A DNA stretch of 64,000 nt. It comes from an uncultured Ignavibacteriota bacterium. GTDB taxonomy: Bacteria; Bacteroidota; Ignavibacteria; UBA10030; UBA8401. Shown piece by piece: positions 1-64,000 of the stretch. The DNA is taken from assembly GCA_903861125.1 (NCBI GenBank), contig CAIOTF010000017.1, positions 62,001 to 126,000 on the forward strand. The letters are read 5' to 3'. Below the pieces are notes generated by a model. The model was given only the letters and a program-made list of their open reading frames with translations, did not search any database and was not told the origin of the DNA. Position 1 is the first letter of the stretch; every line of letters begins with the position of its first letter. The translations under genes and the position numbers were made by a program.

Positions 1-1090
1 CTTTTTGATACCGTTCATTCACAGAAACTACAAGCAAGTTGTGGAATCCCGTTTCGTAATAGGCCCAGACATTCTTCACTTCATGGTGGATCAACCGAGC
101 CAACGGTGCAAGAATCTGTTGCGTTGCATCGCCGATAAACTTGTCTTCCATCGGAGGGATGCCGACAATTGTTGCCGGATAGATCGGATCTTTTCTGCGC
201 GTTGCAGTTTGAATATGGAACACCGGGAATTCTGCTGCATTGGAATAGTGTCCGAAATGATCGCCGAACGGTCCTTCCATTTTTCGTTCGCGCGGCTTGA
301 CGATTCCTTCAAAAATAAACTCCGCATTGGCCGGGACGGCTATATTAAGCGAACGTGCACTGACGAATTCCGTTGGTTTGCCGCGCAAGAAACCGGCGAA
401 CATAGCTTCATCGATCCCTTCGGGAAGTGCAGCTACCGTTGCAAGAAGAAGTGCGGGATCGCTGCCGATGATAAGGGCAACTTCCAACGGCACATTCATT
501 TTTTCCGCAGTGTGATAATGATATCCGCCTCCTTTGCCGATCTGCCAGTGCATTCCGGTGGTCTGGTCGTCGAATTTCTGGATGCGGTACATGCCTATAT
601 TCCGTTTTCCGCTTTTCGGATCATAGGTGATCACTTGCGGAAGCGTAACGAATCGTCCACCGTCTTCGGGCCAGGTCTTCAAAATGGGAAGAGAGGAGAG
701 GTTCGGTTTTTCGATCACCGCCTGCGAGCGTGCAAGCGTAACATTTTTTGGTCTGGAATTATAGATACGGCGGATCATCGCCGATTCTTCAAAAAGAATC
801 TTTGGTGATGGAGGCATTACTTTTTCCGCGAAGGAAATAAGCTGTTCGCCAAGTTCGTCCGGATGTTTTCCGAGTGCCAGTTCTATACGGCGTTCACTTG
901 CTAAAATATTGATGACAAGCGGAAAGTCTGCTCCTTTAACATTTTCGAACAGCAATGCCGGCTTGCCGAGATGCAACGCACGCGTTGCAATTTCGGTAAT
1001 CTCCAAATCGGGATCCACTTCAACTTTTACGCGGTGAAGTTCGCCGTTCTTTTCGAGATGCTTTACAAAATCCTGCAGGTTATCGAACAT
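1..1090 (-). CDS. UbiD-family decarboxylase (menaquinone-type), C-terminus off the window
   Basis: Prenylated-FMN-dependent decarboxylase of the UbiD family. It is cut by the left edge, so 363 residues from the start are visible. The start (MFDNLQDFVKHLEKNGEL), the FAGFLRGKPTEFV stretch and the EGPFGDHFGHYS segment are typical of the family, the last lying in the conserved catalytic region. The ATG at 1090 sits 37 bp downstream of the ubiX stop. UbiX makes the prenyl-FMN cofactor that UbiD needs, and a UbiA prenyltransferase precedes both, so the trio probably carries out late quinone-ring steps. MqnP/MqnM/MqnL of the futalosine route is the likeliest match (inference). Other UbiD substrates cannot be excluded. 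Confidence 0.9.
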   Translation of the reverse strand, partial: MFDNLQDFVKHLEKNGELHRVKVEVDPDLEITEIATRALHLGKPALLFENVKGADFPLVINILASERRIELALGKHPDELGEQLISFAEKVMPPSPKILFEESAMIRRIYNSRPKNVTLARSQAVIEKPNLSSLPILKTWPEDGGRFVTLPQVITYDPKSGKRNIGMYRIQKFDDQTTGMHWQIGKGGGYHYHTAEKMNVPLEVALIIGSDPALLLATVAALPEGIDEAMFAGFLRGKPTEFVSARSLNIAVPANAEFIFEGIVKPRERKMEGPFGDHFGHYSNAAEFPVFHIQTATRRKDPIYPATIVGIPPMEDKFIGDATQQILAPLARLIHHEVKNVWAYYETGFHNLLVVSVNERYQK

Positions 1091-1127
1091 TGTCAGTCTT
1101 GAGTAAAATTATTTTCTATGCTAAACA

Positions 1128-1679
1128 TTATTCAAACTCTTCCGCTCGCCAGCCCTTGCTCCGTTTTTCTCCGATTACGCCGAGAACTTTATCCGTAAAG
1201 GCACCGACATATTCATCAACGCTTTTCGGAACGAAATACAGCGGCGATGAAATCGGCATGATGACTGCGCCGTAACTTGAGAGTTTGCTCAATTGTTCCA
1301 GTGTTAACGTTGACAGCGGTGTCTCGCGTACGCAGATCACCAGTTTATACCGTTCTTTTAATGCGACCTGCGCAGTCCGCGTGATCAGTGAATCGCCGAT
1401 GCCGGACGCGATCTTCCCGATCGTTGATGTGGAACAGGGAAGGATGACATATGCATCGAAAAAGTTTGAACCGGAAGCGATCGGCGCCGTGAGATCCTTA
1501 TCGTCGAACCGGCGTTTCACAAAAGGATCGAGATCGGTCTCGTCCATGTTCAATTCGTCTTTCAGCAACGCTTTGCCCCATTTGCTGACGACGAGGAATT
1601 TATCCGAATCTGATTTTTTAAGAAAATCAAGTGCGTATACTGCGCCGGAACTTCCTGTGATGCCTAAAACTATTTTCAT
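1128..1679 (-). CDS. ubiX: UbiX-type flavin prenyltransferase
   Basis: Predicted to prenylate FMN to make the prFMN cofactor of UbiD decarboxylases. The protein has 183 aa, the normal length. It opens MKIVLGITGSSGAVYA, the flavin-binding loop, and carries the conserved ILPCSTSTIGKIASGIGDSL and VICVRETPLSTLTL segments and the MPISSPLYF C-terminal motif. I chose the ATG at 1679 because it gives the family-standard N-terminus; an in-frame TTG at 1697 would add six residues without a better ribosome site. It lies between ubiA and ubiD on the minus strand with short gaps, so co-transcription is likely. Confidence 0.93.
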   Translation of the reverse strand: MKIVLGITGSSGAVYALDFLKKSDSDKFLVVSKWGKALLKDELNMDETDLDPFVKRRFDDKDLTAPIASGSNFFDAYVILPCSTSTIGKIASGIGDSLITRTAQVALKERYKLVICVRETPLSTLTLEQLSKLSSYGAVIMPISSPLYFVPKSVDEYVGAFTDKVLGVIGEKRSKGWRAEEFE

Positions 1680-1753
1680 AATAAAGCGGGTATTCAATAC
1701 ATGGTGTTAGCTATTAGGAAGAACTTTGGTCAACAGGAACCACCTAATGCCTT

Positions 1754-2638
1754 TTAGATACTCATAAGAATCATAAACAGAACACTGAACCCAACCACAA
1801 TGTTGATCTTAAAAAATGCCAGTTCAACATCTTCCGCTTTATGCTGTTCAAACCAGAGAAGAAATCCGCTCAGCAGCAGGAATGGTAAAGCTATCAAAGC
1901 CTTTAACGAAATCAAAACAAGGGCTAGAAGGACCAAAAATGCCAGAATATGCAGAACTCCGGAAATTTGTAAAGCCTTCTTTTTCCCAAACCGTGAAGGA
2001 AACGAGAATAAACCGGCTTTTTTGTCGAACTCTTCATCAAGGGTAGAATAGATGATGTCAAATCCCGTTGCCCAAAATAGATTGAATAGAGGGAGCAAAA
2101 GAGCTATTCCAATATGTTCTACGGAACCAGTTACCGCAAAGAAACCGCCTAATGGACCCATTGCTAATCCCATACCAACGCCAAAATGTGCAAGAGGCGT
2201 AAACCGTTTTAAATACGGATAGATGATAAAAACAACCAGCGGAATGGGGGAAAGATAGAAGCAAAAATCCGAGATCATTTTCGCCGAGATCAGATACAAC
2301 ACTAATCCAAACAAAAGAACGCCGTAACTTTCTTTTAAGTTCATTGTGCCGCTTGGCAGTTCACGCTTGATTGTGCGGGGATTGTGCTTGTCTATTTCAC
2401 GGTCGATAATGCGATTCAGAGTCATGGCAACAAGTCTTGCGCCGACGGCCGCTGTTAGAACGAGTACCAGTAGTAGAATTCGGGGTCTTTCTTTTGAAGC
2501 CAGGAACACACCGCTATAAATCATTGGAAGCGAGAAGAGCGTATGTTCAATTTTAATAAACGATAGATATTTTTTCAAATTTTCACAGATAGTTGTTAAG
2601 AAATCTTTTAAAGGTACCGAAATTTTGCCGTTTAACAA
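1754..2638 (-). CDS. UbiA-family polyprenyltransferase (4-hydroxybenzoate/MqnP type)
   Basis: Membrane prenyltransferase expected to attach an isoprenoid tail to an aromatic quinone precursor. The first Asp-rich motif is visible as NRIIDREIDKHNPRT and the second as DIIYSTLDEEFDKKAG, both needed for Mg-diphosphate binding; multiple hydrophobic helices follow. The frame opens at a TTG at 2638. A second in-frame TTG at 2578 would start the protein at KKYLSFIKIEHTLFSLP, which matches the usual UbiA N-terminus better; no ATG is available near either. It heads the minus-strand trio with ubiX and ubiD, consistent with menaquinone biosynthesis. Confidence 0.88.
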   Translation of the reverse strand: MLNGKISVPLKDFLTTICENLKKYLSFIKIEHTLFSLPMIYSGVFLASKERPRILLLVLVLTAAVGARLVAMTLNRIIDREIDKHNPRTIKRELPSGTMNLKESYGVLLFGLVLYLISAKMISDFCFYLSPIPLVVFIIYPYLKRFTPLAHFGVGMGLAMGPLGGFFAVTGSVEHIGIALLLPLFNLFWATGFDIIYSTLDEEFDKKAGLFSFPSRFGKKKALQISGVLHILAFLVLLALVLISLKALIALPFLLLSGFLLWFEQHKAEDVELAFFKINIVVGFSVLFMILMSI

Positions 2639-2666
2639 AGGTGATTTTTTGAACAGTGCTCTCTTC

Positions 2667-2697
2667 TTTGTTCACATTCTATAATTTCTTATATTCA
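2667..2697 (+). promoter_or_regulatory. Promoter of the isocitrate dehydrogenase gene (Bacteroidota-type)
   Basis: TTTG at 2667-2670 is followed after 19 bases by TATATTCA at 2690-2697. This is close to the TTTG-N19/20-TAnnTTTG promoter of Bacteroidota. The gene's Shine-Dalgarno sequence and ATG lie about 30 bp further on. The same TATATTCA element recurs upstream of prfC and the enoyl-CoA hydratase in this window. Confidence 0.45.
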
Positions 2698-2723
2698 TTA
2701 AAATTTTGAATAAGAGGAGACGA

Positions 2724-3740
2724 ATGCACAATATTACACTCATTCCGGGAGATGGAATAGGTCCGAGTATTACGGAAGCAACAGTTCGTGTTATCGAAGC
2801 GACCGGTGTTGATATCCGGTGGGATGAACAATATGCCGGAATGGCGGGAATTGAAAAGCATAAGGATCCTATTCCGGAGCAGACAATAGCTTCATTATCG
2901 CTGAACAAAGTGGCATTGAAAGGTCCGTTGACAACGCAGTTGGGAAAAGGATTCCGCAGCGTGAATGTTGCGTTGCGTAAAGAATTTGACCTTTATGTGA
3001 ATCTGCGTCCTGCTAAATCGTTCGAAGGTGTACCGTCACGGTACGCCGATGTTGATATCGTGATGTTCCGCGAGAACATCGAAGAATTTTATTCGGGGAT
3101 CGAGCATTACATTGATGCGCAAAAGAGTGCCGCAGAGACGATTGGCATTATTACACGATACGGCAGTGAGCGTATAGTGCGTGCAGCATTTGATTATGCG
3201 CGAAAGTTCAACCGGAAGAAAGTTTCGATCGTTCATAAAGCGAATATTATGAAATTCACCGGAGGCCTTTTTCTTGAAGTGGCGAAAAAGGTTGCGGAAG
3301 AATTTCCGGAAATACAATGCAACGACGTTATTATCGACAATATGGCGATGCAGCTTGTGCTGAATCCGAATCAATATGATGTGATCGTTACAACAAATTT
3401 ATTCGGCGACATTCTTTCCGATCTCTGCTCGGGTTTGGTTGGCGGACTTGGTGTTGCTCCCGGTGCAAATATCGGCAGGGATGCGGCGATATTCGAAGCT
3501 GTCCACGGCAGTGCACCCGATATCGCAGGAAAGGATATTGCGAATCCATCCGCATTGATCCTTGCGTCGGCAATGATGCTGGATCATATTGGAGAACACG
3601 CTGCTGCAGAAAAAATCTATAAAGCAATTCGCGAAACATTGAGAAATCCCAAAGAAGTGACGAAGGATCTGAATCCGGCATCAAACGTGGGAACGAAACA
3701 GTTCGCTGAATTTATTGTTCAGCACATCAAATCAAATTAA
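2724..3740 (+). CDS. NAD-dependent isocitrate dehydrogenase (isocitrate/isopropylmalate family)
   Basis: Oxidative decarboxylation of isocitrate to 2-oxoglutarate in the TCA cycle. The protein has 338 aa. Its N-terminus ITLIPGDGIGPSI, the FRENIEEFYSGIEHYI substrate loop and the VIVTTNLFGDILSDLCSGLV motif match the short NAD-type enzymes. So does the coenzyme region EAVHGSAPDIAGKDIANPSA. Isopropylmalate dehydrogenase is less likely because no leu genes are nearby and the substrate loop is of the isocitrate type. The ATG at 2724 is chosen because AGAGGAG lies just upstream; an upstream in-frame TTG at 2706 lacks one. It appears to be a single-gene unit. Confidence 0.9.
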   Translation: MHNITLIPGDGIGPSITEATVRVIEATGVDIRWDEQYAGMAGIEKHKDPIPEQTIASLSLNKVALKGPLTTQLGKGFRSVNVALRKEFDLYVNLRPAKSFEGVPSRYADVDIVMFRENIEEFYSGIEHYIDAQKSAAETIGIITRYGSERIVRAAFDYARKFNRKKVSIVHKANIMKFTGGLFLEVAKKVAEEFPEIQCNDVIIDNMAMQLVLNPNQYDVIVTTNLFGDILSDLCSGLVGGLGVAPGANIGRDAAIFEAVHGSAPDIAGKDIANPSALILASAMMLDHIGEHAAAEKIYKAIRETLRNPKEVTKDLNPASNVGTKQFAEFIVQHIKSN

Positions 3741-3789
3741 ACAATCACTCAGCAAACACACGCTACGGTAGAACTGCAATACGACAATA

Positions 3790-4794
3790 ATGAACATTGG
3801 TAAAATACATATTGATCGCCCGTTGATCCTTGCCCCAATGGAAGATGTTACGGATATGCCATTCCGTTTGGTCTGTAAAAAACTGGGCGCAGATATCATG
3901 TATTCTGAATTTGTCAATTCGGATGGATTGGTACGCAACAACAAAAAAACGTTTGAAAAGATGAAGTTCCTTGAAGAAGAACGAGTATTCGGAATTCAGC
4001 TTTACGGTGGTGATGAAAATGCCATGGAAGGGGCTGCAGAAATGGCGGATACGCTCAATCCGGATCTGATCGACATCAACTGCGGATGCTGGGTGAAAAA
4101 AGTTGCCGGCCGGGGAGCAGGGGCAGGATTGTTGAAAGATCTTCCGCGTATGGAACGCATTGTTGCGAATGTGGTAAAATCAACCCGGCTTCCGGTAACG
4201 GTAAAGACGCGTCTGGGCTGGGATGAAAATTCGATCAAGATAGTTGAAGTTGCAAAGATGCTGGAAGGTATTGGAGTGCAGGGCCTTACGGTTCATTGCC
4301 GTACGCGATCGCAGGGACACAGTGGTGACCCTGATTATTCCTGGATTTCCAAAGTGAAGCAGGCGGTGAGTATGCCGGTTTTTATAAACGGCAGCCTGGT
4401 CGAACCGAAACAGATCAAAGAAGTATTCGAAGATACCGGATGCGACGGTGTGATGATCGGACGGGGAGCGATCGATAATCCCTGGATCTTTGCCGATACG
4501 AAACATTATTTTGCAACTGGAGAACTTACACCAAAACGGACCCTTGCAGAACGGATTGATAAATGTGTTGAGCTGCTCACACTTTCCGTTGAGTATAAGG
4601 GTGAAAAACGTGCCGTGACTGAAATGCGGAAATTCTACATCGGATATTTGAAAGGTGAGCCGAATGCGGCAAAACTACGGAATCATTTAATGCATTTTTT
4701 CGAGGCTGCTCCGATCGTCGATATTCTTTATTCCGTAAAAGAAAAAGGCTTAATCGATGATGAAAGATTTCCACACGTGCAATCTGCCGCTTGA
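3790..4794 (+). CDS. tRNA-dihydrouridine synthase (DusB-like)
   Basis: FMN enzyme that reduces uridine to dihydrouridine in tRNA. The protein has 334 aa. It opens with LILAPMEDVTDMPFR (the FMN-binding start of the barrel), followed by INCGCWVKKV with the catalytic cysteine, then VTVKTRLGWDE, TVHCRTRSQGHSG and GVMIGRGAIDNPW. The catalytic Cys (residue 100) is followed by Trp instead of the usual Pro, while the rest of the active-site loop with the downstream GAGAGLL is intact. The gene follows the isocitrate dehydrogenase by about 50 bp and may be read through from it. No strong ribosome site is visible. Confidence 0.92.
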   Translation: MNIGKIHIDRPLILAPMEDVTDMPFRLVCKKLGADIMYSEFVNSDGLVRNNKKTFEKMKFLEEERVFGIQLYGGDENAMEGAAEMADTLNPDLIDINCGCWVKKVAGRGAGAGLLKDLPRMERIVANVVKSTRLPVTVKTRLGWDENSIKIVEVAKMLEGIGVQGLTVHCRTRSQGHSGDPDYSWISKVKQAVSMPVFINGSLVEPKQIKEVFEDTGCDGVMIGRGAIDNPWIFADTKHYFATGELTPKRTLAERIDKCVELLTLSVEYKGEKRAVTEMRKFYIGYLKGEPNAAKLRNHLMHFFEAAPIVDILYSVKEKGLIDDERFPHVQSAA

Positions 4795-4903
4795 TTTATA
4801 CTGAATCCATCATCTGAAATATGCGGATTGAAATTTCCGGCTTGCACTTTCCTGTAAACTTCCTTATCTATTATGGAATTCCCGCACTAATTTAAGGTAG
4901 GTA

Positions 4904-5542
4904 ATGATCGCTTTTGCTGTCGGTTTAATTATCGGTTATGTTACAACGATACCCATAGGTCCGATCAATCTTGCCGTTGTCATGAAGGCTTTGCGGAACC
5001 ATACAGCGCAGGCATTGATGATAGGGGCCGGTTCTGCATTGATGGATGTTTTGTATTGTGCCGCCGCTGTCTTCGGCATTGGTTCTCTTGTCTCAGATCC
5101 GACGATAGATTCTATCTTTCGTGTGTCGACATTTGCGATTTTTTTTGTCTATGGATTAAAGACAACCTTCGGGAAACTTCCCGAGACGCATTTCCAGCCG
5201 AATGATGAGGATGTACCGGGATTTAAACGGTATTTTATTCTTGGAATGGCAATGTATTTTTCCAATCCCTCTTTTTTCGCGTATTGGATCACCATCGGCG
5301 GCATAGTTCATGGCTATCGTGTCATTGAACCAACTTTGATTGATAATACGCTGTTTGCCGTCGGAACGGGTGTAGGTGTTACGGCGTGGTTCTTTACGCT
5401 GGTGGAACTGGTAGAACGGCAAAAAATGAAATTTGAAATTGATCGGATCAGAAAGATCACGCGATTTTTCGGTATGATTCTGCTTACTGTCAGTGCAGTG
5501 TTAGGGTGGAATCTTTTTAAGGAATTTTGGCTTAACCGGTGA
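4904..5542 (+). CDS. LysE/RhtB-family amino-acid exporter
   Basis: Inner-membrane exporter of the LysE superfamily, 212 aa with about six hydrophobic helices. The N-terminus contains GYVTTIPIGPINLAVVMKA, the conserved PGP-like motif region of the family, and ends with a hydrophobic segment before the C-terminal FKEFWLNR. The substrate cannot be read from sequence. The ATG at 4904 follows AAGGTAGG at good spacing. It stands alone on the plus strand, convergent with acs. Confidence 0.8.
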   Translation: MIAFAVGLIIGYVTTIPIGPINLAVVMKALRNHTAQALMIGAGSALMDVLYCAAAVFGIGSLVSDPTIDSIFRVSTFAIFFVYGLKTTFGKLPETHFQPNDEDVPGFKRYFILGMAMYFSNPSFFAYWITIGGIVHGYRVIEPTLIDNTLFAVGTGVGVTAWFFTLVELVERQKMKFEIDRIRKITRFFGMILLTVSAVLGWNLFKEFWLNR

Positions 5543-5570
5543 TGTGTGACTCGGGATCATGGGTCATAAA

Positions 5571-5626
5571 ATAAAAAACCGTGCGAAAGTGTTATCAGAA
5601 AGAAAAGATAAAAACCTTCGCACGGT
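5571..5626 (-). terminator. Rho-independent terminator of acs
   Basis: A perfect 10-bp stem (5578-5587 with 5617-5626, core CCGTGCGAA/TTCGCACGG) encloses a 29-nt loop. On the minus strand it is followed by a T run (5573-5577). It lies 17 bp past the acs stop. Confidence 0.7.
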
Positions 5627-5642
5627 ATAATAGCAGTCGATC

Positions 5643-7553
5643 CTACTCTTCCAACGTTGAAATATCTCCTTCGCTCATTCCTTGCGCACGTGCTTTAAGC
5701 ACCCTCCTCATAATTTTGCCGCTTCTTGTTTTTGGCAGAGAAGTGACAAATTCGATTTTTTCCGGTTTTGCAATCGGACCAAGTTCATGAGAAATATGTT
5801 TACGCAGATCTTCCACAAGTGCTTCGTTAGCCTCATTTCCTGCTTTTAATATCAGATAGGCGTGGATCGCCATTCCTTTAATTTCATGCGGAAGTCCGAT
5901 AACTGCGGCTTCGGCAACCGAGTGATGTGTAATAAATGCTGATTCGATCTCTGCCGTGCCCAGGCGGTAGCCGCTTACTTTAATAACATCGTCAACACGG
6001 CCGATCACCCAGAAATATCCGTCTTTATCTTTTCTCGCAGAATCACCCGCAAAATAATATCCGGGATAAGTACTCCAATATGTTTTTACATACCGTTCCG
6101 GATCTTTGAAAATGGTTCTCATCATTGCAGGCCATGGATTTTTCAGTATAAGGAATCCTTCTTCACCGGGAGCAACAGATTTTCCCTCGGCATTCACTAC
6201 ATCGGCATCAATTCCAGGGAACGGTTTCGTTGCGGAACCCGGTTTTAAAGGCTGTGCCGGCATCGGGGCCATCATGAACATGCCAGTTTCGGTTTGCCAC
6301 CATGTATCCATAATCGGACATTTTTCTTTTCCAATAACTTTATAGAACCAGCGCCATGCTTCCGGATTAATCGGTTCGCCAACGCTCCCCAGCAAGCGAA
6401 GGGAAGAGAGATCATGGCGATTTGCCCACGATTCGCCGAAACGCATTAAACCACGAATAGCAGTCGGAGTGGAATAGAAGATCGTTACCCCATATTTTTC
6501 GATGATGGACCACCAGCGATCCGGATACGGATACGTCGGCGCACCTTCATACATGACCGATGTTGCTCCTGCAATCAGCGGTCCATACACGATATACGAA
6601 TGTCCGGTGATCCATCCCGGATCGGCCGTGCACCACCAGCGGTCTTCTTCCTTCAAGTCGAACACATCTTTGAGCGTTGCGTGAACGCCTACGGAATATC
6701 CACCGTGTGTGTGCAGAATCGCCTTTGGTTTTCCGGTGGTTCCCGAAGTATATAAAATGAACAGCGGATCTTCGGCATCCATCTCGACCGTTTCACACTT
6801 CACTCCATTTTTTGAAATCGGCAGCGTCATTAGTTCGTGATACCAGAAATCGCGTCCCTGCTCCATCATAACATCGATACCAAGATGTTTAATGACGACA
6901 ACGTGCTCCGGAGCCCCGCTGCGCTGCAACGCTTCGTCAACGATCTTTTTCAGTTCAATCTTTTTTCCGTTCATATTTCCGCCGTCGGCGGTGATAACAA
7001 CTTTCGAACCGCTGTCTTCGATCCTGCCATGCAGCGCTTCTACGGAAAATCCTCCATACACGACCGAGTGCACAGCACCTATCTTTGCAGTTGCCAGCAT
7101 AGCGATCACCGTTTCGGGAATTCGGGGCATATAGATCGTTACAAGATCGCCCTTAATAACTCCCATACTTTTTAGGACGTTGGCAAACTTGCATACTTCG
7201 CGATTCAATGCATGATACGAGAATGTCCGGACCTCACCTTTTTCGCCTTCCCATATCAGTGCCAGTTTATTTCTTTTCCAGGTCTTTACATGGCGGTCCA
7301 ACGCGTTCAGAACAATATTGGTCTTGCCACCGGTGAACCATTTGTAGAAAGGTTTATTCGAGTCATCCAGAACTGTATCCCATTTTTTGTACCAATCCAA
7401 TTCCTCAGCACGCTTTGCCCAATAGGCTTGAATATCCTTTGCAGCCTCCAAGCGTGCCGCTTCGGGATCTTTGACGTTTGCCTGAGCAATTATTTCAGGG
7501 GAGGGATGGTAAAAATCGCTTGTGTTCTGTACGATCGGTTTTTCTTCCTTCAT
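5643..7553 (-). CDS. acs: Acetyl-CoA synthetase (AMP-forming)
   Basis: Activates acetate to acetyl-CoA through acetyl-AMP. The protein has 636 aa, close to the usual ~650. Motifs in order: WYKKWDTVL at the N-terminus, YGGFSVEAL, the adenylation signature ILYTSGTTGKPKAI, the VGEPINPEAWRW loop, DTWWQTETGM and, near residue 610, KTRSGKIMRR with the lysine that acetylation silences in known Acs enzymes. The ATG at 7553 follows AAGGA. It is a single gene ending in its own hairpin terminator. Together with acetate kinase at 20-21 kb it indicates both high- and low-affinity acetate metabolism. Confidence 0.97.
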   Translation of the reverse strand: MKEEKPIVQNTSDFYHPSPEIIAQANVKDPEAARLEAAKDIQAYWAKRAEELDWYKKWDTVLDDSNKPFYKWFTGGKTNIVLNALDRHVKTWKRNKLALIWEGEKGEVRTFSYHALNREVCKFANVLKSMGVIKGDLVTIYMPRIPETVIAMLATAKIGAVHSVVYGGFSVEALHGRIEDSGSKVVITADGGNMNGKKIELKKIVDEALQRSGAPEHVVVIKHLGIDVMMEQGRDFWYHELMTLPISKNGVKCETVEMDAEDPLFILYTSGTTGKPKAILHTHGGYSVGVHATLKDVFDLKEEDRWWCTADPGWITGHSYIVYGPLIAGATSVMYEGAPTYPYPDRWWSIIEKYGVTIFYSTPTAIRGLMRFGESWANRHDLSSLRLLGSVGEPINPEAWRWFYKVIGKEKCPIMDTWWQTETGMFMMAPMPAQPLKPGSATKPFPGIDADVVNAEGKSVAPGEEGFLILKNPWPAMMRTIFKDPERYVKTYWSTYPGYYFAGDSARKDKDGYFWVIGRVDDVIKVSGYRLGTAEIESAFITHHSVAEAAVIGLPHEIKGMAIHAYLILKAGNEANEALVEDLRKHISHELGPIAKPEKIEFVTSLPKTRSGKIMRRVLKARAQGMSEGDISTLEE

Positions 7554-7662
7554 GTAAAGTATTCCTTATAATAGATTGAAAGTGAAATTGATCAGTCCAA
7601 AAGTTTTGAAATAATACGTAAGAGCATTGAATATTGCAAGGAAAGAGGACTACTAATTTTGT

Positions 7663-7702
7663 AAAAAGAAACGCCGCTACCCCGGAAAGGGATAGCGGCG
7701 TT
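7663..7702 (-). terminator. Rho-independent terminator of the heavy-metal-binding gene
   Basis: A 10-bp stem (7670-7679 with 7693-7702, AACGCCGCTA/TAGCGGCGTT) has a 13-nt GC-rich loop. On the minus strand it runs into TTTCTTTTTAC. It lies 25 bp past the stop of the gene at 7728-8102. Confidence 0.75.
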
Positions 7703-7727
7703 CATTATTTCCATACTATGATTTGAA

Positions 7728-8102
7728 CTATTTTGGGCAGGATGCTCCGTCTTCACCCGCACAACCCACTTCGCAATTCTCTTCTTCGGTTTTAGACTGC
7801 TTTTTCATTTTGGTCTTCGGTGCAGCTGTTCCTTCATTGGCAGTAAAGCCGGCATCGCTGACAGCTTTGATCAATACAGCAGTGTTAACCTTTGCACTGG
7901 CAAACATAACGGTTGCTTTATTGTTTTTAAGATCCACTTTTGCTTCCTTAACGCCTTTAACGCTTTTCAATGCTTTTTCCACAGTGCTCACACACGATTG
8001 GCATGTCATGCCTGTGATATTCAACGAAACGGACTTTGTTTTATCCGCCGAGAAAAGAGAAAATGTGAAAGCGAGGGTGAAGAACAAAATCATGTATTTC
8101 AT
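7728..8102 (-). CDS. Secreted heavy-metal-associated (HMA/MerP-like) protein
   Basis: Small metal-binding protein of 124 aa. It begins with a signal peptide (MKYMILFFTLAFTFSLFS), so it is probably periplasmic. A single HMA domain spans about residues 24-90, with the metal site GMTCQSC (C34, C37). The tail is Lys/Glu-rich and adds three more cysteines (ENCEVGCAG and ASCPK), an unusual extension that could form a second metal site. AAGGAG precedes the ATG. Copper or mercury binding are both plausible; no transporter or ATPase gene is adjacent, so its partner is unknown. Confidence 0.85.
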   Translation of the reverse strand: MKYMILFFTLAFTFSLFSADKTKSVSLNITGMTCQSCVSTVEKALKSVKGVKEAKVDLKNNKATVMFASAKVNTAVLIKAVSDAGFTANEGTAAPKTKMKKQSKTEEENCEVGCAGEDGASCPK

Positions 8103-8233
8103 AAGTACTCCTTGATTAATGGTTGATGATAAAAAATATTACGTGTGTCAAAAATTCATTCGGCTCAGCCGCTGTAAAACAAATGCTTTCCTTTGAAGAA
8201 CGGATATTCGTCCGTGTAAGTTCCTTTGCCGTG

Positions 8234-9577
8234 CTACAGTTCTTTTACGATCCTGAATCCGCCGTCATCGACCTTGCTGTTTGGTGTATAGGCATAGCGT
8301 GTTTCCACGCGACATTCAGAATCTGCAAGACCGTAGTCGAACCACGATCCGCCTCTGAATACTTTGTTTGATCCGCCGGCAGGTCCTGTTGGATTTGTCT
8401 GCGGATAAGAAGGATATGTTCCGGTCCAGTCGGAACACCACTCCCACGCATTTCCGCTCATATCAAAAATACCAAGCTCATTCGGTTTTTTCAAGCCGCA
8501 ATTGTATATTCGTCCGTTTGCATTCAAAAAATACCACGCAACATCGCCGATGGAATTACTTCCGCTGTATGTATATTGCAGCGAATTTTTCCCGCCCCGC
8601 GCGGCATATTCCCATTCGGCTTCCGTGGTCATACGGATTTTTTTTCCGGTCGTGCTATCCATCCAAACACAAAAGTCTTTCGCATCATTCCAACTGACAT
8701 TTACCATCGGGTCTTTATCATTCCATCCCCATGATGGCGCAGTAGGGAATATCCGATTCGTGGCAATAGTAAAATTGCGATACTCTTTTACGGTTACTTC
8801 AAATTTGCTGATATAATAGCTCGACAGCGTTACGTTGTGAATCGGTCGTTCATCCCGATACGGGCTGTTTCTTCCCATTGAAAATGTGCCCCCCGCAACA
8901 AATACCCAAGGACCGAGCGTACGTGCTTCCGCATTTGAATATGCCGACCTATTTTTTGAAGTTTTAGCATATACTCTGAAAGAAAAAGTCTTGGTCGAAT
9001 CAAATAATCCTGTTAATGTTTTTGAAGTGGTGTTCGCTGCGGTGCTGTCTATGGCAGAATATGCCGATGCATCGATACTCTGTTCTATAATAAAACCAGT
9101 TTCAATTGAGCTATTGTCTTTCCAACTCAGCATTGCGCTTGTTAAAGAAAATGAGACTATGGCGAAATTGTTCGGAGGCGGGAACAATGTCTGCCGGACG
9201 ACGTTCGATGCAGTGCTCGTGTAAGTTGTATTTTTAGCCTTTACACGAAAATAATATGTATTTGTTGTGAGGAACGTTCCCGAAATAGTTGCTGAATCGA
9301 TATTGGCATTTACCGTTTTAATGGTGAAGAAATTTGTGGTGTCAAGACCCTGTTCAATGATAAAAGAAGTTTCTGATGTGCTGTTATCGTTCCAGTGCAG
9401 TTTAATTTCGCTCTCCGTCATAGAAATCAGCTGCATATTACTCGGAGCAGCGGGTGCAGTCTCCGTTGGTGGTACGTTTGTCGGCGGCGGTTCTGTCGGA
9501 GTTTCCTTTTTACATGAGGAAATCAACACTATTTGAAAAAAAATGGCAATAAAAAAATATCTATGAATAGAAAACAT
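8234..9577 (-). CDS. Lipoprotein with two FN3-like domains and a SUMF1/FGE-like domain
   Basis: The 447-aa protein has a signal peptide ending in the lipobox LISSC, a Pro/Thr-rich spacer, two fibronectin type III-like repeats (about residues 46-130 and 136-222) and a C-terminal formylglycine-generating-enzyme (SUMF1-type) fold from about 226. The fold is marked by FVAGGTFSMGRNS, MVNVSWNDAKDFCVWM, EAEWEYAARGG, NAWEWCSDW and VFRGGSWFDYG. True FGEs carry catalytic cysteines in the GGSF-C region; here the motif reads GGSWFD, so oxidation of sulfatase cysteine is unlikely. No sulfatase gene is adjacent. It is probably an outer-membrane or surface lipoprotein of unknown role. Confidence 0.85.
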   Translation of the reverse strand: MFSIHRYFFIAIFFQIVLISSCKKETPTEPPPTNVPPTETAPAAPSNMQLISMTESEIKLHWNDNSTSETSFIIEQGLDTTNFFTIKTVNANIDSATISGTFLTTNTYYFRVKAKNTTYTSTASNVVRQTLFPPPNNFAIVSFSLTSAMLSWKDNSSIETGFIIEQSIDASAYSAIDSTAANTTSKTLTGLFDSTKTFSFRVYAKTSKNRSAYSNAEARTLGPWVFVAGGTFSMGRNSPYRDERPIHNVTLSSYYISKFEVTVKEYRNFTIATNRIFPTAPSWGWNDKDPMVNVSWNDAKDFCVWMDSTTGKKIRMTTEAEWEYAARGGKNSLQYTYSGSNSIGDVAWYFLNANGRIYNCGLKKPNELGIFDMSGNAWEWCSDWTGTYPSYPQTNPTGPAGGSNKVFRGGSWFDYGLADSECRVETRYAYTPNSKVDDGGFRIVKEL

Positions 9578-10201
9578 TGATTTCTTTCAATATGCTAAGG
9601 CGAAAAGCTTTAAGGTTCAGCATGAATAAAAAATGATGCGTCATCAAGCGATAATTATAATACAAGTATCGTGAAAAATTAATCAAAATGCTAAAATTTG
9701 TGCTCTTTAGGACAAAAAGTGATGTGTTTAAAAAAATATGCTGTATTATTTAGTTAATTTTAGAAATATGTTTTCTGGAAAGTGGTTTTGAGTTTTCAAC
9801 GACTTCCAATATTTTTTTGCAAATTTAGAGGATTACACAGATGATTAGTGACTTATTATCCCACTAAGTATCATTGAGAGATTATTGCAGCATTGTTATT
9901 GAACAACTTACGGCAGGTACTTGTGAATTAACATTGAACAGGATGAACCATTGAACGGAGCCATTACTTAAACGAACGGTCCGCAGTTTTCTGAAATTAG
10001 GCAACAATAATTTTTGAAATTACCGATGTGAAAATGGTTTGCGTTGTCCGAATATTCTCCTCCGGATCGCCGGCGGATTGATGACTCGTTCTCTATTGCC
10101 GAAATTTATTCACCGGGAAAAAAAATGCAATTTCGTTCTTGCGCTCTATTTTTATCTTGCCTATATTTTCCAGCCGTCATTTTATCTTCTTAATCAAATC
10201 A
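9578..10201 (+). other. 624-bp intergenic stretch, no gene seen
   Basis: An AT-rich region between divergent genes. I see no convincing coding frame or RNA. Three scattered ATTGAAC words (about 9900-9960) and a short TGATG-CGT-CATCA palindrome near 9633 are the only patterns, and neither is persuasive. It should contain the promoters of the minus-strand lipoprotein and of the MGMT gene. Confidence 0.4.
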
Positions 10202-10711
10202 ATGTCAAAAGTTTACTGCACATCATTCGACTCCAAGATCGGAACCATCTATATCGCCTCGACCGAAAAAGGGGTCTGCAAGATATGTATTCCGAAAGAG
10301 ACAAAGAAAGATTTCTTTTCGTGGCTTCGGGAGAACTTTAATGACGAAGATGTCGTAGACAACAAAAGCCGCAACAAAGAAGTTATCGATCAACTGACAC
10401 GGTACTTCAATGGAAAGCTTGCAAAATTTTCTTCTCCCATCGATCTACTCGGTACATCATTCCAGCTTCGTGTGTGGAAAGAGCTCCGCAACATACCGTA
10501 TGGAACGACCATTTCGTACAAACAACTTGCGCGCCGTGTCGGTGTTCCGCGCGGATTCCAGGCAGTCGGTCTTGCAAACAGTTGCAATCCTGTTCCGATC
10601 ATTGTCCCTTGTCATCGTGTCATCGGTTCCGATGGATCGTTGACGGGGTATGCATCCGGGATCAAAACAAAGGAATTCCTTCTCCGTGCGGAAGGCGCAA
10701 TTTTACTTTAG
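10202..10711 (+). CDS. Methylated-DNA--protein-cysteine methyltransferase
   Basis: Suicide repair protein that takes alkyl groups from O6-alkylguanine. The protein has 169 aa. The DNA-binding part FQLRVWKELRNIPYGTTISY and the active-site motif IVPCHRVIG (C137) are intact, followed by GYASGIKTKEFLLRAEG. The ATG at 10202 gives the normal family length; an upstream TTG at 10139 would add a hydrophobic leader that does not fit a DNA-repair protein. It precedes the UvrD-type helicase by about 100 bp on the same strand, so a small DNA-repair cluster is possible. Confidence 0.93.
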   Translation: MSKVYCTSFDSKIGTIYIASTEKGVCKICIPKETKKDFFSWLRENFNDEDVVDNKSRNKEVIDQLTRYFNGKLAKFSSPIDLLGTSFQLRVWKELRNIPYGTTISYKQLARRVGVPRGFQAVGLANSCNPVPIIVPCHRVIGSDGSLTGYASGIKTKEFLLRAEGAILL

Positions 10712-10812
10712 CGCTTTCATGACATTCGTTGCATCGCCTCTCTTAATTCCGTATTTTCTATCTCAATTATTACTCTTCTTTGTTCCATAACCGTAATTGT
10801 TAAATCCGTCGA

Positions 10813-13056
10813 ATGTCTTTATTGAATCAATTGAATCCCGTTCAACGCAGCGCGGCGTCCGTCATCGAAGGACCGGTGATGATCGTAGCAGGTGCCGGAA
10901 GCGGTAAGACCCGAGTTCTCACTTTTCGTATTGCCCATCTCCTAGCTTCAGGCATTTCACCGCACGAGATACTTGCACTGACTTTCACCAACAAAGCCGC
11001 AAAAGAGATGAAAGGGCGTATCGAACGTCTCATCGGTCATCAGGCGCATCAAGTGTGGGCCGGAACATTTCATGGTATCTTTGCGCGTATTCTGCGCCAG
11101 GAATGCGAGCCATTGGGATATTCGCGTTCATTCACGATTTATGATACAGATGATTCGCTCGGTGTGATTAAAAACATCATGAACGGGATGAACATCTCAC
11201 AGCAGCAGTTTAATCCGCGTGCTGTTATGTCGCGTATCAGCGGAGCGAAGAACCAGATGGTCTCGCCGGCCGAATATGCGAATGTTGCAAAGGAATTTTT
11301 TGAGGTAAAAGTAGCCGAAATTTATCCCGAATATGTACAGAAACTGCGAAAATGTAATGCAATGGATTTTGACGATCTTTTGTTAAATCCTATTGAACTG
11401 TTCAAGAAACATGAACGCGTGTTGGAAAAATATCAGTACCGGTTCAAATATCTTCTTGTGGATGAATATCAGGATACGAATCGTGCGCAGTACATATTGA
11501 TTAATATGATCGCACAGAAGTTCAAAAATATCTGTGTGGTCGGCGACGATGCCCAGAGTATCTATGCATTCCGCGGTGCCGACATTAAAAATATTTTGGA
11601 TTTTGAGCGGGACTATCCCGCAGCAAAAGTTTTTCGTCTGGAACAGAACTACCGTTCCACCAAAACGATTCTTGCTGCGGCCGATTCTGTCATCAAAAAT
11701 AACCGCAATCAGATACAAAAAACATTGTGGACCGATAATCCGAACGGTGAGAAGATCACCGTGATTGAAGCGGAAGACGATAAGGCCGAGGGGATACAGA
11801 TAGCCCACCGCATTCAGGAAAATATCACTAAAGAAAAACTCGATCTGAAACATTTTGCCATTCTCTACCGAACGAACGCTCAGTCCCGTTCGATCGAAGA
11901 TGCAATGCGCCGTGCCGGAATTCCGTATGTGATCATCGGTGGAGTGGCATTCTATCAGCGGAAAGAGATCAAAGATGTGCTCGCGTATCTCCGGCTCGTC
12001 GTTAATCCGAAGGATGAAGAAAGCCTGACGCGGGTTATAAATTATCCTGCCCGCGGTATTGGTGATACAACCTTGGAGAAATTGATCGAGCACTCTGCCA
12101 GGACGAACATCTCACTCTTCGAAACCGTGAAGAATCCCGGTACAGTCACGACGCTTTCGGACAGGTCGAAGAATTCCGTTATGCAGTTCGGTGCATTGAT
12201 AACGAAGTATGTGGAATTACGCAGCCAAATGTCCGTCAGTGAACTTGCGCGTGCCGTGGTGGATGAACTCGGCATTCTCCGTCTGTACAAAGATGAACAG
12301 ACCCCTGAATCGCTTGGCCGTTGGGAGAATGTGCAGGAATTACTCTCGGCTATTACGGAGTTCACCGATCAGAACAAAGAAAAGGCAACGCTTGAGAATT
12401 TTCTGGAAGAGGTTGCGCTTGTCTCGGCGATCGATTCGATGGTCGACGAAAAGAATGCGGTAACGCTTATGACACTGCATGCTGCGAAAGGATTGGAGTT
12501 TCCGGTCGTGTTCGTGGCAGGGGTGGAAGAAGGGTTGTTTCCGTTGTATCAGATCACCCCTGATCCGGCGGAACTTGAAGAAGAACGTCGTCTTTGCTAT
12601 GTCGGCATAACGCGTGCAATGAAAAAATTGTATATCACCTACGCGCGGATCCGGTACCGGTACGGCGATGTGACATATCCTGTTGTTTCCCGGTTCATTT
12701 CTGAAATCAGCGAAACATTGCTTGAGCGGGAGTCGGTCCGCCGTCCTGCTAATACTGCCAATGTTGTTTCATCGCTGCAGAGTGCACGCGAACGGTATCA
12801 TAGTTCTCTTCAGCAGAAAAAAAGAGCAAAAAACGATGCATTCACTCCCGACGAAGAAGTAGACTATGATAAAGAATCGCAGGACGAAATACGTTTGAAA
12901 GTAGGAGTCTTTGTGGAACACGAAGTGTTCGGTCGCGGAAAGGTCACGAATTTGAGCGGCAGGGGAGAGTCTGCAAAAGCGATCGTGAATTTTCAAAGCG
13001 TTGGGCCTAAAAATCTGATGATAAAATTTGCACGCTTGCGTGTATTGGGTGCATAA
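10813..13056 (+). CDS. UvrD/PcrA-type superfamily 1 DNA helicase
   Basis: 3'-5' ATP-dependent helicase for nucleotide excision or mismatch repair and recombination control. The protein has 747 aa. Motifs: Walker A VAGAGSGKTRVL, Walker B LLVDEYQDTN, motif III VVGDDAQSIYAFRGAD, LEQNYRST, VTLMTLHAAKGLEFPVVF and RRLCYVGITRAM. The tail (about 695-747) is a small basic domain with VFGRGKVTNLSGRG, like the RNA-polymerase-binding Tudor-like tail of PcrA/UvrD. Its stop overlaps the next start (TAATG at 13054-13058), implying translational coupling to the membrane protein behind it. Confidence 0.95.
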   Translation: MSLLNQLNPVQRSAASVIEGPVMIVAGAGSGKTRVLTFRIAHLLASGISPHEILALTFTNKAAKEMKGRIERLIGHQAHQVWAGTFHGIFARILRQECEPLGYSRSFTIYDTDDSLGVIKNIMNGMNISQQQFNPRAVMSRISGAKNQMVSPAEYANVAKEFFEVKVAEIYPEYVQKLRKCNAMDFDDLLLNPIELFKKHERVLEKYQYRFKYLLVDEYQDTNRAQYILINMIAQKFKNICVVGDDAQSIYAFRGADIKNILDFERDYPAAKVFRLEQNYRSTKTILAAADSVIKNNRNQIQKTLWTDNPNGEKITVIEAEDDKAEGIQIAHRIQENITKEKLDLKHFAILYRTNAQSRSIEDAMRRAGIPYVIIGGVAFYQRKEIKDVLAYLRLVVNPKDEESLTRVINYPARGIGDTTLEKLIEHSARTNISLFETVKNPGTVTTLSDRSKNSVMQFGALITKYVELRSQMSVSELARAVVDELGILRLYKDEQTPESLGRWENVQELLSAITEFTDQNKEKATLENFLEEVALVSAIDSMVDEKNAVTLMTLHAAKGLEFPVVFVAGVEEGLFPLYQITPDPAELEEERRLCYVGITRAMKKLYITYARIRYRYGDVTYPVVSRFISEISETLLERESVRRPANTANVVSSLQSARERYHSSLQQKKRAKNDAFTPDEEVDYDKESQDEIRLKVGVFVEHEVFGRGKVTNLSGRGESAKAIVNFQSVGPKNLMIKFARLRVLGA

Positions 13057-13775
13057 TGAACAGCCGCCAACTTCCGACATCGGCCGTAAATAAATTCCTC
13101 TCCTTTGCAGGGGTAAGCATTGTATGTTATGCTGTAGTATGGGCTTCGCCCATTACGTTCTTTTCTAACCTTTTTTCATTCGGACACTCATATTTTTTTC
13201 TCCAGTTCGAACGACATTTCTGGCAATACCTTTTTGCATTCGTCGCTGTTGTGATACTTTCCCGAGGGCATTTGTGGAGTTATGGCATCAATTCGCAGAA
13301 CCTGAAAACATCAATGGTCTGGCTTATGCGGCTGTACGCTGCAACAATTATTATCACATTTCTGTGGATGGTGTTTGGGAATGAAATTCTTCCGGTCGAT
13401 GCGTCGGTGCTACAAGGGGGAAAGAATCATACCATTATTGCACTGCTTGTTTATTGGATGTCATCTCCGGTGGCAAACCAGATATTGTTCTTCAGTTTTG
13501 CTCAATCTGTTTTGATGAAACAATGGGGTGATTCCCCGAGCATCGCCGGTATTCCGGTTGTCGTTCTTTTCTCAGCACTGTTGTTCACGCTCGGCGCAAC
13601 GACATCGCAATTCTCAATAGGTTTGTGGTCGCCTCTGTTCACATTCGCACTCGGAATATTCTGCGGAACAGTCTATTGGAAAACAAATAGCCTTATCACA
13701 CCGATGCTGGGCCAGGCATTCTATTTTGGTTTTCCGCTGTTCATCCATATTATTCGGACGGCGATCTTCAAATGA
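13056..13775 (+). CDS. Multi-pass membrane protein, CPBP/Abi-like with degenerate active site
   Basis: Integral membrane protein of 239 aa with about six to seven hydrophobic helices. The C-terminal half resembles the CPBP (CAAX-processing/bacteriocin-protection) fold. In the place of EExxxRG there is NQILFFS (N141, Q142); in place of the later FxxxH there is FTLGA; and the final H-xxx-N position reads GQAFYF (Q220). All recognised catalytic residues are thus replaced, so I infer a non-proteolytic relative. The assignment rests on pattern only. The start overlaps the uvrD stop and the stop overlaps the next start (ATGA), so three genes are tightly coupled. Confidence 0.55.
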   Translation: MNSRQLPTSAVNKFLSFAGVSIVCYAVVWASPITFFSNLFSFGHSYFFLQFERHFWQYLFAFVAVVILSRGHLWSYGINSQNLKTSMVWLMRLYAATIIITFLWMVFGNEILPVDASVLQGGKNHTIIALLVYWMSSPVANQILFFSFAQSVLMKQWGDSPSIAGIPVVVLFSALLFTLGATTSQFSIGLWSPLFTFALGIFCGTVYWKTNSLITPMLGQAFYFGFPLFIHIIRTAIFK

Positions 13776-15292
13776 AAAAATTCATTCTGATATTTCTCTT
13801 TACCGGAATCCTGTCCGCCCAAAAATTGGACAATACTCCTTTGGTTACGGTCGGCGGCATCACCATCACCAAAAAAGAATTTCTTTCGCGATACGAATTG
13901 ACACCGGGAATAAACCGCCGCAAGAACGACACCGAGGCGAACAAAGGGGAATTTTTGCTCTCCATGATTGCCGAAAAGCTTCTTTTACTAAAAGCAAAGC
14001 AGAACGGGATGGAAAACGATTCGATCACGAACGCAGCTGTTCAAGAGATTGAACGGGCACTTGTGCGTGATGAATTATACCGCAGGGAAATACAACAGCG
14101 TATCTCGATCACCGAAGCGGAGATGAATACCGGAATGCAGCGTTCTCTGAACGACAGGAAAGTGTATTTCCTTTTTGCGAAGACAAAGGAAGGGGCCGAC
14201 TTTCTTTCTTCGCAGATCAAACGGGGAAAAGTGCTGGAGAGTTTTTCATTTACAATCGAATCGAAGGATGAGTTTGAAGGACCTGATTCCGCCATAGCGC
14301 GCTGGGGCGACATTGACGAACGAATGGAAAACGTCATCTACAACCTGAAACTAAGTGAGACATCGAAACCGCTGCAGCTCGACGACGGCTGGTATATTGT
14401 GAAATTGATGGGGAAAACGGTTACGGTCATGGTGGGCGAAAAGGAACGGAAAGGTCAGCTCGAAAAAGTGGAAACGATCCTCCGTAAACGCAAAGAACTG
14501 CGGCGAATGACGGAGTATATGAACAAAGAATTGAAACAGATCAAAACAGTGATCAATACTAGGCTGCTGAAAAGCACTGTCATTCATTTGTGGGAGATTG
14601 CGCAACGCAAAAATCCTGTTAGGACCGATTCGACCATGTTCTTTGTGGATAGAAGCGTCATTGATAGTCTCAGGGAACGAATGAGAGATTCAATGAACTA
14701 TCCTTTCGTCACTTTTCCGCATATCAATTGGTCGCTGGAGATAACACTCTACAAGATTGCAGAAACGAATCTGGCAACGATGGCACCTTCGCCAAAAAAA
14801 ATCCGTATGGACCTTGAACAACGTCTGCATGATATCATCGATCAGGAATACATTGTGCAGGCCGGATATAAACAAGGACTTCACCAATCAGCCGCTGTGC
14901 GGAACGATCTGAAGGTTTGGCGTGATGTCTATGTCTCTAATAGTGTCAGGAAAATGGCCGAAGATACAATTACTGTTTCGCAGAACGATATTGAGGAATT
15001 GAGAAGGGTCTTCCGGACCGATACGGCAATTGTAAACAATAATGATGTTGCCAGAGAGAAATTGAAACAATTAAAAACGGACGATATACTGAACAGAGCA
15101 ATCGGCGAAGTTGCGAACGGAACTGAGATCACATTCTATGAAAAGAATTTCAAGGAAGTCCAGGTCGGAACGGCGGCCTCGCTGGTCTACCGCTACTTAG
15201 GTTTTGGAGGAAGGATGTTCGCAGTTCCTTTTGTAACGCCGCAACTCGGCTGGATCAACTACTGGAAGAATAAAGATGTCATACTACCTTGA
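13772..15292 (+). CDS. SurA/PpiC-like periplasmic peptidyl-prolyl isomerase
   Basis: Envelope chaperone of 506 aa. A signal peptide (MKKFILIFLFTGILSAQ) is followed by the SurA N-terminal signature VTVGGITITKKEFLSRYEL and a helical chaperone part. A parvulin-type segment spans about residues 120-215 (ARWGDIDERMENVIYNL and KPLQLDDGWYIVKLMG). A second, divergent SurA-like half follows without clear parvulin motifs. It probably assists outer-membrane protein folding. It overlaps the upstream gene by ATGA and the downstream gene by 17 bp. Confidence 0.8.
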   Translation: MKKFILIFLFTGILSAQKLDNTPLVTVGGITITKKEFLSRYELTPGINRRKNDTEANKGEFLLSMIAEKLLLLKAKQNGMENDSITNAAVQEIERALVRDELYRREIQQRISITEAEMNTGMQRSLNDRKVYFLFAKTKEGADFLSSQIKRGKVLESFSFTIESKDEFEGPDSAIARWGDIDERMENVIYNLKLSETSKPLQLDDGWYIVKLMGKTVTVMVGEKERKGQLEKVETILRKRKELRRMTEYMNKELKQIKTVINTRLLKSTVIHLWEIAQRKNPVRTDSTMFFVDRSVIDSLRERMRDSMNYPFVTFPHINWSLEITLYKIAETNLATMAPSPKKIRMDLEQRLHDIIDQEYIVQAGYKQGLHQSAAVRNDLKVWRDVYVSNSVRKMAEDTITVSQNDIEELRRVFRTDTAIVNNNDVAREKLKQLKTDDILNRAIGEVANGTEITFYEKNFKEVQVGTAASLVYRYLGFGGRMFAVPFVTPQLGWINYWKNKDVILP

Positions 15293-15998
15293 TTTTTTAC
15301 AAAAAACATTTTTTTACGACATACGATATCCGTCCGTAACCCTAATCATCATTCTCTTTTCTTTTTTGAATTCATTCTTTCTTGTTGGGCAAGTAAAATA
15401 TGCCCGAAACAACGAAGGAATGCTCTCGTACAGTGCATCAGCTACTTCAATAAACAGCAGTTCAGCATTAAGCGGACAAATATCATACAGCCCGAAAGGG
15501 AAACAAGGGATAGGGTTGATGTATTTATACAATATGAGTCCGGAGATAAATGGACTCGGAATACTGTTGGAACAATATCTCTTTAGACCGATTGATGGTG
15601 CTGGCATTGGTATCAATATAATTGCGTCGGCAGCAAAAACGTGGTCCACAGTAACGGAGACTATAGTTTACGGGTATGTCAACGGCAGTTTCAAACAAAG
15701 TCAATCCGAATATAGCGTAAAAGGTCAATCGGTTATGTTAGGCCTTGAATTATTTCTTCATCTTCCCGACAGAGTTTTTGCTCCGGAACCGTTCCTTCAA
15801 ATAAGCAGAACATTCTCTAAAGCAGGTTCTTCGAAAAGAACTATCACATCCAACGACAATTCATATGTCTTTGGAATTGATAGTATTATAGGAAGGATGA
15901 ATAAGAATTTCGACTCTGTTGCTTTCGGTTATGTCATTCATGACAAATTTAAACCGACATTTACGGTTAATGTATCGTTACTGCACGTAATTTTGTGA
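15276..15998 (+). CDS. Hypothetical envelope protein, possible outer-membrane beta-barrel
   Basis: A 240-aa protein I do not recognise. An unusually long N-terminus (about 22 residues) precedes a hydrophobic stretch (VTLIIILFSFLNSFFLVGQ) that could be a signal peptide. The remainder alternates hydrophobic and polar residues and is rich in Ser, Gly and aromatic residues, as in small beta-barrels. A conserved-looking end (FTVNVSLLHVIL) finishes in hydrophobic residues typical of barrel strands. It overlaps the PPIase gene by 17 bp, so it is the last gene of that coupled cluster. A barrel maturing through the neighbouring chaperone is an attractive guess. Confidence 0.6.
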   Translation: MSYYLDFLQKTFFYDIRYPSVTLIIILFSFLNSFFLVGQVKYARNNEGMLSYSASATSINSSSALSGQISYSPKGKQGIGLMYLYNMSPEINGLGILLEQYLFRPIDGAGIGINIIASAAKTWSTVTETIVYGYVNGSFKQSQSEYSVKGQSVMLGLELFLHLPDRVFAPEPFLQISRTFSKAGSSKRTITSNDNSYVFGIDSIIGRMNKNFDSVAFGYVIHDKFKPTFTVNVSLLHVIL

Positions 15999-16067
15999 AT
16001 TACCTGCTTGCGGAATCTTCTTGCCACATTTGTTTGGATATCATTATCGGTTTAGGTATGGCGAAAT

Positions 16068-17204
16068 CTATTCTACTTTCGGTGAGTTGAGTACTTTTTC
16101 ATAATGGCGTTCGTATTCACCGACGATCTTATCAAGATTGAACATCTCCACAGCCCGCTTACGTCCCTCTTTTGCAAACATTCCGCGCTTTGTTTCGTTG
16201 GTCAATAATTCCACTGCATATTTTGCCATCCGTTCAACGTCACCGATTTCTGCAATGTACCCTGTCTGGTTATGCACTACAAGTTCTGGCAATCCACCGA
16301 CACTAGAGGAGATCACCGGTACTTCACACGCCATCGCTTCCAATGCAGAAAGGCCGAAACTTTCCGACTGACTCGGCATCAGGAAGAGATCGGCAGCCGA
16401 AAGAATTTCCGGCAGTTCATTCTGTTTTCCGAGAAATTTTACCGAATGCTGCAGGCCAAGTTCGCGTACCAGCATTTCGCAATTAGAACGTTCCGGTCCG
16501 TCGCCGACGAGAATAAGGGCTGATGGAATTTTTTTTTGAACAATGTCGAATATTTTTACGACATCCATGACTCTCTTGACGGGACGAAAATTGGAAACAT
16601 GCACCAGTATCCGTTTATCATCCAATGAAAATTTTTTCCGTATGCAGGAATCGTCCACATGACGGTATTCCTCCACATCAACAAAGTTCGGAATGACATC
16701 GATCTCTTTGTTGATCGCATAATTCGTCAATGTTTTTTCTTTCAGATGCCGTGACACAGCCGTAACGCCATCACTTTTTTCAATGCTGAACTTCATCACT
16801 GAAAGGAAACTCGGTTCAAGTCCAACCAGCGTAATATCAGTACCATGCAGCGTTGTAACAACACGGAACTTATCGTTTTGAATCATTTTTTTTGCAAGGT
16901 ATGCGCTCGTTGCATGCGGTATGGCATAGTGAACGTGCAGAAGGTCAAGTCCTTCGAAGTCTGCCACCTCGACCATTTTACTTGCTAAAGCAGGAGTATA
17001 AAGTGGAAACTCAAAGACTGGATAGGTAGTCATCTCCACTTCGTGATAAAAAATATTATTATCAAATCCGCCGTTCAGCCTCATCGGCATCGCATAACTG
17101 ATGAAATGAATCTGATGTCCACGTTTTGCGAGTGCTTTTCCCAGTTCGGTTGCCAATACGCCGCTGCCGCCATAGGTTGGATAACATGTGATACCGATTT
17201 TCAT
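16068..17204 (-). CDS. bshA: BshA: N-acetyl-alpha-D-glucosaminyl L-malate synthase
   Basis: GT4-family glycosyltransferase for the first step of bacillithiol synthesis, joining UDP-GlcNAc to L-malate. The protein has 378 aa, the family length. Diagnostic parts: KIGITCYPTYGGSGVLATEL at the start, FISYAMPMRL, LLHVHYAIPHATSAYLA, TTLHGTDITLVG, ILVHVSNFRPVKR and the E-x7-E nucleotide-sugar motif SQSESFGLSALEAMACEVPV. AGGGAT lies upstream of the ATG. It is a single gene with a strong promoter of its own. The other bacillithiol genes (bshB, bshC) are not in the window. Confidence 0.94.
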   Translation of the reverse strand: MKIGITCYPTYGGSGVLATELGKALAKRGHQIHFISYAMPMRLNGGFDNNIFYHEVEMTTYPVFEFPLYTPALASKMVEVADFEGLDLLHVHYAIPHATSAYLAKKMIQNDKFRVVTTLHGTDITLVGLEPSFLSVMKFSIEKSDGVTAVSRHLKEKTLTNYAINKEIDVIPNFVDVEEYRHVDDSCIRKKFSLDDKRILVHVSNFRPVKRVMDVVKIFDIVQKKIPSALILVGDGPERSNCEMLVRELGLQHSVKFLGKQNELPEILSAADLFLMPSQSESFGLSALEAMACEVPVISSSVGGLPELVVHNQTGYIAEIGDVERMAKYAVELLTNETKRGMFAKEGRKRAVEMFNLDKIVGEYERHYEKVLNSPKVE

Positions 17205-17229
17205 TGTAATCCCTTGATAAATTCTAACG

Positions 17230-17261
17230 CAAACTTACGATTATTCGTTAGAAGAACCAAA
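17230..17261 (-). promoter_or_regulatory. bshA promoter with flanking inverted repeat
   Basis: On the minus strand TTTG (17258-17261) is followed after 20 bases by TAAGTTTG (17230-17237), an exact match to the Bacteroidota TTTG-N19/20-TAnnTTTG promoter. An inverted repeat TTCTAACG (17222-17229) / CGTTAGAA (17246-17253) brackets the -7 element and could be an operator. Confidence 0.65.
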
Positions 17262-17557
17262 CCATTATACAGTTGCTTAGCGATTGAAAAAAGATTACTT
17301 TTTTGATAATAAAATAAAGCGGTTATTCATCTGTAAAAGTATAATGCTTCTGTCCAGTATTTTGAGTAAAGATCAGTTCTAAAATACGACAGAGCATTTC
17401 CGACCGGCATAATTACTAAGTTGTCATAAACTAAAATATACCCTGCCTATGCGCCGGGGTACAAAAACGCCAATCCATTACAGGGCTTTAGCCTTGTCTT
17501 CATCATTCACAATTATTCACTCAATAATTATTTCTCTCATCAATAAAAGGGGCGAAC
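17262..17557 (+). other. Remainder of the bshA-porin divergent intergenic region
   Basis: About 300 bp with no coding frame. It should contain the porin promoter. A TTGTCATAAA word near 17420 looks like half of a Pho box but has no second half, so I make no regulatory call. Confidence 0.35.
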
Positions 17558-18601
17558 ATGAAAAAAATATTTTTACTATACCTCGTATTATTTTTCACAC
17601 TCCTTATGGCTGCCCAGCAAAAACAGGTTGTGAAGATTCAACAAGCAAAACCTTTAGAACAGGTTCAGGAAAGCGCTTCGGGAAAATTTACCGGAATGAT
17701 ATTCAATGATTATTTTTATATAGTCAAAGAACCGAATCCAATTGATGTCACGACCGGTATTTCTGGCAGAAATGCTTTTGTGATGCGCCGCGCCTTTATC
17801 GGGTATGACTATTCGTTTACCAGGGATGTTTCCGCTACTGTGGTCTATGACGCAAGCACTAATCTTTTAACCCAGGGTTTTGCGGAGATAAAAAATTTGG
17901 TTCCGTTGATGGATATGAAAGTAGGATTAAGCCAGACCCTTTCGTCGGACATTGTTGAAAAGATATGGGAATACCGCTCCCTTGATGCAACAATACTCGA
18001 TAAAAAAGGATTGACCAATGAATTTGACATGGGATTGACTTTAACCGGACGAACCAATGCACAAGGAACATCCTATGCCAGTGTTGCCATGTATAATGGC
18101 ACCGGACCGGCAGTCGAAAATAATAAAGTAAAAAAATACGCCATGGCAGCCGGAAATTGGTTCAACAAATCTACTGTTCTTGAATTGTATGCTGATTATG
18201 AAAATGTGGGGGGCGGAAAGAGCACGGTTACAGGAAAGTTGTTCTTTGGAATGAGCACACTAAAATATGCTTTCGGCGCCGAAGCGTTTTATCGGATGAA
18301 CCGGAAATTTGCGGGTACTACGGATGTGACACCTGCCGGCGGTTCGGTCTTCGGTTGGTTTGAAATGATGAAATCATTGCGGGCTGTTATTCGCGTTGAT
18401 GCCGCGGATGAAGATATGAGAGTGACAACTACAGGGTATCGAGATGTTTACCTCAATGCCGGACTGGACTACATGCCGGTGCCGGAAGTTCATCTGATCC
18501 CGAATATTGAATATGGAACATTAATTAAGAAAGGCGGGGCAGTTGCGGTGATTGCTGATGATATCACGGTACGATTGACAACCTCCGTAAATTTTAAATA
18601 A
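17558..18601 (+). CDS. Outer-membrane porin-like beta-barrel
   Basis: A 347-aa outer-membrane protein with a signal peptide (MKKIFLLYLVLFFTLLMAA) and a short coiled linker rich in Gln and Lys. A beta-rich body follows with the MRRAFIGYDYSFTRDVSATVVYD start seen in porins related to the phosphate-selective O/P type. It ends in alternating residues with the terminal TTSVNFK barrel strand. The substrate is unknown. AAGGGG precedes the ATG. The stop overlaps the next start by one base (TAATG), so it is coupled to yigZ. Confidence 0.75.
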   Translation: MKKIFLLYLVLFFTLLMAAQQKQVVKIQQAKPLEQVQESASGKFTGMIFNDYFYIVKEPNPIDVTTGISGRNAFVMRRAFIGYDYSFTRDVSATVVYDASTNLLTQGFAEIKNLVPLMDMKVGLSQTLSSDIVEKIWEYRSLDATILDKKGLTNEFDMGLTLTGRTNAQGTSYASVAMYNGTGPAVENNKVKKYAMAAGNWFNKSTVLELYADYENVGGGKSTVTGKLFFGMSTLKYAFGAEAFYRMNRKFAGTTDVTPAGGSVFGWFEMMKSLRAVIRVDAADEDMRVTTTGYRDVYLNAGLDYMPVPEVHLIPNIEYGTLIKKGGAVAVIADDITVRLTTSVNFK

Positions 18602-19233
18602 TGGATGAAGTATATTCTTCCGTTCTGACGGAAACCTCTGCGCAAATAAAAGTAGAAGGATCTCGGTTCATTGCCGATGTTTTTCCCGCGACGGATGAAG
18701 AATCGGCAAAAACTATTTTAGAATCTGTCCGCAAAAAATATTATGATGCGACTCACCATTGTTATGCGTACGTCATCGGAGCGGAGAAAAAGAACGTTCG
18801 TTACTCCGATGACGGCGAACCATCGGGTACTGCAGGCATCAAGATCCATTCTGCAATACAAGCAAAGAACCTTTCCGACATTCTTGTTGTCGTAACCCGG
18901 TATTTTGGTGGAACGAAACTCGGCGTCGGCGGATTGGGAAGGGCATATTTTGAATCCGCAGAGAATGGAATCGCTCACATAAAGATCGTATCAAAAGCAT
19001 TGGTGAAAGAACTGCATGTTGCATTTCCTTTTTCGGAAACAAATCCTGTTATGAATGTGATCAACTCTCAAAAACTAAAGATCGCGCGGACCGATTACAC
19101 AGCTGACCGGTCAATTATCACGCTTCATATATTGCCCTCACAACTGGTGCCGGTGCAATTGCTCTTCACGAATGCAACGCGAGGCCTGGCGGAAATATCC
19201 TCCGGCAATTCAATAACGGTGGTGTGGCAATGA
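18601..19233 (+). CDS. YigZ/IMPACT family protein
   Basis: UPF0029/IMPACT family protein of 210 aa. The conserved core is intact: YDATHHCYAYVIG, RYSDDGEPSGTAGIKI and VVVTRYFGGTKLGVGGLGRAY, followed by the smaller C-terminal ferredoxin-like domain from about residue 140. In bacteria its function is poorly defined; the eukaryotic relative modulates Gcn2 signalling. It is coupled at both ends (TAATG with the porin, ATGA with the TauE-like gene), but nothing in the neighbours explains its role. Confidence 0.9.
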   Translation: MDEVYSSVLTETSAQIKVEGSRFIADVFPATDEESAKTILESVRKKYYDATHHCYAYVIGAEKKNVRYSDDGEPSGTAGIKIHSAIQAKNLSDILVVVTRYFGGTKLGVGGLGRAYFESAENGIAHIKIVSKALVKELHVAFPFSETNPVMNVINSQKLKIARTDYTADRSIITLHILPSQLVPVQLLFTNATRGLAEISSGNSITVVWQ

Positions 19234-20000
19234 TGGATTCCCTTTTACTATTATTTGTTGGTATCATCGTCGGATTTTTTGGCACGGTAGTGGGAGTGGG
19301 AGGGGGATTCATTGTTGTTCCATTTCTCACACTGATCTATAATGTCTCGCCGCAAATTGCTGTTGGTACCTCAATGTGCATTGTGGCATTTAATTCGATC
19401 TCCGGAGCCATTTCGTATGCACGCCAGCGCAGGATAGATTATCGGACAGGGGTTATCTTTTCACTTGCGATGTTTCCCGGTGCATTTCTTGGCGCATACC
19501 TTTTGCAGAGGGTTTCAAAACCAGCATTCGACATTGGATTCGGAATTTTTCTTCTCTGTATAGCCGCGTATACCGTCTTCAGGGAAAATAAAGATTCAAA
19601 AAGCGATGCTATCGTTCCCGTTGAATTTGTCCGTCCGCACTTTAATATTCTGCTGGGCATTGCGATCAGTTTCTTTGTCGGATTCTATGCGAGCATGGCC
19701 GGTGTTGGGGGCGGATTGATCCATGTGCCGGCAATGATCTACTTGTTCAATTTCCATCCTTATTTCGCCATACCGACTTCAATCTTCATACTTGCCATCT
19801 CTTCAACATTTGCGGTCGGAAGTCACATGATGGTCGGGTTAATTGAATGGTCGTATGTACCTTTTTTGGGTGCCGGTGCAATTATTGGAGCACAGATAGG
19901 TGGGAGACTATCAAAAAGGATAAAAAGTAAGTGGTTGATCCGTGTGCTTGTTGCGGCTATTGTTCTTGCTGCGGTGCGGCTGTTTTCGCGGTATTTGTAG
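19230..20000 (+). CDS. TauE/SafE-family anion exporter
   Basis: Membrane transporter of 256 aa with about eight helices, arranged as two repeats each holding a Gly-rich motif (GTVVGVGGGFIVVPFL and ASMAGVGGGLIHVPAMI). The family exports sulfite, sulfoacetate or related small anions; the substrate is not determinable here. The ATG at 19230 overlaps the yigZ stop (ATGA); an upstream GTG at 19224 adds only two residues. It is convergent with ackA, with a hairpin in between. Confidence 0.88.
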   Translation: MMDSLLLLFVGIIVGFFGTVVGVGGGFIVVPFLTLIYNVSPQIAVGTSMCIVAFNSISGAISYARQRRIDYRTGVIFSLAMFPGAFLGAYLLQRVSKPAFDIGFGIFLLCIAAYTVFRENKDSKSDAIVPVEFVRPHFNILLGIAISFFVGFYASMAGVGGGLIHVPAMIYLFNFHPYFAIPTSIFILAISSTFAVGSHMMVGLIEWSYVPFLGAGAIIGAQIGGRLSKRIKSKWLIRVLVAAIVLAAVRLFSRYL

Positions 20001-20005
20001 GTTGT

Positions 20006-20035
20006 ATCCCGCGGAATGAACAGTCTCCGCGGGAT
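20006..20035. terminator. Hairpin between convergent genes (probable bidirectional terminator)
   Basis: A perfect 10-bp stem ATCCCGCGGA/TCCGCGGGAT (20006-20015 with 20026-20035) with a 10-nt loop sits between the TauE-like stop and the ackA stop. The flanking U tracts are weak on both strands, so termination is inferred mainly from position and stem strength. Confidence 0.5.
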
Positions 20036-20045
20036 TTGCTAACCA

Positions 20046-21254
20046 TCATTTCTTCTTTGTGTTCTTCACGATCTCTTTTGTTTCAAGTGCAATCATCAAT
20101 TCCTCGTTTGTCGGGATGACATACACTACTGCCTTCGATTTGGCGGTAGTGATCGCTTTTTCTTTATCTTTGTTGTTGTTGGCGGTTTTGTCGAACTCAA
20201 TCCCGAGATATTCCAGATTATCGCAGATTGCTTTCCGGACGTCGGGCGAATTTTCGCCGATGCCGCCGGTAAAGACGAGAGCATCAAGTCCGCCGAGTGC
20301 TGCGATATAAGATCCCACGTATTTCTTAACGCGGTAACAGAAGATATCGAATGCAAGTTTTGCTTTTTTATTTCCTTCATTCATTTCAGTGATGACTTCG
20401 CGCATATCACTGCTTACGCCGGAGATCCCCTGCAGTCCGCTGTGTTTGTTCAGCAGCGTGTTCGCTTCGGAATAGTTCAATCCTTCTTTCGCCATGACGT
20501 AGAGAATAATGGAGACATCGATGTCGCCGGAACGTGTTCCCATCAGCAGGCCTTCCAGCGGTGTGAATCCCATGGACGTATCAATGGAAATTCCTTTATC
20601 AATTGCCGCTATGCTGCATCCGTTTCCGAGATGACAGGTGATGACCTTTAATTTTTTTAGATCCTTCTTCAGCAGTTCACTGGCACGGTGTGCTACGTAT
20701 GCGTGACTGGTTCCGTGGAAACCGTAACGGCGGATCTTGTATTGCGAGTATAACGAATATGGTATTCCATAAATGTATGCGTGTGGCGGCATGTCGTGAT
20801 GGAACGCCGTATCGAAAACGCCGACCTGCGGAATGTTCGGCAGGTGAACCTGACACGCGTTGATTCCGCGAAGGTTGTGCGGATTGTGAAGCGGTGCAAT
20901 CTCGAAATTGTCCCGTATTCCTTTAATGACGCTATCATCAATAAGAACGGAACCGGTGAATGTTTCGCCGCCGTGAACAACGCGGTGTCCGACAGCGTGG
21001 ATCTCAGATTTTGAGGTAATAACGCCGTGATTCTTGCTGAGAAGCACCGCAAGAATATATTCTATCGCTGTGGTGTGGTCAAGGATGTCGCCGGTGATCT
21101 TGATCTCGTCACCATCGGAACGGGTGTTCGTAAGAACAGCTCCGCTCATGCCGACGCGGTCGACACTTCCCTTTGCAAGGAATGTTTTTTTATCAACTTC
21201 TATTAATTGATATTTTACCGAGGAACTTCCGCAATTCAAAACTAATATGTTCAT
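20046..21254 (-). CDS. ackA: Acetate kinase
   Basis: Interconverts acetyl phosphate plus ADP with acetate plus ATP. The protein has 402 aa, full length. Motifs: ILVLNCGSSSVKYQL, HRVVHGGETFTGSVLI, VFDTAFHHDMPPHAYIYG, YGFHGTSHAYVAHRA and ITCHLGNGCSIAAIDKGIS, and LEGLLMGTRSGDID. No phosphotransacetylase gene is nearby. It overlaps the upstream 3-hydroxyacyl-CoA dehydrogenase by ATGA (21251-21254), so the two are coupled, suggesting a role in acyl-CoA fermentation or oxidation ending in acetate. Confidence 0.97.
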   Translation of the reverse strand: MNILVLNCGSSSVKYQLIEVDKKTFLAKGSVDRVGMSGAVLTNTRSDGDEIKITGDILDHTTAIEYILAVLLSKNHGVITSKSEIHAVGHRVVHGGETFTGSVLIDDSVIKGIRDNFEIAPLHNPHNLRGINACQVHLPNIPQVGVFDTAFHHDMPPHAYIYGIPYSLYSQYKIRRYGFHGTSHAYVAHRASELLKKDLKKLKVITCHLGNGCSIAAIDKGISIDTSMGFTPLEGLLMGTRSGDIDVSIILYVMAKEGLNYSEANTLLNKHSGLQGISGVSSDMREVITEMNEGNKKAKLAFDIFCYRVKKYVGSYIAALGGLDALVFTGGIGENSPDVRKAICDNLEYLGIEFDKTANNNKDKEKAITTAKSKAVVYVIPTNEELMIALETKEIVKNTKKK

Positions 21255-22180
21255 ACTTTCTTTCCGTGATCGTCGTATTTAAAGAAACCTTCTCCCATTT
21301 TCTTCCCCAGTTTTCCTTTTCGTACCATCTGCCGCAACAAAGGGCAGGGGCGGTACTTTGCATCGCCAAGTTCATGAAAGAGTGAATCCATCCATGCCAG
21401 TACTTCATCGAGACCCATCATATCCGCAAGTTCGAGCGGTCCGTACCGGAATTCATAGCCGAGCCGCATTGCAGTATCGATGCTCTCCGCTGCCGCAACA
21501 CCTTCCATAAGGATGTACATCGCTTCGTTCACAAGCGGAATGATGATGCGTGTTGTAACAAATCCAGGATATTCGAACACTTCAATCGGGGTCTTACCAA
21601 GTCGCTGTGCAAGTTTTTGTATCGCATGGAATGTTTCATCGGATGTTTTCATCCCGCGCACAAGTTCAACAAGAGGAACTTTGGGAACCGGATTCAGAAA
21701 ATGCATTCCGATCACTTTATCCGCCCGCTTTGTTGCTGCAGCCAACTTTGAAAGGTTGAGCGTAGAGGTGTTTGAAACTAATATTGTGGACGGAGTGCAC
21801 AGTTGGTCCAATTCATGGAACAACTTTTTTTTCAATTCAAAGTTTTCGTCCACCGCTTCTATAATAATCGGAATATTTGCGACGATGGAGATATCGGTTG
21901 TGCCTTTGATCCGTGAAAGGATGGCTCGCTTTTCGCTTTTCGTCATTGTCCATCGATGGATGTCGTTTTCAAGCGATTCTTCCATCGATTTTATCTGATG
22001 GGCCAGTTTTTTTTCTGATTTTTCTACCGTTACAACTTCAATGCCGGCTGTGGCAATGGATTGTGCGATTCCTTGTCCCATAACTCCCAAACCGACCACC
22101 GCGATGGTATGGAATCCGTCGGAGTCTTTTTTGGATAGCTGAATATCGCCTAAAATTTCTGAAAATGGATTATTGGTCAT
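21251..22180 (-). CDS. 3-hydroxyacyl-CoA (3-hydroxybutyryl-CoA) dehydrogenase
   Basis: NAD(P)-dependent oxidation or reduction at the 3-hydroxyacyl-CoA stage. The protein has 309 aa. The Rossmann motif VVGLGVMGQGIAQSIATAG, NTSTLNLSKLA, VIGMHFLNPVPKVPLVE and PGFVTTRIIIPLVNEA (all family hallmarks) are present, and it ends with LGKKMGEGFFKY. It is a stand-alone dehydrogenase, not a fusion with a hydratase; a separate enoyl-CoA hydratase lies at 42.5 kb. A roughly 20-residue N-terminal extension precedes the Rossmann fold. Confidence 0.92.
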   Translation of the reverse strand: MTNNPFSEILGDIQLSKKDSDGFHTIAVVGLGVMGQGIAQSIATAGIEVVTVEKSEKKLAHQIKSMEESLENDIHRWTMTKSEKRAILSRIKGTTDISIVANIPIIIEAVDENFELKKKLFHELDQLCTPSTILVSNTSTLNLSKLAAATKRADKVIGMHFLNPVPKVPLVELVRGMKTSDETFHAIQKLAQRLGKTPIEVFEYPGFVTTRIIIPLVNEAMYILMEGVAAAESIDTAMRLGYEFRYGPLELADMMGLDEVLAWMDSLFHELGDAKYRPCPLLRQMVRKGKLGKKMGEGFFKYDDHGKKV

Positions 22181-22277
22181 ATGCTTTTTATGCTGAAAAA
22201 AATGTGGAATGTGTATTGCGGTAAAGAATATCGCAATTTCTACGCCAAGTTTCTCATTTTTATTAATTTACAAAAGC

Positions 22278-22309
22278 TTTGAATTTTAGGTCAAAAAGAG
22301 CTATATTTA
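22278..22309 (+). promoter_or_regulatory. Promoter of the Rrf2-SUF operon
   Basis: TTTG (22278-22281), 20 bases, then TATATTTA (22302-22309) fits the Bacteroidota consensus. The spacer holds TTGA-N8-TCAA (22280-22294), a possible site for the Rrf2 regulator encoded first in the operon. Transcription would start near 22315, about 100 bp before the first ATG. Confidence 0.55.
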
Positions 22310-22414
22310 TGCAGTAAGAAGAACCGTGAAACAATTTTGTTCGCAACATTGTTAATTATTTCAAGTTCTTCTATTTTTTTGGAATCAAATAGGACTACAC
22401 AAGGCGTATATAGA

Positions 22415-22816
22415 ATGCTGAAGTTATCGAAAAAAGTGGAATATGGATTGATCGCGATCAGGCACATTGCTTCGGTGAACAATCATATCTCCACCGTGAA
22501 AGAGATCTCCGAAAAATACATTATACCGGTTGACGTGCTTGCAAAAGTGATGCAGAAATTGACGAAGGGGAAAATAATTACTTCGTATCAAGGAGCAATG
22601 GGCGGTTATACACTTGCCCGAAAGGCTGAAGAAATTTCGGTGATGGATGTGATCTCTGTGATCGAGGGGACACAGGTCGGAATTGCGCAATGTTTTTCCG
22701 AGGTGCCGGAAAATTGTTCCATATACACGAATTGTACAATCAAGAATCCGCTCGGAAAAATTCAACATAACCTTGAGCATGTTTTCAGTTCTATGAAAGT
22801 TTCTGAAATTGTCTGA
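22415..22816 (+). CDS. Rrf2-family Fe-S-type transcriptional regulator
   Basis: Winged-helix regulator of 133 aa at the head of the Fe-S assembly operon, expected to sense cluster status and repress or tune the operon (as IscR and SufR do). LSKKVEYGLIAIRHIAS starts the DNA-binding domain, YIIPVDVLAKVMQKL is the recognition-helix region and GAMGGYTLAR the wing. Three cysteines (C93, C101, C107) stand where Rrf2 proteins bind a cluster. The ATG at 22415 gives the normal start; an upstream extension is possible but not family-like. Its stop overlaps the iscS start (TGATG). Confidence 0.92.
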   Translation: MLKLSKKVEYGLIAIRHIASVNNHISTVKEISEKYIIPVDVLAKVMQKLTKGKIITSYQGAMGGYTLARKAEEISVMDVISVIEGTQVGIAQCFSEVPENCSIYTNCTIKNPLGKIQHNLEHVFSSMKVSEIV

Positions 22817-24006
22817 TGCAAAACTTGCCTGTCTATATGGATTATCATGCAACAACACCTGTTGACGCACGCGTGCTTGATGCTATGATGCCGTTCTTTT
22901 CCGAACATTTTGGAAATGCTGCAAGTCTTCAACATCGCTTTGGTTGGATTGCAAAAGAATCGGTAGACATTGCCCGGAAAAAAATCGCCGATGCCATTAA
23001 TGCACAGCCGAAGGAGATAATATTTACCAGCGGCGCAACGGAATCGAACAATTGCGCGGTCAAAGGTGCGGCTGAAGCGAACCGCTCCAAAGGAAATCAC
23101 ATCATCACGACACAGATCGAACACTCGTGCGTAATGGAATCGTGCAGAAGACTTGAGAGAAATGGATTTTCAGTAACGTATCTTCCTGTTGATGCATTCG
23201 GAAACGTGAGTGTTGATAAACTTGCAAACGCAATCACCGATAAGACCATTCTTGTATCGGTGATGACGGCGAACAACGAGATCGGAACGATCCAGCCTGT
23301 TTCCACAATCGGAAAAATGTGCGCCGCACGCGGCATTCTTTTTCATACAGATGCAACACAAGCAGTGGGCAGATTGCCGATTGATGTTGAAACGATGAAT
23401 ATACATCTTCTGTCATTTTCATCACACAAGATGTATGGACCAAAGGGGATAGGTGCGTTGTATATACGGTCAAAAAATCCGCGAGTAGCCGTCACCGCGC
23501 AGATCGATGGTGCGGGACATGAATACGGTATGCGTTCCGGAACATTAAATGTTGCCGGTATTGCCGGATTTGGTAAAGCTGTGCAGATAGCGATGGAAGA
23601 AATGGATGTGGAGAATGAAAGAATATTCCGGTTACGGAATCGTCTTCAGGAACAATTGCTGAAGATCGGTGGAGCTACGGTGAACGGAAACTGTGCAGAG
23701 CGTCTGCCAAACAATTTAAGCGTAACGTTTAATGGCGTTAATGCAGACCAGCTGATGACAGAAATGAATGATGTTGCGGTTTCGGCCGGTTCTGCCTGCA
23801 CCTCCGAAGAGACCGGCGATATTCAATACTCCCGGGTTTTGCATGCTATCGGGTTGGATGAGAATGCAGGTAAGTCTACGATACGGTTCGGGCTTGGAAG
23901 ATTTACGACCGAAGAAGAGGTCGATTATGCAGCGAACAGAATTCAATCAGTAGTGGTGCAACGTAGAGAACAAACAGAGGTGGTATACAATGAACATCAA
24001 ATTTAA
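22816..24006 (+). CDS. Cysteine desulfurase, IscS/NifS type
   Basis: PLP enzyme that mobilises sulfur from cysteine. The protein has 396 aa. VYMDYHATTPVD opens the protein; FTSGATESNNCAVKGAA, the PLP-lysine motif LLSFSSHKMYGPKGIGALY and the long active-site loop SAGSACTSEETGD (C328) mark the class I (IscS/NifS) group. A second, class II enzyme (SufS) is encoded 5.5 kb downstream in the same operon, so the two may feed different acceptors. The last 17 bp overlap the start of the next gene. Confidence 0.94.
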   Translation: MQNLPVYMDYHATTPVDARVLDAMMPFFSEHFGNAASLQHRFGWIAKESVDIARKKIADAINAQPKEIIFTSGATESNNCAVKGAAEANRSKGNHIITTQIEHSCVMESCRRLERNGFSVTYLPVDAFGNVSVDKLANAITDKTILVSVMTANNEIGTIQPVSTIGKMCAARGILFHTDATQAVGRLPIDVETMNIHLLSFSSHKMYGPKGIGALYIRSKNPRVAVTAQIDGAGHEYGMRSGTLNVAGIAGFGKAVQIAMEEMDVENERIFRLRNRLQEQLLKIGGATVNGNCAERLPNNLSVTFNGVNADQLMTEMNDVAVSAGSACTSEETGDIQYSRVLHAIGLDENAGKSTIRFGLGRFTTEEEVDYAANRIQSVVVQRREQTEVVYNEHQI

Positions 24007-24283
24007 AAAATCGCAATACATCATCGGCAACCAGGTCGAATTTCTTAATTTCATGAAGACGCACGCGCAGCTGATCCATCTTTCGAACGTGTTTTTCCGT
24101 GACCTCCATTTTGCGATTATGGAATTTTTGAAAAAAAAGAATGTGAAGATCGGCCAGACCGAAGCGGAAATGGTTGCGCGGGAAGTGGCTCTGCATTTCG
24201 AGAAAAAAAATATCTTTAAAAAACTGAATATGCAGACCTGGATGCTGAACTATACAGATTACGCAAATAAAAAAGCAGTATAA
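23990..24283 (+). CDS. Unknown 97-aa protein in the SUF operon
   Basis: I do not recognise this protein. It is 97 aa, basic and mostly helical in appearance, with no cysteine and no signal peptide, so it is unlikely to carry a cluster itself. It is rich in Phe, Asn and Lys, with a middle portion ([18 protein letters not shown]) that looks like an amphipathic helix. It overlaps the iscS end by 17 bp and is followed after 19 bp by the A-type carrier, so it is certainly co-transcribed and probably translationally coupled with iscS. A desulfurase partner, analogous in role to ISD11 or SufE, is a testable guess. Confidence 0.75.
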
Positions 24284-24302
24284 AAATAACGGAGAAAGAA
24301 TT

Positions 24303-24674
24303 ATGTCGGAAGTTATGACGGCAACAATGGCACAAACCACGGAAGAAGATATCGTCCTGACCGAACGTGCAGCGCAGGAAGTATTTTCGATCAAGGAAAA
24401 GAACAATATTCCTGCAACGCATTCCCTTCGGCTCGGAGTAAAAGGGGGCGGATGTTCAGGTTTATCCTATGTCCTTGCATTCGATGATGTTATTAAAGAA
24501 AAAGATCTGATCCTTGAAAAACACGGAGTAAAGATCGTGGTTGATCAAAAAAGCATGTTCTATCTTTCCGGCACAACGCTGGATTTTTCGGACGGTCTGA
24601 ACGGCCGTGGATTTGTGTTCAACAATCCGCAAGCAGCAAAAACATGCGGGTGCGGCAGTTCATTTGGCGTGTAA
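24303..24674 (+). CDS. A-type Fe-S carrier (IscA/SufA/ErpA family)
   Basis: Carrier that receives Fe-S clusters from the SufBCD scaffold and passes them to apoproteins. The protein has 123 aa. The three ligand cysteines are visible: GGGCSGLSY (C51) and TCGCGSSF (C115, C117). It has an extra N-terminal stretch of about 15 residues before [15 protein letters not shown] precedes the ATG. It lies between the unknown 97-aa gene and sufB. Confidence 0.94.
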
Positions 24675-24725
24675 ATATTTTATTGGCCGTGTTCATAACG
24701 GCTGTTATAATAAAAAGGATAAAGA

Positions 24726-26162
24726 ATGTCAGAAACAATTGAAGAATTAGTATCGCAGGAATATAAATACGGTTTCACCACCGATATTGAATCGGAAACG
24801 ATCGCCCCTGGATTGAGCGAGGATGTTGTTCGCATCATCTCGAAGAAAAAAAATGAACCGGAATGGCTGACAGAATGGCGTTTAAAAGCATACCGCATGT
24901 GGCTTACGATGGAAGAACCCCGATGGCCGAACCTGAAATATGCAAAGATCAATTATCAATCGATCAGTTATTACTCCGCGCCGAAACAAGTTAAGAAACT
25001 GAACAGCCTGGATGAAGTCGATCCGATTCTGCTGGAGACCTATGAAAAACTCGGTATCTCGCTGACGGAACAAAAACGACTGAACGGTGTTGCCGTTGAC
25101 GCGGTGTTCGATTCTGTCTCCGTTGCCACGACATTCAAGGAAACGCTGAAGGAGAAAGGGATCATTTTCTGTTCGTTCTCCGATGCCGTCAAGGATCATC
25201 CCGACCTTATAAAAAAATATCTTGGCTCTGTTGTTCCTTCCGCCGATAATTATTTTGCTGCATTAAATTCGGCGGTGTTCAGCGACGGTTCATTTGTCTT
25301 TATTCCAAAAGGTGTTCGCTGTCCGATGGAACTCTCAACGTACTTCCGCATCAACGCATCCAACACCGGACAATTTGAAAGAACTCTTATCGTTGCTGAA
25401 GAGGGAGCGTATGTGAGCTACCTTGAAGGATGCACCGCGCCGATGCGCGACGAGAACCAGCTGCACGCAGCCGTTGTTGAACTTGTTGCGCTGGACAATG
25501 CAGAAGTAAAATATTCCACCGTGCAGAACTGGTATGCGGGGGATAAGGATGGCAAAGGGGGCATTTATAATTTTGTGACGAAACGGGGAAAATGTCAGGG
25601 AGTCAATTCAAAGATTTCGTGGACACAGGTCGAAACCGGTTCTGCTATCACGTGGAAATATCCGTCCGTCATCCTGCAGGGTGATAACTCCATCGGCGAA
25701 TTTTATTCCGTCGCAGTGGTGAACAACCGCCAGGATGCGGATACCGGTACGAAGATGCTTCATATCGGCAAGAATACGCGAAGCACCATTGTATCGAAAG
25801 GTATTTCGGCAGGACGGGGAAACAACACGTACCGCGGACTGGTTAGTATCGGAAAAAATGCAGTGAATTCAAGAAATTATACGCAATGCGATTCGATGCT
25901 GATTGGAAACAAATGTAGCGCTAATACCTTTCCATACATTGAAGTGAAAAATTCTTCATCGAGCGTTGAGCATGAAGCGTCTACATCGAAGATCGGCGAA
26001 GATCAGATCTTCTACTGCAAACAGCGCGGTATCAATACCGAGAATGCGATCTCAATGATCATCAACGGATTTGCAAAAGAAGTATTCAAAAATTTACCGA
26101 TGGAATTTGCCGTGGAAGCGCAAAAGCTGCTCGGCATCAGTTTAGAAGGCAGTGTCGGATAA
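24726..26162 (+). CDS. sufB: SufB, Fe-S scaffold subunit
   Basis: Subunit of the SufBC2D scaffold on which clusters are assembled. The protein has 478 aa, the family length. It shows the N-terminal [67 protein letters not shown] and the closing [15 protein letters not shown] typical of SufB. It is followed by sufC after about 30 bp in the usual sufBCDS order. Confidence 0.97.
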
Positions 26163-26194
26163 ACAACTAACCGTAAAAACCAACGAGAGAAAAA

Positions 26195-26953
26195 ATGATC
26201 GAAATTAAAAATTTACATGCTTCAGTCAACGGAAAAGAGATTCTGAAAGGGATCAATCTAAAAGTCAATGCGGGAGAGGTTCACGCCATCATGGGACCGA
26301 ACGGTTCAGGGAAAAGCACACTGGCACAGGTCCTTTCCGGTCATCCTGCATATACTGTCACGCAAGGTGAAGTGATCTTTGAAGGACAAAATCTTCTTGA
26401 TCTGGAACCGGAAAAACGCGCGCATGCCGGAGTATTTCTTGCATTCCAGTATCCGGTCGAAATTCCCGGTGTCAGCAACAGTTATTTTCTGAAGGCAGGA
26501 CTGAACGAGATCCGCAAATCGCGCGGTGAGGAGGAATTGGATTCGATGCAGTTTCTGAAAATGCTCAAAGTGAAAATGAAAATAGTGGAGATGGACCCGA
26601 GTTTCATTCATCGTCCCGTGAACGAAGGATTCTCCGGCGGCGAAAAGAAGCGAAATGAAATTCTGCAGATGGCCGTGCTTGAACCGAAACTGGCGATTCT
26701 GGATGAAACGGATTCCGGACTCGATATCGATGCATTGAAGATCGTTTCCAGCGGTGTGAATAAATTGAAATCGCCGCAGAATGCGACGATTGTTGTAACG
26801 CATTATCAGCGATTGCTGAATTATATCGTGCCGGATTTTGTGCATGTGCTTGTGAACGGGCGCATTGTGAAATCGGGCGGAAAAGAACTCGCTATGGAAC
26901 TCGAAGCTAACGGCTACGATTTTATCCGCGAAGAAATGCTGCAGGCATCGTAA
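26195..26953 (+). CDS. sufC: SufC, scaffold ATPase
   Basis: ABC-type ATPase that powers the conformational change of SufBCD. The protein has 252 aa. Walker A GPNGSGKSTLAQ is near residue 35, the signature FSGGEKKRNEILQM near 150 and Walker B LAILDETDSGLDID near 170; the SufC-specific VGVFLAFQ-like segment is present as AGVFLAFQYPVEIPG. The stop overlaps the sufD start (TAATG). Confidence 0.97.
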   Translation: MIEIKNLHASVNGKEILKGINLKVNAGEVHAIMGPNGSGKSTLAQVLSGHPAYTVTQGEVIFEGQNLLDLEPEKRAHAGVFLAFQYPVEIPGVSNSYFLKAGLNEIRKSRGEEELDSMQFLKMLKVKMKIVEMDPSFIHRPVNEGFSGGEKKRNEILQMAVLEPKLAILDETDSGLDIDALKIVSSGVNKLKSPQNATIVVTHYQRLLNYIVPDFVHVLVNGRIVKSGGKELAMELEANGYDFIREEMLQAS

Positions 26954-28317
26954 TGGACGAAAAGATTATGCCGAACAAGAACGACCACTATGTTTCAGAA
27001 TTCGAGGCGTTCCAAAAGAACGGTGCATCAAAAAGTCCGTTGTGGGTGAATGATGTGCGCACATCGGCACTTTCGGTTTTCGCAGAACGGGGATTCCCGA
27101 CAACAAAAGAGGAAGACTGGAAGTATACTAATGTTTCCGCAATTGCAAAATCGCCGTTCACATATTCATCCGGAACATCCGGCATTCCTGCCGGTCTTGT
27201 AGCTTCTCTGCTGGTTAAAGATCTTGAACAGTATGTTATTGTGTTTATCAACGGTCATGTATCCAAAGAACATTCGAACGTAGAAGGATTGCCGGACGGT
27301 GCCGCTGTAAAGAATCTGATCGAAGCCTATGTAACGCACACTGACATTGTGAAGGAACATCTTGCAAAATATGTTCCGTTCAATAAAAATCCTTTCACGG
27401 CACTTAATACGGCATTCATCAATGATGGTGCTTTTATCCATATTCCGGCACATGTAGAAGTTGCCAAACCTATTCATCTTCTCTTTATCTCCACACAAAA
27501 AGAGGGTAAACAGATCGCTTCACATATCCGCAACCTTATCGTCGTTGAAGAGGGTGCGAAGGTGAATATTGCTCACAGTTTCTATTCAGCACAGGCAAAC
27601 AGTAATCTGACCAACGTAGTAACGGAAGTTGTCGCGAAAAAAAGAAGCACTGTTGAATTGGTGAAAGTGCAGTGCGAAAGTGATTTGTCGTATCATTTTG
27701 AGAATCTTTACGTTCATCAATCTCACGAAAGCCGTGTCCATGTATTTTCGCTTGCGGTCGGCGGAGCGATAGCACGGAATGATATGAGCGTTATCATTGA
27801 CGGCGAATCGACTGAATGTAATCTGAACGGATTATATATCACCTCCGGTGAACAGTTGATCGATCATCATACATTCATGCATCATATCCATCCGAATTGT
27901 CCGAGTCATGAATTGTTCAAGGGGATTCTGATGGACAAATCACGAGCGGTGTTCAACGGAAAAGTATACGTTGAACCGGAAGCCCAGAAGACCGATTCCA
28001 AGCAGACGAACCGTAATCTATTGTTATCCGACGATGCCGTAGTTGACACGAAACCGGAACTTGAGATCTTTGCCGATGATGTAAAATGTACACACGGTGC
28101 AGCAGTCGGCGGGATGAACGAAACGCATTCATTTTATTTAAAGACGCGCGGCATCACCGAAGGAAGCGCGCGGGGAATTCTGACCGTTGGTTTCGCCGCT
28201 GAAGCGACACAAAAAATTGTTCATCCGGAATTGCGGCATCATGTAGATGTGATCGTTGTGGATCACCTTCGTACGAAATTCGGTACCGCAAATCTGCCTG
28301 ATATTGTTCATGCATAA
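26953..28317 (+). CDS. sufD: SufD, Fe-S scaffold subunit
   Basis: Partner of SufB in the scaffold. The protein has 454 aa. The N-terminal RGFPTTKEEDWKYTNVSA and the C-terminal core (LNGLYITSGEQLIDHHTFM, GKVYVEPEAQKTDSKQTNR, ADDVKCTHGAAVGG and HHVDVIVVDHLRTKFG) are family hallmarks. It is coupled to sufC by a one-base overlap. Confidence 0.96.
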   Translation: MDEKIMPNKNDHYVSEFEAFQKNGASKSPLWVNDVRTSALSVFAERGFPTTKEEDWKYTNVSAIAKSPFTYSSGTSGIPAGLVASLLVKDLEQYVIVFINGHVSKEHSNVEGLPDGAAVKNLIEAYVTHTDIVKEHLAKYVPFNKNPFTALNTAFINDGAFIHIPAHVEVAKPIHLLFISTQKEGKQIASHIRNLIVVEEGAKVNIAHSFYSAQANSNLTNVVTEVVAKKRSTVELVKVQCESDLSYHFENLYVHQSHESRVHVFSLAVGGAIARNDMSVIIDGESTECNLNGLYITSGEQLIDHHTFMHHIHPNCPSHELFKGILMDKSRAVFNGKVYVEPEAQKTDSKQTNRNLLLSDDAVVDTKPELEIFADDVKCTHGAAVGGMNETHSFYLKTRGITEGSARGILTVGFAAEATQKIVHPELRHHVDVIVVDHLRTKFGTANLPDIVHA

Positions 28318-28355
28318 ATATTATTGTGCATCAATAAATTGGTGAAATATTGAAG

Positions 28356-29612
28356 ATGCTGAATAACAAAATGAATATATCTGAAAATAAAATATTGCTT
28401 GATATAGAAAATATCCGAAAGGACTTCCCGATCCTTTCTACGCTTGTCCATAGCACGCCGCTCGTCTATCTTGATAATGCAGCTACAACCCAAAAGCCGA
28501 ATGCTGTTCTGGACATGCAGAATGTCTATTACAAAGAACAGAATGCGAACATCCACCGCGGCGTGCATCATTTAAGTGAGACCGCAACATTCGAATATGA
28601 GAAGGCCCGGGGAAAAATAAAAAATTTTATCAACGCAGCCGATAATAAAGAAATTATATTTACCGCTGGGACAACGGCAGGAATCAATTTGGTAGCGCAT
28701 AGTTTCGGGAAGACATTTCTGAAAGCCGGCGACGAGGTGATTATTTCCGCCATGGAGCATCATTCCAACATTGTCCCCTGGCAAATGATCTGCGAAGAAC
28801 AAGGTGCACATCTGCGCATCATTCCGATGAATGATGACGGCGAATTGCTGCTTGACGAATATAAAAAGCTGCTGACGCCCAAAACGAAGATTGTTTCCGT
28901 TGTTTATATTTCCAATTCACTTGGTACGATCAATCCGGTGAAGAAGATTATCGAACTGGCGCACCATAACGGATCTAAAGTACTGATCGATGGCGCTCAG
29001 GCTGTTGCGCACACCAAAGTCGATGTGCGCGAACTGGATTGTGACTTTTTCGTTTTTTCGGGGCACAAAATCTTCGGACCGACAGGGATCGGAGTTTTAT
29101 ACGGGAAAGCGTCTTTACTAGAACAGATGAAGCCGTATCAGGGGGGAGGAGACATGATCCTTTCCGTGACTTTCGAAAAAACAACATTCAATGACCTTCC
29201 ATATAAATTTGAAGCCGGCACTCCGAACATTGCCGGCGTTATAGGTCTCGGTGCTGCTATCGATTATGTTAATGGTATTGGTCTTGATGCGATTGCAGAA
29301 TACGAACAGAGCCTGCTTCACTACGGCACCGGTTTGCTGCGTTCTATTAAAGGACTTCGTTTGATCGGAACGGCGAAGGAGAAAGCAGGTATTCTGTCAT
29401 TTGTTCTTGAGAATGCGCATCCGCACGATATAGGAACGATTCTGGACCGCCAGGGAATAGCCATCCGCACTGGACATCATTGCACGCAGCCGGTAATGCA
29501 GCGATTCGGAATTCCTGCAACGGCACGAGCATCGATTTCCTTCTATAACACAAAGACAGAACTTGATGTTTTGGTCCGCGGCATCGAAAAAGTGAAGGAG
29601 ATCTTTGAATGA
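28356..29612 (+). CDS. sufS: SufS, class II cysteine desulfurase
   Basis: PLP desulfurase that delivers persulfide sulfur to SufU. The protein has 418 aa. It opens with IRKDFPILST and carries VYLDNAATTQKP, FTAGTTAGINLVAHSFG, the PLP-lysine motif FVFSGHKIFGPTGIGVLYG and the short active-site segment IRTGHHCTQPVM (C376) of group II. Three close in-frame starts exist (TTG 28350, ATG 28356, ATG 28371); the first ATG is chosen, without a strong ribosome site. It overlaps sufU by ATGA. Confidence 0.95.
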   Translation: MLNNKMNISENKILLDIENIRKDFPILSTLVHSTPLVYLDNAATTQKPNAVLDMQNVYYKEQNANIHRGVHHLSETATFEYEKARGKIKNFINAADNKEIIFTAGTTAGINLVAHSFGKTFLKAGDEVIISAMEHHSNIVPWQMICEEQGAHLRIIPMNDDGELLLDEYKKLLTPKTKIVSVVYISNSLGTINPVKKIIELAHHNGSKVLIDGAQAVAHTKVDVRELDCDFFVFSGHKIFGPTGIGVLYGKASLLEQMKPYQGGGDMILSVTFEKTTFNDLPYKFEAGTPNIAGVIGLGAAIDYVNGIGLDAIAEYEQSLLHYGTGLLRSIKGLRLIGTAKEKAGILSFVLENAHPHDIGTILDRQGIAIRTGHHCTQPVMQRFGIPATARASISFYNTKTELDVLVRGIEKVKEIFE

Positions 29613-30082
29613 GTGAGTTGAATGAATTATATCAGCAATTGATTCTTGAGCACAATAAGACTCCGCGTAACTTTATAAAGCCGGAACAGTTCACGCATGA
29701 TGCCGATGGATATAATCCGCTCTGCGGCGATCATTATCACATATGGCTGAAACTGGATGGAGAAACAATATCCGATATCGGTTTTCAGGGGAGCGGATGT
29801 GCGATCTCGAAATCATCGGCTTCTATGATGACATCAGCATTGAAAGGTGCAAGTCTAAGTCAGGCGAAAGAACTGTTTGAAAAATTCCATTCCGTTATCA
29901 TGACCAAGATCGGCGATGAGATACCGGAAGCAACAATAGAGGAGCTGGGCAGTTTGGGTGCATTGGCCGGTGTGCGTGAGTTTCCCGCCCGGATTAAATG
30001 TGCAAGTCTGGCGTGGCACGCACTGAATGCAGCATTGACAAAAACGGAAAAATCCATTTCAACAGAAATAGAGAAAAAGTAA
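29609..30082 (+). CDS. sufU: SufU, sulfur-acceptor/NifU-like protein
   Basis: Zn-containing sulfur acceptor for SufS. The protein has 157 aa. Ligand residues: YNPLCGD (C39), GSGCAISKSSASMM (C64) and RIKCASLAWHAL (C131). The insertion between the second and third cysteines is of SufU rather than IscU length. The start overlaps the sufS stop (29609-29612), as expected for a partner pair. Only four bases separate it from the DUF59 gene. Confidence 0.95.
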   Translation: MSELNELYQQLILEHNKTPRNFIKPEQFTHDADGYNPLCGDHYHIWLKLDGETISDIGFQGSGCAISKSSASMMTSALKGASLSQAKELFEKFHSVIMTKIGDEIPEATIEELGSLGALAGVREFPARIKCASLAWHALNAALTKTEKSISTEIEKK

Positions 30083-30085
30083 CGT

Positions 30086-30436
30086 ATGGAAACAAATCAT
30101 CTGCCGGCGGAACGCCAATTAAGTTCAATTGAAAAAATGCTTATCAAGGAGCAAGTGACGGAACAGATCCGCACAGTATATGATCCCGAGATTCCGGTGG
30201 ATATCTATGAACTGGGTCTTGTCTATAATGTGGAAGTAAACGATCGTGGTCTTGTTGATATCACAATGACACTGACGTCACCGGCATGTCCTGCCGCGCA
30301 ATCGATTCCCGTAGAAGTAAAACAAAAATCCGAAATGGTGAAAGGAGTAACAGAAGCAAATGTGAATATCGTCTGGGAACCGCGCTGGGAGACGAGTATG
30401 ATGAGCGAAGAAGCACGATTAACACTGGGAATGTAA
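30086..30436 (+). CDS. SufT-like DUF59/MIP18 family protein
   Basis: Fe-S maturation factor of the MIP18/PaaD family, 116 aa. The core reads VTEQIRTVYDPEIPVDIYELG followed by TLTSPACPAAQSIPVEV with the conserved cysteine, then VNIVWEPRW. Such proteins help transfer clusters to apoproteins, and SufT genes usually sit in suf operons as here. A roughly 20-residue N-terminal extension precedes the DUF59 fold. Confidence 0.92.
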   Translation: METNHLPAERQLSSIEKMLIKEQVTEQIRTVYDPEIPVDIYELGLVYNVEVNDRGLVDITMTLTSPACPAAQSIPVEVKQKSEMVKGVTEANVNIVWEPRWETSMMSEEARLTLGM

Positions 30437-30495
30437 TTTTTTAACATTCGTCGCCGGATTGCTGCAAGCGATTTGACGGCCACAATAATAAATTT

Positions 30496-31239
30496 ATGGA
30501 AACGAACAGAAGAACATTTTTACGAACATCATCGACGCTTGTGCTTGGTTCATTGGCGGCGTCGGTTACAATGAGTGCAGACGATACATTTAATAATATA
30601 CCATCACTTAATAAGGAGAACACAACTATGGCACACGAACTTGCTCCGCTACCATATGCGTTAGACGCGCTTGAACCGTTCATCGATGCAAAGACAATGG
30701 AGATCCACCACGGAAAACACCATGCAGCATACGTGACGAATCTGAACAATGCATTGAAGGATTATGCCGATCTGCAGTCAAAATCTGCACTGGAACTGAT
30801 CTCAAATCTCAATGCCGTGCCGGATGCAATCCGCACAGCAGTGCGCAACAACGCCGGCGGACATGTGAATCATACAATGTTCTGGCAGCAGCTGAAAAAA
30901 GATGTAGCATTCCCGGCTTCCAGCAAATTCGGAAGTGCATTAACTTCAACCTTCGGAACGCTTGATGCGTTCAAAGAACAATTCAATAAAGCCGGTCTCG
31001 GCCGTTTTGGTTCCGGCTGGGCATGGCTTATCGTTGACGGCGGAAAACTTGTTATTACGTCCACACCGAACCAGGACAGTCCGGTTATGGACGGGAAGAA
31101 ACCGATTCTGGGCGTTGATGTGTGGGAACATGCATATTATTTGAAATATCAGAATCGCCGTGCAGATTACCTCGGAGCAGTCTGGAATGTGGTGAATTGG
31201 GATGATGTCGTTGCGCGTTATGAACAAGCGATCAAATAA
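30496..31239 (+). CDS. Mn-type superoxide dismutase with twin-arginine leader and internal start
   Basis: Superoxide dismutase of 247 aa. Met1 is followed by [19 protein letters not shown], a twin-arginine (Tat) signal, suggesting export. At 30628 a second in-frame ATG (M45) is preceded by AAGGAG at ideal spacing (30613-30618) and would give a 203-aa cytosolic enzyme. Metal-site segments are intact: [35 protein letters not shown] and [19 protein letters not shown]. The Gly in NNAGGHVNH and the Gln in NQDSP fit the Mn-type. It is last in the suf unit and is followed directly by a terminator, so oxidant defence is tied to Fe-S synthesis. Confidence 0.92.
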
Positions 31240-31251
31240 TTTTCAATCATA

Positions 31252-31290
31252 AACTTCCGGGGTCGCAAAGACCTCGGAAGTTCTTTTTTT
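31252..31290 (+). terminator. Terminator of the SUF-SOD operon
   Basis: A 13-bp stem (31252-31264 with 31270-31282, one G-U pair) closes a 5-nt GCAAA loop and is followed by C and seven T. This is a strong Rho-independent terminator 12 bp after the superoxide dismutase stop. Confidence 0.85.
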
Positions 31291-31294
31291 AATC

Positions 31295-31936
31295 ATGTCC
31301 TTTCCTGAAAATCCGAACGAAATACTGCCGCTGTTTCCGCTGAATGTTGTGTTGTTTCCGCAGTCTCTTCTGCATTTGCACATCTTTGAAGATCGGTATA
31401 AAATTCTCATCGGCGAATGCATTACGTACGATTCCGACTTCGGCATCGTTCTCGTTCATGAACAGGAGGTTCGGACCATAGGTTGCACTGCCGTGGTGAA
31501 GGAAGTGGTGAAACGGTACGATGATGGAAGAATGGATATTGTAGTGGAAGGAATGCGGCGGTTTCAGCTGCATAATTTTGTAGAAGCTCCGCACCCGTAT
31601 TATTCCGGACGTGTATCTTGGTTCAACGATATGATCGAAGATGTCGATGAAAAACTGCGTATCCGTGCAGTGAATTTGTATAATGAGTTTGTCAAAACCG
31701 TTTTTGCCGGAATTGTTCAACAGGTGGAAAGCAGCGATATCCGCCGGACGAGAGCATTTCATCTTGTGCAAAAGTCGGGGATGGAACTGATCCAGCGTCA
31801 GGTGTTTCTTGCGATGAATTCCGAGAACAAGCGTCTGCAATTTCTTATCCAGCATCTTGAAGCATTACTGCCGCTCCTGACATCCAAGAAGACGGTTGAG
31901 GAATTGGCGAAGAACGACGGATATATCCAAACATGA
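31295..31936 (+). CDS. LON-domain (PUA-like) protein
   Basis: Stand-alone protein of the Lon substrate-binding-domain family, 213 aa, without protease or ATPase parts. The start ILPLFPLNVVLFPQSLLHLH and IFEDRYKILIGECI are the conserved opening; EGMRRFQLHNF follows, and a helical C-terminal half from about residue 110. Its biochemical role is not established. The gene starts 5 bp after the operon terminator, so it may rely on partial read-through or on a promoter inside that region. Confidence 0.85.
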   Translation: MSFPENPNEILPLFPLNVVLFPQSLLHLHIFEDRYKILIGECITYDSDFGIVLVHEQEVRTIGCTAVVKEVVKRYDDGRMDIVVEGMRRFQLHNFVEAPHPYYSGRVSWFNDMIEDVDEKLRIRAVNLYNEFVKTVFAGIVQQVESSDIRRTRAFHLVQKSGMELIQRQVFLAMNSENKRLQFLIQHLEALLPLLTSKKTVEELAKNDGYIQT

Positions 31937-32231
31937 ATGACGCATGGAAGTCGGCGGATACAAGCAGCACGAATAAAAAAATCTTGCTTTCAACTTTTCA
32001 CTTCGTTAAGTTAGTAACGCAACAGAGATTTGAAAGAACAAAATCGAAGAGATCCCGTTGCTGTTGAAGTTCGGTATCGCGGAATTTCACATTGAAATTT
32101 GAAAATTGTACAAGAACTATTGCATGATATACGGAACACGGCGCGACTGACGCACATGCTAAGCGTTCTTTTCTTCAAACTGATTGTATCATTATTGCAC
32201 TGAACCATAATCTAAAACCAAAGGAGTCGTT

Positions 32232-32333
32232 GTGAACAAAAAAGGATACCGGGTTACAAAAAAGCACCGTAGGAAACGTGCAAAGAGCAAAGAAAAAGCA
32301 AAAGCAATGCGCGCAAAAAAGAAAGCAGTATAA
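32232..32333 (+). CDS. Very small, highly basic protein (33 aa), ribosomal-protein-like
   Basis: A 33-codon gene with a GTG start and AAGGAG at 32221-32226. It reads VNKKGYRVTKKHRRKRAK and then a Lys/Ala-rich tail (about 20 Lys/Arg in total), and ends just before a strong terminator. Composition and context (own ribosome site, own terminator, no partner) resemble tiny ribosome-associated proteins such as THX, bS22 or the COX24/bS38-like group. I cannot decide which, and it may be a lineage-specific ribosomal protein. It is too short for most gene callers. Confidence 0.65.
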   Translation: MNKKGYRVTKKHRRKRAKSKEKAKAMRAKKKAV

Positions 32334-32349
32334 GTTCGTTAGTAACAAT

Positions 32350-32374
32350 AACCCGCAGATGATGCGGGTTTTTT
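32350..32374 (+). terminator. Terminator of the 33-aa basic gene
   Basis: An 8-bp stem AACCCGCA/TGCGGGTT (32350-32357 with 32363-32370), loop GATGA, followed by a T run to 32374. It lies 16 bp past the stop. Confidence 0.85.
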
Positions 32375-32432
32375 ATTGTTGTTAGGAGTAATTCTTTTGC
32401 ATCTCCGTTAAGGTTTCGATATTTTGTTTGAA

Positions 32433-33299
32433 ATGGAGACTGATTCTGTGATTATGGAACCGATGAAGATCGGGAAAAAGACATTCGATTTTTCCGTACG
32501 GACCACTGTGATGGGAATTCTGAATGTAACGCCCGATTCATTTTCGGACGGAGGGAAATATCTTTCTAAAGAACGTGCGTTTGATCGTGCTATGGAAATG
32601 ATAGAAGAAGGAGCCGATATCATCGATATCGGAGGAGAGTCCACCCGTCCAAGCGGAGTGTACGGCGAGAATAAAAAAATCTCTGCGGATGAAGAGTCGG
32701 ACCGTGTTTTACCGGTGATCGAACGGATCGCTAATGCATCGGATACCGTTATTTCGATTGATACGACAAAATCAACGGTTGCAGAGGCTGCGCTGAATGC
32801 AGGTGCATCAATCGTGAACGACATCAGCGGATTACAATTCGATGACAGGATCGCAGATGTTGCGGCGAGACACGGTGCAGCGCTTGTTGTCATGCATATT
32901 CAGGGAACGCCTGAAACGATGCAGCAAAATCCGGTGTATCATGATGTTGTGGCAGAAGTCAAAGAGGGATTGCACCAGTCAGCAGAAAAAGCAAAACGTG
33001 CCGGAGTCCGGAATATTATTATCGATCCCGGTATTGGATTCGGAAAAAATCTTGAACACAATTTAATGCTATTAAAAAATTTGCGGGCTTTCCGGGAACT
33101 TGGTTATCCGATTCTGATTGGTACGTCGCGTAAGGGATTCATCGGAACAATATTGAACACCACCGTTGATGACCGTATGGAAGGGACTGCTGCAAGCGTT
33201 GCTGTTTCGATTATGAACGGTGCACAAATCATACGTGTGCACGATGTTAAAGAAATGAAACGTGTCGCATCCGTTGTTGATGCAATAATGAAAATATAA
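32433..33299 (+). CDS. folP: Dihydropteroate synthase
   Basis: Joins p-aminobenzoate to the pterin diphosphate in folate synthesis. The protein has 288 aa. Motifs: MGILNVTPDSFSDGG, IIDIGGESTRPSG, VISIDTTKSTVAEAAL, GASIVNDISGLQFD, IIIDPGIGFGK, IGTSRKGFIG and IIRVHDVKEM. ATG at 32433 is preferred to the upstream TTG; ATGs at 32454 and 32463 are also possible and would trim a non-conserved start. It is followed by cdaA after 41 bp, a common arrangement in this group. Confidence 0.96.
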   Translation: METDSVIMEPMKIGKKTFDFSVRTTVMGILNVTPDSFSDGGKYLSKERAFDRAMEMIEEGADIIDIGGESTRPSGVYGENKKISADEESDRVLPVIERIANASDTVISIDTTKSTVAEAALNAGASIVNDISGLQFDDRIADVAARHGAALVVMHIQGTPETMQQNPVYHDVVAEVKEGLHQSAEKAKRAGVRNIIIDPGIGFGKNLEHNLMLLKNLRAFRELGYPILIGTSRKGFIGTILNTTVDDRMEGTAASVAVSIMNGAQIIRVHDVKEMKRVASVVDAIMKI

Positions 33300-33340
33300 T
33301 CCGGAAGACCGCCAATGACGACGGTCCGAACACACACACT

Positions 33341-34153
33341 ATGGAACTGCTGAAAATCGGATTTCTGACGATTACGCTGGTGGATGTCATCGATATTCTT
33401 TTGGTGACATTTATCGTCTATGAATTGTACCGCGGCGTACGCGGAACGATCGCGGCGCAGATCCTCGTCGGTTTGGTGATTATTGTAATCCTGTCCGTAT
33501 TGGCACAAATGGTCAACATGAAAGCGATGGGGTGGATCCTTCGGACACTGACGGATATCTGGGTTGTGGCATTCATCATCATCTTTCAACCGGAGATCCG
33601 GCGGATGCTTTCAACGATCGCACGGAACAGGCTGGTGAGATTATTTCTCCGGATCAATGTCACCGAATCAATCGAAGAGATATCCGCAACGGCATTGGAA
33701 CTTTCCAAGAAAAAACAGGGAGCACTCATTATTATTGCCCGCGGTACTGGAATGAAGTCGTTCACGGAAACAGGAATTATTCTCAGCGCGCAGATCAGCC
33801 GTTCGTTGTTATTGTCCATCTTCAATCCGCGGTCGCCGCTCCACGACGGCGCAGTGATCGTGAACGACCGGATCATCGAGGCGGCCCGTTGTACGCTTCC
33901 GCTGTCTGCAACCACACGTATTGGAGATCTTGCGTTAGGTACTCGTCACCGGGCGGGTTTGGGAGTTACGGAGCAAACTGACGCTGTTGCAGTAATCGTT
34001 TCCGAAGAGACCGGTGCCGTTTCGATTGCGGATAACGGAGAACTTCTGTATAAAATATCTGTCAAAGATCTTAGAAAAGAATTACGTGAACGTCTGGTAC
34101 TTTCCGTGCAGCGCACGGTTCAAAATGTGAAGGAGGCAATTCGTCCTCAATAA
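33341..34153 (+). CDS. cdaA: Diadenylate cyclase CdaA (c-di-AMP synthase)
   Basis: Makes cyclic di-AMP from two ATP. The protein has 270 aa, with three N-terminal membrane helices (residues about 8-30, 35-55 and 62-80) and a DisA_N catalytic domain from about 90. Active-site motifs: SPLHDGAVIV with D169-G-A, and GTRHRAGLG with R202-H-R204. This is the normal CdaA architecture. No c-di-AMP phosphodiesterase or CdaR is adjacent. Its last base overlaps the first base of the next start (TAATG). Confidence 0.95.
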   Translation: MELLKIGFLTITLVDVIDILLVTFIVYELYRGVRGTIAAQILVGLVIIVILSVLAQMVNMKAMGWILRTLTDIWVVAFIIIFQPEIRRMLSTIARNRLVRLFLRINVTESIEEISATALELSKKKQGALIIIARGTGMKSFTETGIILSAQISRSLLLSIFNPRSPLHDGAVIVNDRIIEAARCTLPLSATTRIGDLALGTRHRAGLGVTEQTDAVAVIVSEETGAVSIADNGELLYKISVKDLRKELRERLVLSVQRTVQNVKEAIRPQ

Positions 34154-34815
34154 TGAACGCTGCCGTCCTTATTCCCGCATTAAACGCCGCCGAATCTCTC
34201 CCAGCCTTGCTTGAGCGGACACTGCAGTTTGTATCCTGTAATTCTGTTTTTGTCATTAACGACGGGTCAGGTGATGCTACGAAAACCGCTGCGGAAAAAT
34301 TCGGCGTGAACGTTATTTCACACGAGATGAATCGAGGGAAAGGCGCGGCACTGCAGACAGGATTCGATACTGTTTTGAAAGGACCGTTTGATGCTGTGGT
34401 GACGATGGATGCCGATCTTCAGCATCGTCCGGAAGAGATACCGAATTTTTTTACATTTCACTCGGTGACCAAAAAAGATGTTATCATCGGAAGCAGGATG
34501 CACAATACAAAACAGATGCCCTTTCACCGTATTCTCTCCAACACCATGACCTCTGCACTGGTGCGAATGAGGACCGGTGCAGCGATCTCGGACAGTCAAT
34601 CGGGATTTCGTTTTATAACGAGAGCGGTGCTTGAACACGTACGCCTGGAATCCGCCGGTTTTGAAGCGGAGACTGAGTTTCTGATTAAAGCTGCGGCACG
34701 CGGATTCACGTTCGGGTCAATACCGATTGATACGATCTATGCCGGAGAACGAAGTCACATGACCCATGTTCAAACAACGGTCAATTTCATCAAAGTATTA
34801 TTGAAGCAGTATTGA
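34153..34815 (+). CDS. Glycosyltransferase family 2 (dolichol-phosphate-mannose synthase-like)
   Basis: GT-A fold enzyme of 220 aa without a membrane tail. VLIPALNAAESLPALLERTL opens the protein, FVINDGSGDAT and VTMDADLQHRPEEI (the metal-binding Asp region) follow, then IIGSRMHNTKQMPFHRILSN, SDSQSGFRFITRAVLEHV and AETEFLIKAAARGF. The acceptor is unknown; relatives glycosylate polyprenyl phosphates. It is coupled to cdaA and is followed at once by pcm. Confidence 0.88.
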   Translation: MNAAVLIPALNAAESLPALLERTLQFVSCNSVFVINDGSGDATKTAAEKFGVNVISHEMNRGKGAALQTGFDTVLKGPFDAVVTMDADLQHRPEEIPNFFTFHSVTKKDVIIGSRMHNTKQMPFHRILSNTMTSALVRMRTGAAISDSQSGFRFITRAVLEHVRLESAGFEAETEFLIKAAARGFTFGSIPIDTIYAGERSHMTHVQTTVNFIKVLLKQY

Positions 34816-34816
34816 T

Positions 34817-35452
34817 ATGGGAAGATTAGAAACGGAACGGAAAGAACTTATTGAAATGCTGCGGAGCAAAGGAATTACCGATGAACTTGTTCTCACTGCA
34901 ATGTCAAAAATAGAACGGCATTTGTTCGTTGATAAGATGCATTTGAATCGTGCGTATGAAGACAGTGCACTTCCGATCGGAAGCCAGCAAACCATATCTC
35001 AGCCGTACACTGTTGCGTTTATGACACAAGCACTGAAATTGAACAAGGATATGAAAGTGCTCGAGATCGGAACCGGATCGGGTTATCAGGCGTCAGTGCT
35101 GGCAATGATGGGATGCCGCGTGTTTACCATCGAACGGCATTTAAGTTTACTTAACAGTGCTCGAAAAATGTTCGAATCGCAGAATCTTATGGTTGCATCG
35201 AAAGGTGGAGACGGAACTGTAGGATGGTCTGAACACGCTCCGTATGATGCGATTATTGTTACGGCCGGCGCTCCGCATGTTCCGGAGACGCTGGTGAATC
35301 AGTTGAAAGATGGAGGCCGCCTTGCAATTCCGGTCGGCGACCGTGAATCGCAGGAGCTCGTGATCGGAACGAAGATCAATGGGAAACTTGAGACGATGAT
35401 CGTTGAAGGATTTAAGTTTGTTCCGCTGATAGGAAAGAATGGATGGAATTGA
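34817..35452 (+). CDS. pcm: Protein-L-isoaspartate O-methyltransferase
   Basis: SAM-dependent repair of isoaspartyl residues in damaged proteins. The protein has 211 aa. LPIGSQQTISQPYTVAFM and VLEIGTGSGYQASVLAMMG (motif I), then APYDAIIVTAGAPHVPETLV are diagnostic. It starts one base after the glycosyltransferase stop and its end overlaps the next start by 10 bp, so it is part of a tight cluster. Confidence 0.95.
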   Translation: MGRLETERKELIEMLRSKGITDELVLTAMSKIERHLFVDKMHLNRAYEDSALPIGSQQTISQPYTVAFMTQALKLNKDMKVLEIGTGSGYQASVLAMMGCRVFTIERHLSLLNSARKMFESQNLMVASKGGDGTVGWSEHAPYDAIIVTAGAPHVPETLVNQLKDGGRLAIPVGDRESQELVIGTKINGKLETMIVEGFKFVPLIGKNGWN

Positions 35453-37671
35453 TGCACAGGGTTATCGTTATTTTCAGCTGTATGCTGATTGTGTTCTTCC
35501 AGAACACCGATGCACAAAAGGCCGATGTTCGCGGTGTTGTTACCGACAGTGCCTCAGGAGAAAAAATTCCGTACGCATCGATCACCGTCATTGGTACGGC
35601 GCGCGGCGCCGTTACCAACAATAATGGTTTTTATTTGTTGGCAAACCTTCCGCACGGAACATATCAAATCGTTGCTACATCCATGGGATTTGAACAGCTG
35701 ACAAAAACGATCACGGTGAAGGGGAAAGAACCGATGACGCTGAATTTCAATCTTTTTTCCAAACCGGTTGAAGTGAATGAAGTCCTTATCACCGGCGGCA
35801 GAAAAAGGGAACTGGAAGAAATCAGCACGAGCGTGCATGTGTTCGATCAAAAAGAACTGCAGCGTGTTCCTGTTACGGCGCAGGGAGACCTTTTCCGGTC
35901 CATTCAGATCATTCCCGGCATTGTTTCTTCCGCAGATGTAAGCTCAAAGTTTTTCGTGCGCGGCGGAGCCGGCGACCAGAATCTGATCTACCTGGACGGT
36001 ATGAAGATTTATAATCCGTACCATGCGTTCGGAATATTTTCCATCTTTGATCCTGATATTGTTAAGACAACGGAGGTTTATACCGGCGCGTTTCCTCCGG
36101 GATACGGCGGACGGCTTTCCTCCGTTATCAATATTAATTCGCGGAACGGTAGTACCACCGGCATTCACGGCGATGTTTCGGCAAATTTTGTTTCGGGCAA
36201 ACTCCATCTGGAAGGTCCGTTCAAAGGGAACAACAGCTGGATCATCAGCGGACGAAAATCTCTCTTCAATGACACGTTCAGCAAATTTTTGCGCAATCCT
36301 TCTCCCATCTCGTTCTATGATCTTTTTGCCAAGGCGAATTTCGGCGGCAGCGAGTACGGTCGTTACAGCGTTCAAACATTTTTAAGTGCCGACGATGTTA
36401 CCTCCCCCGATGTGAATGAAGCCGATCACCATTGGCGGAGTACTTCGTTCGCAGCAACGGTCTCCGATCTTGTTGAGAACCGGATCTATGTAGATGCCGT
36501 TGTGTATGGAAGCAACTTCACAATCACGCGCGATGCAAAACAATCCAAAGTAGTACAGCCGGCCGAATCGAAGATCAGCGACGGCGGCATACGGGCGGAA
36601 CTGACTTTGTATACGGAATCCCGCGATCTTTATTTTATCGGATTTGATGTAAATGTTCCTCGGTATACGTACAGCTTCGTTTCAACATCCAACACACATG
36701 TTGTTGTGGATGATGCAGCCATCGAAACGTGGGCGTGGTTCCGCTACCAGCTCAATTATGAACGGCTGAAAGCGGATCTCGGATTCCATTCGGATATCAT
36801 CTCTCTCTTCAGCGGAAAAAGTATGAGGACAACGCTTCAACCGCGATTGAACCTCAGTTATCTGTTCGAATCAGATTGGCGTATTAAATTCTCGTACGGT
36901 CTCTTCTCGCAGAATCTTATCACGTTAACGAACGAGGATGACATCGTTTCATTGTTCGAAGCATGGATATACATTCCTGAAAAGCTGGAGCCCGAAACGG
37001 CAACGCATTATATCGCCGGAATCAGCGGAAATATTTTCTCCGAACTGTCTCTTGAAGTGCAGACCTATTACAAGGATTATTCTTCACTCGTCGTTTATAA
37101 TCGCGAAAAAAAATTCTTTACCGAACCGGACTACATCAACGGCAAGGGTGCCTCATACGGCATCGAGACTTTATTCCGTTATAAATATTCTTTTCTGGAT
37201 CTGTATCTGGCATATACTCTCGGGTGGACCAATGTTACGATCAATTCATTCACGTACCAGCCGCGTTATGATCGCAGGCATACGCTGAACATTCTTAATG
37301 TTACCCGATTGACGGACGATATCGATCTTTCTATCCGTTGGGAACTTGGCAGCGGATATCCCTACAGTCAAACCGTAGGATTCTATGACCGCTTAACGAT
37401 ATCCGATATCGGCAGGGAATCGATTCTTGGAGATCAGGGTAAGCCCTATTCTATTCTCGGCGAGAAAAATGCCGGCCGGCTTCCCACATATCACCGGCTT
37501 GATCTGACGGCGACGTATAAATTTCTCTTTCCGTACGGAAGCGGGCATATCGGCGTCAGCCTGATCAATGCGTACAACAGCAAAAATATTTTGTACTACG
37601 ACCGGAAAACGCTGCAGAAAATCACGATGCTGCCGATTCTGCCAAGTGCATTTGCTAAATTGGAATTTTAA
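35443..37671 (+). CDS. TonB-dependent outer-membrane receptor with carboxypeptidase-like N-terminal domain
   Basis: Outer-membrane importer of 742 aa. A signal peptide (ending near NTDAQ) is followed by a carboxypeptidase-regulatory-like domain (VRGVVTDSASGEKIPYASIT, about 28-110). A TonB plug comes next (FVRGGAGDQNLIYLDGMKIY and FGIFSIFDPDIVKTTEVYTG, about 130-250), then a beta-barrel ending in a hydrophobic/aromatic strand (PSAFAKLEF). The substrate is unknown. It is followed after 2 bp by a lipoprotein gene, a frequent partner arrangement. Two start codons, 35443 and 35452, are equally placed. Confidence 0.88.
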   Translation: MELMHRVIVIFSCMLIVFFQNTDAQKADVRGVVTDSASGEKIPYASITVIGTARGAVTNNNGFYLLANLPHGTYQIVATSMGFEQLTKTITVKGKEPMTLNFNLFSKPVEVNEVLITGGRKRELEEISTSVHVFDQKELQRVPVTAQGDLFRSIQIIPGIVSSADVSSKFFVRGGAGDQNLIYLDGMKIYNPYHAFGIFSIFDPDIVKTTEVYTGAFPPGYGGRLSSVININSRNGSTTGIHGDVSANFVSGKLHLEGPFKGNNSWIISGRKSLFNDTFSKFLRNPSPISFYDLFAKANFGGSEYGRYSVQTFLSADDVTSPDVNEADHHWRSTSFAATVSDLVENRIYVDAVVYGSNFTITRDAKQSKVVQPAESKISDGGIRAELTLYTESRDLYFIGFDVNVPRYTYSFVSTSNTHVVVDDAAIETWAWFRYQLNYERLKADLGFHSDIISLFSGKSMRTTLQPRLNLSYLFESDWRIKFSYGLFSQNLITLTNEDDIVSLFEAWIYIPEKLEPETATHYIAGISGNIFSELSLEVQTYYKDYSSLVVYNREKKFFTEPDYINGKGASYGIETLFRYKYSFLDLYLAYTLGWTNVTINSFTYQPRYDRRHTLNILNVTRLTDDIDLSIRWELGSGYPYSQTVGFYDRLTISDIGRESILGDQGKPYSILGEKNAGRLPTYHRLDLTATYKFLFPYGSGHIGVSLINAYNSKNILYYDRKTLQKITMLPILPSAFAKLEF

Positions 37672-37673
37672 AA

Positions 37674-38615
37674 ATGAAAAAATCAGCTTTGATACTTTTG
37701 TTTCTTCTTCTCGCCGGTTGTTCGGATGATTTCAGTCCGAACGGCGAATACCGTAAACGGCTGATCGTCTATGCCGTGATGGACGGAAGTTCTTCCACGC
37801 AGTTGTTCCGTGTCTATTCTACGTTCAGTCCGGAAGTGTATGATCCTTTAAAGTCATCACCTGTTACCGACATACCAAATGCATTGGTGAAGATCGTAGA
37901 CGGATATGTTACGTATCAATTCCATGATACGCTAATCACTGTCAGCAATCCGTCCGGCGGAACAAATCAGGTCAGAGTGTATGTCAATTACGGTCTGCTG
38001 CCGGTTGAAAAAAAGGTGTACGCACTGACCGTGTTTGCACCCGGATTTGATACAGTAAAAAGTTCGATCTCTAGTATGTATTCCGGTGATATTATTCCGG
38101 GCAACCCCGGCCTGTTTGCAAAACCTGCAACGGAAAAATATATCCCTCTCCGTGTTTCATCGGGTGTCAATGCAAAGGCATATCTGGCAATGATTTTTCT
38201 GGAGTATGTTGTTTCCGGCGATACGCTTAAACGTGAAGTTCCGGTATTGGTAACGAAAGATATTGCTGGAGTAGTGACGGAACGGTTCTATCCCAAGATC
38301 ACGTTCAGGGATGCCTCAACGAACCTCGCCAGTTCATACGAAACAGTCACATTCGAAAGCGCTGCATACATCTCTACGATTTCTGATATCAAAAAACAGT
38401 ATCAGGGTGCAACAGTAAAATTTCAGCGAGCCATTTTAACGCTGGTGCAGTTCGACAATAGTCTCTACACCTACTACAGCATTACCAATGCATTCGGGGG
38501 TGGTTCGACAATACGGCTGGATGAACCGGATTATACTAACATCAGCAACGGATTCGGAGTGTTTGGCATGATGACGAAACAAGAACGTTCCTACGGATTA
38601 CCCGCCGATTTATAA
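37674..38615 (+). CDS. DUF4249-like lipoprotein paired with the TonB receptor
   Basis: A 313-aa lipoprotein. The signal ends in the lipobox LLLAGC, and the mature part starts with SDDFSPNGEYRKRLIVYAVMDGS, the beginning typical of DUF4249 proteins in Bacteroidota; a beta-rich body follows, with a YSITNAFGGG-like end. Such lipoproteins often accompany SusC-type receptors and probably cap or deliver ligand to the barrel, but the ligand is unknown. Only 2 bp separate it from the receptor and 3 bp from miaA. Confidence 0.75.
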   Translation: MKKSALILLFLLLAGCSDDFSPNGEYRKRLIVYAVMDGSSSTQLFRVYSTFSPEVYDPLKSSPVTDIPNALVKIVDGYVTYQFHDTLITVSNPSGGTNQVRVYVNYGLLPVEKKVYALTVFAPGFDTVKSSISSMYSGDIIPGNPGLFAKPATEKYIPLRVSSGVNAKAYLAMIFLEYVVSGDTLKREVPVLVTKDIAGVVTERFYPKITFRDASTNLASSYETVTFESAAYISTISDIKKQYQGATVKFQRAILTLVQFDNSLYTYYSITNAFGGGSTIRLDEPDYTNISNGFGVFGMMTKQERSYGLPADL

Positions 38616-38618
38616 CGC

Positions 38619-39542
38619 ATGGAGACCCTTCCCACAGTAATCGTGATCGTCGGTCCGACAGCATCGGGAAAAACCGCACTTGCACTGGAAATTGCAAAAC
38701 ATATATCGTCTGAAATCCTCTCTGCGGATTCACGTCAGATCTATAAGCATCTCAACATCGGTACAGCGAAACCATCCCCCCATGAACTGGAAATGGTTCC
38801 GCATCATTTTATTGATGCCCTTGAACCGGACCGGAAGTTCAATGCCGGAGATTTTCAGGAACAGGGAAGAAAAGTGATTGCGGAAATTCTTGAACGTAAA
38901 AAACTTCCTTTTATCGTCGGCGGTACAGGTTTGTACGTTCAGGCGGTCATCGACGGATTTTTTGACCAGCCTGAAATATCGGGTGAAGTCCGCGAACAGT
39001 TGGAAAAGCGGCTGGCGCGTGAAGGGAAAGAGGCGCTCTACAAAGAACTGAAGACCGTCGATCCGGATTCGGCCGCATCCATGGATGCAACAAAATATCG
39101 TAGAGTGATCCGTGCCCTGGAAGTCTATTATGAAACTGGTACGCCGATCTCTGAATTTCATAGGCAACATGATGTGAAAAAAATCTATCATGCAAAATAT
39201 TTTGGATTGAATTGGGAGCGAAGCAAATTATATGAACGAATCAACTCCCGAGTAGAAAAGATGCTGGCCAATGGATTCTTGGACGAAGTGAAACAATTGC
39301 GGAAAATGGGATTTGATGACCGTTTTCAATCCCTGCAGACCGTCGGATATAAAGAGGCATTTGCTTTCCTTCGGAATGAGATCTCCAAAGAACGTATGAT
39401 TGAGCTGATGAAACAAAATACCCGCCGATTCGCCAAACGTCAGATGACCTGGTTCCGCAGGGAACACCGTATCACCTGGTTTGATATTTCCGGAGAAGAT
39501 CAGATCAATATGATTTCACAGAAAATTATTGAAACATTGTGA
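38619..39542 (+). CDS. miaA: tRNA dimethylallyltransferase
   Basis: Adds an isopentenyl group to A37 of tRNAs reading UNN codons. The protein has 307 aa. P-loop IVGPTASGKTALALEIAKH, EILSADSRQIYKHLNIGTAK, FIVGGTGLYVQAVIDGFF, TKYRRVIRALEVYYETG, LQTVGYKEAFAFL and QNTRRFAKRQMTWFRR are all conserved. It starts 3 bp after the DUF4249-like stop, so it shares the transcript of the receptor cluster. Confidence 0.97.
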   Translation: METLPTVIVIVGPTASGKTALALEIAKHISSEILSADSRQIYKHLNIGTAKPSPHELEMVPHHFIDALEPDRKFNAGDFQEQGRKVIAEILERKKLPFIVGGTGLYVQAVIDGFFDQPEISGEVREQLEKRLAREGKEALYKELKTVDPDSAASMDATKYRRVIRALEVYYETGTPISEFHRQHDVKKIYHAKYFGLNWERSKLYERINSRVEKMLANGFLDEVKQLRKMGFDDRFQSLQTVGYKEAFAFLRNEISKERMIELMKQNTRRFAKRQMTWFRREHRITWFDISGEDQINMISQKIIETL

Positions 39543-39617
39543 CTGTTAAATTATTTTCTCTTTTACATCCTTCATCACTTGGGTTCACAGATATTCAGTT
39601 AATATCGGATATTTTCA

Positions 39618-39654
39618 TATCCGTGATAATCCGTTCTTTCCGTGCGATCCGTGA
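39618..39654. repeat. Dispersed intergenic repeat, copy 1 (ATCCGT-rich)
   Basis: A 37-bp element built from three to four ATCCGT-like words at about 10-bp spacing. It is about 34/37 identical to a second copy at 42211-42247, in the same orientation. The two copies bracket the RAYT and prfC genes. Confidence 0.6.
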
Positions 39655-39721
39655 GTTTGTTCCTAAAGTTCTTGCAAATTATTTAATAAAAGCATAGCTA
39701 TAGAAAATTATTATCTTTCAT

Positions 39722-39785
39722 TGTAGGTGCGGACGGCAGTCCGCGCCAAAAGCAAAAACGGAACGGTCTTCCGACCGTTCCTACA
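39722..39785. repeat. Inverted pair of REP-like palindromes upstream of RAYT
   Basis: Two hairpins face each other. GTAG (39723-39726) is followed by GCGGAC-GGCA-GTCCGC (39729-39744); then GGAACGGTC-TTCC-GACCGTTCC (39760-39781) is followed by CTAC, the complement of GTAG. TGTAGG and CCTACA form the outer ends. A GTAG tetranucleotide next to a palindrome, arranged as an inverted pair beside a RAYT gene, is the classical REP/BIME layout. Confidence 0.75.
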
Positions 39786-39792
39786 TGAGGAT

Positions 39793-40308
39793 ATGAACTA
39801 TAAAAGACACAAACAGTATCGTTTGCCTTATTTCAATTATGCTTCTACCGGTTTGTATTTTGTGACTATATGTTCTCATCACCGGGAAAATATCTTCGGA
39901 ACTGTTGTAAACCGAGAAGTCGTCTTGTCAAAAATTGGTCTGTGTATTTTTGATTGCTTGAATAATCTTCCATTGAAATTATCGTATGTGACACTTGATG
40001 AATTTGTTATCATGCCAAATCATCTGCATGCAATTATCCAAATTGTTAACCCAAACATTGATCGGACGTTACATGAAAAAAGATTCCAACCTGAGAAAGC
40101 TTCATTGTCGATAATAATTCGCAATATAAAATCAACCGTTACATTATTAATAAGAAGAGATCTCGCGGAAGCGAAAGTATGGCAACCCCGATTTCATGAT
40201 CGAATTATTAGAAATGATCGTGAATTACATTCAATACGGAAATATATTCAGGACAATCCGATGCAATGGGAGGAAGATAGAAATAATCCTGAAAATATAA
40301 TGATGTAA
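39793..40308 (+). CDS. REP-associated tyrosine transposase (RAYT, Y1_Tnp)
   Basis: HUH/Y1 single-strand transposase of 171 aa. YASTGLYFVTICSHHRENIF opens it; the HUH pair is IMPNHLHAII (H77, H79) and the nucleophile is in IRKYIQDNPMQW (Y151). Y1_Tnp proteins of this clade mobilise REP sequences. ATG at 39793 is chosen; an upstream in-frame GTG at 39727 would place the start inside the REP element. The gene is intact and sits just behind an inverted REP pair. Confidence 0.9.
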   Translation: MNYKRHKQYRLPYFNYASTGLYFVTICSHHRENIFGTVVNREVVLSKIGLCIFDCLNNLPLKLSYVTLDEFVIMPNHLHAIIQIVNPNIDRTLHEKRFQPEKASLSIIIRNIKSTVTLLIRRDLAEAKVWQPRFHDRIIRNDRELHSIRKYIQDNPMQWEEDRNNPENIMM

Positions 40309-40374
40309 TTATGTCTTTTATCAACAGTTTTTTTAGTCCGGTGCATTTCTAATACCATTGAAGGGAAAATATAT

Positions 40375-40406
40375 TTTCATTTTTTCCTCACTTTTCGGTA
40401 TATTCA
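40375..40406 (+). promoter_or_regulatory. Possible prfC promoter
   Basis: TATATTCA (40399-40406) preceded at 20 bases by TTTC (40375-40378) is a weaker version of the promoter seen before the isocitrate dehydrogenase and enoyl-CoA hydratase genes. Confidence 0.3.
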
Positions 40407-40518
40407 TTCATGCAAGTTCAAATACATACGTAACTACCTCAGCCTTCATCTTCAGCCGACAACACCGTTCGTCAACATCATCCATTTTTCATAGAACCTT
40501 ACTTATTACTATAATATC

Positions 40519-42126
40519 ATGAGCATTTTGAAACAAATTCAAAATCGAAAAACGTTTGCCATTATCAGCCATCCGGACGCCGGGAAAACAACGCTGACGG
40601 AAAAATTGCTGCTCTATGGCGGAGCAATTCAAATCGCCGGCGCCGTTAAATCCAACAAGATCAAAAAAACGGCGACATCGGATTTTATGGAAATCGAAAA
40701 GCAGCGTGGAATTTCGGTCTCAACATCCGTGATGACCTTTTCGTACAATAACATGACGATCAATCTGCTGGATACGCCGGGTCATAAAGATTTTGCCGAA
40801 GATACTTATCGGACTTTAACAGCGGTGGACAGCGTTATCCTTGTTATCGATTGCGTAAAAGGGGTTGAAGAACAGACGGAAAAGCTGATGAACGTTTGCC
40901 GGATGAGAAATACTCCCGTTATCGTGTTCATCAACAAACTGGACCGTGAAGGGCGCGATCCGATTGAATTGCTGGATGAGATCGAAGAAAAACTGAACAT
41001 CCACGTCCGACCATTATCGTGGCCGATGGGAATCGGATCGAATTTCCGCGGTGTGTTTAACATTCATGAAAACACATTCAATTTTTTCACTCCGAACAAA
41101 CAGCGAGTAGAAGAAGATATTGAAACATTCAGCGGTGTTGATGATCCGAAATTGCTGGACCAGTTCGGCAAACAGGCGGTTCAGTTGAAGCATGATATTG
41201 AACTAATTCGCGGAGTCTATCCAGAATTTGATGTGGATGATTATCTTGCCGGAAATTCCGCCGCGGTATTCTTCGGCAGCGCGCTGAATAATTTTGGTGT
41301 GAAGGAACTTCTTGAAACATTCGTGAAGATCGCGCCGGCTCCGCAGCCTCGTGAAACAACTCGCGGTTTTATTGAGCCGATGAGCGAAAAATTCTCCGGA
41401 TTTGTTTTTAAGCTTCACGCGAACCTCGATCCCAGACATCGTGACAGGATCGCGTTCCTCCGCATATGCTCCGGCATATTCGAGCGGAATAAATTTTATT
41501 ATCATGTCCGGCTGAAACGGGAATTGAAATTTGCTAACCCGACTTCATTCATGGCGCAGGATAAGAGCGTTGTTGATGTTGCCTATCCGGGCGACGTAAT
41601 CGGTCTTTACGATTCCGGAAATTTCAAGATCGGCGATACGCTGACGGAAGGGGACCAGCTGATGTATAAAGGGATCCCGACATTCTCACCGGAAATATTC
41701 AAAGAACTGCAATTGACCGACCCGTTCAAATCAAAACAATTGGAAAAAGGGATCCGTCAGTTAACGGATGAAGGTCTCGCGCAGGTATTTCTCCAGAATC
41801 AGGGAAACCGGAAGGTCGTCGGAACAGTGGGTGATCTTCAATTTGATGTGATACAATACCGACTTGAAAATGAATACGGTGCGCCGTGTATGTTCCGTCC
41901 TCTCAGTTTGTATAAAGCGTCGTGGGTGCAGTACGAAAAGGAAGTAGATATCGATTGGCTGAAAACGATCCATCCCGGTTCATTGTTTTTGGACAAGCAC
42001 GATAATCTTGTTTTCATCTCGGAGTCAAAATATGCTTTGCAGAGGGCGATCGATAATAATCCGAAAGCGAAATTTCTTTTCAGCATCGAGCATAACACCG
42101 AAACTCACGAAATGACCGAGGAGTAA
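40519..42126 (+). CDS. prfC: Peptide chain release factor 3
   Basis: GTPase that recycles RF1/RF2 from the ribosome after termination. The protein has 535 aa. G1 [20 protein letters not shown], the switch [14 protein letters not shown]3 [18 protein letters not shown] and G4 [19 protein letters not shown] are of RF3 rather than EF-G type. The C-terminal domains ([19 protein letters not shown]) are complete. An apparently monocistronic gene with a probable promoter about 115 bp upstream. Confidence 0.97.
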
Positions 42127-42210
42127 GATCGTTTGGGCGGCAACATTATTTAATGTCACTGCACAGTGGTAATCTTATATTTGGTTGAGGCTGGTAACTA
42201 ATTCCTGTTT

Positions 42211-42247
42211 TATCCGTGAAAATCCGTTCTTTCCGTGTCATCCGTGG
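42211..42247. repeat. Dispersed intergenic repeat, copy 2 (ATCCGT-rich)
   Basis: Second copy of the 37-bp repeat found at 39618-39654, same orientation, about 34/37 identical. It lies in the gap behind prfC. Confidence 0.6.
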
Positions 42248-42325
42248 TCTGCTTTTTTATCATCACGGTTCAGCTAATATTTTTCGTTTTATTGGGTTTC
42301 TAGCATTAATAAGTAATTACAATAT

Positions 42326-42356
42326 TTTGTAAATACTTCTCCCTTTTGTATATTCA
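42326..42356 (+). promoter_or_regulatory. Promoter of the enoyl-CoA hydratase gene
   Basis: TTTG (42326-42329), 19 bases, TATATTCA (42349-42356), the same element and spacing as at the isocitrate dehydrogenase promoter. The start codon is about 110 bp downstream. Confidence 0.5.
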
Positions 42357-42466
42357 TGCAATCACTCTCTTCGGATTTACAATTGCCATACGTTGTTTCT
42401 CAAAGCGGAAGCTCTATTAGAACTCCGCTATAAAACTATTTGATATCACTTTTTAGTGTGTCTCTA

Positions 42467-43243
42467 ATGAACTTCCAGCACATTACTCTTTCCATCGAAA
42501 ACCACATCGCACGCGTTACGCTCAACCGTCCACCAGTGAATGCGTTGAACAAAGAACTCGTTGCTGAACTGGTAAACGTAGCGCATTTGTTCAAATCAAA
42601 TGATGATGTCTGGGTTGTTGCCGTTACAACCGCAGGGAAAAATTTCTGCGCAGGGGCCGATTTGAAAGAACGTGCCGGAGTTTCACAGGAAAACGTGATC
42701 GATTTTGTCAGTGGAATTCAGTCTGCAGTCGCCGCCTGGTGCGAAATACCTCAGCCGGTGATAATGGGAATCAACGGAGCGGCGCTTGGCGGGGGACTGG
42801 AATTTGCCCTTTCCGGCGACATCATCGCTGCAAGTGATACGGCAATGCTTGGATTACCGGAAACGAGTTTAGGAATAATTCCGGCAGCAGGTGGAACGCA
42901 GCGTCTTGCCCAACGGACATCGTCCGGCACGGCAAAAAAATGGATCTTGACGGCGAAAAAATTTACGGCACAAGAAGCAAAAGATGACGGAGTTATTGAT
43001 TACATCTTTTCTGCCGAATCGTTCATTGGTGAGTTTGAAAAAATTGTTCTACAGGTCGCATCCAATGCGCCGCTTGCACTCCGCCAGGCAAAAAAAGCTA
43101 TAGAATCATCGTATAGTGACTGGCTTATGGACGGCTTTGAAAATGAAAGAACGTATTACCAGCCGCTGATCCCGACCGACGATAGACTTGAAGCATTGAA
43201 AGCATTCGGAGAAAAACGAAAACCGGAATGGAAAGGGAAGTGA
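42467..43243 (+). CDS. Enoyl-CoA hydratase/isomerase family protein
   Basis: Crotonase-fold enzyme of 258 aa. VTLNRPPVNALNKEL opens it, followed by the oxyanion-hole pair NFCAGADLKER and GINGAALGGGLEFALSGDI, and the acid/base region LPETSLGIIPAAGGTQRL with the glutamate of hydratases. This points to hydration of an enoyl-CoA; the exact chain length or a branched substrate such as methylglutaconyl-CoA is open. ATG at 42467 is preferred to an upstream extension. It ends 5 bp from the convergent metal-transporter gene. Confidence 0.9.
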   Translation: MNFQHITLSIENHIARVTLNRPPVNALNKELVAELVNVAHLFKSNDDVWVVAVTTAGKNFCAGADLKERAGVSQENVIDFVSGIQSAVAAWCEIPQPVIMGINGAALGGGLEFALSGDIIAASDTAMLGLPETSLGIIPAAGGTQRLAQRTSSGTAKKWILTAKKFTAQEAKDDGVIDYIFSAESFIGEFEKIVLQVASNAPLALRQAKKAIESSYSDWLMDGFENERTYYQPLIPTDDRLEALKAFGEKRKPEWKGK

Positions 43244-43248
43244 CCGTT

Positions 43249-44580
43249 TTATAATAGAGTAAAGAAAAGTGCCGCAAGAAATCCCACGATCGTAGCAAGA
43301 CCGACCTCAGCACCACCGTCCTCATATGCCTCGGGCATCATAACCGAAGCAACCATAGCAAGAATACCGCCGCCGGCCAATGCTTCAACAAGCGTTATAA
43401 TTGTTGGTGCGGCAGTTAAAAGAAAAATATTTCCGAGTGCTGCCGCTGCGATTCCCACAACGATCAATGCTGTCCACAACAGAAAAATCTTCGATGTTCT
43501 GTACCCGGCTTCGATCATGTTCATGGAACTGCCGATTGACTCAGGAAGATTTGACAGAAAGACCGCAAGAAGAAATGTGAAGGAATAGGTCTCAAGCGAA
43601 AAAAATCCAGCACCGATAATGATCGATTCCGGAATGGTATCCATCATCACTCCCATAAACAGCGCGAGAGGATTTCCGGAAATGACACTCCTCTTCATAT
43701 ACGTAAGTTCTTCCGCTTTCGACAACCGTTTGATATTCGATGCGGCAACCTTGCGCCAATGCTGAGCTGCGATCATGCCGCGCAGATTCCGTACGTTGTG
43801 TCGTATCCGTTTGGAGTTCAGCTGTTCAACGGAACGTCGTAATCCCGGCGAGATTTCCATCAGCGCATCGAATTGTTCTTTTCCGATCTTCCATAATTGC
43901 GAATCCTCTTTTGCCGCCGCAGTTGCCGTTCGGGTATCGTTATGCAGCAGCGCCATCTCTCCGAATGATTGTCCGGGACCGAGTGTAGCAATTACTGTCG
44001 GTTCACTTTCGGATCCGGTGATGATCTCGATCATTCCCTGACTGATCAGATACAGAGCATTGCCGTGATCTCCCTGACGGAATAAAATTTCTCCTGCTTT
44101 TACCTGTACCGGTTCAACGCACGTCAGCACTCCTTCCATCTCTTCCGGAGGGAGTGAGCGGACAAGTTCTACTTTCGATAGTTGCCGAAGAATAATGCTC
44201 GAGTCCTGCCGTTTCTGCCGCAGGTAATAGAACTTTGCAAGAGCCGGGTGACGGATAGCCGCACCTTTTTTTTCCAGCCATTTGTTCACCAAATAATAGA
44301 TCAATCCGCCGATAATAAAACCCGATGCCACCCATATCCATGCATCCACACCGCTGAAGTGAGCTTTGTCGGTAAGACGGCGTGCTCCTTTAAATGCAAG
44401 TTCAATCGCCAGCGCTTGTATCAATGCGCCGGTGCCGAATGCCATAATAATGGCATTGGTGCGCTGTGTCGGTTTTGCGTAAACACCAATGGTGGTTCCG
44501 ATGATCATGGATACCATGGAGAGGGCTGCCAAACCGGCCGCAAGAAGAACTCTGGTAATATCGAATGTTATTAATTCCAT
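43249..44580 (-). CDS. ZIP-like membrane transporter with inserted cyclic-nucleotide-binding domain
   Basis: A 443-aa fusion. Three N-terminal helices (about 8-30, 43-62 and 81-100) are followed by a cyclic-nucleotide-binding domain at about 125-245 (VKAGEILFRQGDHGNALYL, and the phosphate-binding cassette GQSFGEMALLHNDTRTATAA with its Arg). The C-terminal membrane half (about 300-443) carries MDTIPESIIIG and LSNLPESIGSS, which sit where ZIP metal permeases have HNxPEG and HExPHE. I infer a divalent-metal or related permease gated by a cyclic nucleotide. The usual His ligands are replaced by Asp/Asn and Glu/Ser, so substrate and activity are uncertain. Confidence 0.7.
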   Translation of the reverse strand: MELITFDITRVLLAAGLAALSMVSMIIGTTIGVYAKPTQRTNAIIMAFGTGALIQALAIELAFKGARRLTDKAHFSGVDAWIWVASGFIIGGLIYYLVNKWLEKKGAAIRHPALAKFYYLRQKRQDSSIILRQLSKVELVRSLPPEEMEGVLTCVEPVQVKAGEILFRQGDHGNALYLISQGMIEIITGSESEPTVIATLGPGQSFGEMALLHNDTRTATAAAKEDSQLWKIGKEQFDALMEISPGLRRSVEQLNSKRIRHNVRNLRGMIAAQHWRKVAASNIKRLSKAEELTYMKRSVISGNPLALFMGVMMDTIPESIIIGAGFFSLETYSFTFLLAVFLSNLPESIGSSMNMIEAGYRTSKIFLLWTALIVVGIAAAALGNIFLLTAAPTIITLVEALAGGGILAMVASVMMPEAYEDGGAEVGLATIVGFLAALFFTLL

Positions 44581-45036
44581 TATGGTGAGGATAATATAAA
44601 AATATATCCAAATGAGTGTTATAATATTCGGAAAAATTATTTAGGGATTATTTCTTAACAAAAAAAGGGGATTTATGATGCGAGACATCTGAAAAATCTC
44701 AAATTTATGATAGGATGACAATGGACAATCTATTTTTCAGATGTCACGATGCATTATTTGTATTCATCGTTATTGGTTTTGCTGTCATAATTGTAATGTT
44801 TAGATGCTGTTACAGTGGTGCTTGATAAAGATTTTTATTGATTTACCATACACGGACGCAACAAATTGCACAACACAGAATATAGGAGAAATGTATCATT
44901 GAATTGGAATATACGATTTCCCCTGATTGAAGAATAATATTCAATTGCATATCTTCCATGAAATCACCTATCCGTAGTGAGAGCATTACAACGTAAAAAA
45001 CGTTCATATATTTTTGTACCCCTAAACAAAAAACAT
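44581..45036. other. 456-bp divergent intergenic region with 14-bp inverted repeat
   Basis: Separates the ZIP-like gene from the envelope-protein gene. A perfect 14-bp inverted repeat (44684-44697 with 44732-44745, GACATCTGAAAAAT/ATTTTTCAGATGTC) has a 34-bp spacer. It is too widely spaced for a simple terminator and lies in a promoter-type region, so an operator or structured leader is possible. Nothing else is seen. Confidence 0.5.
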
Positions 45037-45858
45037 ATGCAAACAAATCGGATCGTAAAATTGATTGTGCTGTTTCTTCTCCAGTCGGCTGCAATAGCAG
45101 ATGACCTCTATCTGAAAAACGGCTTACTCTACACGAACGTACTTGTATTGGATACAACAGGCGTTACAATTTATTTTGTGCGGGATAGTGTTACGATAAG
45201 CATTGGTTCAGAGTTGATCGAAAAAATAGAAAAAAAAGATGTCATCCCGAACCTGCGATCAACAAGGGAAATTTACTCCCAATCAAAATATGATGAGTTC
45301 CGGCTGCTCAACCAACAAATAGCACTATTACACGATAAAGAAAAAAACAGACCGGTCGAAGATTCTGTGGCTAAAGTAAATCAGCGGCTGGACAGGCTTC
45401 AGCCTTGGCGCAGCTCCGTTTTTATGGCAATTGGTTATGGAACTCCGCAAGGGATGCGTTGTGAACTCGGATATAATATTGGCTCTAAGTTAAGTATGGC
45501 ATTTACATTTGGGATTGGTGACCAATGGTCTCGTGATCCTCAGGAAGGAATGCCGGGTGTCTCTCTTACAATTCGGATTCCAAATTTTAATTCTGCCGCT
45601 GCACCGTATGTTTCAATAATGCGGGGAACCACACTCACTATCTTCGGCGGACCGGATAGTTACACTCAATTATGTTTTGGATTCATCACTCCTTTAGCCT
45701 CTGCATTTCAACTGCGTCCAGAAATAGGGGTCGCATTTACTTCAAGGCACGTATCCGGAGGAACAAGTTTGTTTGGTGGAACTACGCCGGAAGTATACAA
45801 CGAGAGGACATTATTTTACATTCACGTTGCATTGGAAATTGATTTCCGTCAATTTTAA
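45037..45858 (+). CDS. Hypothetical secreted envelope protein
   Basis: I do not recognise this 273-aa protein. It has a signal peptide (MQTNRIVKLIVLFLLQSAAIA) and a domain beginning DDLYLKNGLLYTNVLVLDTT, with a predicted coiled segment (about 75-120: FRLLNQQIALLHDKEKN). A beta-rich C-terminal half ends in IHVALEIDFRQF, a pattern fitting an outer-membrane barrel or a periplasmic protein with a barrel end. The ATG at 45037 gives the clean signal sequence. It is a single gene with its own terminator. Confidence 0.65.
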   Translation: MQTNRIVKLIVLFLLQSAAIADDLYLKNGLLYTNVLVLDTTGVTIYFVRDSVTISIGSELIEKIEKKDVIPNLRSTREIYSQSKYDEFRLLNQQIALLHDKEKNRPVEDSVAKVNQRLDRLQPWRSSVFMAIGYGTPQGMRCELGYNIGSKLSMAFTFGIGDQWSRDPQEGMPGVSLTIRIPNFNSAAAPYVSIMRGTTLTIFGGPDSYTQLCFGFITPLASAFQLRPEIGVAFTSRHVSGGTSLFGGTTPEVYNERTLFYIHVALEIDFRQF

Positions 45859-45900
45859 TAATTGATGCGGTAACAACAAAATAATAACAATGTATCAAGA

Positions 45901-45931
45901 AAACGGAGACCACATCGAGTCTCCGTTTTTT
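45901..45931 (+). terminator. Terminator behind the envelope protein gene
   Basis: A 10-bp stem AAACGGAGAC/GTCTCCGTTT (45901-45910 with 45919-45928), 8-nt loop CACATCGA and T run to 45931. It lies about 40 bp past the stop. Confidence 0.8.
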
Positions 45932-46036
45932 ATTTCCAAATAGTTCTTTGGGGATCCGTAATTCCAAAGTTATTCAATCTCAGATAAGAGCAATCCCAGT
46001 GATATTTATAGGTGCTGATTATTTGTCATTGCTGTG

Positions 46037-46065
46037 TTGACAGGGAACCTAAGAGTGTGTATATT
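46037..46065 (+). promoter_or_regulatory. Promoter of the TetR-RND efflux operon (sigma-70-like)
   Basis: TTGACA (46037-46042), 17 bases, TATATT (46060-46065). It is a near-perfect sigma-70 promoter and also fits the Bacteroidota spacing. Transcription would start near 46072, inside the operator that follows. Confidence 0.65.
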
Positions 46066-46070
46066 GTTAA

Positions 46071-46091
46071 CGATAACGTTAAACGTTAGCG
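46071..46091. promoter_or_regulatory. Probable TetR operator
   Basis: A 21-bp palindrome whose arms match except at positions 3 and 19 (CGATAACGTT, central A, AACGTTAGCG). It overlaps the expected transcription start. A further CGTTAGCG half-site occurs at 46103-46110, 19 bp from the first copy at 46084-46091. The position points to autorepression by the TetR regulator encoded 38 bp downstream. Confidence 0.65.
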
Positions 46092-46128
46092 TTAAACGAA
46101 ATCGTTAGCGCTGAAAAGGAGTTTCTGC

Positions 46129-46749
46129 ATGGATACTAAACAAAAAATAGTGCAAGCCGCAGTGGAAATATTCGCCGAACGGGGAAGGCATGGAGCGCGC
46201 ATGGAAGAGATTGCGGCCAGGGCAGAAGTGAATAAGGCGATGGTCTATTACTACTTCACGACAAAAGAAAACCTCTTTCATGAAGTTATCGTTCTGGTGA
46301 TGCGTGAACTCTACCAGACTATCTTTGAGCAATTAGGAAAACCCGGTACGGAAAATGACAATCCGCTGGACCGCATCCGCCGTATGGTAACATCGCACTT
46401 TGAGGCATTTGCGTTGCATGAAAACTACGCAAAGGTGTTCGTGCAGGCAATAACACACGATCCGGATGAAGTAAAGAATACAATGGATATGTTCCGCAAA
46501 GCAAACTCCAACATGAATCCGCAAACATTCCTATCCGTGTTTGAAGAAGGAAAAGAAAAAAATATTTTCCGCACGATCGATACGCAGCAGGCCCTAATGT
46601 GTCTGATGGGTATGAGTATGATCCTCTTCTTCGGGAAACCGATGGCGGAAGTGATGTTCCATTCGATGCCTGGCGCACCGGATGTTCAGGGAGCAAGCGG
46701 AGAAACAATTACGGATCTTTTTCTGTACGGGATTGTGAAAAGAACATGA
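46129..46749 (+). CDS. TetR-family transcriptional regulator
   Basis: Repressor of 206 aa with the TetR DNA-binding domain at residues about 3-50 (KQKIVQAAVEIFAERGRHGA and ARAEVNKAMVYYYFTTKENL) and a divergent ligand-binding domain. AAGGAG precedes the ATG. It is first in a tripartite efflux operon (tolC-hlyD-acrB type) and a palindromic operator covers its transcription start. It probably represses the operon and responds to an efflux substrate. Confidence 0.93.
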   Translation: MDTKQKIVQAAVEIFAERGRHGARMEEIAARAEVNKAMVYYYFTTKENLFHEVIVLVMRELYQTIFEQLGKPGTENDNPLDRIRRMVTSHFEAFALHENYAKVFVQAITHDPDEVKNTMDMFRKANSNMNPQTFLSVFEEGKEKNIFRTIDTQQALMCLMGMSMILFFGKPMAEVMFHSMPGAPDVQGASGETITDLFLYGIVKRT

Positions 46750-46783
46750 CAACCGCACAAGCGAACAATAGAAAGGTACTTGC

Positions 46784-48085
46784 ATGAAATTCAGATTTTT
46801 TCTCTCATTATTATTTCCGTTGATCGTGTTTGCTCAGGAGAAGCAGCCGTTAACAATTGAAGAATGCATTCAGATAGGAATGAACAGCAGTAAATCGCTT
46901 CAGATCTCGAAATTGAAAGCGGCAGCAGCCGATGCCAAGTCGGGCGAGACGAATGCTTCGCTTCTTCCGTCGCTGAAACTCAGCGCGACGTATTCACGGT
47001 TGAGTGCTGTCAATCCGTTTGAGATCCAGATCGGACAAAGCCGCCTCTCTATCTCACCGTCGATCTTGAACAATTATCAGGCGCGTCTCACGCTCTCACA
47101 GCCGATCTTCACCGGCAATCGATTGTCCGGTACTGCGCAGCTGTCGGAATACAACGCAGGTGCTTCGCAGGAAGATTTGAACAAGGAAAAATCCCAGGTT
47201 GTTTTCGATGTCATCAACGCATATTGGTCGTATTACAAAGCGATCGAATTTAAACGTTCGGTGGAAGAAAATCTTACGCAGATACAATCGCACCTGCTGG
47301 ATATTGTGAACATGCAGAAACAGGGAATGGCCACAACGAACGATGTATTGAAAGTAAAAGTGCAGTTGAACAACATCGAGCTGCTGCTCATCGATGCGGA
47401 CAACGCCATGCAGCTTGCTTTGATCGGACTCAACAGCACGCTCGGTCTTCCGCTTTCCACAAATATTTTTATTACTTCCTCGCCGTCCGTTCAAGCGCAT
47501 GATACTCCGCCGGCAGGTGTTCTTGTAGAACAGGCAATGGCCGTTCGGCCCGAACTGAAAGGAATGGAACTGCGGCTGAAGGCAAGTGAAGAAGGAGTGA
47601 CAATTGCCAAATCCTCATGGTACCCACAGGTGATGGCCGGCGCTAATTATCTTTATGCAAATCCGAATCAGCGGATTTTCCCGTCGAAAGATCAGTTCAA
47701 CGGAACGTGGGATGTCGGCCTGTCGCTCTCATTCGACATCTGGAACTGGCAGACAGCTTCTTATCAGACGGCTCAGGCTGAGGCGGCAAGGGATCAGTCG
47801 CAGACGGCGCTTGCCCAAGCAAAAGATGCAGTCATTCTTGATGTTACATCAAGTTATCTCACAGCTCTTAAAGCGAAACACAAAATGGGGAAGGCGGAGG
47901 AAGGTGTGCAGCAGGCGGAAGAAAATTACCGTGTCACCAATGGTAAGTTCAAATCGGGGATGGCGATCAATTCGGATCTACTGGATGCCGAAAGCGCATT
48001 GCTGCAGGCAAAAGTAAATTCGACTGCAGCTGTTGTTGATTATCTGATTGCGCTTGCCAAACTCGATAAAGCTACCGGAAAATAG
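46784..48085 (+). CDS. TolC-family outer-membrane efflux protein
   Basis: Outer-membrane channel of 433 aa. A signal peptide (MKFRFFLSLLFPLIVFAQ) precedes LTIEECIQIGMNSSKSLQIS, and two long coiled-coil halves (LLPSLKLSATYSRLSAVNPF; AKSSWYPQVMAGANYLYAN) repeat the TolC pattern. The second half ends with LLDAESALLQAKVNSTAAVVDYLIALAKLDKATG, typical of the family. It forms the exit duct of the RND pump encoded next. The stop is 35 bp before the membrane-fusion gene. Confidence 0.92.
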   Translation: MKFRFFLSLLFPLIVFAQEKQPLTIEECIQIGMNSSKSLQISKLKAAAADAKSGETNASLLPSLKLSATYSRLSAVNPFEIQIGQSRLSISPSILNNYQARLTLSQPIFTGNRLSGTAQLSEYNAGASQEDLNKEKSQVVFDVINAYWSYYKAIEFKRSVEENLTQIQSHLLDIVNMQKQGMATTNDVLKVKVQLNNIELLLIDADNAMQLALIGLNSTLGLPLSTNIFITSSPSVQAHDTPPAGVLVEQAMAVRPELKGMELRLKASEEGVTIAKSSWYPQVMAGANYLYANPNQRIFPSKDQFNGTWDVGLSLSFDIWNWQTASYQTAQAEAARDQSQTALAQAKDAVILDVTSSYLTALKAKHKMGKAEEGVQQAEENYRVTNGKFKSGMAINSDLLDAESALLQAKVNSTAAVVDYLIALAKLDKATGK

Positions 48086-48119
48086 TCTTGTCACTTTGAA
48101 AATCAAAAAAGAGGAAACC

Positions 48120-49184
48120 ATGAACACATCACGCACCACAATACGCCGCACAATCATCGTCATAGCCGTGATCAGTGCAACTCTTATTCTTCTCTTCTAT
48201 AATAAATCACGAATGCAGGCGAAGGTGAAAAATAACGAGATTCAGGTTGCCGCTTCCGTTACGGTAACAAAAGCGCTCCTGAAATCAGTTCCGGTAACAC
48301 TCTCCATGGTCGGAACAACATTTCCGGACAGAGAAGTGGTTATTGTTTCGGAAACGCAGGGGAAAGTCGTTTCAGTGCATGCAAATACGGGTGATCGTGT
48401 CGTTGCAGGTGCGCTGATCGCAAAAGTGGACGACGAACTACGGCGTGCTGCATTGGCAAGCGCCGAGATCAATTTCGAAAAAGCAAAAAGTGATCGCGAC
48501 CGTTTCGAGCAGCTGCATAAGGATTCTTCCGTAAGCGATGCACAACTGGAAGGGGCGCGCCTTGCCGCCAAAGCTGCCGAAGTACAATTCATTACGGCAC
48601 GCCGCCAATTGAACGATACAAAAATTGTTGCACCGTTTACCGGAACGATTACATCGCGTACGATCGAAGTCGGATCAGTACTGGGGAACAATACCCCGGT
48701 TGCCGGCATCGTGGATATCAGTCAGCTGAAGATTAAACTGAGCATTGCGGAAAAAGATGCCTTTCGTTTGAAGGTGGGCGACCGCGTTGTGGTAACAACG
48801 GATATTTATCCATCCGCTGAATTCACCGGCACGATCAGAAACATCAATGCCAAAGGGGACGATGCACACGCGTACCCGATAGAAATAACACTTCCCAATA
48901 ATCCGAAGCAGCCGCTTAGGGCAGGCATGTTTGCCCGTGTTACATTCACATCGCTCGGTACGGACAAAGCAATCGTTATTCCCCGCGATGCACTGGTCGG
49001 ATCCATCCGCGACCCAAAAGTTTTCGTTGTCGAGAACAATTGTGCCATGCTGAAAAACGTTGTCATCAGAGCGGATGTCGGCAGCACGCTGGAGATCATC
49101 AGCGGCATTGCCGAAGGGGATGTTGTTGTGACAAACGGACAGATCAATTTAAAAGACCGCGCGGCGGTGACCATTCTGCAATAA
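48120..49184 (+). CDS. RND efflux membrane-fusion protein (HlyD/AcrA type)
   Basis: Periplasmic adaptor of 354 aa anchored by an N-terminal helix (IIVIAVISATLILLF). A biotinyl-lipoyl-like domain (VSETQGKVVSVHANTGDRV) and a hairpin (AGALIAKVDDELRRAAL; FTGTITSRTIEVGSVLG) follow, then the beta-barrel (ITLPNNPKQPLRAGMFARV). ATG at 48120 with GAGGAAA upstream is chosen over an earlier alternative inside tolC. It bridges the TolC-type channel and the RND permease. Confidence 0.93.
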   Translation: MNTSRTTIRRTIIVIAVISATLILLFYNKSRMQAKVKNNEIQVAASVTVTKALLKSVPVTLSMVGTTFPDREVVIVSETQGKVVSVHANTGDRVVAGALIAKVDDELRRAALASAEINFEKAKSDRDRFEQLHKDSSVSDAQLEGARLAAKAAEVQFITARRQLNDTKIVAPFTGTITSRTIEVGSVLGNNTPVAGIVDISQLKIKLSIAEKDAFRLKVGDRVVVTTDIYPSAEFTGTIRNINAKGDDAHAYPIEITLPNNPKQPLRAGMFARVTFTSLGTDKAIVIPRDALVGSIRDPKVFVVENNCAMLKNVVIRADVGSTLEIISGIAEGDVVVTNGQINLKDRAAVTILQ

Positions 49185-49205
49185 TTTGAACTGAGGAATA
49201 CATTC

Positions 49206-52200
49206 ATGACTATCACTGAACTCGCAATCAAACGGCCGTCGCTCGTTGTCGTTGTATTTTCATCGCTTGCTGTGCTTGGAATTTTCGGATTCTCCCAGCT
49301 CAAATATGAATTGATGCCGAAAATGACACCGCCGATTGTTACCATCACCACCATTTATCCCGGCGGCTCACCGAACGAAGTCGAAACCTCCGTTACCAAA
49401 CTGATCGAGGATGCCGTTACCGGACTCGATAAAATTTCCGCCATTCGCGGCACATCATCCGAAAGCCGTTCTTTCGTGATGATCGAATTCGATCAGACGG
49501 TGGATGTCAATCAGTCACTTCAGGATGCGCAGCGCAAAGTTAATGAAGTTGCCGACCGTCTGCCGGCAAGTGCGCGCAAACCGATTATTTCGAAACTTGC
49601 CTTCGACGAGATTCCTGTACTCCGTATGGCAGTGCGAAGTTCGATGCCGTCAAAAGAATTTTACCGTTTCGTGCAGGACAATATTCAACCGCGTATATCC
49701 AAAGTGGGTGGAGTCGGTATGGTCGCTCTGCTCGGCGGCGATGCGCGCGAGATCAATGTTAACATCGATGCGCAGAAACTGAAAAGCTGCGGCCTTTCAC
49801 TTTTCCTTGTTACTCAGGCGATCAAAGGTGCCAATATTGATTTTCCCACCGGGAAGATCAAAGAAAACAGCAGTCAGTTCACCGTGCGTATCGCCGGCAA
49901 ATTTTCATCAATTGAAGATCTGAGCGAACTGGTTGTCGGCCGTTCGAAACAGGGGAGCGAAATATGTCTGCGCGATGTTGCCGACGTGAAGGATGCTGTC
50001 ATCGAAACATTCAATATCAACCGGCTCAACGGAGTTTCCTCTATCGGTATTTTGGTGCAGAAATCAAGCGATGCGAATTCTGTTGAGGTGAGCAAATATG
50101 TGCGTCAGGAACTTGCCGGGATGGAAAAAGATTATGCGAACATCCAGCTGTCATTCACAATCGCACAGGACGGCAGCACATTCACCATGGATTCAGCCAA
50201 TGCGGTGAAAGAAGATCTCGCCATTGCCGTAGTGCTTGTTGCTATGGTGATGCTCGTGTTCCTGCACAGTATCCGCAATTCGCTGATCGTCATGGTGGCC
50301 ATTCCCTCGTCGCTCGTGTCGGTGTTTTTTGCGATGTATCTTTTTGATTTTTCTTTGAATCTGATGACGCTCCTCGCCATGTCCCTTGTGATCGGCATTC
50401 TGGTGGATGATTCCATCGTCGTGCTCGAGAATATTTATCGCCATCTGGAACAGGGGGAAGAGCAGCGCTCAGCCGCATTAAAAGGAAGAAATGAAATTGG
50501 TTTCGCAGCGCTGTCGATTACATTTGTCGATGTAGTGGTCTTTCTGCCGCTGGCCCTGATCACCGGCATGATCGGAAGCTTTTTGCGTCAGTATGCGCTT
50601 GTTGTTGTATTTTCTACACTCATGAGTCTGCTGGTTTCCTTTACCATTACGCCGATGCTCGCTTCACGGTTCACAAAACTGGAGCATGTTTCCGATACTT
50701 CAATGATGGGACGATTCGGTCTCTGGTTTGAGAAACAATTCAATATTCTGGTCGGCAAATATGCTTCGCTGCTCCGCTGGGCTCTTGCCAACGGCGGAAA
50801 AGTTGCCGTGCTCACTACATTACTTTTTCTCTCGTCATTTCTGCTGGTCGGATTCGGATTCATCGGCAACGAATTTATTCCCGTGGTCGATCGCGGTGAA
50901 CTGATTATCACTATCGAACTGGCTCCTGGCGCCACCATCGAGAAGACAAACGAGATTTCCCGTCAGGTAGAAAATTTGCTGAGTAAAATGCCCGAGGTGC
51001 AGAGTGTGCTCTCGAATGTCGGCGCATCATCGGAAGGACTGATCGGTGTATTCTCCAACAATGCTGCCGAACTCAATGTTACACTGATCGATAAGAGCCG
51101 CCGTTCTGAACCAACGGATATTATCGGACAGCGGATCAAACGTTCCATCCTGCAGATTCCCGGTGTCAGCGTGCGCGTTAATCCGGTAAGTCTCATGGGT
51201 ACGTCTAACCGCACTCCGATACAGATACTCATAAACGGAACGAAGTACGACGATGTTATGAAGAGCGCACAGATTGTTGCGAATGTGATTCGCACGGTGC
51301 CGGGAACTACCGACGTGCGGCTCTCATCGGAAGAGGGGAAACCGGAATTGCGCGTGGAGATCGACCGGAAGAAAATGGCGGCGCTCGGCCTCACCATTAA
51401 TGATGTCGGTCAGAATCTGCGCATTGCGCTGACCGGCGATGATGATTCAAAATATCGTGAAGGCGTTCAGGAATACGCGATCCGTGTGCGGTTGGATGAA
51501 TACGACCGTTCCAATACATCCACGCTCGGCAATCTTTCATTCCTCAATAATCGCGGACAGCAGATTGAATTGAAACAGTTCGCTGCGATCTATCAAACCA
51601 CCGGACCGACAAAACTGGAACGCGAAAACCGCATCGGGGCCATTAATGTGTACTCGCAGATCTTCGGCACAACCAGCGGAGCCGTTGCGACGGCGATCAG
51701 AGGGAAGATGGAATCTGTCACGCTGCCAACAGGCGTAACGTGGGCATTTACCGGCGATCAGAAAAACATGGCGGATTCATTCCGGAGTCTGCTCCTGGCT
51801 CTCTTTGCCGGAATTCTTTTTGTGTATATGATTATGGTTGCACTTTACGACTCGTATGTTTATCCGTTCGTTGTGCTCTTTTCAATTCCGGTGGCGATCG
51901 TCGGGGCACTCTTTGCGTTGGCGCTGACGTCGAAGAGCATCAGCATTTATTCGATGCTCGGCATTATTATGCTTGTGGGTCTTGTGGCCAAGAATGCCAT
52001 ATTGCTTGTGGATCGTGCAAATCAAATGAAGGATGAAAAAGGATTTACATCCTACGACGCATTGCTCGAGGCAGGTCAAACGCGGCTTCGTCCGATTCTT
52101 ATGACAACAATGGCCATGGTCATCGGCATGATGCCGATTGCGCTCTCTACATCCGCCGGTTCTGAAGCAAAGTCCGGACTTGCGGTTGTTCTTATCGGCG

Positions 52201-52301
52201 GACTGCTCAGCTCCATGCTTCTTACGCTTGTGGTCGTACCAGTTGTCTTTGCACGTGTGGACAAAATGAAAGCACGTGTGCAGGCATATTTCGCCAAGTA
52301 A
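49206..52301 (+). CDS. RND multidrug efflux permease (AcrB/HAE1 family)
   Basis: Proton-driven inner-membrane pump of 1031 aa with about 12 helices and two periplasmic loops. LAIKRPSLVVVVFSSLAVLG and ITTIYPGGSPNEVETSVTK open it; GILVDDSIVVLENIYRHL (the proton-relay Asp pair), FLPLALITGMIGSFLRQYAL and the C-terminal TTMAMVIGMMPIALS match HAE1-type pumps. It completes a TetR-TolC-MFP-RND operon and faces several hundred non-coding bases behind it. Confidence 0.96.
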   Translation: MTITELAIKRPSLVVVVFSSLAVLGIFGFSQLKYELMPKMTPPIVTITTIYPGGSPNEVETSVTKLIEDAVTGLDKISAIRGTSSESRSFVMIEFDQTVDVNQSLQDAQRKVNEVADRLPASARKPIISKLAFDEIPVLRMAVRSSMPSKEFYRFVQDNIQPRISKVGGVGMVALLGGDAREINVNIDAQKLKSCGLSLFLVTQAIKGANIDFPTGKIKENSSQFTVRIAGKFSSIEDLSELVVGRSKQGSEICLRDVADVKDAVIETFNINRLNGVSSIGILVQKSSDANSVEVSKYVRQELAGMEKDYANIQLSFTIAQDGSTFTMDSANAVKEDLAIAVVLVAMVMLVFLHSIRNSLIVMVAIPSSLVSVFFAMYLFDFSLNLMTLLAMSLVIGILVDDSIVVLENIYRHLEQGEEQRSAALKGRNEIGFAALSITFVDVVVFLPLALITGMIGSFLRQYALVVVFSTLMSLLVSFTITPMLASRFTKLEHVSDTSMMGRFGLWFEKQFNILVGKYASLLRWALANGGKVAVLTTLLFLSSFLLVGFGFIGNEFIPVVDRGELIITIELAPGATIEKTNEISRQVENLLSKMPEVQSVLSNVGASSEGLIGVFSNNAAELNVTLIDKSRRSEPTDIIGQRIKRSILQIPGVSVRVNPVSLMGTSNRTPIQILINGTKYDDVMKSAQIVANVIRTVPGTTDVRLSSEEGKPELRVEIDRKKMAALGLTINDVGQNLRIALTGDDDSKYREGVQEYAIRVRLDEYDRSNTSTLGNLSFLNNRGQQIELKQFAAIYQTTGPTKLERENRIGAINVYSQIFGTTSGAVATAIRGKMESVTLPTGVTWAFTGDQKNMADSFRSLLLALFAGILFVYMIMVALYDSYVYPFVVLFSIPVAIVGALFALALTSKSISIYSMLGIIMLVGLVAKNAILLVDRANQMKDEKGFTSYDALLEAGQTRLRPILMTTMAMVIGMMPIALSTSAGSEAKSGLAVVLIGGLLSSMLLTLVVVPVVFARVDKMKARVQAYFAK

Positions 52302-52869
52302 CGAAAGTTTTTTTCAACGAGTTGTTTTAAAATAGCTGCCTGAAAAATATTCTTCTTTAATCTTAATGAGGGTGTTAATTTTTTTGGGATACGCAATCTT
52401 GTACTAAAAACAATATTGCTGTTCCGAAGATGTAAAGACACCTCCCGCCGTAATAACTCCATTAAACATTGGATAGTTAAAGGATTTCGTTCTATTAACG
52501 CCTAATGTACCAGCTGTAATTAATTAATATGATAGTATTAACGAATATTGTGTTGTAGTTGTAGTCGGCGTTGTCTATCTTCTAAAGACAAATTTGTCTG
52601 ATTTAAGTAAGGTTTTTGCTATGGTGCTATTATCATGTAAGCACTATAGCAAATCGGAATCAATAAGACGTTCATTTAAAGTTCCCGCCAATAAGAATCA
52701 CTCTGTTTTTAATTTTTACAACACATCGTTCTGAAGAACTAAATTTATTTTCAAGATTTGGTTTCACTCAGGGAGTATTCTTGAAACACAGAAAACTTTT
52801 ATTTTCAAACTAATACATCGGATAGAAAAGTAATTCACTAAACATATCACATCTCATTAGGGGTCCTTT
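52302..52869. other. 568-bp intergenic stretch with two palindromes
   Basis: No gene. A perfect 14-nt palindrome AGACAAATTTGTCT (52586-52599) is followed by a 14-bp stem with one G-U pair (TTTGCTATGGTGCT at 52615-52628 with AGCACTATAGCAAA at 52640-52653; 11-nt loop). No U run follows, so neither is a normal terminator. The rest is AT-rich and should hold the promoter of the YCF48-repeat gene. Confidence 0.45.
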
Positions 52870-54387
52870 ATGAAAGCATTATTGCATCTCGCAGCATTGT
52901 ATTTGATATTTTTGGCAACATCAAATAATTGTTTCTCACAAACGTGGAATTCACAATCAAGCCCATCGGGATTTATATTGCGTGGCGTTTCATTTATTGA
53001 TGCAAATAACGGAATTGCTGTAGGTACAAGTGGATTACCAGGAATTATAAGAACTACAAACGGTGGCGCAAATTGGATAGCAGCAACAACGGCACCCAAT
53101 TGGGGGTTTTATAGTGTTTCCTTTGTGACCGGCACACCTATAGCAGTTGCTGTAGGTGTAAGTGGATCGATTGATAAAACGACAGATGGTGGTGTTACGT
53201 GGGTCGACCAAACAAGTCCAAATGCACAAACTTTGTGGGCTGTTTCCTTTACAAGTACAAATATCGGAACGGCAGTTGGTAATTTAGGAACAATTATTAG
53301 AACCACAGATGGTGGTGCGAATTGGACAGCACAAACAAGCAATACAACAAACGGCTTGTATAGCGTTTCATTTACGGATGCAAATAATGGCACCGTTGTA
53401 GGTGAAAGCGGAATAATCCTTAGAACAACAAATGGTGGTACGAATTGGACAGCACAAACAAGTAATACGGTGAATAATTTATATGGTGTTTCTTTTATAG
53501 ATGCAAATAACGGTACAGCTGTTGGCATAGGCGCAACAATCGCAAAAACCACAAATGGCGGAACGGCCTGGACGGTAAAAACAAGTGGTTCAAATGATTT
53601 ATTCGGCGTTTCCTTTACAGATGCGAATAACGGTACGGCTGTCGGCACTAATGGTACAATTCTTAGAACCACAAACGGTGGAACAAACTGGTCAGGACAG
53701 ACAAACAATGCGGGAGTGTATTCTTTATTTGGTGTTTCCTTTACCGATGCAAATATCGGTACAGCTGTAGGTCAAACTGGAATAATCGAAAGAACAACAA
53801 ATGGAGCTTTACCTGTTGAACTTATTTCATTTACTGGTCTGTTAAATGGGAGCGAAGTTGTGTTAAGTTGGAAAACAGCAACAGAGACGAATAATTATGG
53901 TTTTGAAGTTGAAAAAAAACAGGTTAGCATTCAGTCTTCAGTGATTCATTGGCAAAAAGTTGGCTTCGTTGAAGGCAGCGGCACAACAAACTCGCCCAAA
54001 AAATATTCATTTACTGAAACAAATTTGACATCAGGAAAATATTCCTATCGTTTAAAACAAATCGACCGTGATGGTAAGATTGAATATTCAAAAGAAGTTG
54101 AAGTAACCGTAGCAAATGCACCGAAAGAATTTACTCTCTCTCAGAATTATCCAAATCCTTTCAATCCTTCAACAGTCATCAGTTATCAAATACCAGTGAA
54201 CGATCACGTATCATTAACAATTTATGATGCACTTGGCAGAGAAGTGGGAATATTGGTGAACGAGACGAAGGAGGCGGGATATTATTCTGCCGCATTTGAT
54301 GCTTCAAAACTTTCCAGCGGAATATATTTTGCACGATTGCAGAGCGGAGAAAGAACGCAGCTCAAGAAAATGCAATTATTGAAATAA
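52870..54387 (+). CDS. Secreted YCF48-repeat protein with T9SS C-terminal sorting domain
   Basis: A 505-aa surface or secreted protein. A signal peptide is followed by seven repeats of about 42 residues (residues about 35-315) of the YCF48/BNR propeller type, each with VSF-DANNGTAVG and a TTNGGTNW-like end. A linker of about 100 residues (ELISFTGLLNGSEVVLSWKT) follows, then the type IX sorting domain FTLSQNYPNPFNPSTVISYQ ending in LKKMQLLK. The propeller probably binds a ligand outside the cell. The repeats are also visible as DNA repeats of about 126 bp, prone to expansion or slippage. Confidence 0.9.
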   Translation: MKALLHLAALYLIFLATSNNCFSQTWNSQSSPSGFILRGVSFIDANNGIAVGTSGLPGIIRTTNGGANWIAATTAPNWGFYSVSFVTGTPIAVAVGVSGSIDKTTDGGVTWVDQTSPNAQTLWAVSFTSTNIGTAVGNLGTIIRTTDGGANWTAQTSNTTNGLYSVSFTDANNGTVVGESGIILRTTNGGTNWTAQTSNTVNNLYGVSFIDANNGTAVGIGATIAKTTNGGTAWTVKTSGSNDLFGVSFTDANNGTAVGTNGTILRTTNGGTNWSGQTNNAGVYSLFGVSFTDANIGTAVGQTGIIERTTNGALPVELISFTGLLNGSEVVLSWKTATETNNYGFEVEKKQVSIQSSVIHWQKVGFVEGSGTTNSPKKYSFTETNLTSGKYSYRLKQIDRDGKIEYSKEVEVTVANAPKEFTLSQNYPNPFNPSTVISYQIPVNDHVSLTIYDALGREVGILVNETKEAGYYSAAFDASKLSSGIYFARLQSGERTQLKKMQLLK

Positions 54388-54403
54388 TGTAACACGCTTG
54401 ATT

Positions 54404-54979
54404 GTTGCAACGCGGATTAGTGCCGGTTGGTTGGTCGAAATATTCACATTGTAAAATTTATTATGAGAAAAAGTATGAACGATACCAAACGTCGGTTGCT
54501 CTGGAACGGAATGTTCTTATTCTTGTTGGGCTTAATTACGGGTTTAATCGAACAGAAGTTCATTAACCCTCGGATGGGACTTGCCGCACACTTGGAAGGT
54601 GTGATGAACGGAACTTTTCTCATTGCGCTGGGTGCAGCCTGGACGGAGGTAAGGCTGTCACCGAGACTGAATGCTGTGGCATACTGGAGTGCTTTGTATG
54701 GCACTTACGTAAACTGGGTAATAACCGCCTTAGCTGCGATATTTGGTACGGCGGCTATGACCCCGATTACTGGTGCAGGATTCAACGGTCAGCTCTGGCA
54801 AGAGAACCTCGTAACTTATGGCTTTACGAGCGTTGGACTGGGGATAATAGCTGCTTCAATTTTGGTCCTCTGGGGTCTGCGTAAAAACGCCCTGTCGTGA
54901 TTGTCGACGTTATCTTGCCGCCTTAGTCAAGTCGTTCACTACGAAAATATTGATTGGGCAGGCAAGATAACGTTGCAAC
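54404..54979. mobile_element. Possible gene-cassette-like module around the mutase-like gene
   Basis: GTTGCAAC occurs at 54404-54411 and 54972-54979 in the same orientation, 568 bp apart. Just upstream of the second copy is an imperfect hairpin (12-bp perfect arms 54908-54919 and 54961-54972, plus three further pairs behind a bulge). One gene, then an attC-like hairpin ending at the second core, is the layout of an integron cassette. Against this, the inner arms pair fully where attC sites usually have unpaired spacers, and no integrase is in view. Confidence 0.3.
54463..54900 (+). CDS. Small membrane protein, hydroxylaminobenzene-mutase/styrene-oxide-isomerase-like
   Basis: A 145-aa protein with four hydrophobic helices. 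RLLWNGMFLFLLGLITGLIEQ opens it and AAHLEGVMNGTFLIALGA carries the His-x-E-Gly-x-x-Asn-Gly pattern of HabA/HabB mutases and their styrene-oxide-isomerase relatives. The assignment is by pattern from memory and the substrate is unknown. ATG at 54463 is chosen, with 54475 also possible. It is framed by two copies of GTTGCAAC and a downstream inverted repeat, which suggests a mobile-cassette origin. Confidence 0.6.
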   Translation: MRKSMNDTKRRLLWNGMFLFLLGLITGLIEQKFINPRMGLAAHLEGVMNGTFLIALGAAWTEVRLSPRLNAVAYWSALYGTYVNWVITALAAIFGTAAMTPITGAGFNGQLWQENLVTYGFTSVGLGIIAASILVLWGLRKNALS

Positions 54980-55126
54980 ATCCTGCAAAGAAATATCATT
55001 GAAGTGATACAATTTCAATGGTGTCATGCCTTTTCTTAGGAAGAAAGTGCACATAAATTTGTTGACACAGTTTTAGTTAAATAACCTACACGCCTCAATT
55101 GTAACATGCCCGCCCCTGAAATAAGA

Positions 55127-55159
55127 TTCTGAAAAGCATTCTAAAAATATTTTTCAGAA
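55127..55159. other. Hairpin-forming inverted repeat
   Basis: TTCTGAAAA (55127-55135) pairs with TTTTCAGAA (55151-55159) around a 15-nt loop, in the non-coding stretch between the cassette-like module and tRNA-Ser. Function unknown. Confidence 0.35.
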
Positions 55160-55263
55160 AAAATTTAGGTAAGAATTAAAAGGAAGATTTTAGAATTGGA
55201 AAATTCTGATATTGAATTCTGATGGCGGATTTATTATATTGTTGAGCAATTAAAATGTGTAAA

Positions 55264-55353
55264 ACTTCCGAACCATAAAATTATTATTGCCTTCTTTCAC
55301 ATTGCAACAGCATCGGAAGTGCTGACACGAGGTGACCGAGGGCAGTTTTTTTT
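55264..55353 (+). ncRNA. Candidate structured small RNA
   Basis: An 8-bp perfect stem ACTTCCGA/TCGGAAGT (55264-55271 with 55313-55320) encloses a 41-nt loop. It is followed by a purine-rich segment with GAGGTGACCGAGGGCAG and eight T (55346-55353). The combination resembles a short RNA that ends at a U tract. I recognise no known family, and the second hairpin is weak, so this is only a candidate. Confidence 0.2.
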
Positions 55354-55431
55354 ATGATGGGGACTGTAAGAAGAATCGTAAGAAGAATCGTAAGAAGAAT
55401 AAGAAGAAAAATTCTCTTGCAGAAAAAATAA
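55354..55431 (+). CDS. Possible 25-aa cationic peptide from a 12-bp tandem repeat
   Basis: ATG-ATG at 55354 opens a 25-codon frame over a tandem repeat of GTAAGAAGAATC (55366-55400, nearly three copies), giving three VRRI units and then IRRKILLQKK. The result is an arginine-rich, amphipathic peptide like antimicrobial or membrane-active sequences. No good ribosome site is seen; GAGGG lies 14 bases upstream behind the T run. It may be fortuitous coding of a simple repeat. Confidence 0.2.
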   Translation: MMGTVRRIVRRIVRRIRRKILLQKK

Positions 55432-55457
55432 GTGTCGAAATTAGCGAAATTTCCGAA

Positions 55458-55475
55458 GGAGAGCTGGCAGAACGG
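55458..55475 (+). pseudogene. 5' fragment of tRNA-Ser
   Basis: Eighteen bases identical to the first 18 bases of tRNA-Ser at 55553 (GGAGAGCTGGCAGAACGG), 95 bp upstream and in the same orientation. The match stops where a TCCCGCT/AGCGGGA hairpin (55476-55482 with 55490-55496) begins. It is probably a remnant of an earlier tRNA copy. Confidence 0.55.
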
Positions 55476-55552
55476 TCCCGCTAAACAACAGCGGGATTTC
55501 GCAAAAAACGCTCAACTATTGCTTTTGTTGTAATTTGTTAAAAGAAAAATTT

Positions 55553-55635
55553 GGAGAGCTGGCAGAACGGCTATTGCACCAGTCTTGAAAACTGGCGCCC
55601 TGACGGGCTTGTAGGTTCGAATCCTACGCTCTCCG
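55553..55635 (+). tRNA. tRNA-Ser (anticodon UGA)
   Basis: A full type II cloverleaf: acceptor GGAGAGC pairs with GCTCTCC (55628-55634) with discriminator G at 55635, anticodon stem CCAGT/ACTGG, anticodon TGA at 55586-55588 (reads UCA), a long variable arm (CGCCCTGACGGGC) and T-loop GGTTCGAATCC. The CCA end is not encoded. It forms the left boundary of a 5.5-kb stretch that ends in a decayed copy of its own 3' half. Confidence 0.96.
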
Positions 55636-56066
55636 CAAAACAGAATTAAACTCATAGTAGATAACAACTTAGTATTCGAACGCCAGAAGCAGTTTCCAAA
55701 TAGTGTCCACTTTTTCTAAAACTAACCGGATTATGTGGCGTCCTACCGTGTAAACCTCGTTAAGATCAAAAGAAAAAAAAGATTCATCTATAAACTTGAA
55801 TATCGATTTGATATTTTATTTACCATTATTGTTTGAATTTCATTAACCAGCTATGCAGTGTTTGCATATTCAATGCAGAATTTGCATTGGTTTATTCAAA
55901 AAACGGATAAAATGGTCTGATTTTGACCTTTTTTTCTGGCACTGTGTATGTAATACCGTAAGTATTAATCTTAAAACGTATTTAAATAATTGGTCGAATA
56001 AAGACAGCATCAAGTGTGGATTAAAAAATAGCTAACAACTTTACAAAATAACATTGGGGTGTGCCT
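55636..56066 (+). other. 431-bp tRNA-adhesin gap with paired palindromes
   Basis: No convincing gene. Two 15-bp palindromes of ATGCA-N5-TGCAT (55853-55867 and 55873-55887) stand exactly 20 bp apart, about two helical turns, roughly 180 bp upstream of the adhesin start. GTGTCCAC at 55703-55710 recurs at 61024. A TTTG (55922-55925) with TATGTAAT after 21 bases (55947-55954) is a weak promoter candidate. Confidence 0.5.
55853..55887. promoter_or_regulatory. Twin operator-like palindromes upstream of the adhesin
   Basis: ATGCA-GTGTT-TGCAT and ATGCA-GAATT-TGCAT with start positions 20 bp apart. Helically phased identical half-sites strongly suggest a pair of dimeric regulator sites; the regulator is unknown. 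Confidence 0.45.
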
Positions 56067-59000
56067 ATGAAACAACGTTACCATTTTTTTTTCGTTTTCA
56101 TTCTCATACTGGTTCTTGGAAGAGAAACATTTGCAATAACAAAAACAAGTTCACTATCCGGTAACTGGAGTGCACCGGCCACCTGGGGCGGCGGCTCGGT
56201 TCCTACCGCAGGCGATGATGTAATCATCAACGGAGGATGTTCTGTGACCGTTGATGTTTCAAATGCAGCTTGTCTCAGCATCCAGCTCGGTGGATCTGCG
56301 TTGAACACAGGTACGGGAACATTGTCGTTCGCGAGCGGTTCTCAGTTGATGGTCTCGGGAATGGTAAATATTGGACCATTCAACAGCAACAGCACCGCGG
56401 GCAGTTTCATAATGACGAATAACGGAACTCTCATTTGTGAAGGTTTGACGTTACTTAAGCTCGGAACCTGGACAGCGGTCAGTGGAACTATTGAACTGAC
56501 TGCGACAAATATTATTCCATCCGACAACAATATCAATTTTAACAATTTGACTTTGAGTGGAGGCACCACCAGTCTTCCGCGTAATGTTACTGTTAACGGG
56601 AATCTGGTTATCAATACCGGCGCCACACTTAACGGAGGAGCAAATACACTAAGTGTCGGAGGCAATTGGATTAACAACGGTACATTCACGGGCAACACCG
56701 GAACAGTCTCCTTTATCAAGAACGGTAATCAAACGATTACTGGAACCGGGTTAAACAACTTTAACCTTATCCGAGTTAACATGGGAACAAGCATCAGTAA
56801 CACACTGGAAGTTTTATCGGCGAACTTTAGTGCTGCTGACCCATTCCTCACGATCACCAACGGTACATTCAAACTTTCCGGAACATTTACATTTGCCAAT
56901 ACTTTCACAATTGGACCTTCGTACAATATTGATCCAACCGCAGGATTTTGGATCAACAATCCAAACGCGACAGTGAATGCACAAGCCGGAAATGTATCCG
57001 TGAAAGGGTTACTGCGACTATCAGCGGGAACATACAACGTCGGAACAAGCCCGGATAATTCCCTCACGTATGTGGCGGGTTCAGCAATAATTATGGAAGG
57101 TGGCACGCTCCACATTGCCGGTCAACTGACGCGTAACAATGCAACCGCCACGACTTCGTACACGCAAAGTGGCGGTATTGTTTCGGTAGTGGAACGAGGG
57201 TCAACGGATCCAACATTTGCCGGTTTTGATCTTGGCGCGGTGGGCTCAAGTTATACGATGTCCGGCGGCACTATCGTAATCAGAAATGCCACCAGCGCAC
57301 CAGCGGATTATGTGAATGCATCATCTGTATCAAGCGTAACCGGAGGTACGCTGCAGATTGGTGATGAGAATACAATAGATGCCCAGACGTTCAGAATTCA
57401 AAGTGCCCGTCCCATTGGTAATCTTTTTATTTCTAATTCAACGTTGCAAACCACGAAACCAACAGTCCAACTTCTCACAAGTCTCAATGCTGTCGGGAAT
57501 ATATCGATAAAGTCTGGTACAACACTTAATGCAGGCGGATTCAATGTTACCCTCGGAGGCGATTGGTCTAATGATGGTATATTCTCCAACGTGAATAATG
57601 TTGCATTCAATGGAACAGGTGCACAGGTACTTTCAAACCCGAGCGGTGAGACATTTGGCAATCTTACAGTCAATAAAATTACCGGTACACTTTCATTAAA
57701 TAACTCAGTAACAGTGACCAATACATTTGCATTCACGCAAGGTACAATTGCTGTCGGTGTAAATACCTTCACGTTGAATGGTACGGTCACGGGAGCAGGC
57801 ACAATCACAAGTTCCATTACAGGAACAGTCAATTACAATCAAAACAGTGCCGGGCAAAATGTCTTTACCGGAAATTATGGTAATCTTATTTTTAGCGATC
57901 AAAATAAAACACTTGCCGCAACAGATACAATCGGTATTGCTGGTACGTTCACGCCCGGTCTTGCCGCTGGACACACGGTTGCGGGCAGCACTTTTAATTT
58001 TAACGGATCATCTCAAATCATTCCCGCATTTTCATACAACAATCTGCGTCTAAGCGGCAGTGGCACAAAAACTGGTTCAGGAACTTTGACAGTAAGTGGG
58101 AACTTGATAAACGGTTCGGGAGTGATCTTCTCCGGAACGGATTCTCTTCATCTCATTGGAACAACGCATACAAATAACGGTACACTGAATACGTCAATAC
58201 TTTCGGTTGGAACAGGTGCGACACTTACTAACAACGGAGCTATCACTGTTAGTACTAGACTCAATGGGACGGGTACACTTTTACAAGGAACAACCGGTGT
58301 ATTAAACATCGGTGGAACTACCGCAATAACAACACTCAATACTTCTGCTGTTGGTAACATGGTGAACTATACCGGTACGGGACAAACAGTAACACCGTTG
58401 ACCTATCATCATCTCACACTTTCCGGAACGGGAACACCGAACCTCACGGGAGTCAGTACAATCAATGGCAACTTCACTCTTACCGGTACAGTTGCACCCT
58501 CGGCTGCAACAGGAATGTCCATTGGCGGAAATGTTACGATTGGTTCAGGAACATCATTCGATGCTGGATCATTCTCTCATTTTGTGAAGGGGAATTGGAG
58601 CAATGCCGGAACGTTTAATGCAGGGACAAGTACAATAACGTTGAATAGCACGAGCGCCCAGACAATTAATGGCTCAACGTTTTATAATCTCGTCGTAAAC
58701 AATGCCGCCGGTATTTCAATGTTGAGTGATGAAACGATTACGAACGCGATTGTACTTTCAAACGGTACATTAACTATCGGCGGACATACGCTGACGCTCA
58801 ACGATACACTTATGGTGGGAAGCGGCACTATTGTCGGAGGAACATCGTCGAATATTATTATTGCCGGATCCGGCACCGGCACAATTCTTCCAGCTGTTAC
58901 GTTGAACAATCTATTGTTAAATCGCGCAAGTGGTTGTTTGCTGACCGGTGATGTTACAATCAATGGCACTCTGACAATTACCAATGGTATTTTCTCCACC

Positions 59001-60677
59001 GGTGCCAATAGTGTAATTCTTTCATCCGGTGGAAGTATTACTGAAGTAGCTGGAAAGCCAATAGTCGGCACGGTCAAAACAACGCGGAACATTTCCGCAA
59101 CAACAGGGAAAGAGTTTTTCGGCAACATTGGAGTTGATATTATTCTCAATGGAGTTGCACTTGGTAACACAACAGTGTTGCGGAAAACCGCAGTTGCGTC
59201 AACTGGAAATGGACACAGTTCAATAAAGCGCTACTTTGATATTACCCCGGCAACAAACACGAGTTTAAATGCCGGACTCGTATTCCATTATGATACTACC
59301 GATGTAGTCGGACAGAATTCAAGCACGCTTGAAATGTACAAATCCAGTGATAATGGCGTAACATGGCATAACTATGGCGGTATCGTGAATACAGTGTTGA
59401 AAACAATTAGCATGACAGGTGTGGATGATTTTTCCCGATGGACAGCCTCGGACACGAGCAACCGTGTTGGCAGTACGCCTGCTCCGGCAACGGTCTCCAT
59501 CAATCCGGCTTCACGAACTATTGGCGGAACTGGGTTTACACTTACGGTGAATGGTTCCGGATTTGTAAACGGCAAATCAGTGGTACGGTACAATGGCAGC
59601 GTGAGAGCCACATCGTTTATTAGTTCAGTACAATTAACAACTTCAATTCTGTCAAGCGATCTGCAGATTGCAGGAACATATCCGTTAACGGTTTTCAATA
59701 TCGATGGCGGCGGATTGTCGAATTCACAGACATTTACAGTGAACCCCTTACCATCCGTAAAAGTACAGGTGGAGACGGCAGCGAACGGATCTGGTACCAT
59801 AGTTCCATCGCAAATTCTAATTTCAGGATCATCGATTACTGTGTACACAATTTCGAGAGATAGCCTGAACAACTTTGTTGCAAATGTTCCTGCCGATTCA
59901 TGGAGCCTAAAGAATATCATAGGAGGAATTGTTGCAGGTGATCTTGTCTTATCGCCAGATCACAAAAGTGCGGTGTTCACTGGTCACCGGATTGGTAGTG
60001 CGGACATCAATGCCACTTCAGGACAATTAGTAACAGCCCCATCGGGTACAATTTCAGTCACACATGGCGCTGCGTCAAAAATAATTGTTGAGACAGCTGC
60101 AAATGGTTCAGGGAAAGTAGTTCCGGCAGATACGCTCGTATCGGGTTCCTCAATTACTGTTTACGCAATTACAAGAGATAGTATGGACAATTTTGTGGCG
60201 AATGTTGCTGCCGACGCTTGGTCTCTACAAAATATTGTAGGGAGTGTTGTTGCAACCGATCTGGTGCCGGCATCTGATAACAAGAGTGCAGTATTCACAG
60301 GTCATGCGGCAGGCAGTGCAAAAATTATGGCCACCTCCGGAACGATCGCAAGAATTTTGTCTGGGACATTAACAATTTCACCCGTGACAGGTGTGGGAGA
60401 AGAAATGCAGCCTCGATCTTTTTCATTAATGCAAAATTTTCCTAATCCGTTTAATCCCACAACAGCGATCGGTTATCAGCTTTCTACAAGCGGCTTAACA
60501 ACCTTAAACATCTACGATGCGATCGGCAGAGAAGTATCAACGCTGGTGAACGAAGCGAAAGAAGCAGGATATTATACAGTCCAATTCGACGGTGCAAAGT
60601 TATCGAGCGGAATATATTATGCTCGGCTTACATCGAGCGGGAAAACGCAAACGAGGAAATTATTATTGATGAAGTGA
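56067..60677 (+). CDS. Giant T9SS-secreted adhesin-like protein
   Basis: A 1536-aa secreted protein. A signal peptide (MKQRYHFFFVFILILVLGRETFA) leads to LSGNWSAPATWGGGSVPTAGD, then about 1000 residues of Gly/Thr/Asn-rich repeats forming a likely beta-helix. An IPT/TIG-like domain (TVSINPASRTIGGTGFTLTV) follows, then two Big/invasin-like repeats of about 95 aa (VETAANGSGTIVPSQ and VETAANGSGKVVPAD), and the type IX sorting domain FSLMQNFPNPFNPTTAIGYQ. It probably sits on the cell surface and binds partners or substratum. ATG at 56067 follows GGGGTG; a GTG at 56061 is an alternative. It is the main cargo of the tRNA-Ser island. Confidence 0.85.
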   Translation: MKQRYHFFFVFILILVLGRETFAITKTSSLSGNWSAPATWGGGSVPTAGDDVIINGGCSVTVDVSNAACLSIQLGGSALNTGTGTLSFASGSQLMVSGMVNIGPFNSNSTAGSFIMTNNGTLICEGLTLLKLGTWTAVSGTIELTATNIIPSDNNINFNNLTLSGGTTSLPRNVTVNGNLVINTGATLNGGANTLSVGGNWINNGTFTGNTGTVSFIKNGNQTITGTGLNNFNLIRVNMGTSISNTLEVLSANFSAADPFLTITNGTFKLSGTFTFANTFTIGPSYNIDPTAGFWINNPNATVNAQAGNVSVKGLLRLSAGTYNVGTSPDNSLTYVAGSAIIMEGGTLHIAGQLTRNNATATTSYTQSGGIVSVVERGSTDPTFAGFDLGAVGSSYTMSGGTIVIRNATSAPADYVNASSVSSVTGGTLQIGDENTIDAQTFRIQSARPIGNLFISNSTLQTTKPTVQLLTSLNAVGNISIKSGTTLNAGGFNVTLGGDWSNDGIFSNVNNVAFNGTGAQVLSNPSGETFGNLTVNKITGTLSLNNSVTVTNTFAFTQGTIAVGVNTFTLNGTVTGAGTITSSITGTVNYNQNSAGQNVFTGNYGNLIFSDQNKTLAATDTIGIAGTFTPGLAAGHTVAGSTFNFNGSSQIIPAFSYNNLRLSGSGTKTGSGTLTVSGNLINGSGVIFSGTDSLHLIGTTHTNNGTLNTSILSVGTGATLTNNGAITVSTRLNGTGTLLQGTTGVLNIGGTTAITTLNTSAVGNMVNYTGTGQTVTPLTYHHLTLSGTGTPNLTGVSTINGNFTLTGTVAPSAATGMSIGGNVTIGSGTSFDAGSFSHFVKGNWSNAGTFNAGTSTITLNSTSAQTINGSTFYNLVVNNAAGISMLSDETITNAIVLSNGTLTIGGHTLTLNDTLMVGSGTIVGGTSSNIIIAGSGTGTILPAVTLNNLLLNRASGCLLTGDVTINGTLTITNGIFSTGANSVILSSGGSITEVAGKPIVGTVKTTRNISATTGKEFFGNIGVDIILNGVALGNTTVLRKTAVASTGNGHSSIKRYFDITPATNTSLNAGLVFHYDTTDVVGQNSSTLEMYKSSDNGVTWHNYGGIVNTVLKTISMTGVDDFSRWTASDTSNRVGSTPAPATVSINPASRTIGGTGFTLTVNGSGFVNGKSVVRYNGSVRATSFISSVQLTTSILSSDLQIAGTYPLTVFNIDGGGLSNSQTFTVNPLPSVKVQVETAANGSGTIVPSQILISGSSITVYTISRDSLNNFVANVPADSWSLKNIIGGIVAGDLVLSPDHKSAVFTGHRIGSADINATSGQLVTAPSGTISVTHGAASKIIVETAANGSGKVVPADTLVSGSSITVYAITRDSMDNFVANVAADAWSLQNIVGSVVATDLVPASDNKSAVFTGHAAGSAKIMATSGTIARILSGTLTISPVTGVGEEMQPRSFSLMQNFPNPFNPTTAIGYQLSTSGLTTLNIYDAIGREVSTLVNEAKEAGYYTVQFDGAKLSSGIYYARLTSSGKTQTRKLLLMK

Positions 60678-60701
60678 TCGTTTTAAGAAAAAAAAATCAA
60701 G

Positions 60702-60729
60702 CCTGCTCTTACCAAGCAGGTTTTTTTTT
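60702..60729 (+). terminator. Terminator of the adhesin gene
   Basis: CCTGCT/AGCAGG stem (60702-60707 with 60715-60720), 7-nt loop, followed by nine T (60721-60729). Confidence 0.85.
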
Positions 60730-60734
60730 GCTAA

Positions 60735-60953
60735 TGTTGTTCGAAATTAAACCTCGTTGGAATCGCCGGTACCGAGTGTGTAACGGACAGAAGGGGAACG
60801 GATAATATTTACAACACGGCAAGGAAATTAAATTTCTGCACTACAGTAAAGATTCCGGAAGATATTGATGATGTCTATGAAACATTTAAGAATGGACCGA
60901 TGGGGAAAATCATCAAGAAGAATCATAAACGAAAATCAGTGAACGAAAAATAG
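60735..60953 (+). pseudogene. Orphan C-terminal coding fragment
   Basis: An open frame of 72 codons with no ATG, GTG or TTG start until near its end. It reads in part NIYNTARKLNFCTTVKIPED and IDDVYETFKNGPMGKIIKKN before a TAG at 60951. Composition looks coding (charged, lysine-rich end), so it may be the 3' remnant of a lost gene, consistent with a decayed island. It could also be chance. Confidence 0.3.
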
Positions 60954-61358
60954 AAAAGTTGAAAAAGAAAATTATAATCTCTATATTCAATTAGAAATTA
61001 GCGTCAGTGGTCGGATTTATAAAGTGTCCACGGTAAGTCAAAATTTAAGGATAAGTAAGGGATGCTTTCAGTCCAAATTATCCGGGAAAAAATTGTTGTA
61101 AGAAGTTGTAATGCAGTGATTGAGTGAAATATTTTTCCAAAAAAGCTGGCGGGTTCGTCCTTCGCTTTCCGCAAAGAGATTCAGCTATTAGTTCCACCGA
61201 AGGCGGTCCCACGAAAGTTTGAATAATAGGTTATCCGATTATTGCTCATGAAGACATGGGCAATTTTTCTTTTTACGATGAGAATCACCGGTCATACCAA
61301 TGAATTCTTCTCGTAACATTGAAATAAGCGGCAACAGATGAGGGTAATACGTTCACGG
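60954..61358. other. Non-coding end of the tRNA-Ser island
   Basis: Contains GTGTCCAC (61024-61031) and the decayed tRNA-Ser 3' half (listed separately). No gene is seen between the orphan fragment and the MltD promoter. Confidence 0.4.
61141..61174 (+). pseudogene. Decayed 3' half of tRNA-Ser (candidate attachment-site remnant)
   Basis: Matches the intact tRNA-Ser from its anticodon-loop end to its 3' end, in the same orientation, with the variable arm deleted: AAAA-CTGGCG, then GGTTCG-TCCT-CGCT-TCCGCAAA with two missing bases in the T loop and two substitutions. It lies 5.5 kb downstream of the intact gene. Confidence 0.5.
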
Positions 61359-61389
61359 CTTGATTTTTGCCGCTCAATTTGTATATTTA
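61359..61389 (+). promoter_or_regulatory. Promoter of the mltD-like gene
   Basis: CTTG (61359-61362), 19 bases, TATATTTA (61382-61389), close to the Bacteroidota consensus and 40 bp from the start codon. Confidence 0.45.
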
Positions 61390-61428
61390 ATTATTAAGAA
61401 TAGTTCCCCATATAAAAAGGACCGTGTA

Positions 61429-63750
61429 TTGAAAAAAATATCTGTGGTTTTGCTTGTTTCTGTGCTGTGGGCCGGCTGTACAAATACAACTCCTCAACGA
61501 TCTGAATATCAGTCCTCTTTTCCCGCCGTCAAAAATACGTACCGAAACTCAATGGTTCTGGCATCTTCTTCCGGATTTTTCACTGCATCCGATACGGTGC
61601 AGACCCGTCCGAATCAGTCGGTGGACGTTGTTGATTCCACTGCTGCCGATTCAGCCGGCGAAATGAACGAAAAACAGATCGCTGAATTACTGGAACGGGC
61701 GCGCGAACATTATCTGCTGGCGTTGCAGGCGCAAGCCGAAGGGGATTCGCTGATGTCTGCCGACGAATTTGAAGAGACGATCAAGCATCTGAATGAAGCA
61801 AGCTATTTCCCCAATATAGAAGAGAACACAGATTTTAACGAACTCACGCGAAGTGTTGTTGAAGACTATGAAAAATATATAGCAACCATCGATAGTCTTG
61901 GTGCAAACAGTTCAATTTTTGCTTTGCGCGAAAAAATGAATCTGGAGATCGAAAAGATCGACATCACCAACATTCAGATTCCGGCCTCACTCATACCAAA
62001 GACCGAAGTTCCTCTTCTGGTAAATGAATATACCAAACGCACGCTCTCTTTCTTTATGGGAAAAGGGCGTACGCATATGGAGAACTGGATCTACCGGTCG
62101 GGAAAATATTTTCCCATCATGTCGCGCATCTTTGCCGAAGAAGGGCTGCCGCCGGAATTGATGATCCTGTCACTGCCGGAAAGCGGATTGAATCCTACGG
62201 CCAGGTCGTGGGCAAAAGCAGTTGGATTGTGGCAGTTTATGAAAGCGACCGGCTCGTTGTACGGCCTGCGCTCGAATTATTGGTACGACGAACGCCGTGA
62301 TTTTGAAAAAGCAACAAGGGCAGCGGCGCGCCACATGAAAGATCTGTATAGAGAGTTCAACGATTGGCATCTTGTATTTGTTGCCTACAATGCTGGCGGA
62401 GGCTGGGTGAGGAAAGGTATACGCAGATCCGGATCGACCGATTACTGGGAAATGCGCCGCCGTTTACCAAGGGAAACACGAAACTATGTGCCGCAATACA
62501 TTGCTGTTGCTCTTATCGTCATGCGTCCCGAAGCATTTGGTTTCGGCGATGTTCAGAAAGCCGATTCACTGACGTTTGACTATACAACGGTTAATGATTG
62601 TATCGATCTGGGCATCCTGGCCGAGTGCGCCGAAACAGACCTTGAGACAATAAAAGAATTGAATCCGGAATTGACGCAATGGTGCACGCCGCCGAATTAT
62701 CCGGGATATAAACTCCGTGTTCCGATAGGAAAAGCCGCTATCTTTGCCGAAAATTACGCGAAGATCCCCGAAGATAAAAAGTTCGATTTTGCAACGCACA
62801 CCATCCGGCGCGGTGAAACGGTGGGACAGATTGCAAGCAGGTACAAAATTACATCGGCAGTGCTGTTGGAAGTGAACAAACTTTCCCGTTCAAAACGGCT
62901 GAAAGTGGGAGCCACGCTCGTTATACCGGTGAAATCGAATTCCGCATCGGCGATCGTGGAAGCACAAAAGAAAAAAGAGAAGGATGATATAGAGAGGTCG
63001 AATAGATTGAAAGAAGAGGGGAGAAAGTTTACGGCCTCAACCGCTTCTGCATCAACAGTTCAGCCGAAGATGAAACGTAAGCCGACTCCGCGACAGGCAG
63101 CATACGAACCGAAAGGAAGAGAAAAAGTCACCTACGTAGTTAAGAGCGGAGAAACGCTCGGGCATATTGCTGAGTGGTTCAATGTACGCGCAAGCCACAT
63201 CAGAAACTGGAATGATATTTCGTACGGAAGACATATCTATAAAGGACAACGCCTGGCGATCTGGGTTCCTGAAGAAAAATATGAACAGTATAAATTGATC
63301 GCGAGTGGATCCTCGACCGAGAAACAGAAAGTGCTCTCTCAATCGTCAAAGAAAAAAATAAGTAGCGATCATTCCGATAAAATCACCCCGGGTTGGATAC
63401 AGCATGTGGTGAAAAAAGGGGAAACGCTTGAAAAAATCGCCTCGGTCTACGACGTTGCAATCGTCGACTTGAAGAGCTGGAACAAACTAAGGACAAGCCG
63501 GATCAACGCCGGAGATGTTTTGGAAGTGTATGCGCCGGATCAGACAGAAGAACCGGCTGTTGAACAGGTGAAAAAGAAAAAAACGATTTCAGCAGTTCCA
63601 TCAAAACCAATATCGTATGTGGTTCGTCGCGGCGACACGCTCGAAAAAATTGCTGAACGATACAGCATTAGTATTCCCGATTTGAAAAAGTGGAATGATC
63701 TGAAAAACACACGGCTCACCGTGGGACAAAAGTTGAAGATACAAAGCTAA
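61429..63750 (+). CDS. MltD-like membrane-bound lytic transglycosylase with four LysM domains
   Basis: Murein lytic transglycosylase of 773 aa. The TTG start at 61429 is chosen because AAAAGGA lies 8 bases upstream; it gives a lipoprotein signal ending in VLWAGC. After a variable spacer, the SLT catalytic domain (about 195-370) shows LPESGLNPTARSW with the catalytic E251, AVGLWQFMKATGSLYGL and FVAYNAGGGWVRKG. Four LysM peptidoglycan-binding repeats follow at about 457-503, 568-613, 658-702 and 729-773. Four is more than in the E. coli enzyme (two). It is the last gene in the window. Confidence 0.93.
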   Translation: MKKISVVLLVSVLWAGCTNTTPQRSEYQSSFPAVKNTYRNSMVLASSSGFFTASDTVQTRPNQSVDVVDSTAADSAGEMNEKQIAELLERAREHYLLALQAQAEGDSLMSADEFEETIKHLNEASYFPNIEENTDFNELTRSVVEDYEKYIATIDSLGANSSIFALREKMNLEIEKIDITNIQIPASLIPKTEVPLLVNEYTKRTLSFFMGKGRTHMENWIYRSGKYFPIMSRIFAEEGLPPELMILSLPESGLNPTARSWAKAVGLWQFMKATGSLYGLRSNYWYDERRDFEKATRAAARHMKDLYREFNDWHLVFVAYNAGGGWVRKGIRRSGSTDYWEMRRRLPRETRNYVPQYIAVALIVMRPEAFGFGDVQKADSLTFDYTTVNDCIDLGILAECAETDLETIKELNPELTQWCTPPNYPGYKLRVPIGKAAIFAENYAKIPEDKKFDFATHTIRRGETVGQIASRYKITSAVLLEVNKLSRSKRLKVGATLVIPVKSNSASAIVEAQKKKEKDDIERSNRLKEEGRKFTASTASASTVQPKMKRKPTPRQAAYEPKGREKVTYVVKSGETLGHIAEWFNVRASHIRNWNDISYGRHIYKGQRLAIWVPEEKYEQYKLIASGSSTEKQKVLSQSSKKKISSDHSDKITPGWIQHVVKKGETLEKIASVYDVAIVDLKSWNKLRTSRINAGDVLEVYAPDQTEEPAVEQVKKKKTISAVPSKPISYVVRRGDTLEKIAERYSISIPDLKKWNDLKNTRLTVGQKLKIQS

Positions 63751-64000
63751 TCTATCGTTCTTCAAAGTACTGCTCCAGGTTCTCATCGTAATAACTGCGT
63801 ACTCTTGTGATGGAATATCACAAATAAAAGTAATGTAATGGACTCTTGAGAGCAAAGATGCGGTGTATGAATTACCCGTAATATTTCTTTGCTTGAGGCC
63901 GGATATTTGTTTGATCCCTAAGATCAGCGCGAAATTGGAGGGGTAAGTCCGCTTCTCATGGTTGCTTCTCAAAACGAACCTTGTTTTTCGCTGTAATAGG
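63751..64000. other. Window end, no gene recognised
   Basis: 250 bp behind the mltD-like stop with no convincing coding frame on either strand and no hairpin terminator that I can see. Confidence 0.4.

Follow-up and report, generated by a model that had tools for sequence, protein, structure and literature searches.

The window, the whole stretch of 64,000 nucleotides analysed here, comes from the genome of an uncultured Ignavibacteriota bacterium (4.19 Mb in 54 contigs, 100% complete) and carries on its minus strand, at 43249..44580, an uninterrupted open reading frame of 443 codons. Its Pfam matches and near-full-length homologues identify the 443-amino-acid product as a protein of predicted ZIP fold with an inserted cyclic-nucleotide-binding domain (CNBD), arranged as three transmembrane (TM) helices, the CNBD (about residues 121-265) and five TM helices. 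The N-terminal half of the ZIP fold (TM1-TM3, residues 8-104; 44269..44559) is followed by a linker rich in lysine and arginine (residues 105-120; 44221..44268), the CNBD (residues 121-265; 43786..44220) with its phosphate-binding cassette FGEMALLHNDTRTAT (residues 206-220; 43921..43965), a second linker of low model confidence (residues 266-303; 43672..43785) and the C-terminal half of the ZIP fold (TM4-TM8, residues 304-443; 43252..43671), all on the minus strand. This last half includes the motifs DTIPES in TM4 (residues 314-319; 43624..43641) and SNLPES in TM5 (residues 343-348; 43537..43554), both present in the translation as the earlier note on this DNA had read them (the second as NLPES), and MMPEAYEDGG at the end of TM7 (residues 414-423; 43312..43341), a conserved motif placed on the cytosolic side by homology. 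A convergent enoyl-CoA hydratase gene (Pfam ECH_1) lies at 42440-43243, the gap from stop to stop being five bases. Promoter-like sites numbered 8, against 4.0 (sd 2.1) in shuffled sequences, and terminator-like sites 1 against 1.8. Elsewhere in the window, a small open reading frame (39727-40308, plus strand) has a translation that we take to resemble a REP-associated tyrosine transposase.

A scan made with six peptides of the window protein detected 83 relatives; the 80 loci that it returned comprise 25 fusions (including L023, split by a frame break, and L027, which starts at a contig end), three fragments that were left out (L031, L032 and L033) and 52 proteins without a CNBD, a sample biased by the choice of peptides. 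The residue counts given below refer to 28 fusions (the window protein, the 25 loci of this first scan, and L096 and L098 from a search of related genomes), leaving out loci that repeat genomes as well as G020 and G024 (45% and 51% identity), and to the 52 CNBD-less relatives. The latter are open frames of 240-313 amino acids, apart from L052, a fragment of 151 with N-terminal gaps and Gly at the place of Asp314, which was kept in the counts and off the tree. Homologues of the window protein in other genomes share 45-88% identity over nearly the whole length. Purifying selection acts on the fusion gene, with dN/dS values against the nearest homologue (L008) of 0.087 for the whole gene, 0.107 for the CNBD and 0.050 for TM4-TM8; against more distant genes, synonymous sites are near or at saturation. 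The near-full-length homologues and the dN/dS of 0.087 rule out a chance open reading frame or an artefact. The domain order, for which the earlier note had proposed a search, recurs identically in homologues from independent assemblies, which rules out two genes joined by a sequencing error. The fusion architecture is real and conserved.

The inserted domain matches Pfam cNMP_binding (PF00027) at residues 158-242 with 88.4 bits (E 3e-25; cut-off 27.5), and its predicted structure matches CNBD folds over about residues 118-265 with Z scores of 17-20. The only other Pfam matches on the protein are Zip and one chance-level DUF; the eight NCBIfam families matched all fall within the CNBD region and under their cut-offs. 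In the cassette (GEMALL...RTAT, residues 207-220), Gly207, Glu208, Ala210, Arg217 and Ala219 are identical in 28 of the 28 aligned single-CNBD fusions, down to 48% identity; a cassette pattern is found in its strict form in 25 and in its loose form in all 28. In nucleotide-binding CNBDs, these Glu and Arg residues contact the ribose and phosphate of the ligand. Residue 218 is Thr in 15 fusions, Ser in 10, Leu in 2 and Tyr in 1, and does not settle the choice between cAMP and cGMP. These data bear out the proposal of the earlier note that a CNBD with an intact cassette lies inside a loop. The fold matches over the same stretch include the channels SthK, MloK1 and HCN, in which the CNBD is C-terminal; in the window protein it is internal to a putative carrier of ZIP fold. 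Both linkers are partly conserved: G106, R110, H111, P112, A113 and K116 of the first, and W275, N282, R285, L286 and E290 of the second, are invariant in an alignment of 25 fusions (A1: the window protein together with every first-scan fusion but L026). Across all 28 fusions, 5 of the 16 columns of the first linker are invariant (mean top-residue fraction 0.82), and only 2 of the 38 columns of the second.

The assignment of the membrane part relies on profiles and predicted structure. Pfam Zip (PF02535), a domain split here by the CNBD insert, matches residues 291-431 with 27.1 bits (E 3.1e-6), under its curated cut-off of 35.1; it is found at E 0.001 or better in 19 of the 25 A1 members, all of which match cNMP_binding, and at 0.01 or better in the 17 members of a second alignment (A2: six fusion C-terminal halves and eleven CNBD-less proteins). 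AlphaFold2 models were made from A1 (mean pLDDT 71.0) and from A3, the 25 A1 fusions plus 23 CNBD-less relatives (mean pLDDT 76.6); the placement of the domains relative to each other is unreliable in both (pTM 0.53 and 0.58, respectively), and pLDDT is below 50 in the linker between CNBD and TM4 (residues 266-302 and 263-302). TM1-TM3 are helices 8-35, 39-72 and 77-104 in both models. The top VIA-align match of each is BbZIP (8ght; Bordetella bronchiseptica, GufA subfamily), with Z 22.7, rmsd 3.3 and 248 aligned residues for the A1 model (from residue 3 to 443) and Z 21.0, rmsd 3.8 and 236 aligned residues for the A3 model (from residue 2 to 421), followed by the CNBDs of channels, kinases and Crp-type regulators. 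Searched against the PDB, the A2 profile hit five chain sequences of BbZIP at E 8.9e-10 to 2.6e-9 and, as its one further match, a sequence at 0.087. No ZIP appeared among the best 60 of 216 PDB matches of the single sequence, all of them nucleotide-binding proteins, nor among the best 60 matches of the whole fusion profile, all CNBD proteins, because the CNBD fills these lists; the best 50 rows of plain Foldseek were likewise CNBD proteins without a ZIP, and the assessment of the ZIP part therefore relied on VIA-align and the A2 profile.

The membrane part is therefore predicted to be ZIP-like, as the earlier note had suggested, and structure prediction, which that note had named as a check, turned up neither a non-ZIP membrane part nor an insert lacking the nucleotide pocket. 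The window protein shares with BbZIP the eight-helix fold over both halves, the Pro-Glu pairs of TM4 and TM5, whose glutamates (BbZIP E181 and E211) correspond to E318 and E347, and the Pro-Glu ending TM7; unlike BbZIP, it has a CNBD. In place of the HNxPEG and HExPHE motifs of the canonical subfamilies (GufA, LIV-1) it carries DTIPES and SNLPES, and so is not a member of either subfamily as defined by their His metal residues. HExPHE had been given as the ZIP counterpart of SNLPES, a loose comparison, since BbZIP, the nearest ZIP of known structure, reads QDVPEG. The protein is a divergent branch of the ZIPs, filed there by fold and profile and not as a Pfam-grade member.

The CNBD sits in the loop between TM3 and TM4, which is cytosolic by ZIP topology. 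The distribution of positive charges was computed over the 28 fusions: stretches that are cytosolic in ZIPs hold on average 2.2, 7.6, 6.6 and 2.6 Lys plus Arg per sequence (7.6 belonging to residues 98-124) and stretches that lie outside 0.1, 1.5, 0.7, 0.0 and 0.0, the inside loop between TM7 and TM8 (0.0) being an acidic exception. The BbZIP scaffold consists of TM2, TM3, TM7 and TM8 and the transport domain of TM1, TM4, TM5 and TM6 (PMC9278863); during metal release the cytosolic part of TM4 swings away from TM3 and TM7, with a bend at His177 (PMC9873690). As TM3 belongs to the scaffold and TM4 to the transport domain in BbZIP, the CNBD would bridge the two units that shift relative to one another, and nucleotide binding may drive or block their movement. 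The second intracellular loop of human ZIP4 matters for zinc transport, as cited in PMC9278863, and ZIPs are dimers (same source), an arrangement expected likewise for the window protein.

Residues of BbZIP were mapped onto the window protein from the A2 profile alignment, by eye and with the numbering of the BbZIP papers. In TM4, His177, Asn178 and Glu181 correspond to Asp314, Thr315 and Glu318; in TM5, Gln207, Asp208 and Glu211 correspond to Ser343, Asn344 and Glu347; elsewhere, the pairs are Glu240-Gly376, Met99-Leu53, Ser106-Glu60, Asp144-Asn99, His275-Ser412 and Glu276-Val413. BbZIP His177/Asn178/Gln207/Asp208/Glu240 thus face Asp/Thr/Ser/Asn/Gly, and the M2-site residues among them are altered: Asn178 to Thr (Gly, Thr, Val or Leu across the fusions), Asp208 to Asn and Glu240 to Gly. 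Asp314 and Glu347 are kept in all 28 fusions, and Glu318 (Ala in 4), Asn344 (Ser in 4) and Ser343 in 24 each. At the exit site, the place of Asp144 is Asn in 22 fusions and Asp in 6, and that of Glu276 is Val in all 28. Alanine at Asp144 or Glu276 harms transport by BbZIP, and at His177 it is tolerated (PMC9278863). The Asn/Asp and Val found at the two exit-site places count against BbZIP-like transport by the fusions. In ZIP8, His at the filter places makes Zn2+ preferred over Fe2+ and Mn2+ (PMC10372143); Glu60 and Ser343 are taken to be the counterparts of these places in the window protein. Our guess from chemistry is that a His-free site of Asp, Glu, Glu and Asn would favour Mn2+, Fe2+ or another hard cation.

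The CNBD-less ZIP-like proteins (Bacillus, Paenibacillus, Macrococcus, Clostridia, Acidobacteria and others) share the D..PE(S/A), SN.PE and MMPEAYED motifs and are the nearest relatives of the fusions' membrane part in the scan; they lack a CNBD and stand apart from the fusions on the tree. These proteins (L035-L087 except L057; Bacilli and others) form a ZIP-like subfamily devoid of the TM4 and TM5 His. P416, E417 and E420 are identical in the 28 fusions and the 52 CNBD-less relatives, and D421 is found in 26 of 28 and 52 of 52. That Asp and Asn arose with the fusion is ruled out, since 51 of the 52 CNBD-less relatives have Asp at position 314 and all 52 have Asn344, Glu318 and Glu347; replacement of His is thus a property of the wider subfamily and not of the CNBD insert. 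The altered metal residues from which the earlier note argued for a changed substrate or a sensor role are indeed present, although they do not mark the fusion, and the note over-read them; a sensor role has some support in the loss of a metal-site Glu by one subclade (see below).

Judged by record titles, the fusions have two sets of hosts: Bacteroidota/Ignavibacteria, and Competibacteraceae or unplaced Proteobacteria. They are present in 7 of 8 genomes of the genus of the window genome, in 19 of 98 of its order and, among the matches listed, in at least 8 of 395 genomes of a phylum sample (counting rows that cover the CNBD and the membrane part; one of the 8, G050, lacks the N-terminus), where 102 genomes have a match, mostly to the CNBD alone. 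In the class of a Competibacter genome the fusion was found in 2 of 274 genomes, one being the seed genome itself. A search of plasmids matched 352 records, in none of which a single place spanned 80% of the query. A tree of the membrane columns, made by a quick method with SH-aLRT support alone (no bootstrap), set 32 CNBD-bearing rows against 23 CNBD-less ones (out of 52), with an outgroup on a very long branch. All 32 CNBD-bearing rows fall on one side of a branch (SH-aLRT 99), so that the CNBD label needs one change. The ten rows from Competibacteraceae or Proteobacteria group together (SH-aLRT 99) and are nested inside the Bacteroidota fusions by weakly supported branches (63-77), which together with the odd distribution suggests horizontal transfer to the Competibacteraceae.

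Two groups of variants stand out. Four fusions from Competibacteraceae or Proteobacteria (L022, L024, L026 and L029) form a subclade (SH-aLRT 100) in which Glu318 is replaced by Ala and Asn344 by Ser and the cassette is intact; each is the single copy in its genome, and the three tested pairwise (L022, L024 and L029) are under purifying selection, with dN/dS about 0.09. BbZIP-like metal transport is doubtful in this subclade. In two relatives of predicted ZIP fold, L123 (4027-5880, plus strand; from the phylum of the window genome) and L142 (2653-4524, minus strand; from the class of the Competibacter seed), the loop between TM3 and TM4 holds two CNBDs, each protein having two Pfam cNMP_binding stretches, and none of the four domains has the cassette Arg. 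The subclade without Glu318 and the tandem CNBDs without Arg count against a uniform function of the family.

Four class III cyclase domains encoded in the source genome score above their Pfam cut-off; three of them, all but L099, were read for specificity residues and have Lys and Thr at what we take to be the adenylyl-type places. Class III cyclases are found in 41 of 41 related genomes and the fusion in 14, so their presence, equal where the fusion is lacking, indicates no more than an available signal. A second ZIP protein, encoded on a different contig of the source genome, passes the Pfam cut-off with 113.6 bits when taken with its in-frame neighbour. The comparison of neighbouring genes took in 33 loci, the window among them (L014 and L104 being one place; six loci gave no layout, the fusion gene having been missed by the gene caller). 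An enoyl-CoA hydratase gene lies beside the fusion gene in 6 loci, a mixed cluster with one RibD C-terminal protein among its members recurs in 7, a cluster presumably resembling ABC-type permeases in 6, and a creatininase in 4 (duplicate counted). No operon partner with a metal or signalling role is evident among the recurrent neighbours at these 33 loci, and a functional operon partner was rejected because the recurrent genes point to neither. Two distant fusions have other surroundings. Directly downstream of L124 lie genes for an NhaB Na+/H+ antiporter and a second membrane protein (3116-4582 and 1603-2940, both minus strand), the latter without a Pfam match at 1e-5 and, we assume, resembling ion antiporters. 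Directly downstream of L125 are the genes for the small and large subunits of a NiFe-hydrogenase (1143-4114, minus strand), and upstream a CusB/HlyD-like gene; that nickel might be a substrate is a thought.

The fold and the domain order are well supported; we infer nucleotide binding, the identity of the ligand, transport with its substrate and direction, the sign of regulation and the coupling. The reading that we prefer, with a probability of about one half, treats the window protein as a ZIP-fold carrier for divalent metal with an activity controlled by a cyclic nucleotide, cAMP being the likeliest. In its favour are the match to BbZIP, the intact cassette, the charge pattern, the position of the CNBD between TM3 and TM4, the purifying selection, the precedent of SLC9C1 (see below) and the conservation of Asp314 and Glu347 in all fusions and of Glu318 in 24 of 28; the genome's four class III cyclase domains would supply the signal for gating. 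The cytosolic CNBD would link TM3, in the fixed scaffold domain, to TM4, in the moving transport domain; nucleotide bound at Arg217 and Glu208 would reorganise the C-helix (residues 245-265), connected to TM4 by the 266-303 linker, so that the elevator stroke would be favoured or blocked. The metal would be held by Asp314, Glu318 and Glu347 with Asn344 near, in a carboxylate-lined, His-free site that may prefer Mn2+, Fe2+ or another hard divalent cation over Zn2+.

An alternative that we regard as unlikely makes the protein a sensor with little or no transport. The ZIP part would bind metal, or have done so in the past, and relay this through the CNBD, or the CNBD signal would pass through the membrane part to a partner. 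The subclade that lost Glu318 and Asn344 would fit such a role, being still under a dN/dS of about 0.09 (three of four members) and in single copy per genome, as would the loss of most BbZIP M2-site and exit-site residues in the fusions and the genome's second ZIP protein, which scores above the Pfam cut-off. However, the window protein and 23 other fusions of the 28 keep Asp314, Glu318 and Glu347, the CNBD-less relatives keep identical metal-site residues without any sensor domain, and neither an output domain (by Pfam) nor an evident signalling partner gene (in the neighbour loci) accompanies the fusion.

It is improbable that the CNBD, with no nucleotide bound in the cell, serves as a loop module for folding, dimerisation or tethering. 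KCNH channels have CNBD homology domains that do not bind nucleotide, and the tandem domains of L123 and L142 kept their Pfam cNMP_binding match without the cassette Arg; against this stand the five cassette residues identical in every single-CNBD fusion, down to 48% identity, and the cyclase domains of the 41 related genomes, though these include genomes without the fusion. About as improbable is that the same carrier is gated by another nucleotide such as cGMP, cUMP or cCMP: Thr or Ser occupies position 218 in 25 of the 28 fusions, Thr at this place favours cGMP in PKG, and the cUMP-binding PycTIR CNBD matches the models (Z 19.2 and 18.4) on a level with cAMP and cGMP binders, but cAMP-preferring HCN channels have Thr there too, a fold rank gives no ligand identity, and three of the four cyclase domains of the genome read as adenylyl type by their Lys and Thr.

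No ZIP transporter fused to a CNBD was found in the open-licence PMC literature searched (with the broader queries, among the titles and abstract openings listed), in which this architecture is undescribed; a carrier with a fused regulatory CNBD is already known. CNBD-fused MFS transporters are mentioned as a class in a review (PMC10710835), according to which many of the domains joined to bacterial carriers have no known function; they resemble the window protein as bacterial carriers with a CNBD and differ in carrier family. The sperm Na+/H+ exchanger SLC9C1 is likewise a secondary carrier with a CNBD, through which cAMP tunes its activity (PMC6052114), and is thus a precedent for a cAMP-tuned carrier. 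Its carrier fold is different, it has a voltage sensor, and the CNBD of the window protein lies inside the carrier fold; by Pfam the window protein is not an SLC9C1-like exchanger, and the resemblance is in working principle alone. Prokaryotic ZIPs are treated in PMC13192868 and PMC5751234, in passages that make no mention of a CNBD.

With the gated-carrier reading, the window protein would be the first example of direct cyclic-nucleotide gating in an elevator-type metal carrier; we put this broader account forward tentatively. A single insertion would have placed the CNBD between scaffold and transport domain in a histidine-free ZIP, and the fusion would later have reached the Competibacteraceae by horizontal transfer; one subclade would then have lost the metal Glu, and another doubled the CNBD and lost the cassette, giving natural variants that separate transport from signalling. 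The protein-level regulation of ZIP carriers is, to our knowledge, poorly understood. A well-understood sensor placed between the two moving parts of a ZIP elevator would make the allostery of the stroke measurable with one small molecule and, if the reading is true, second-messenger signalling would be tied to bacterial metal uptake without a change in gene expression.
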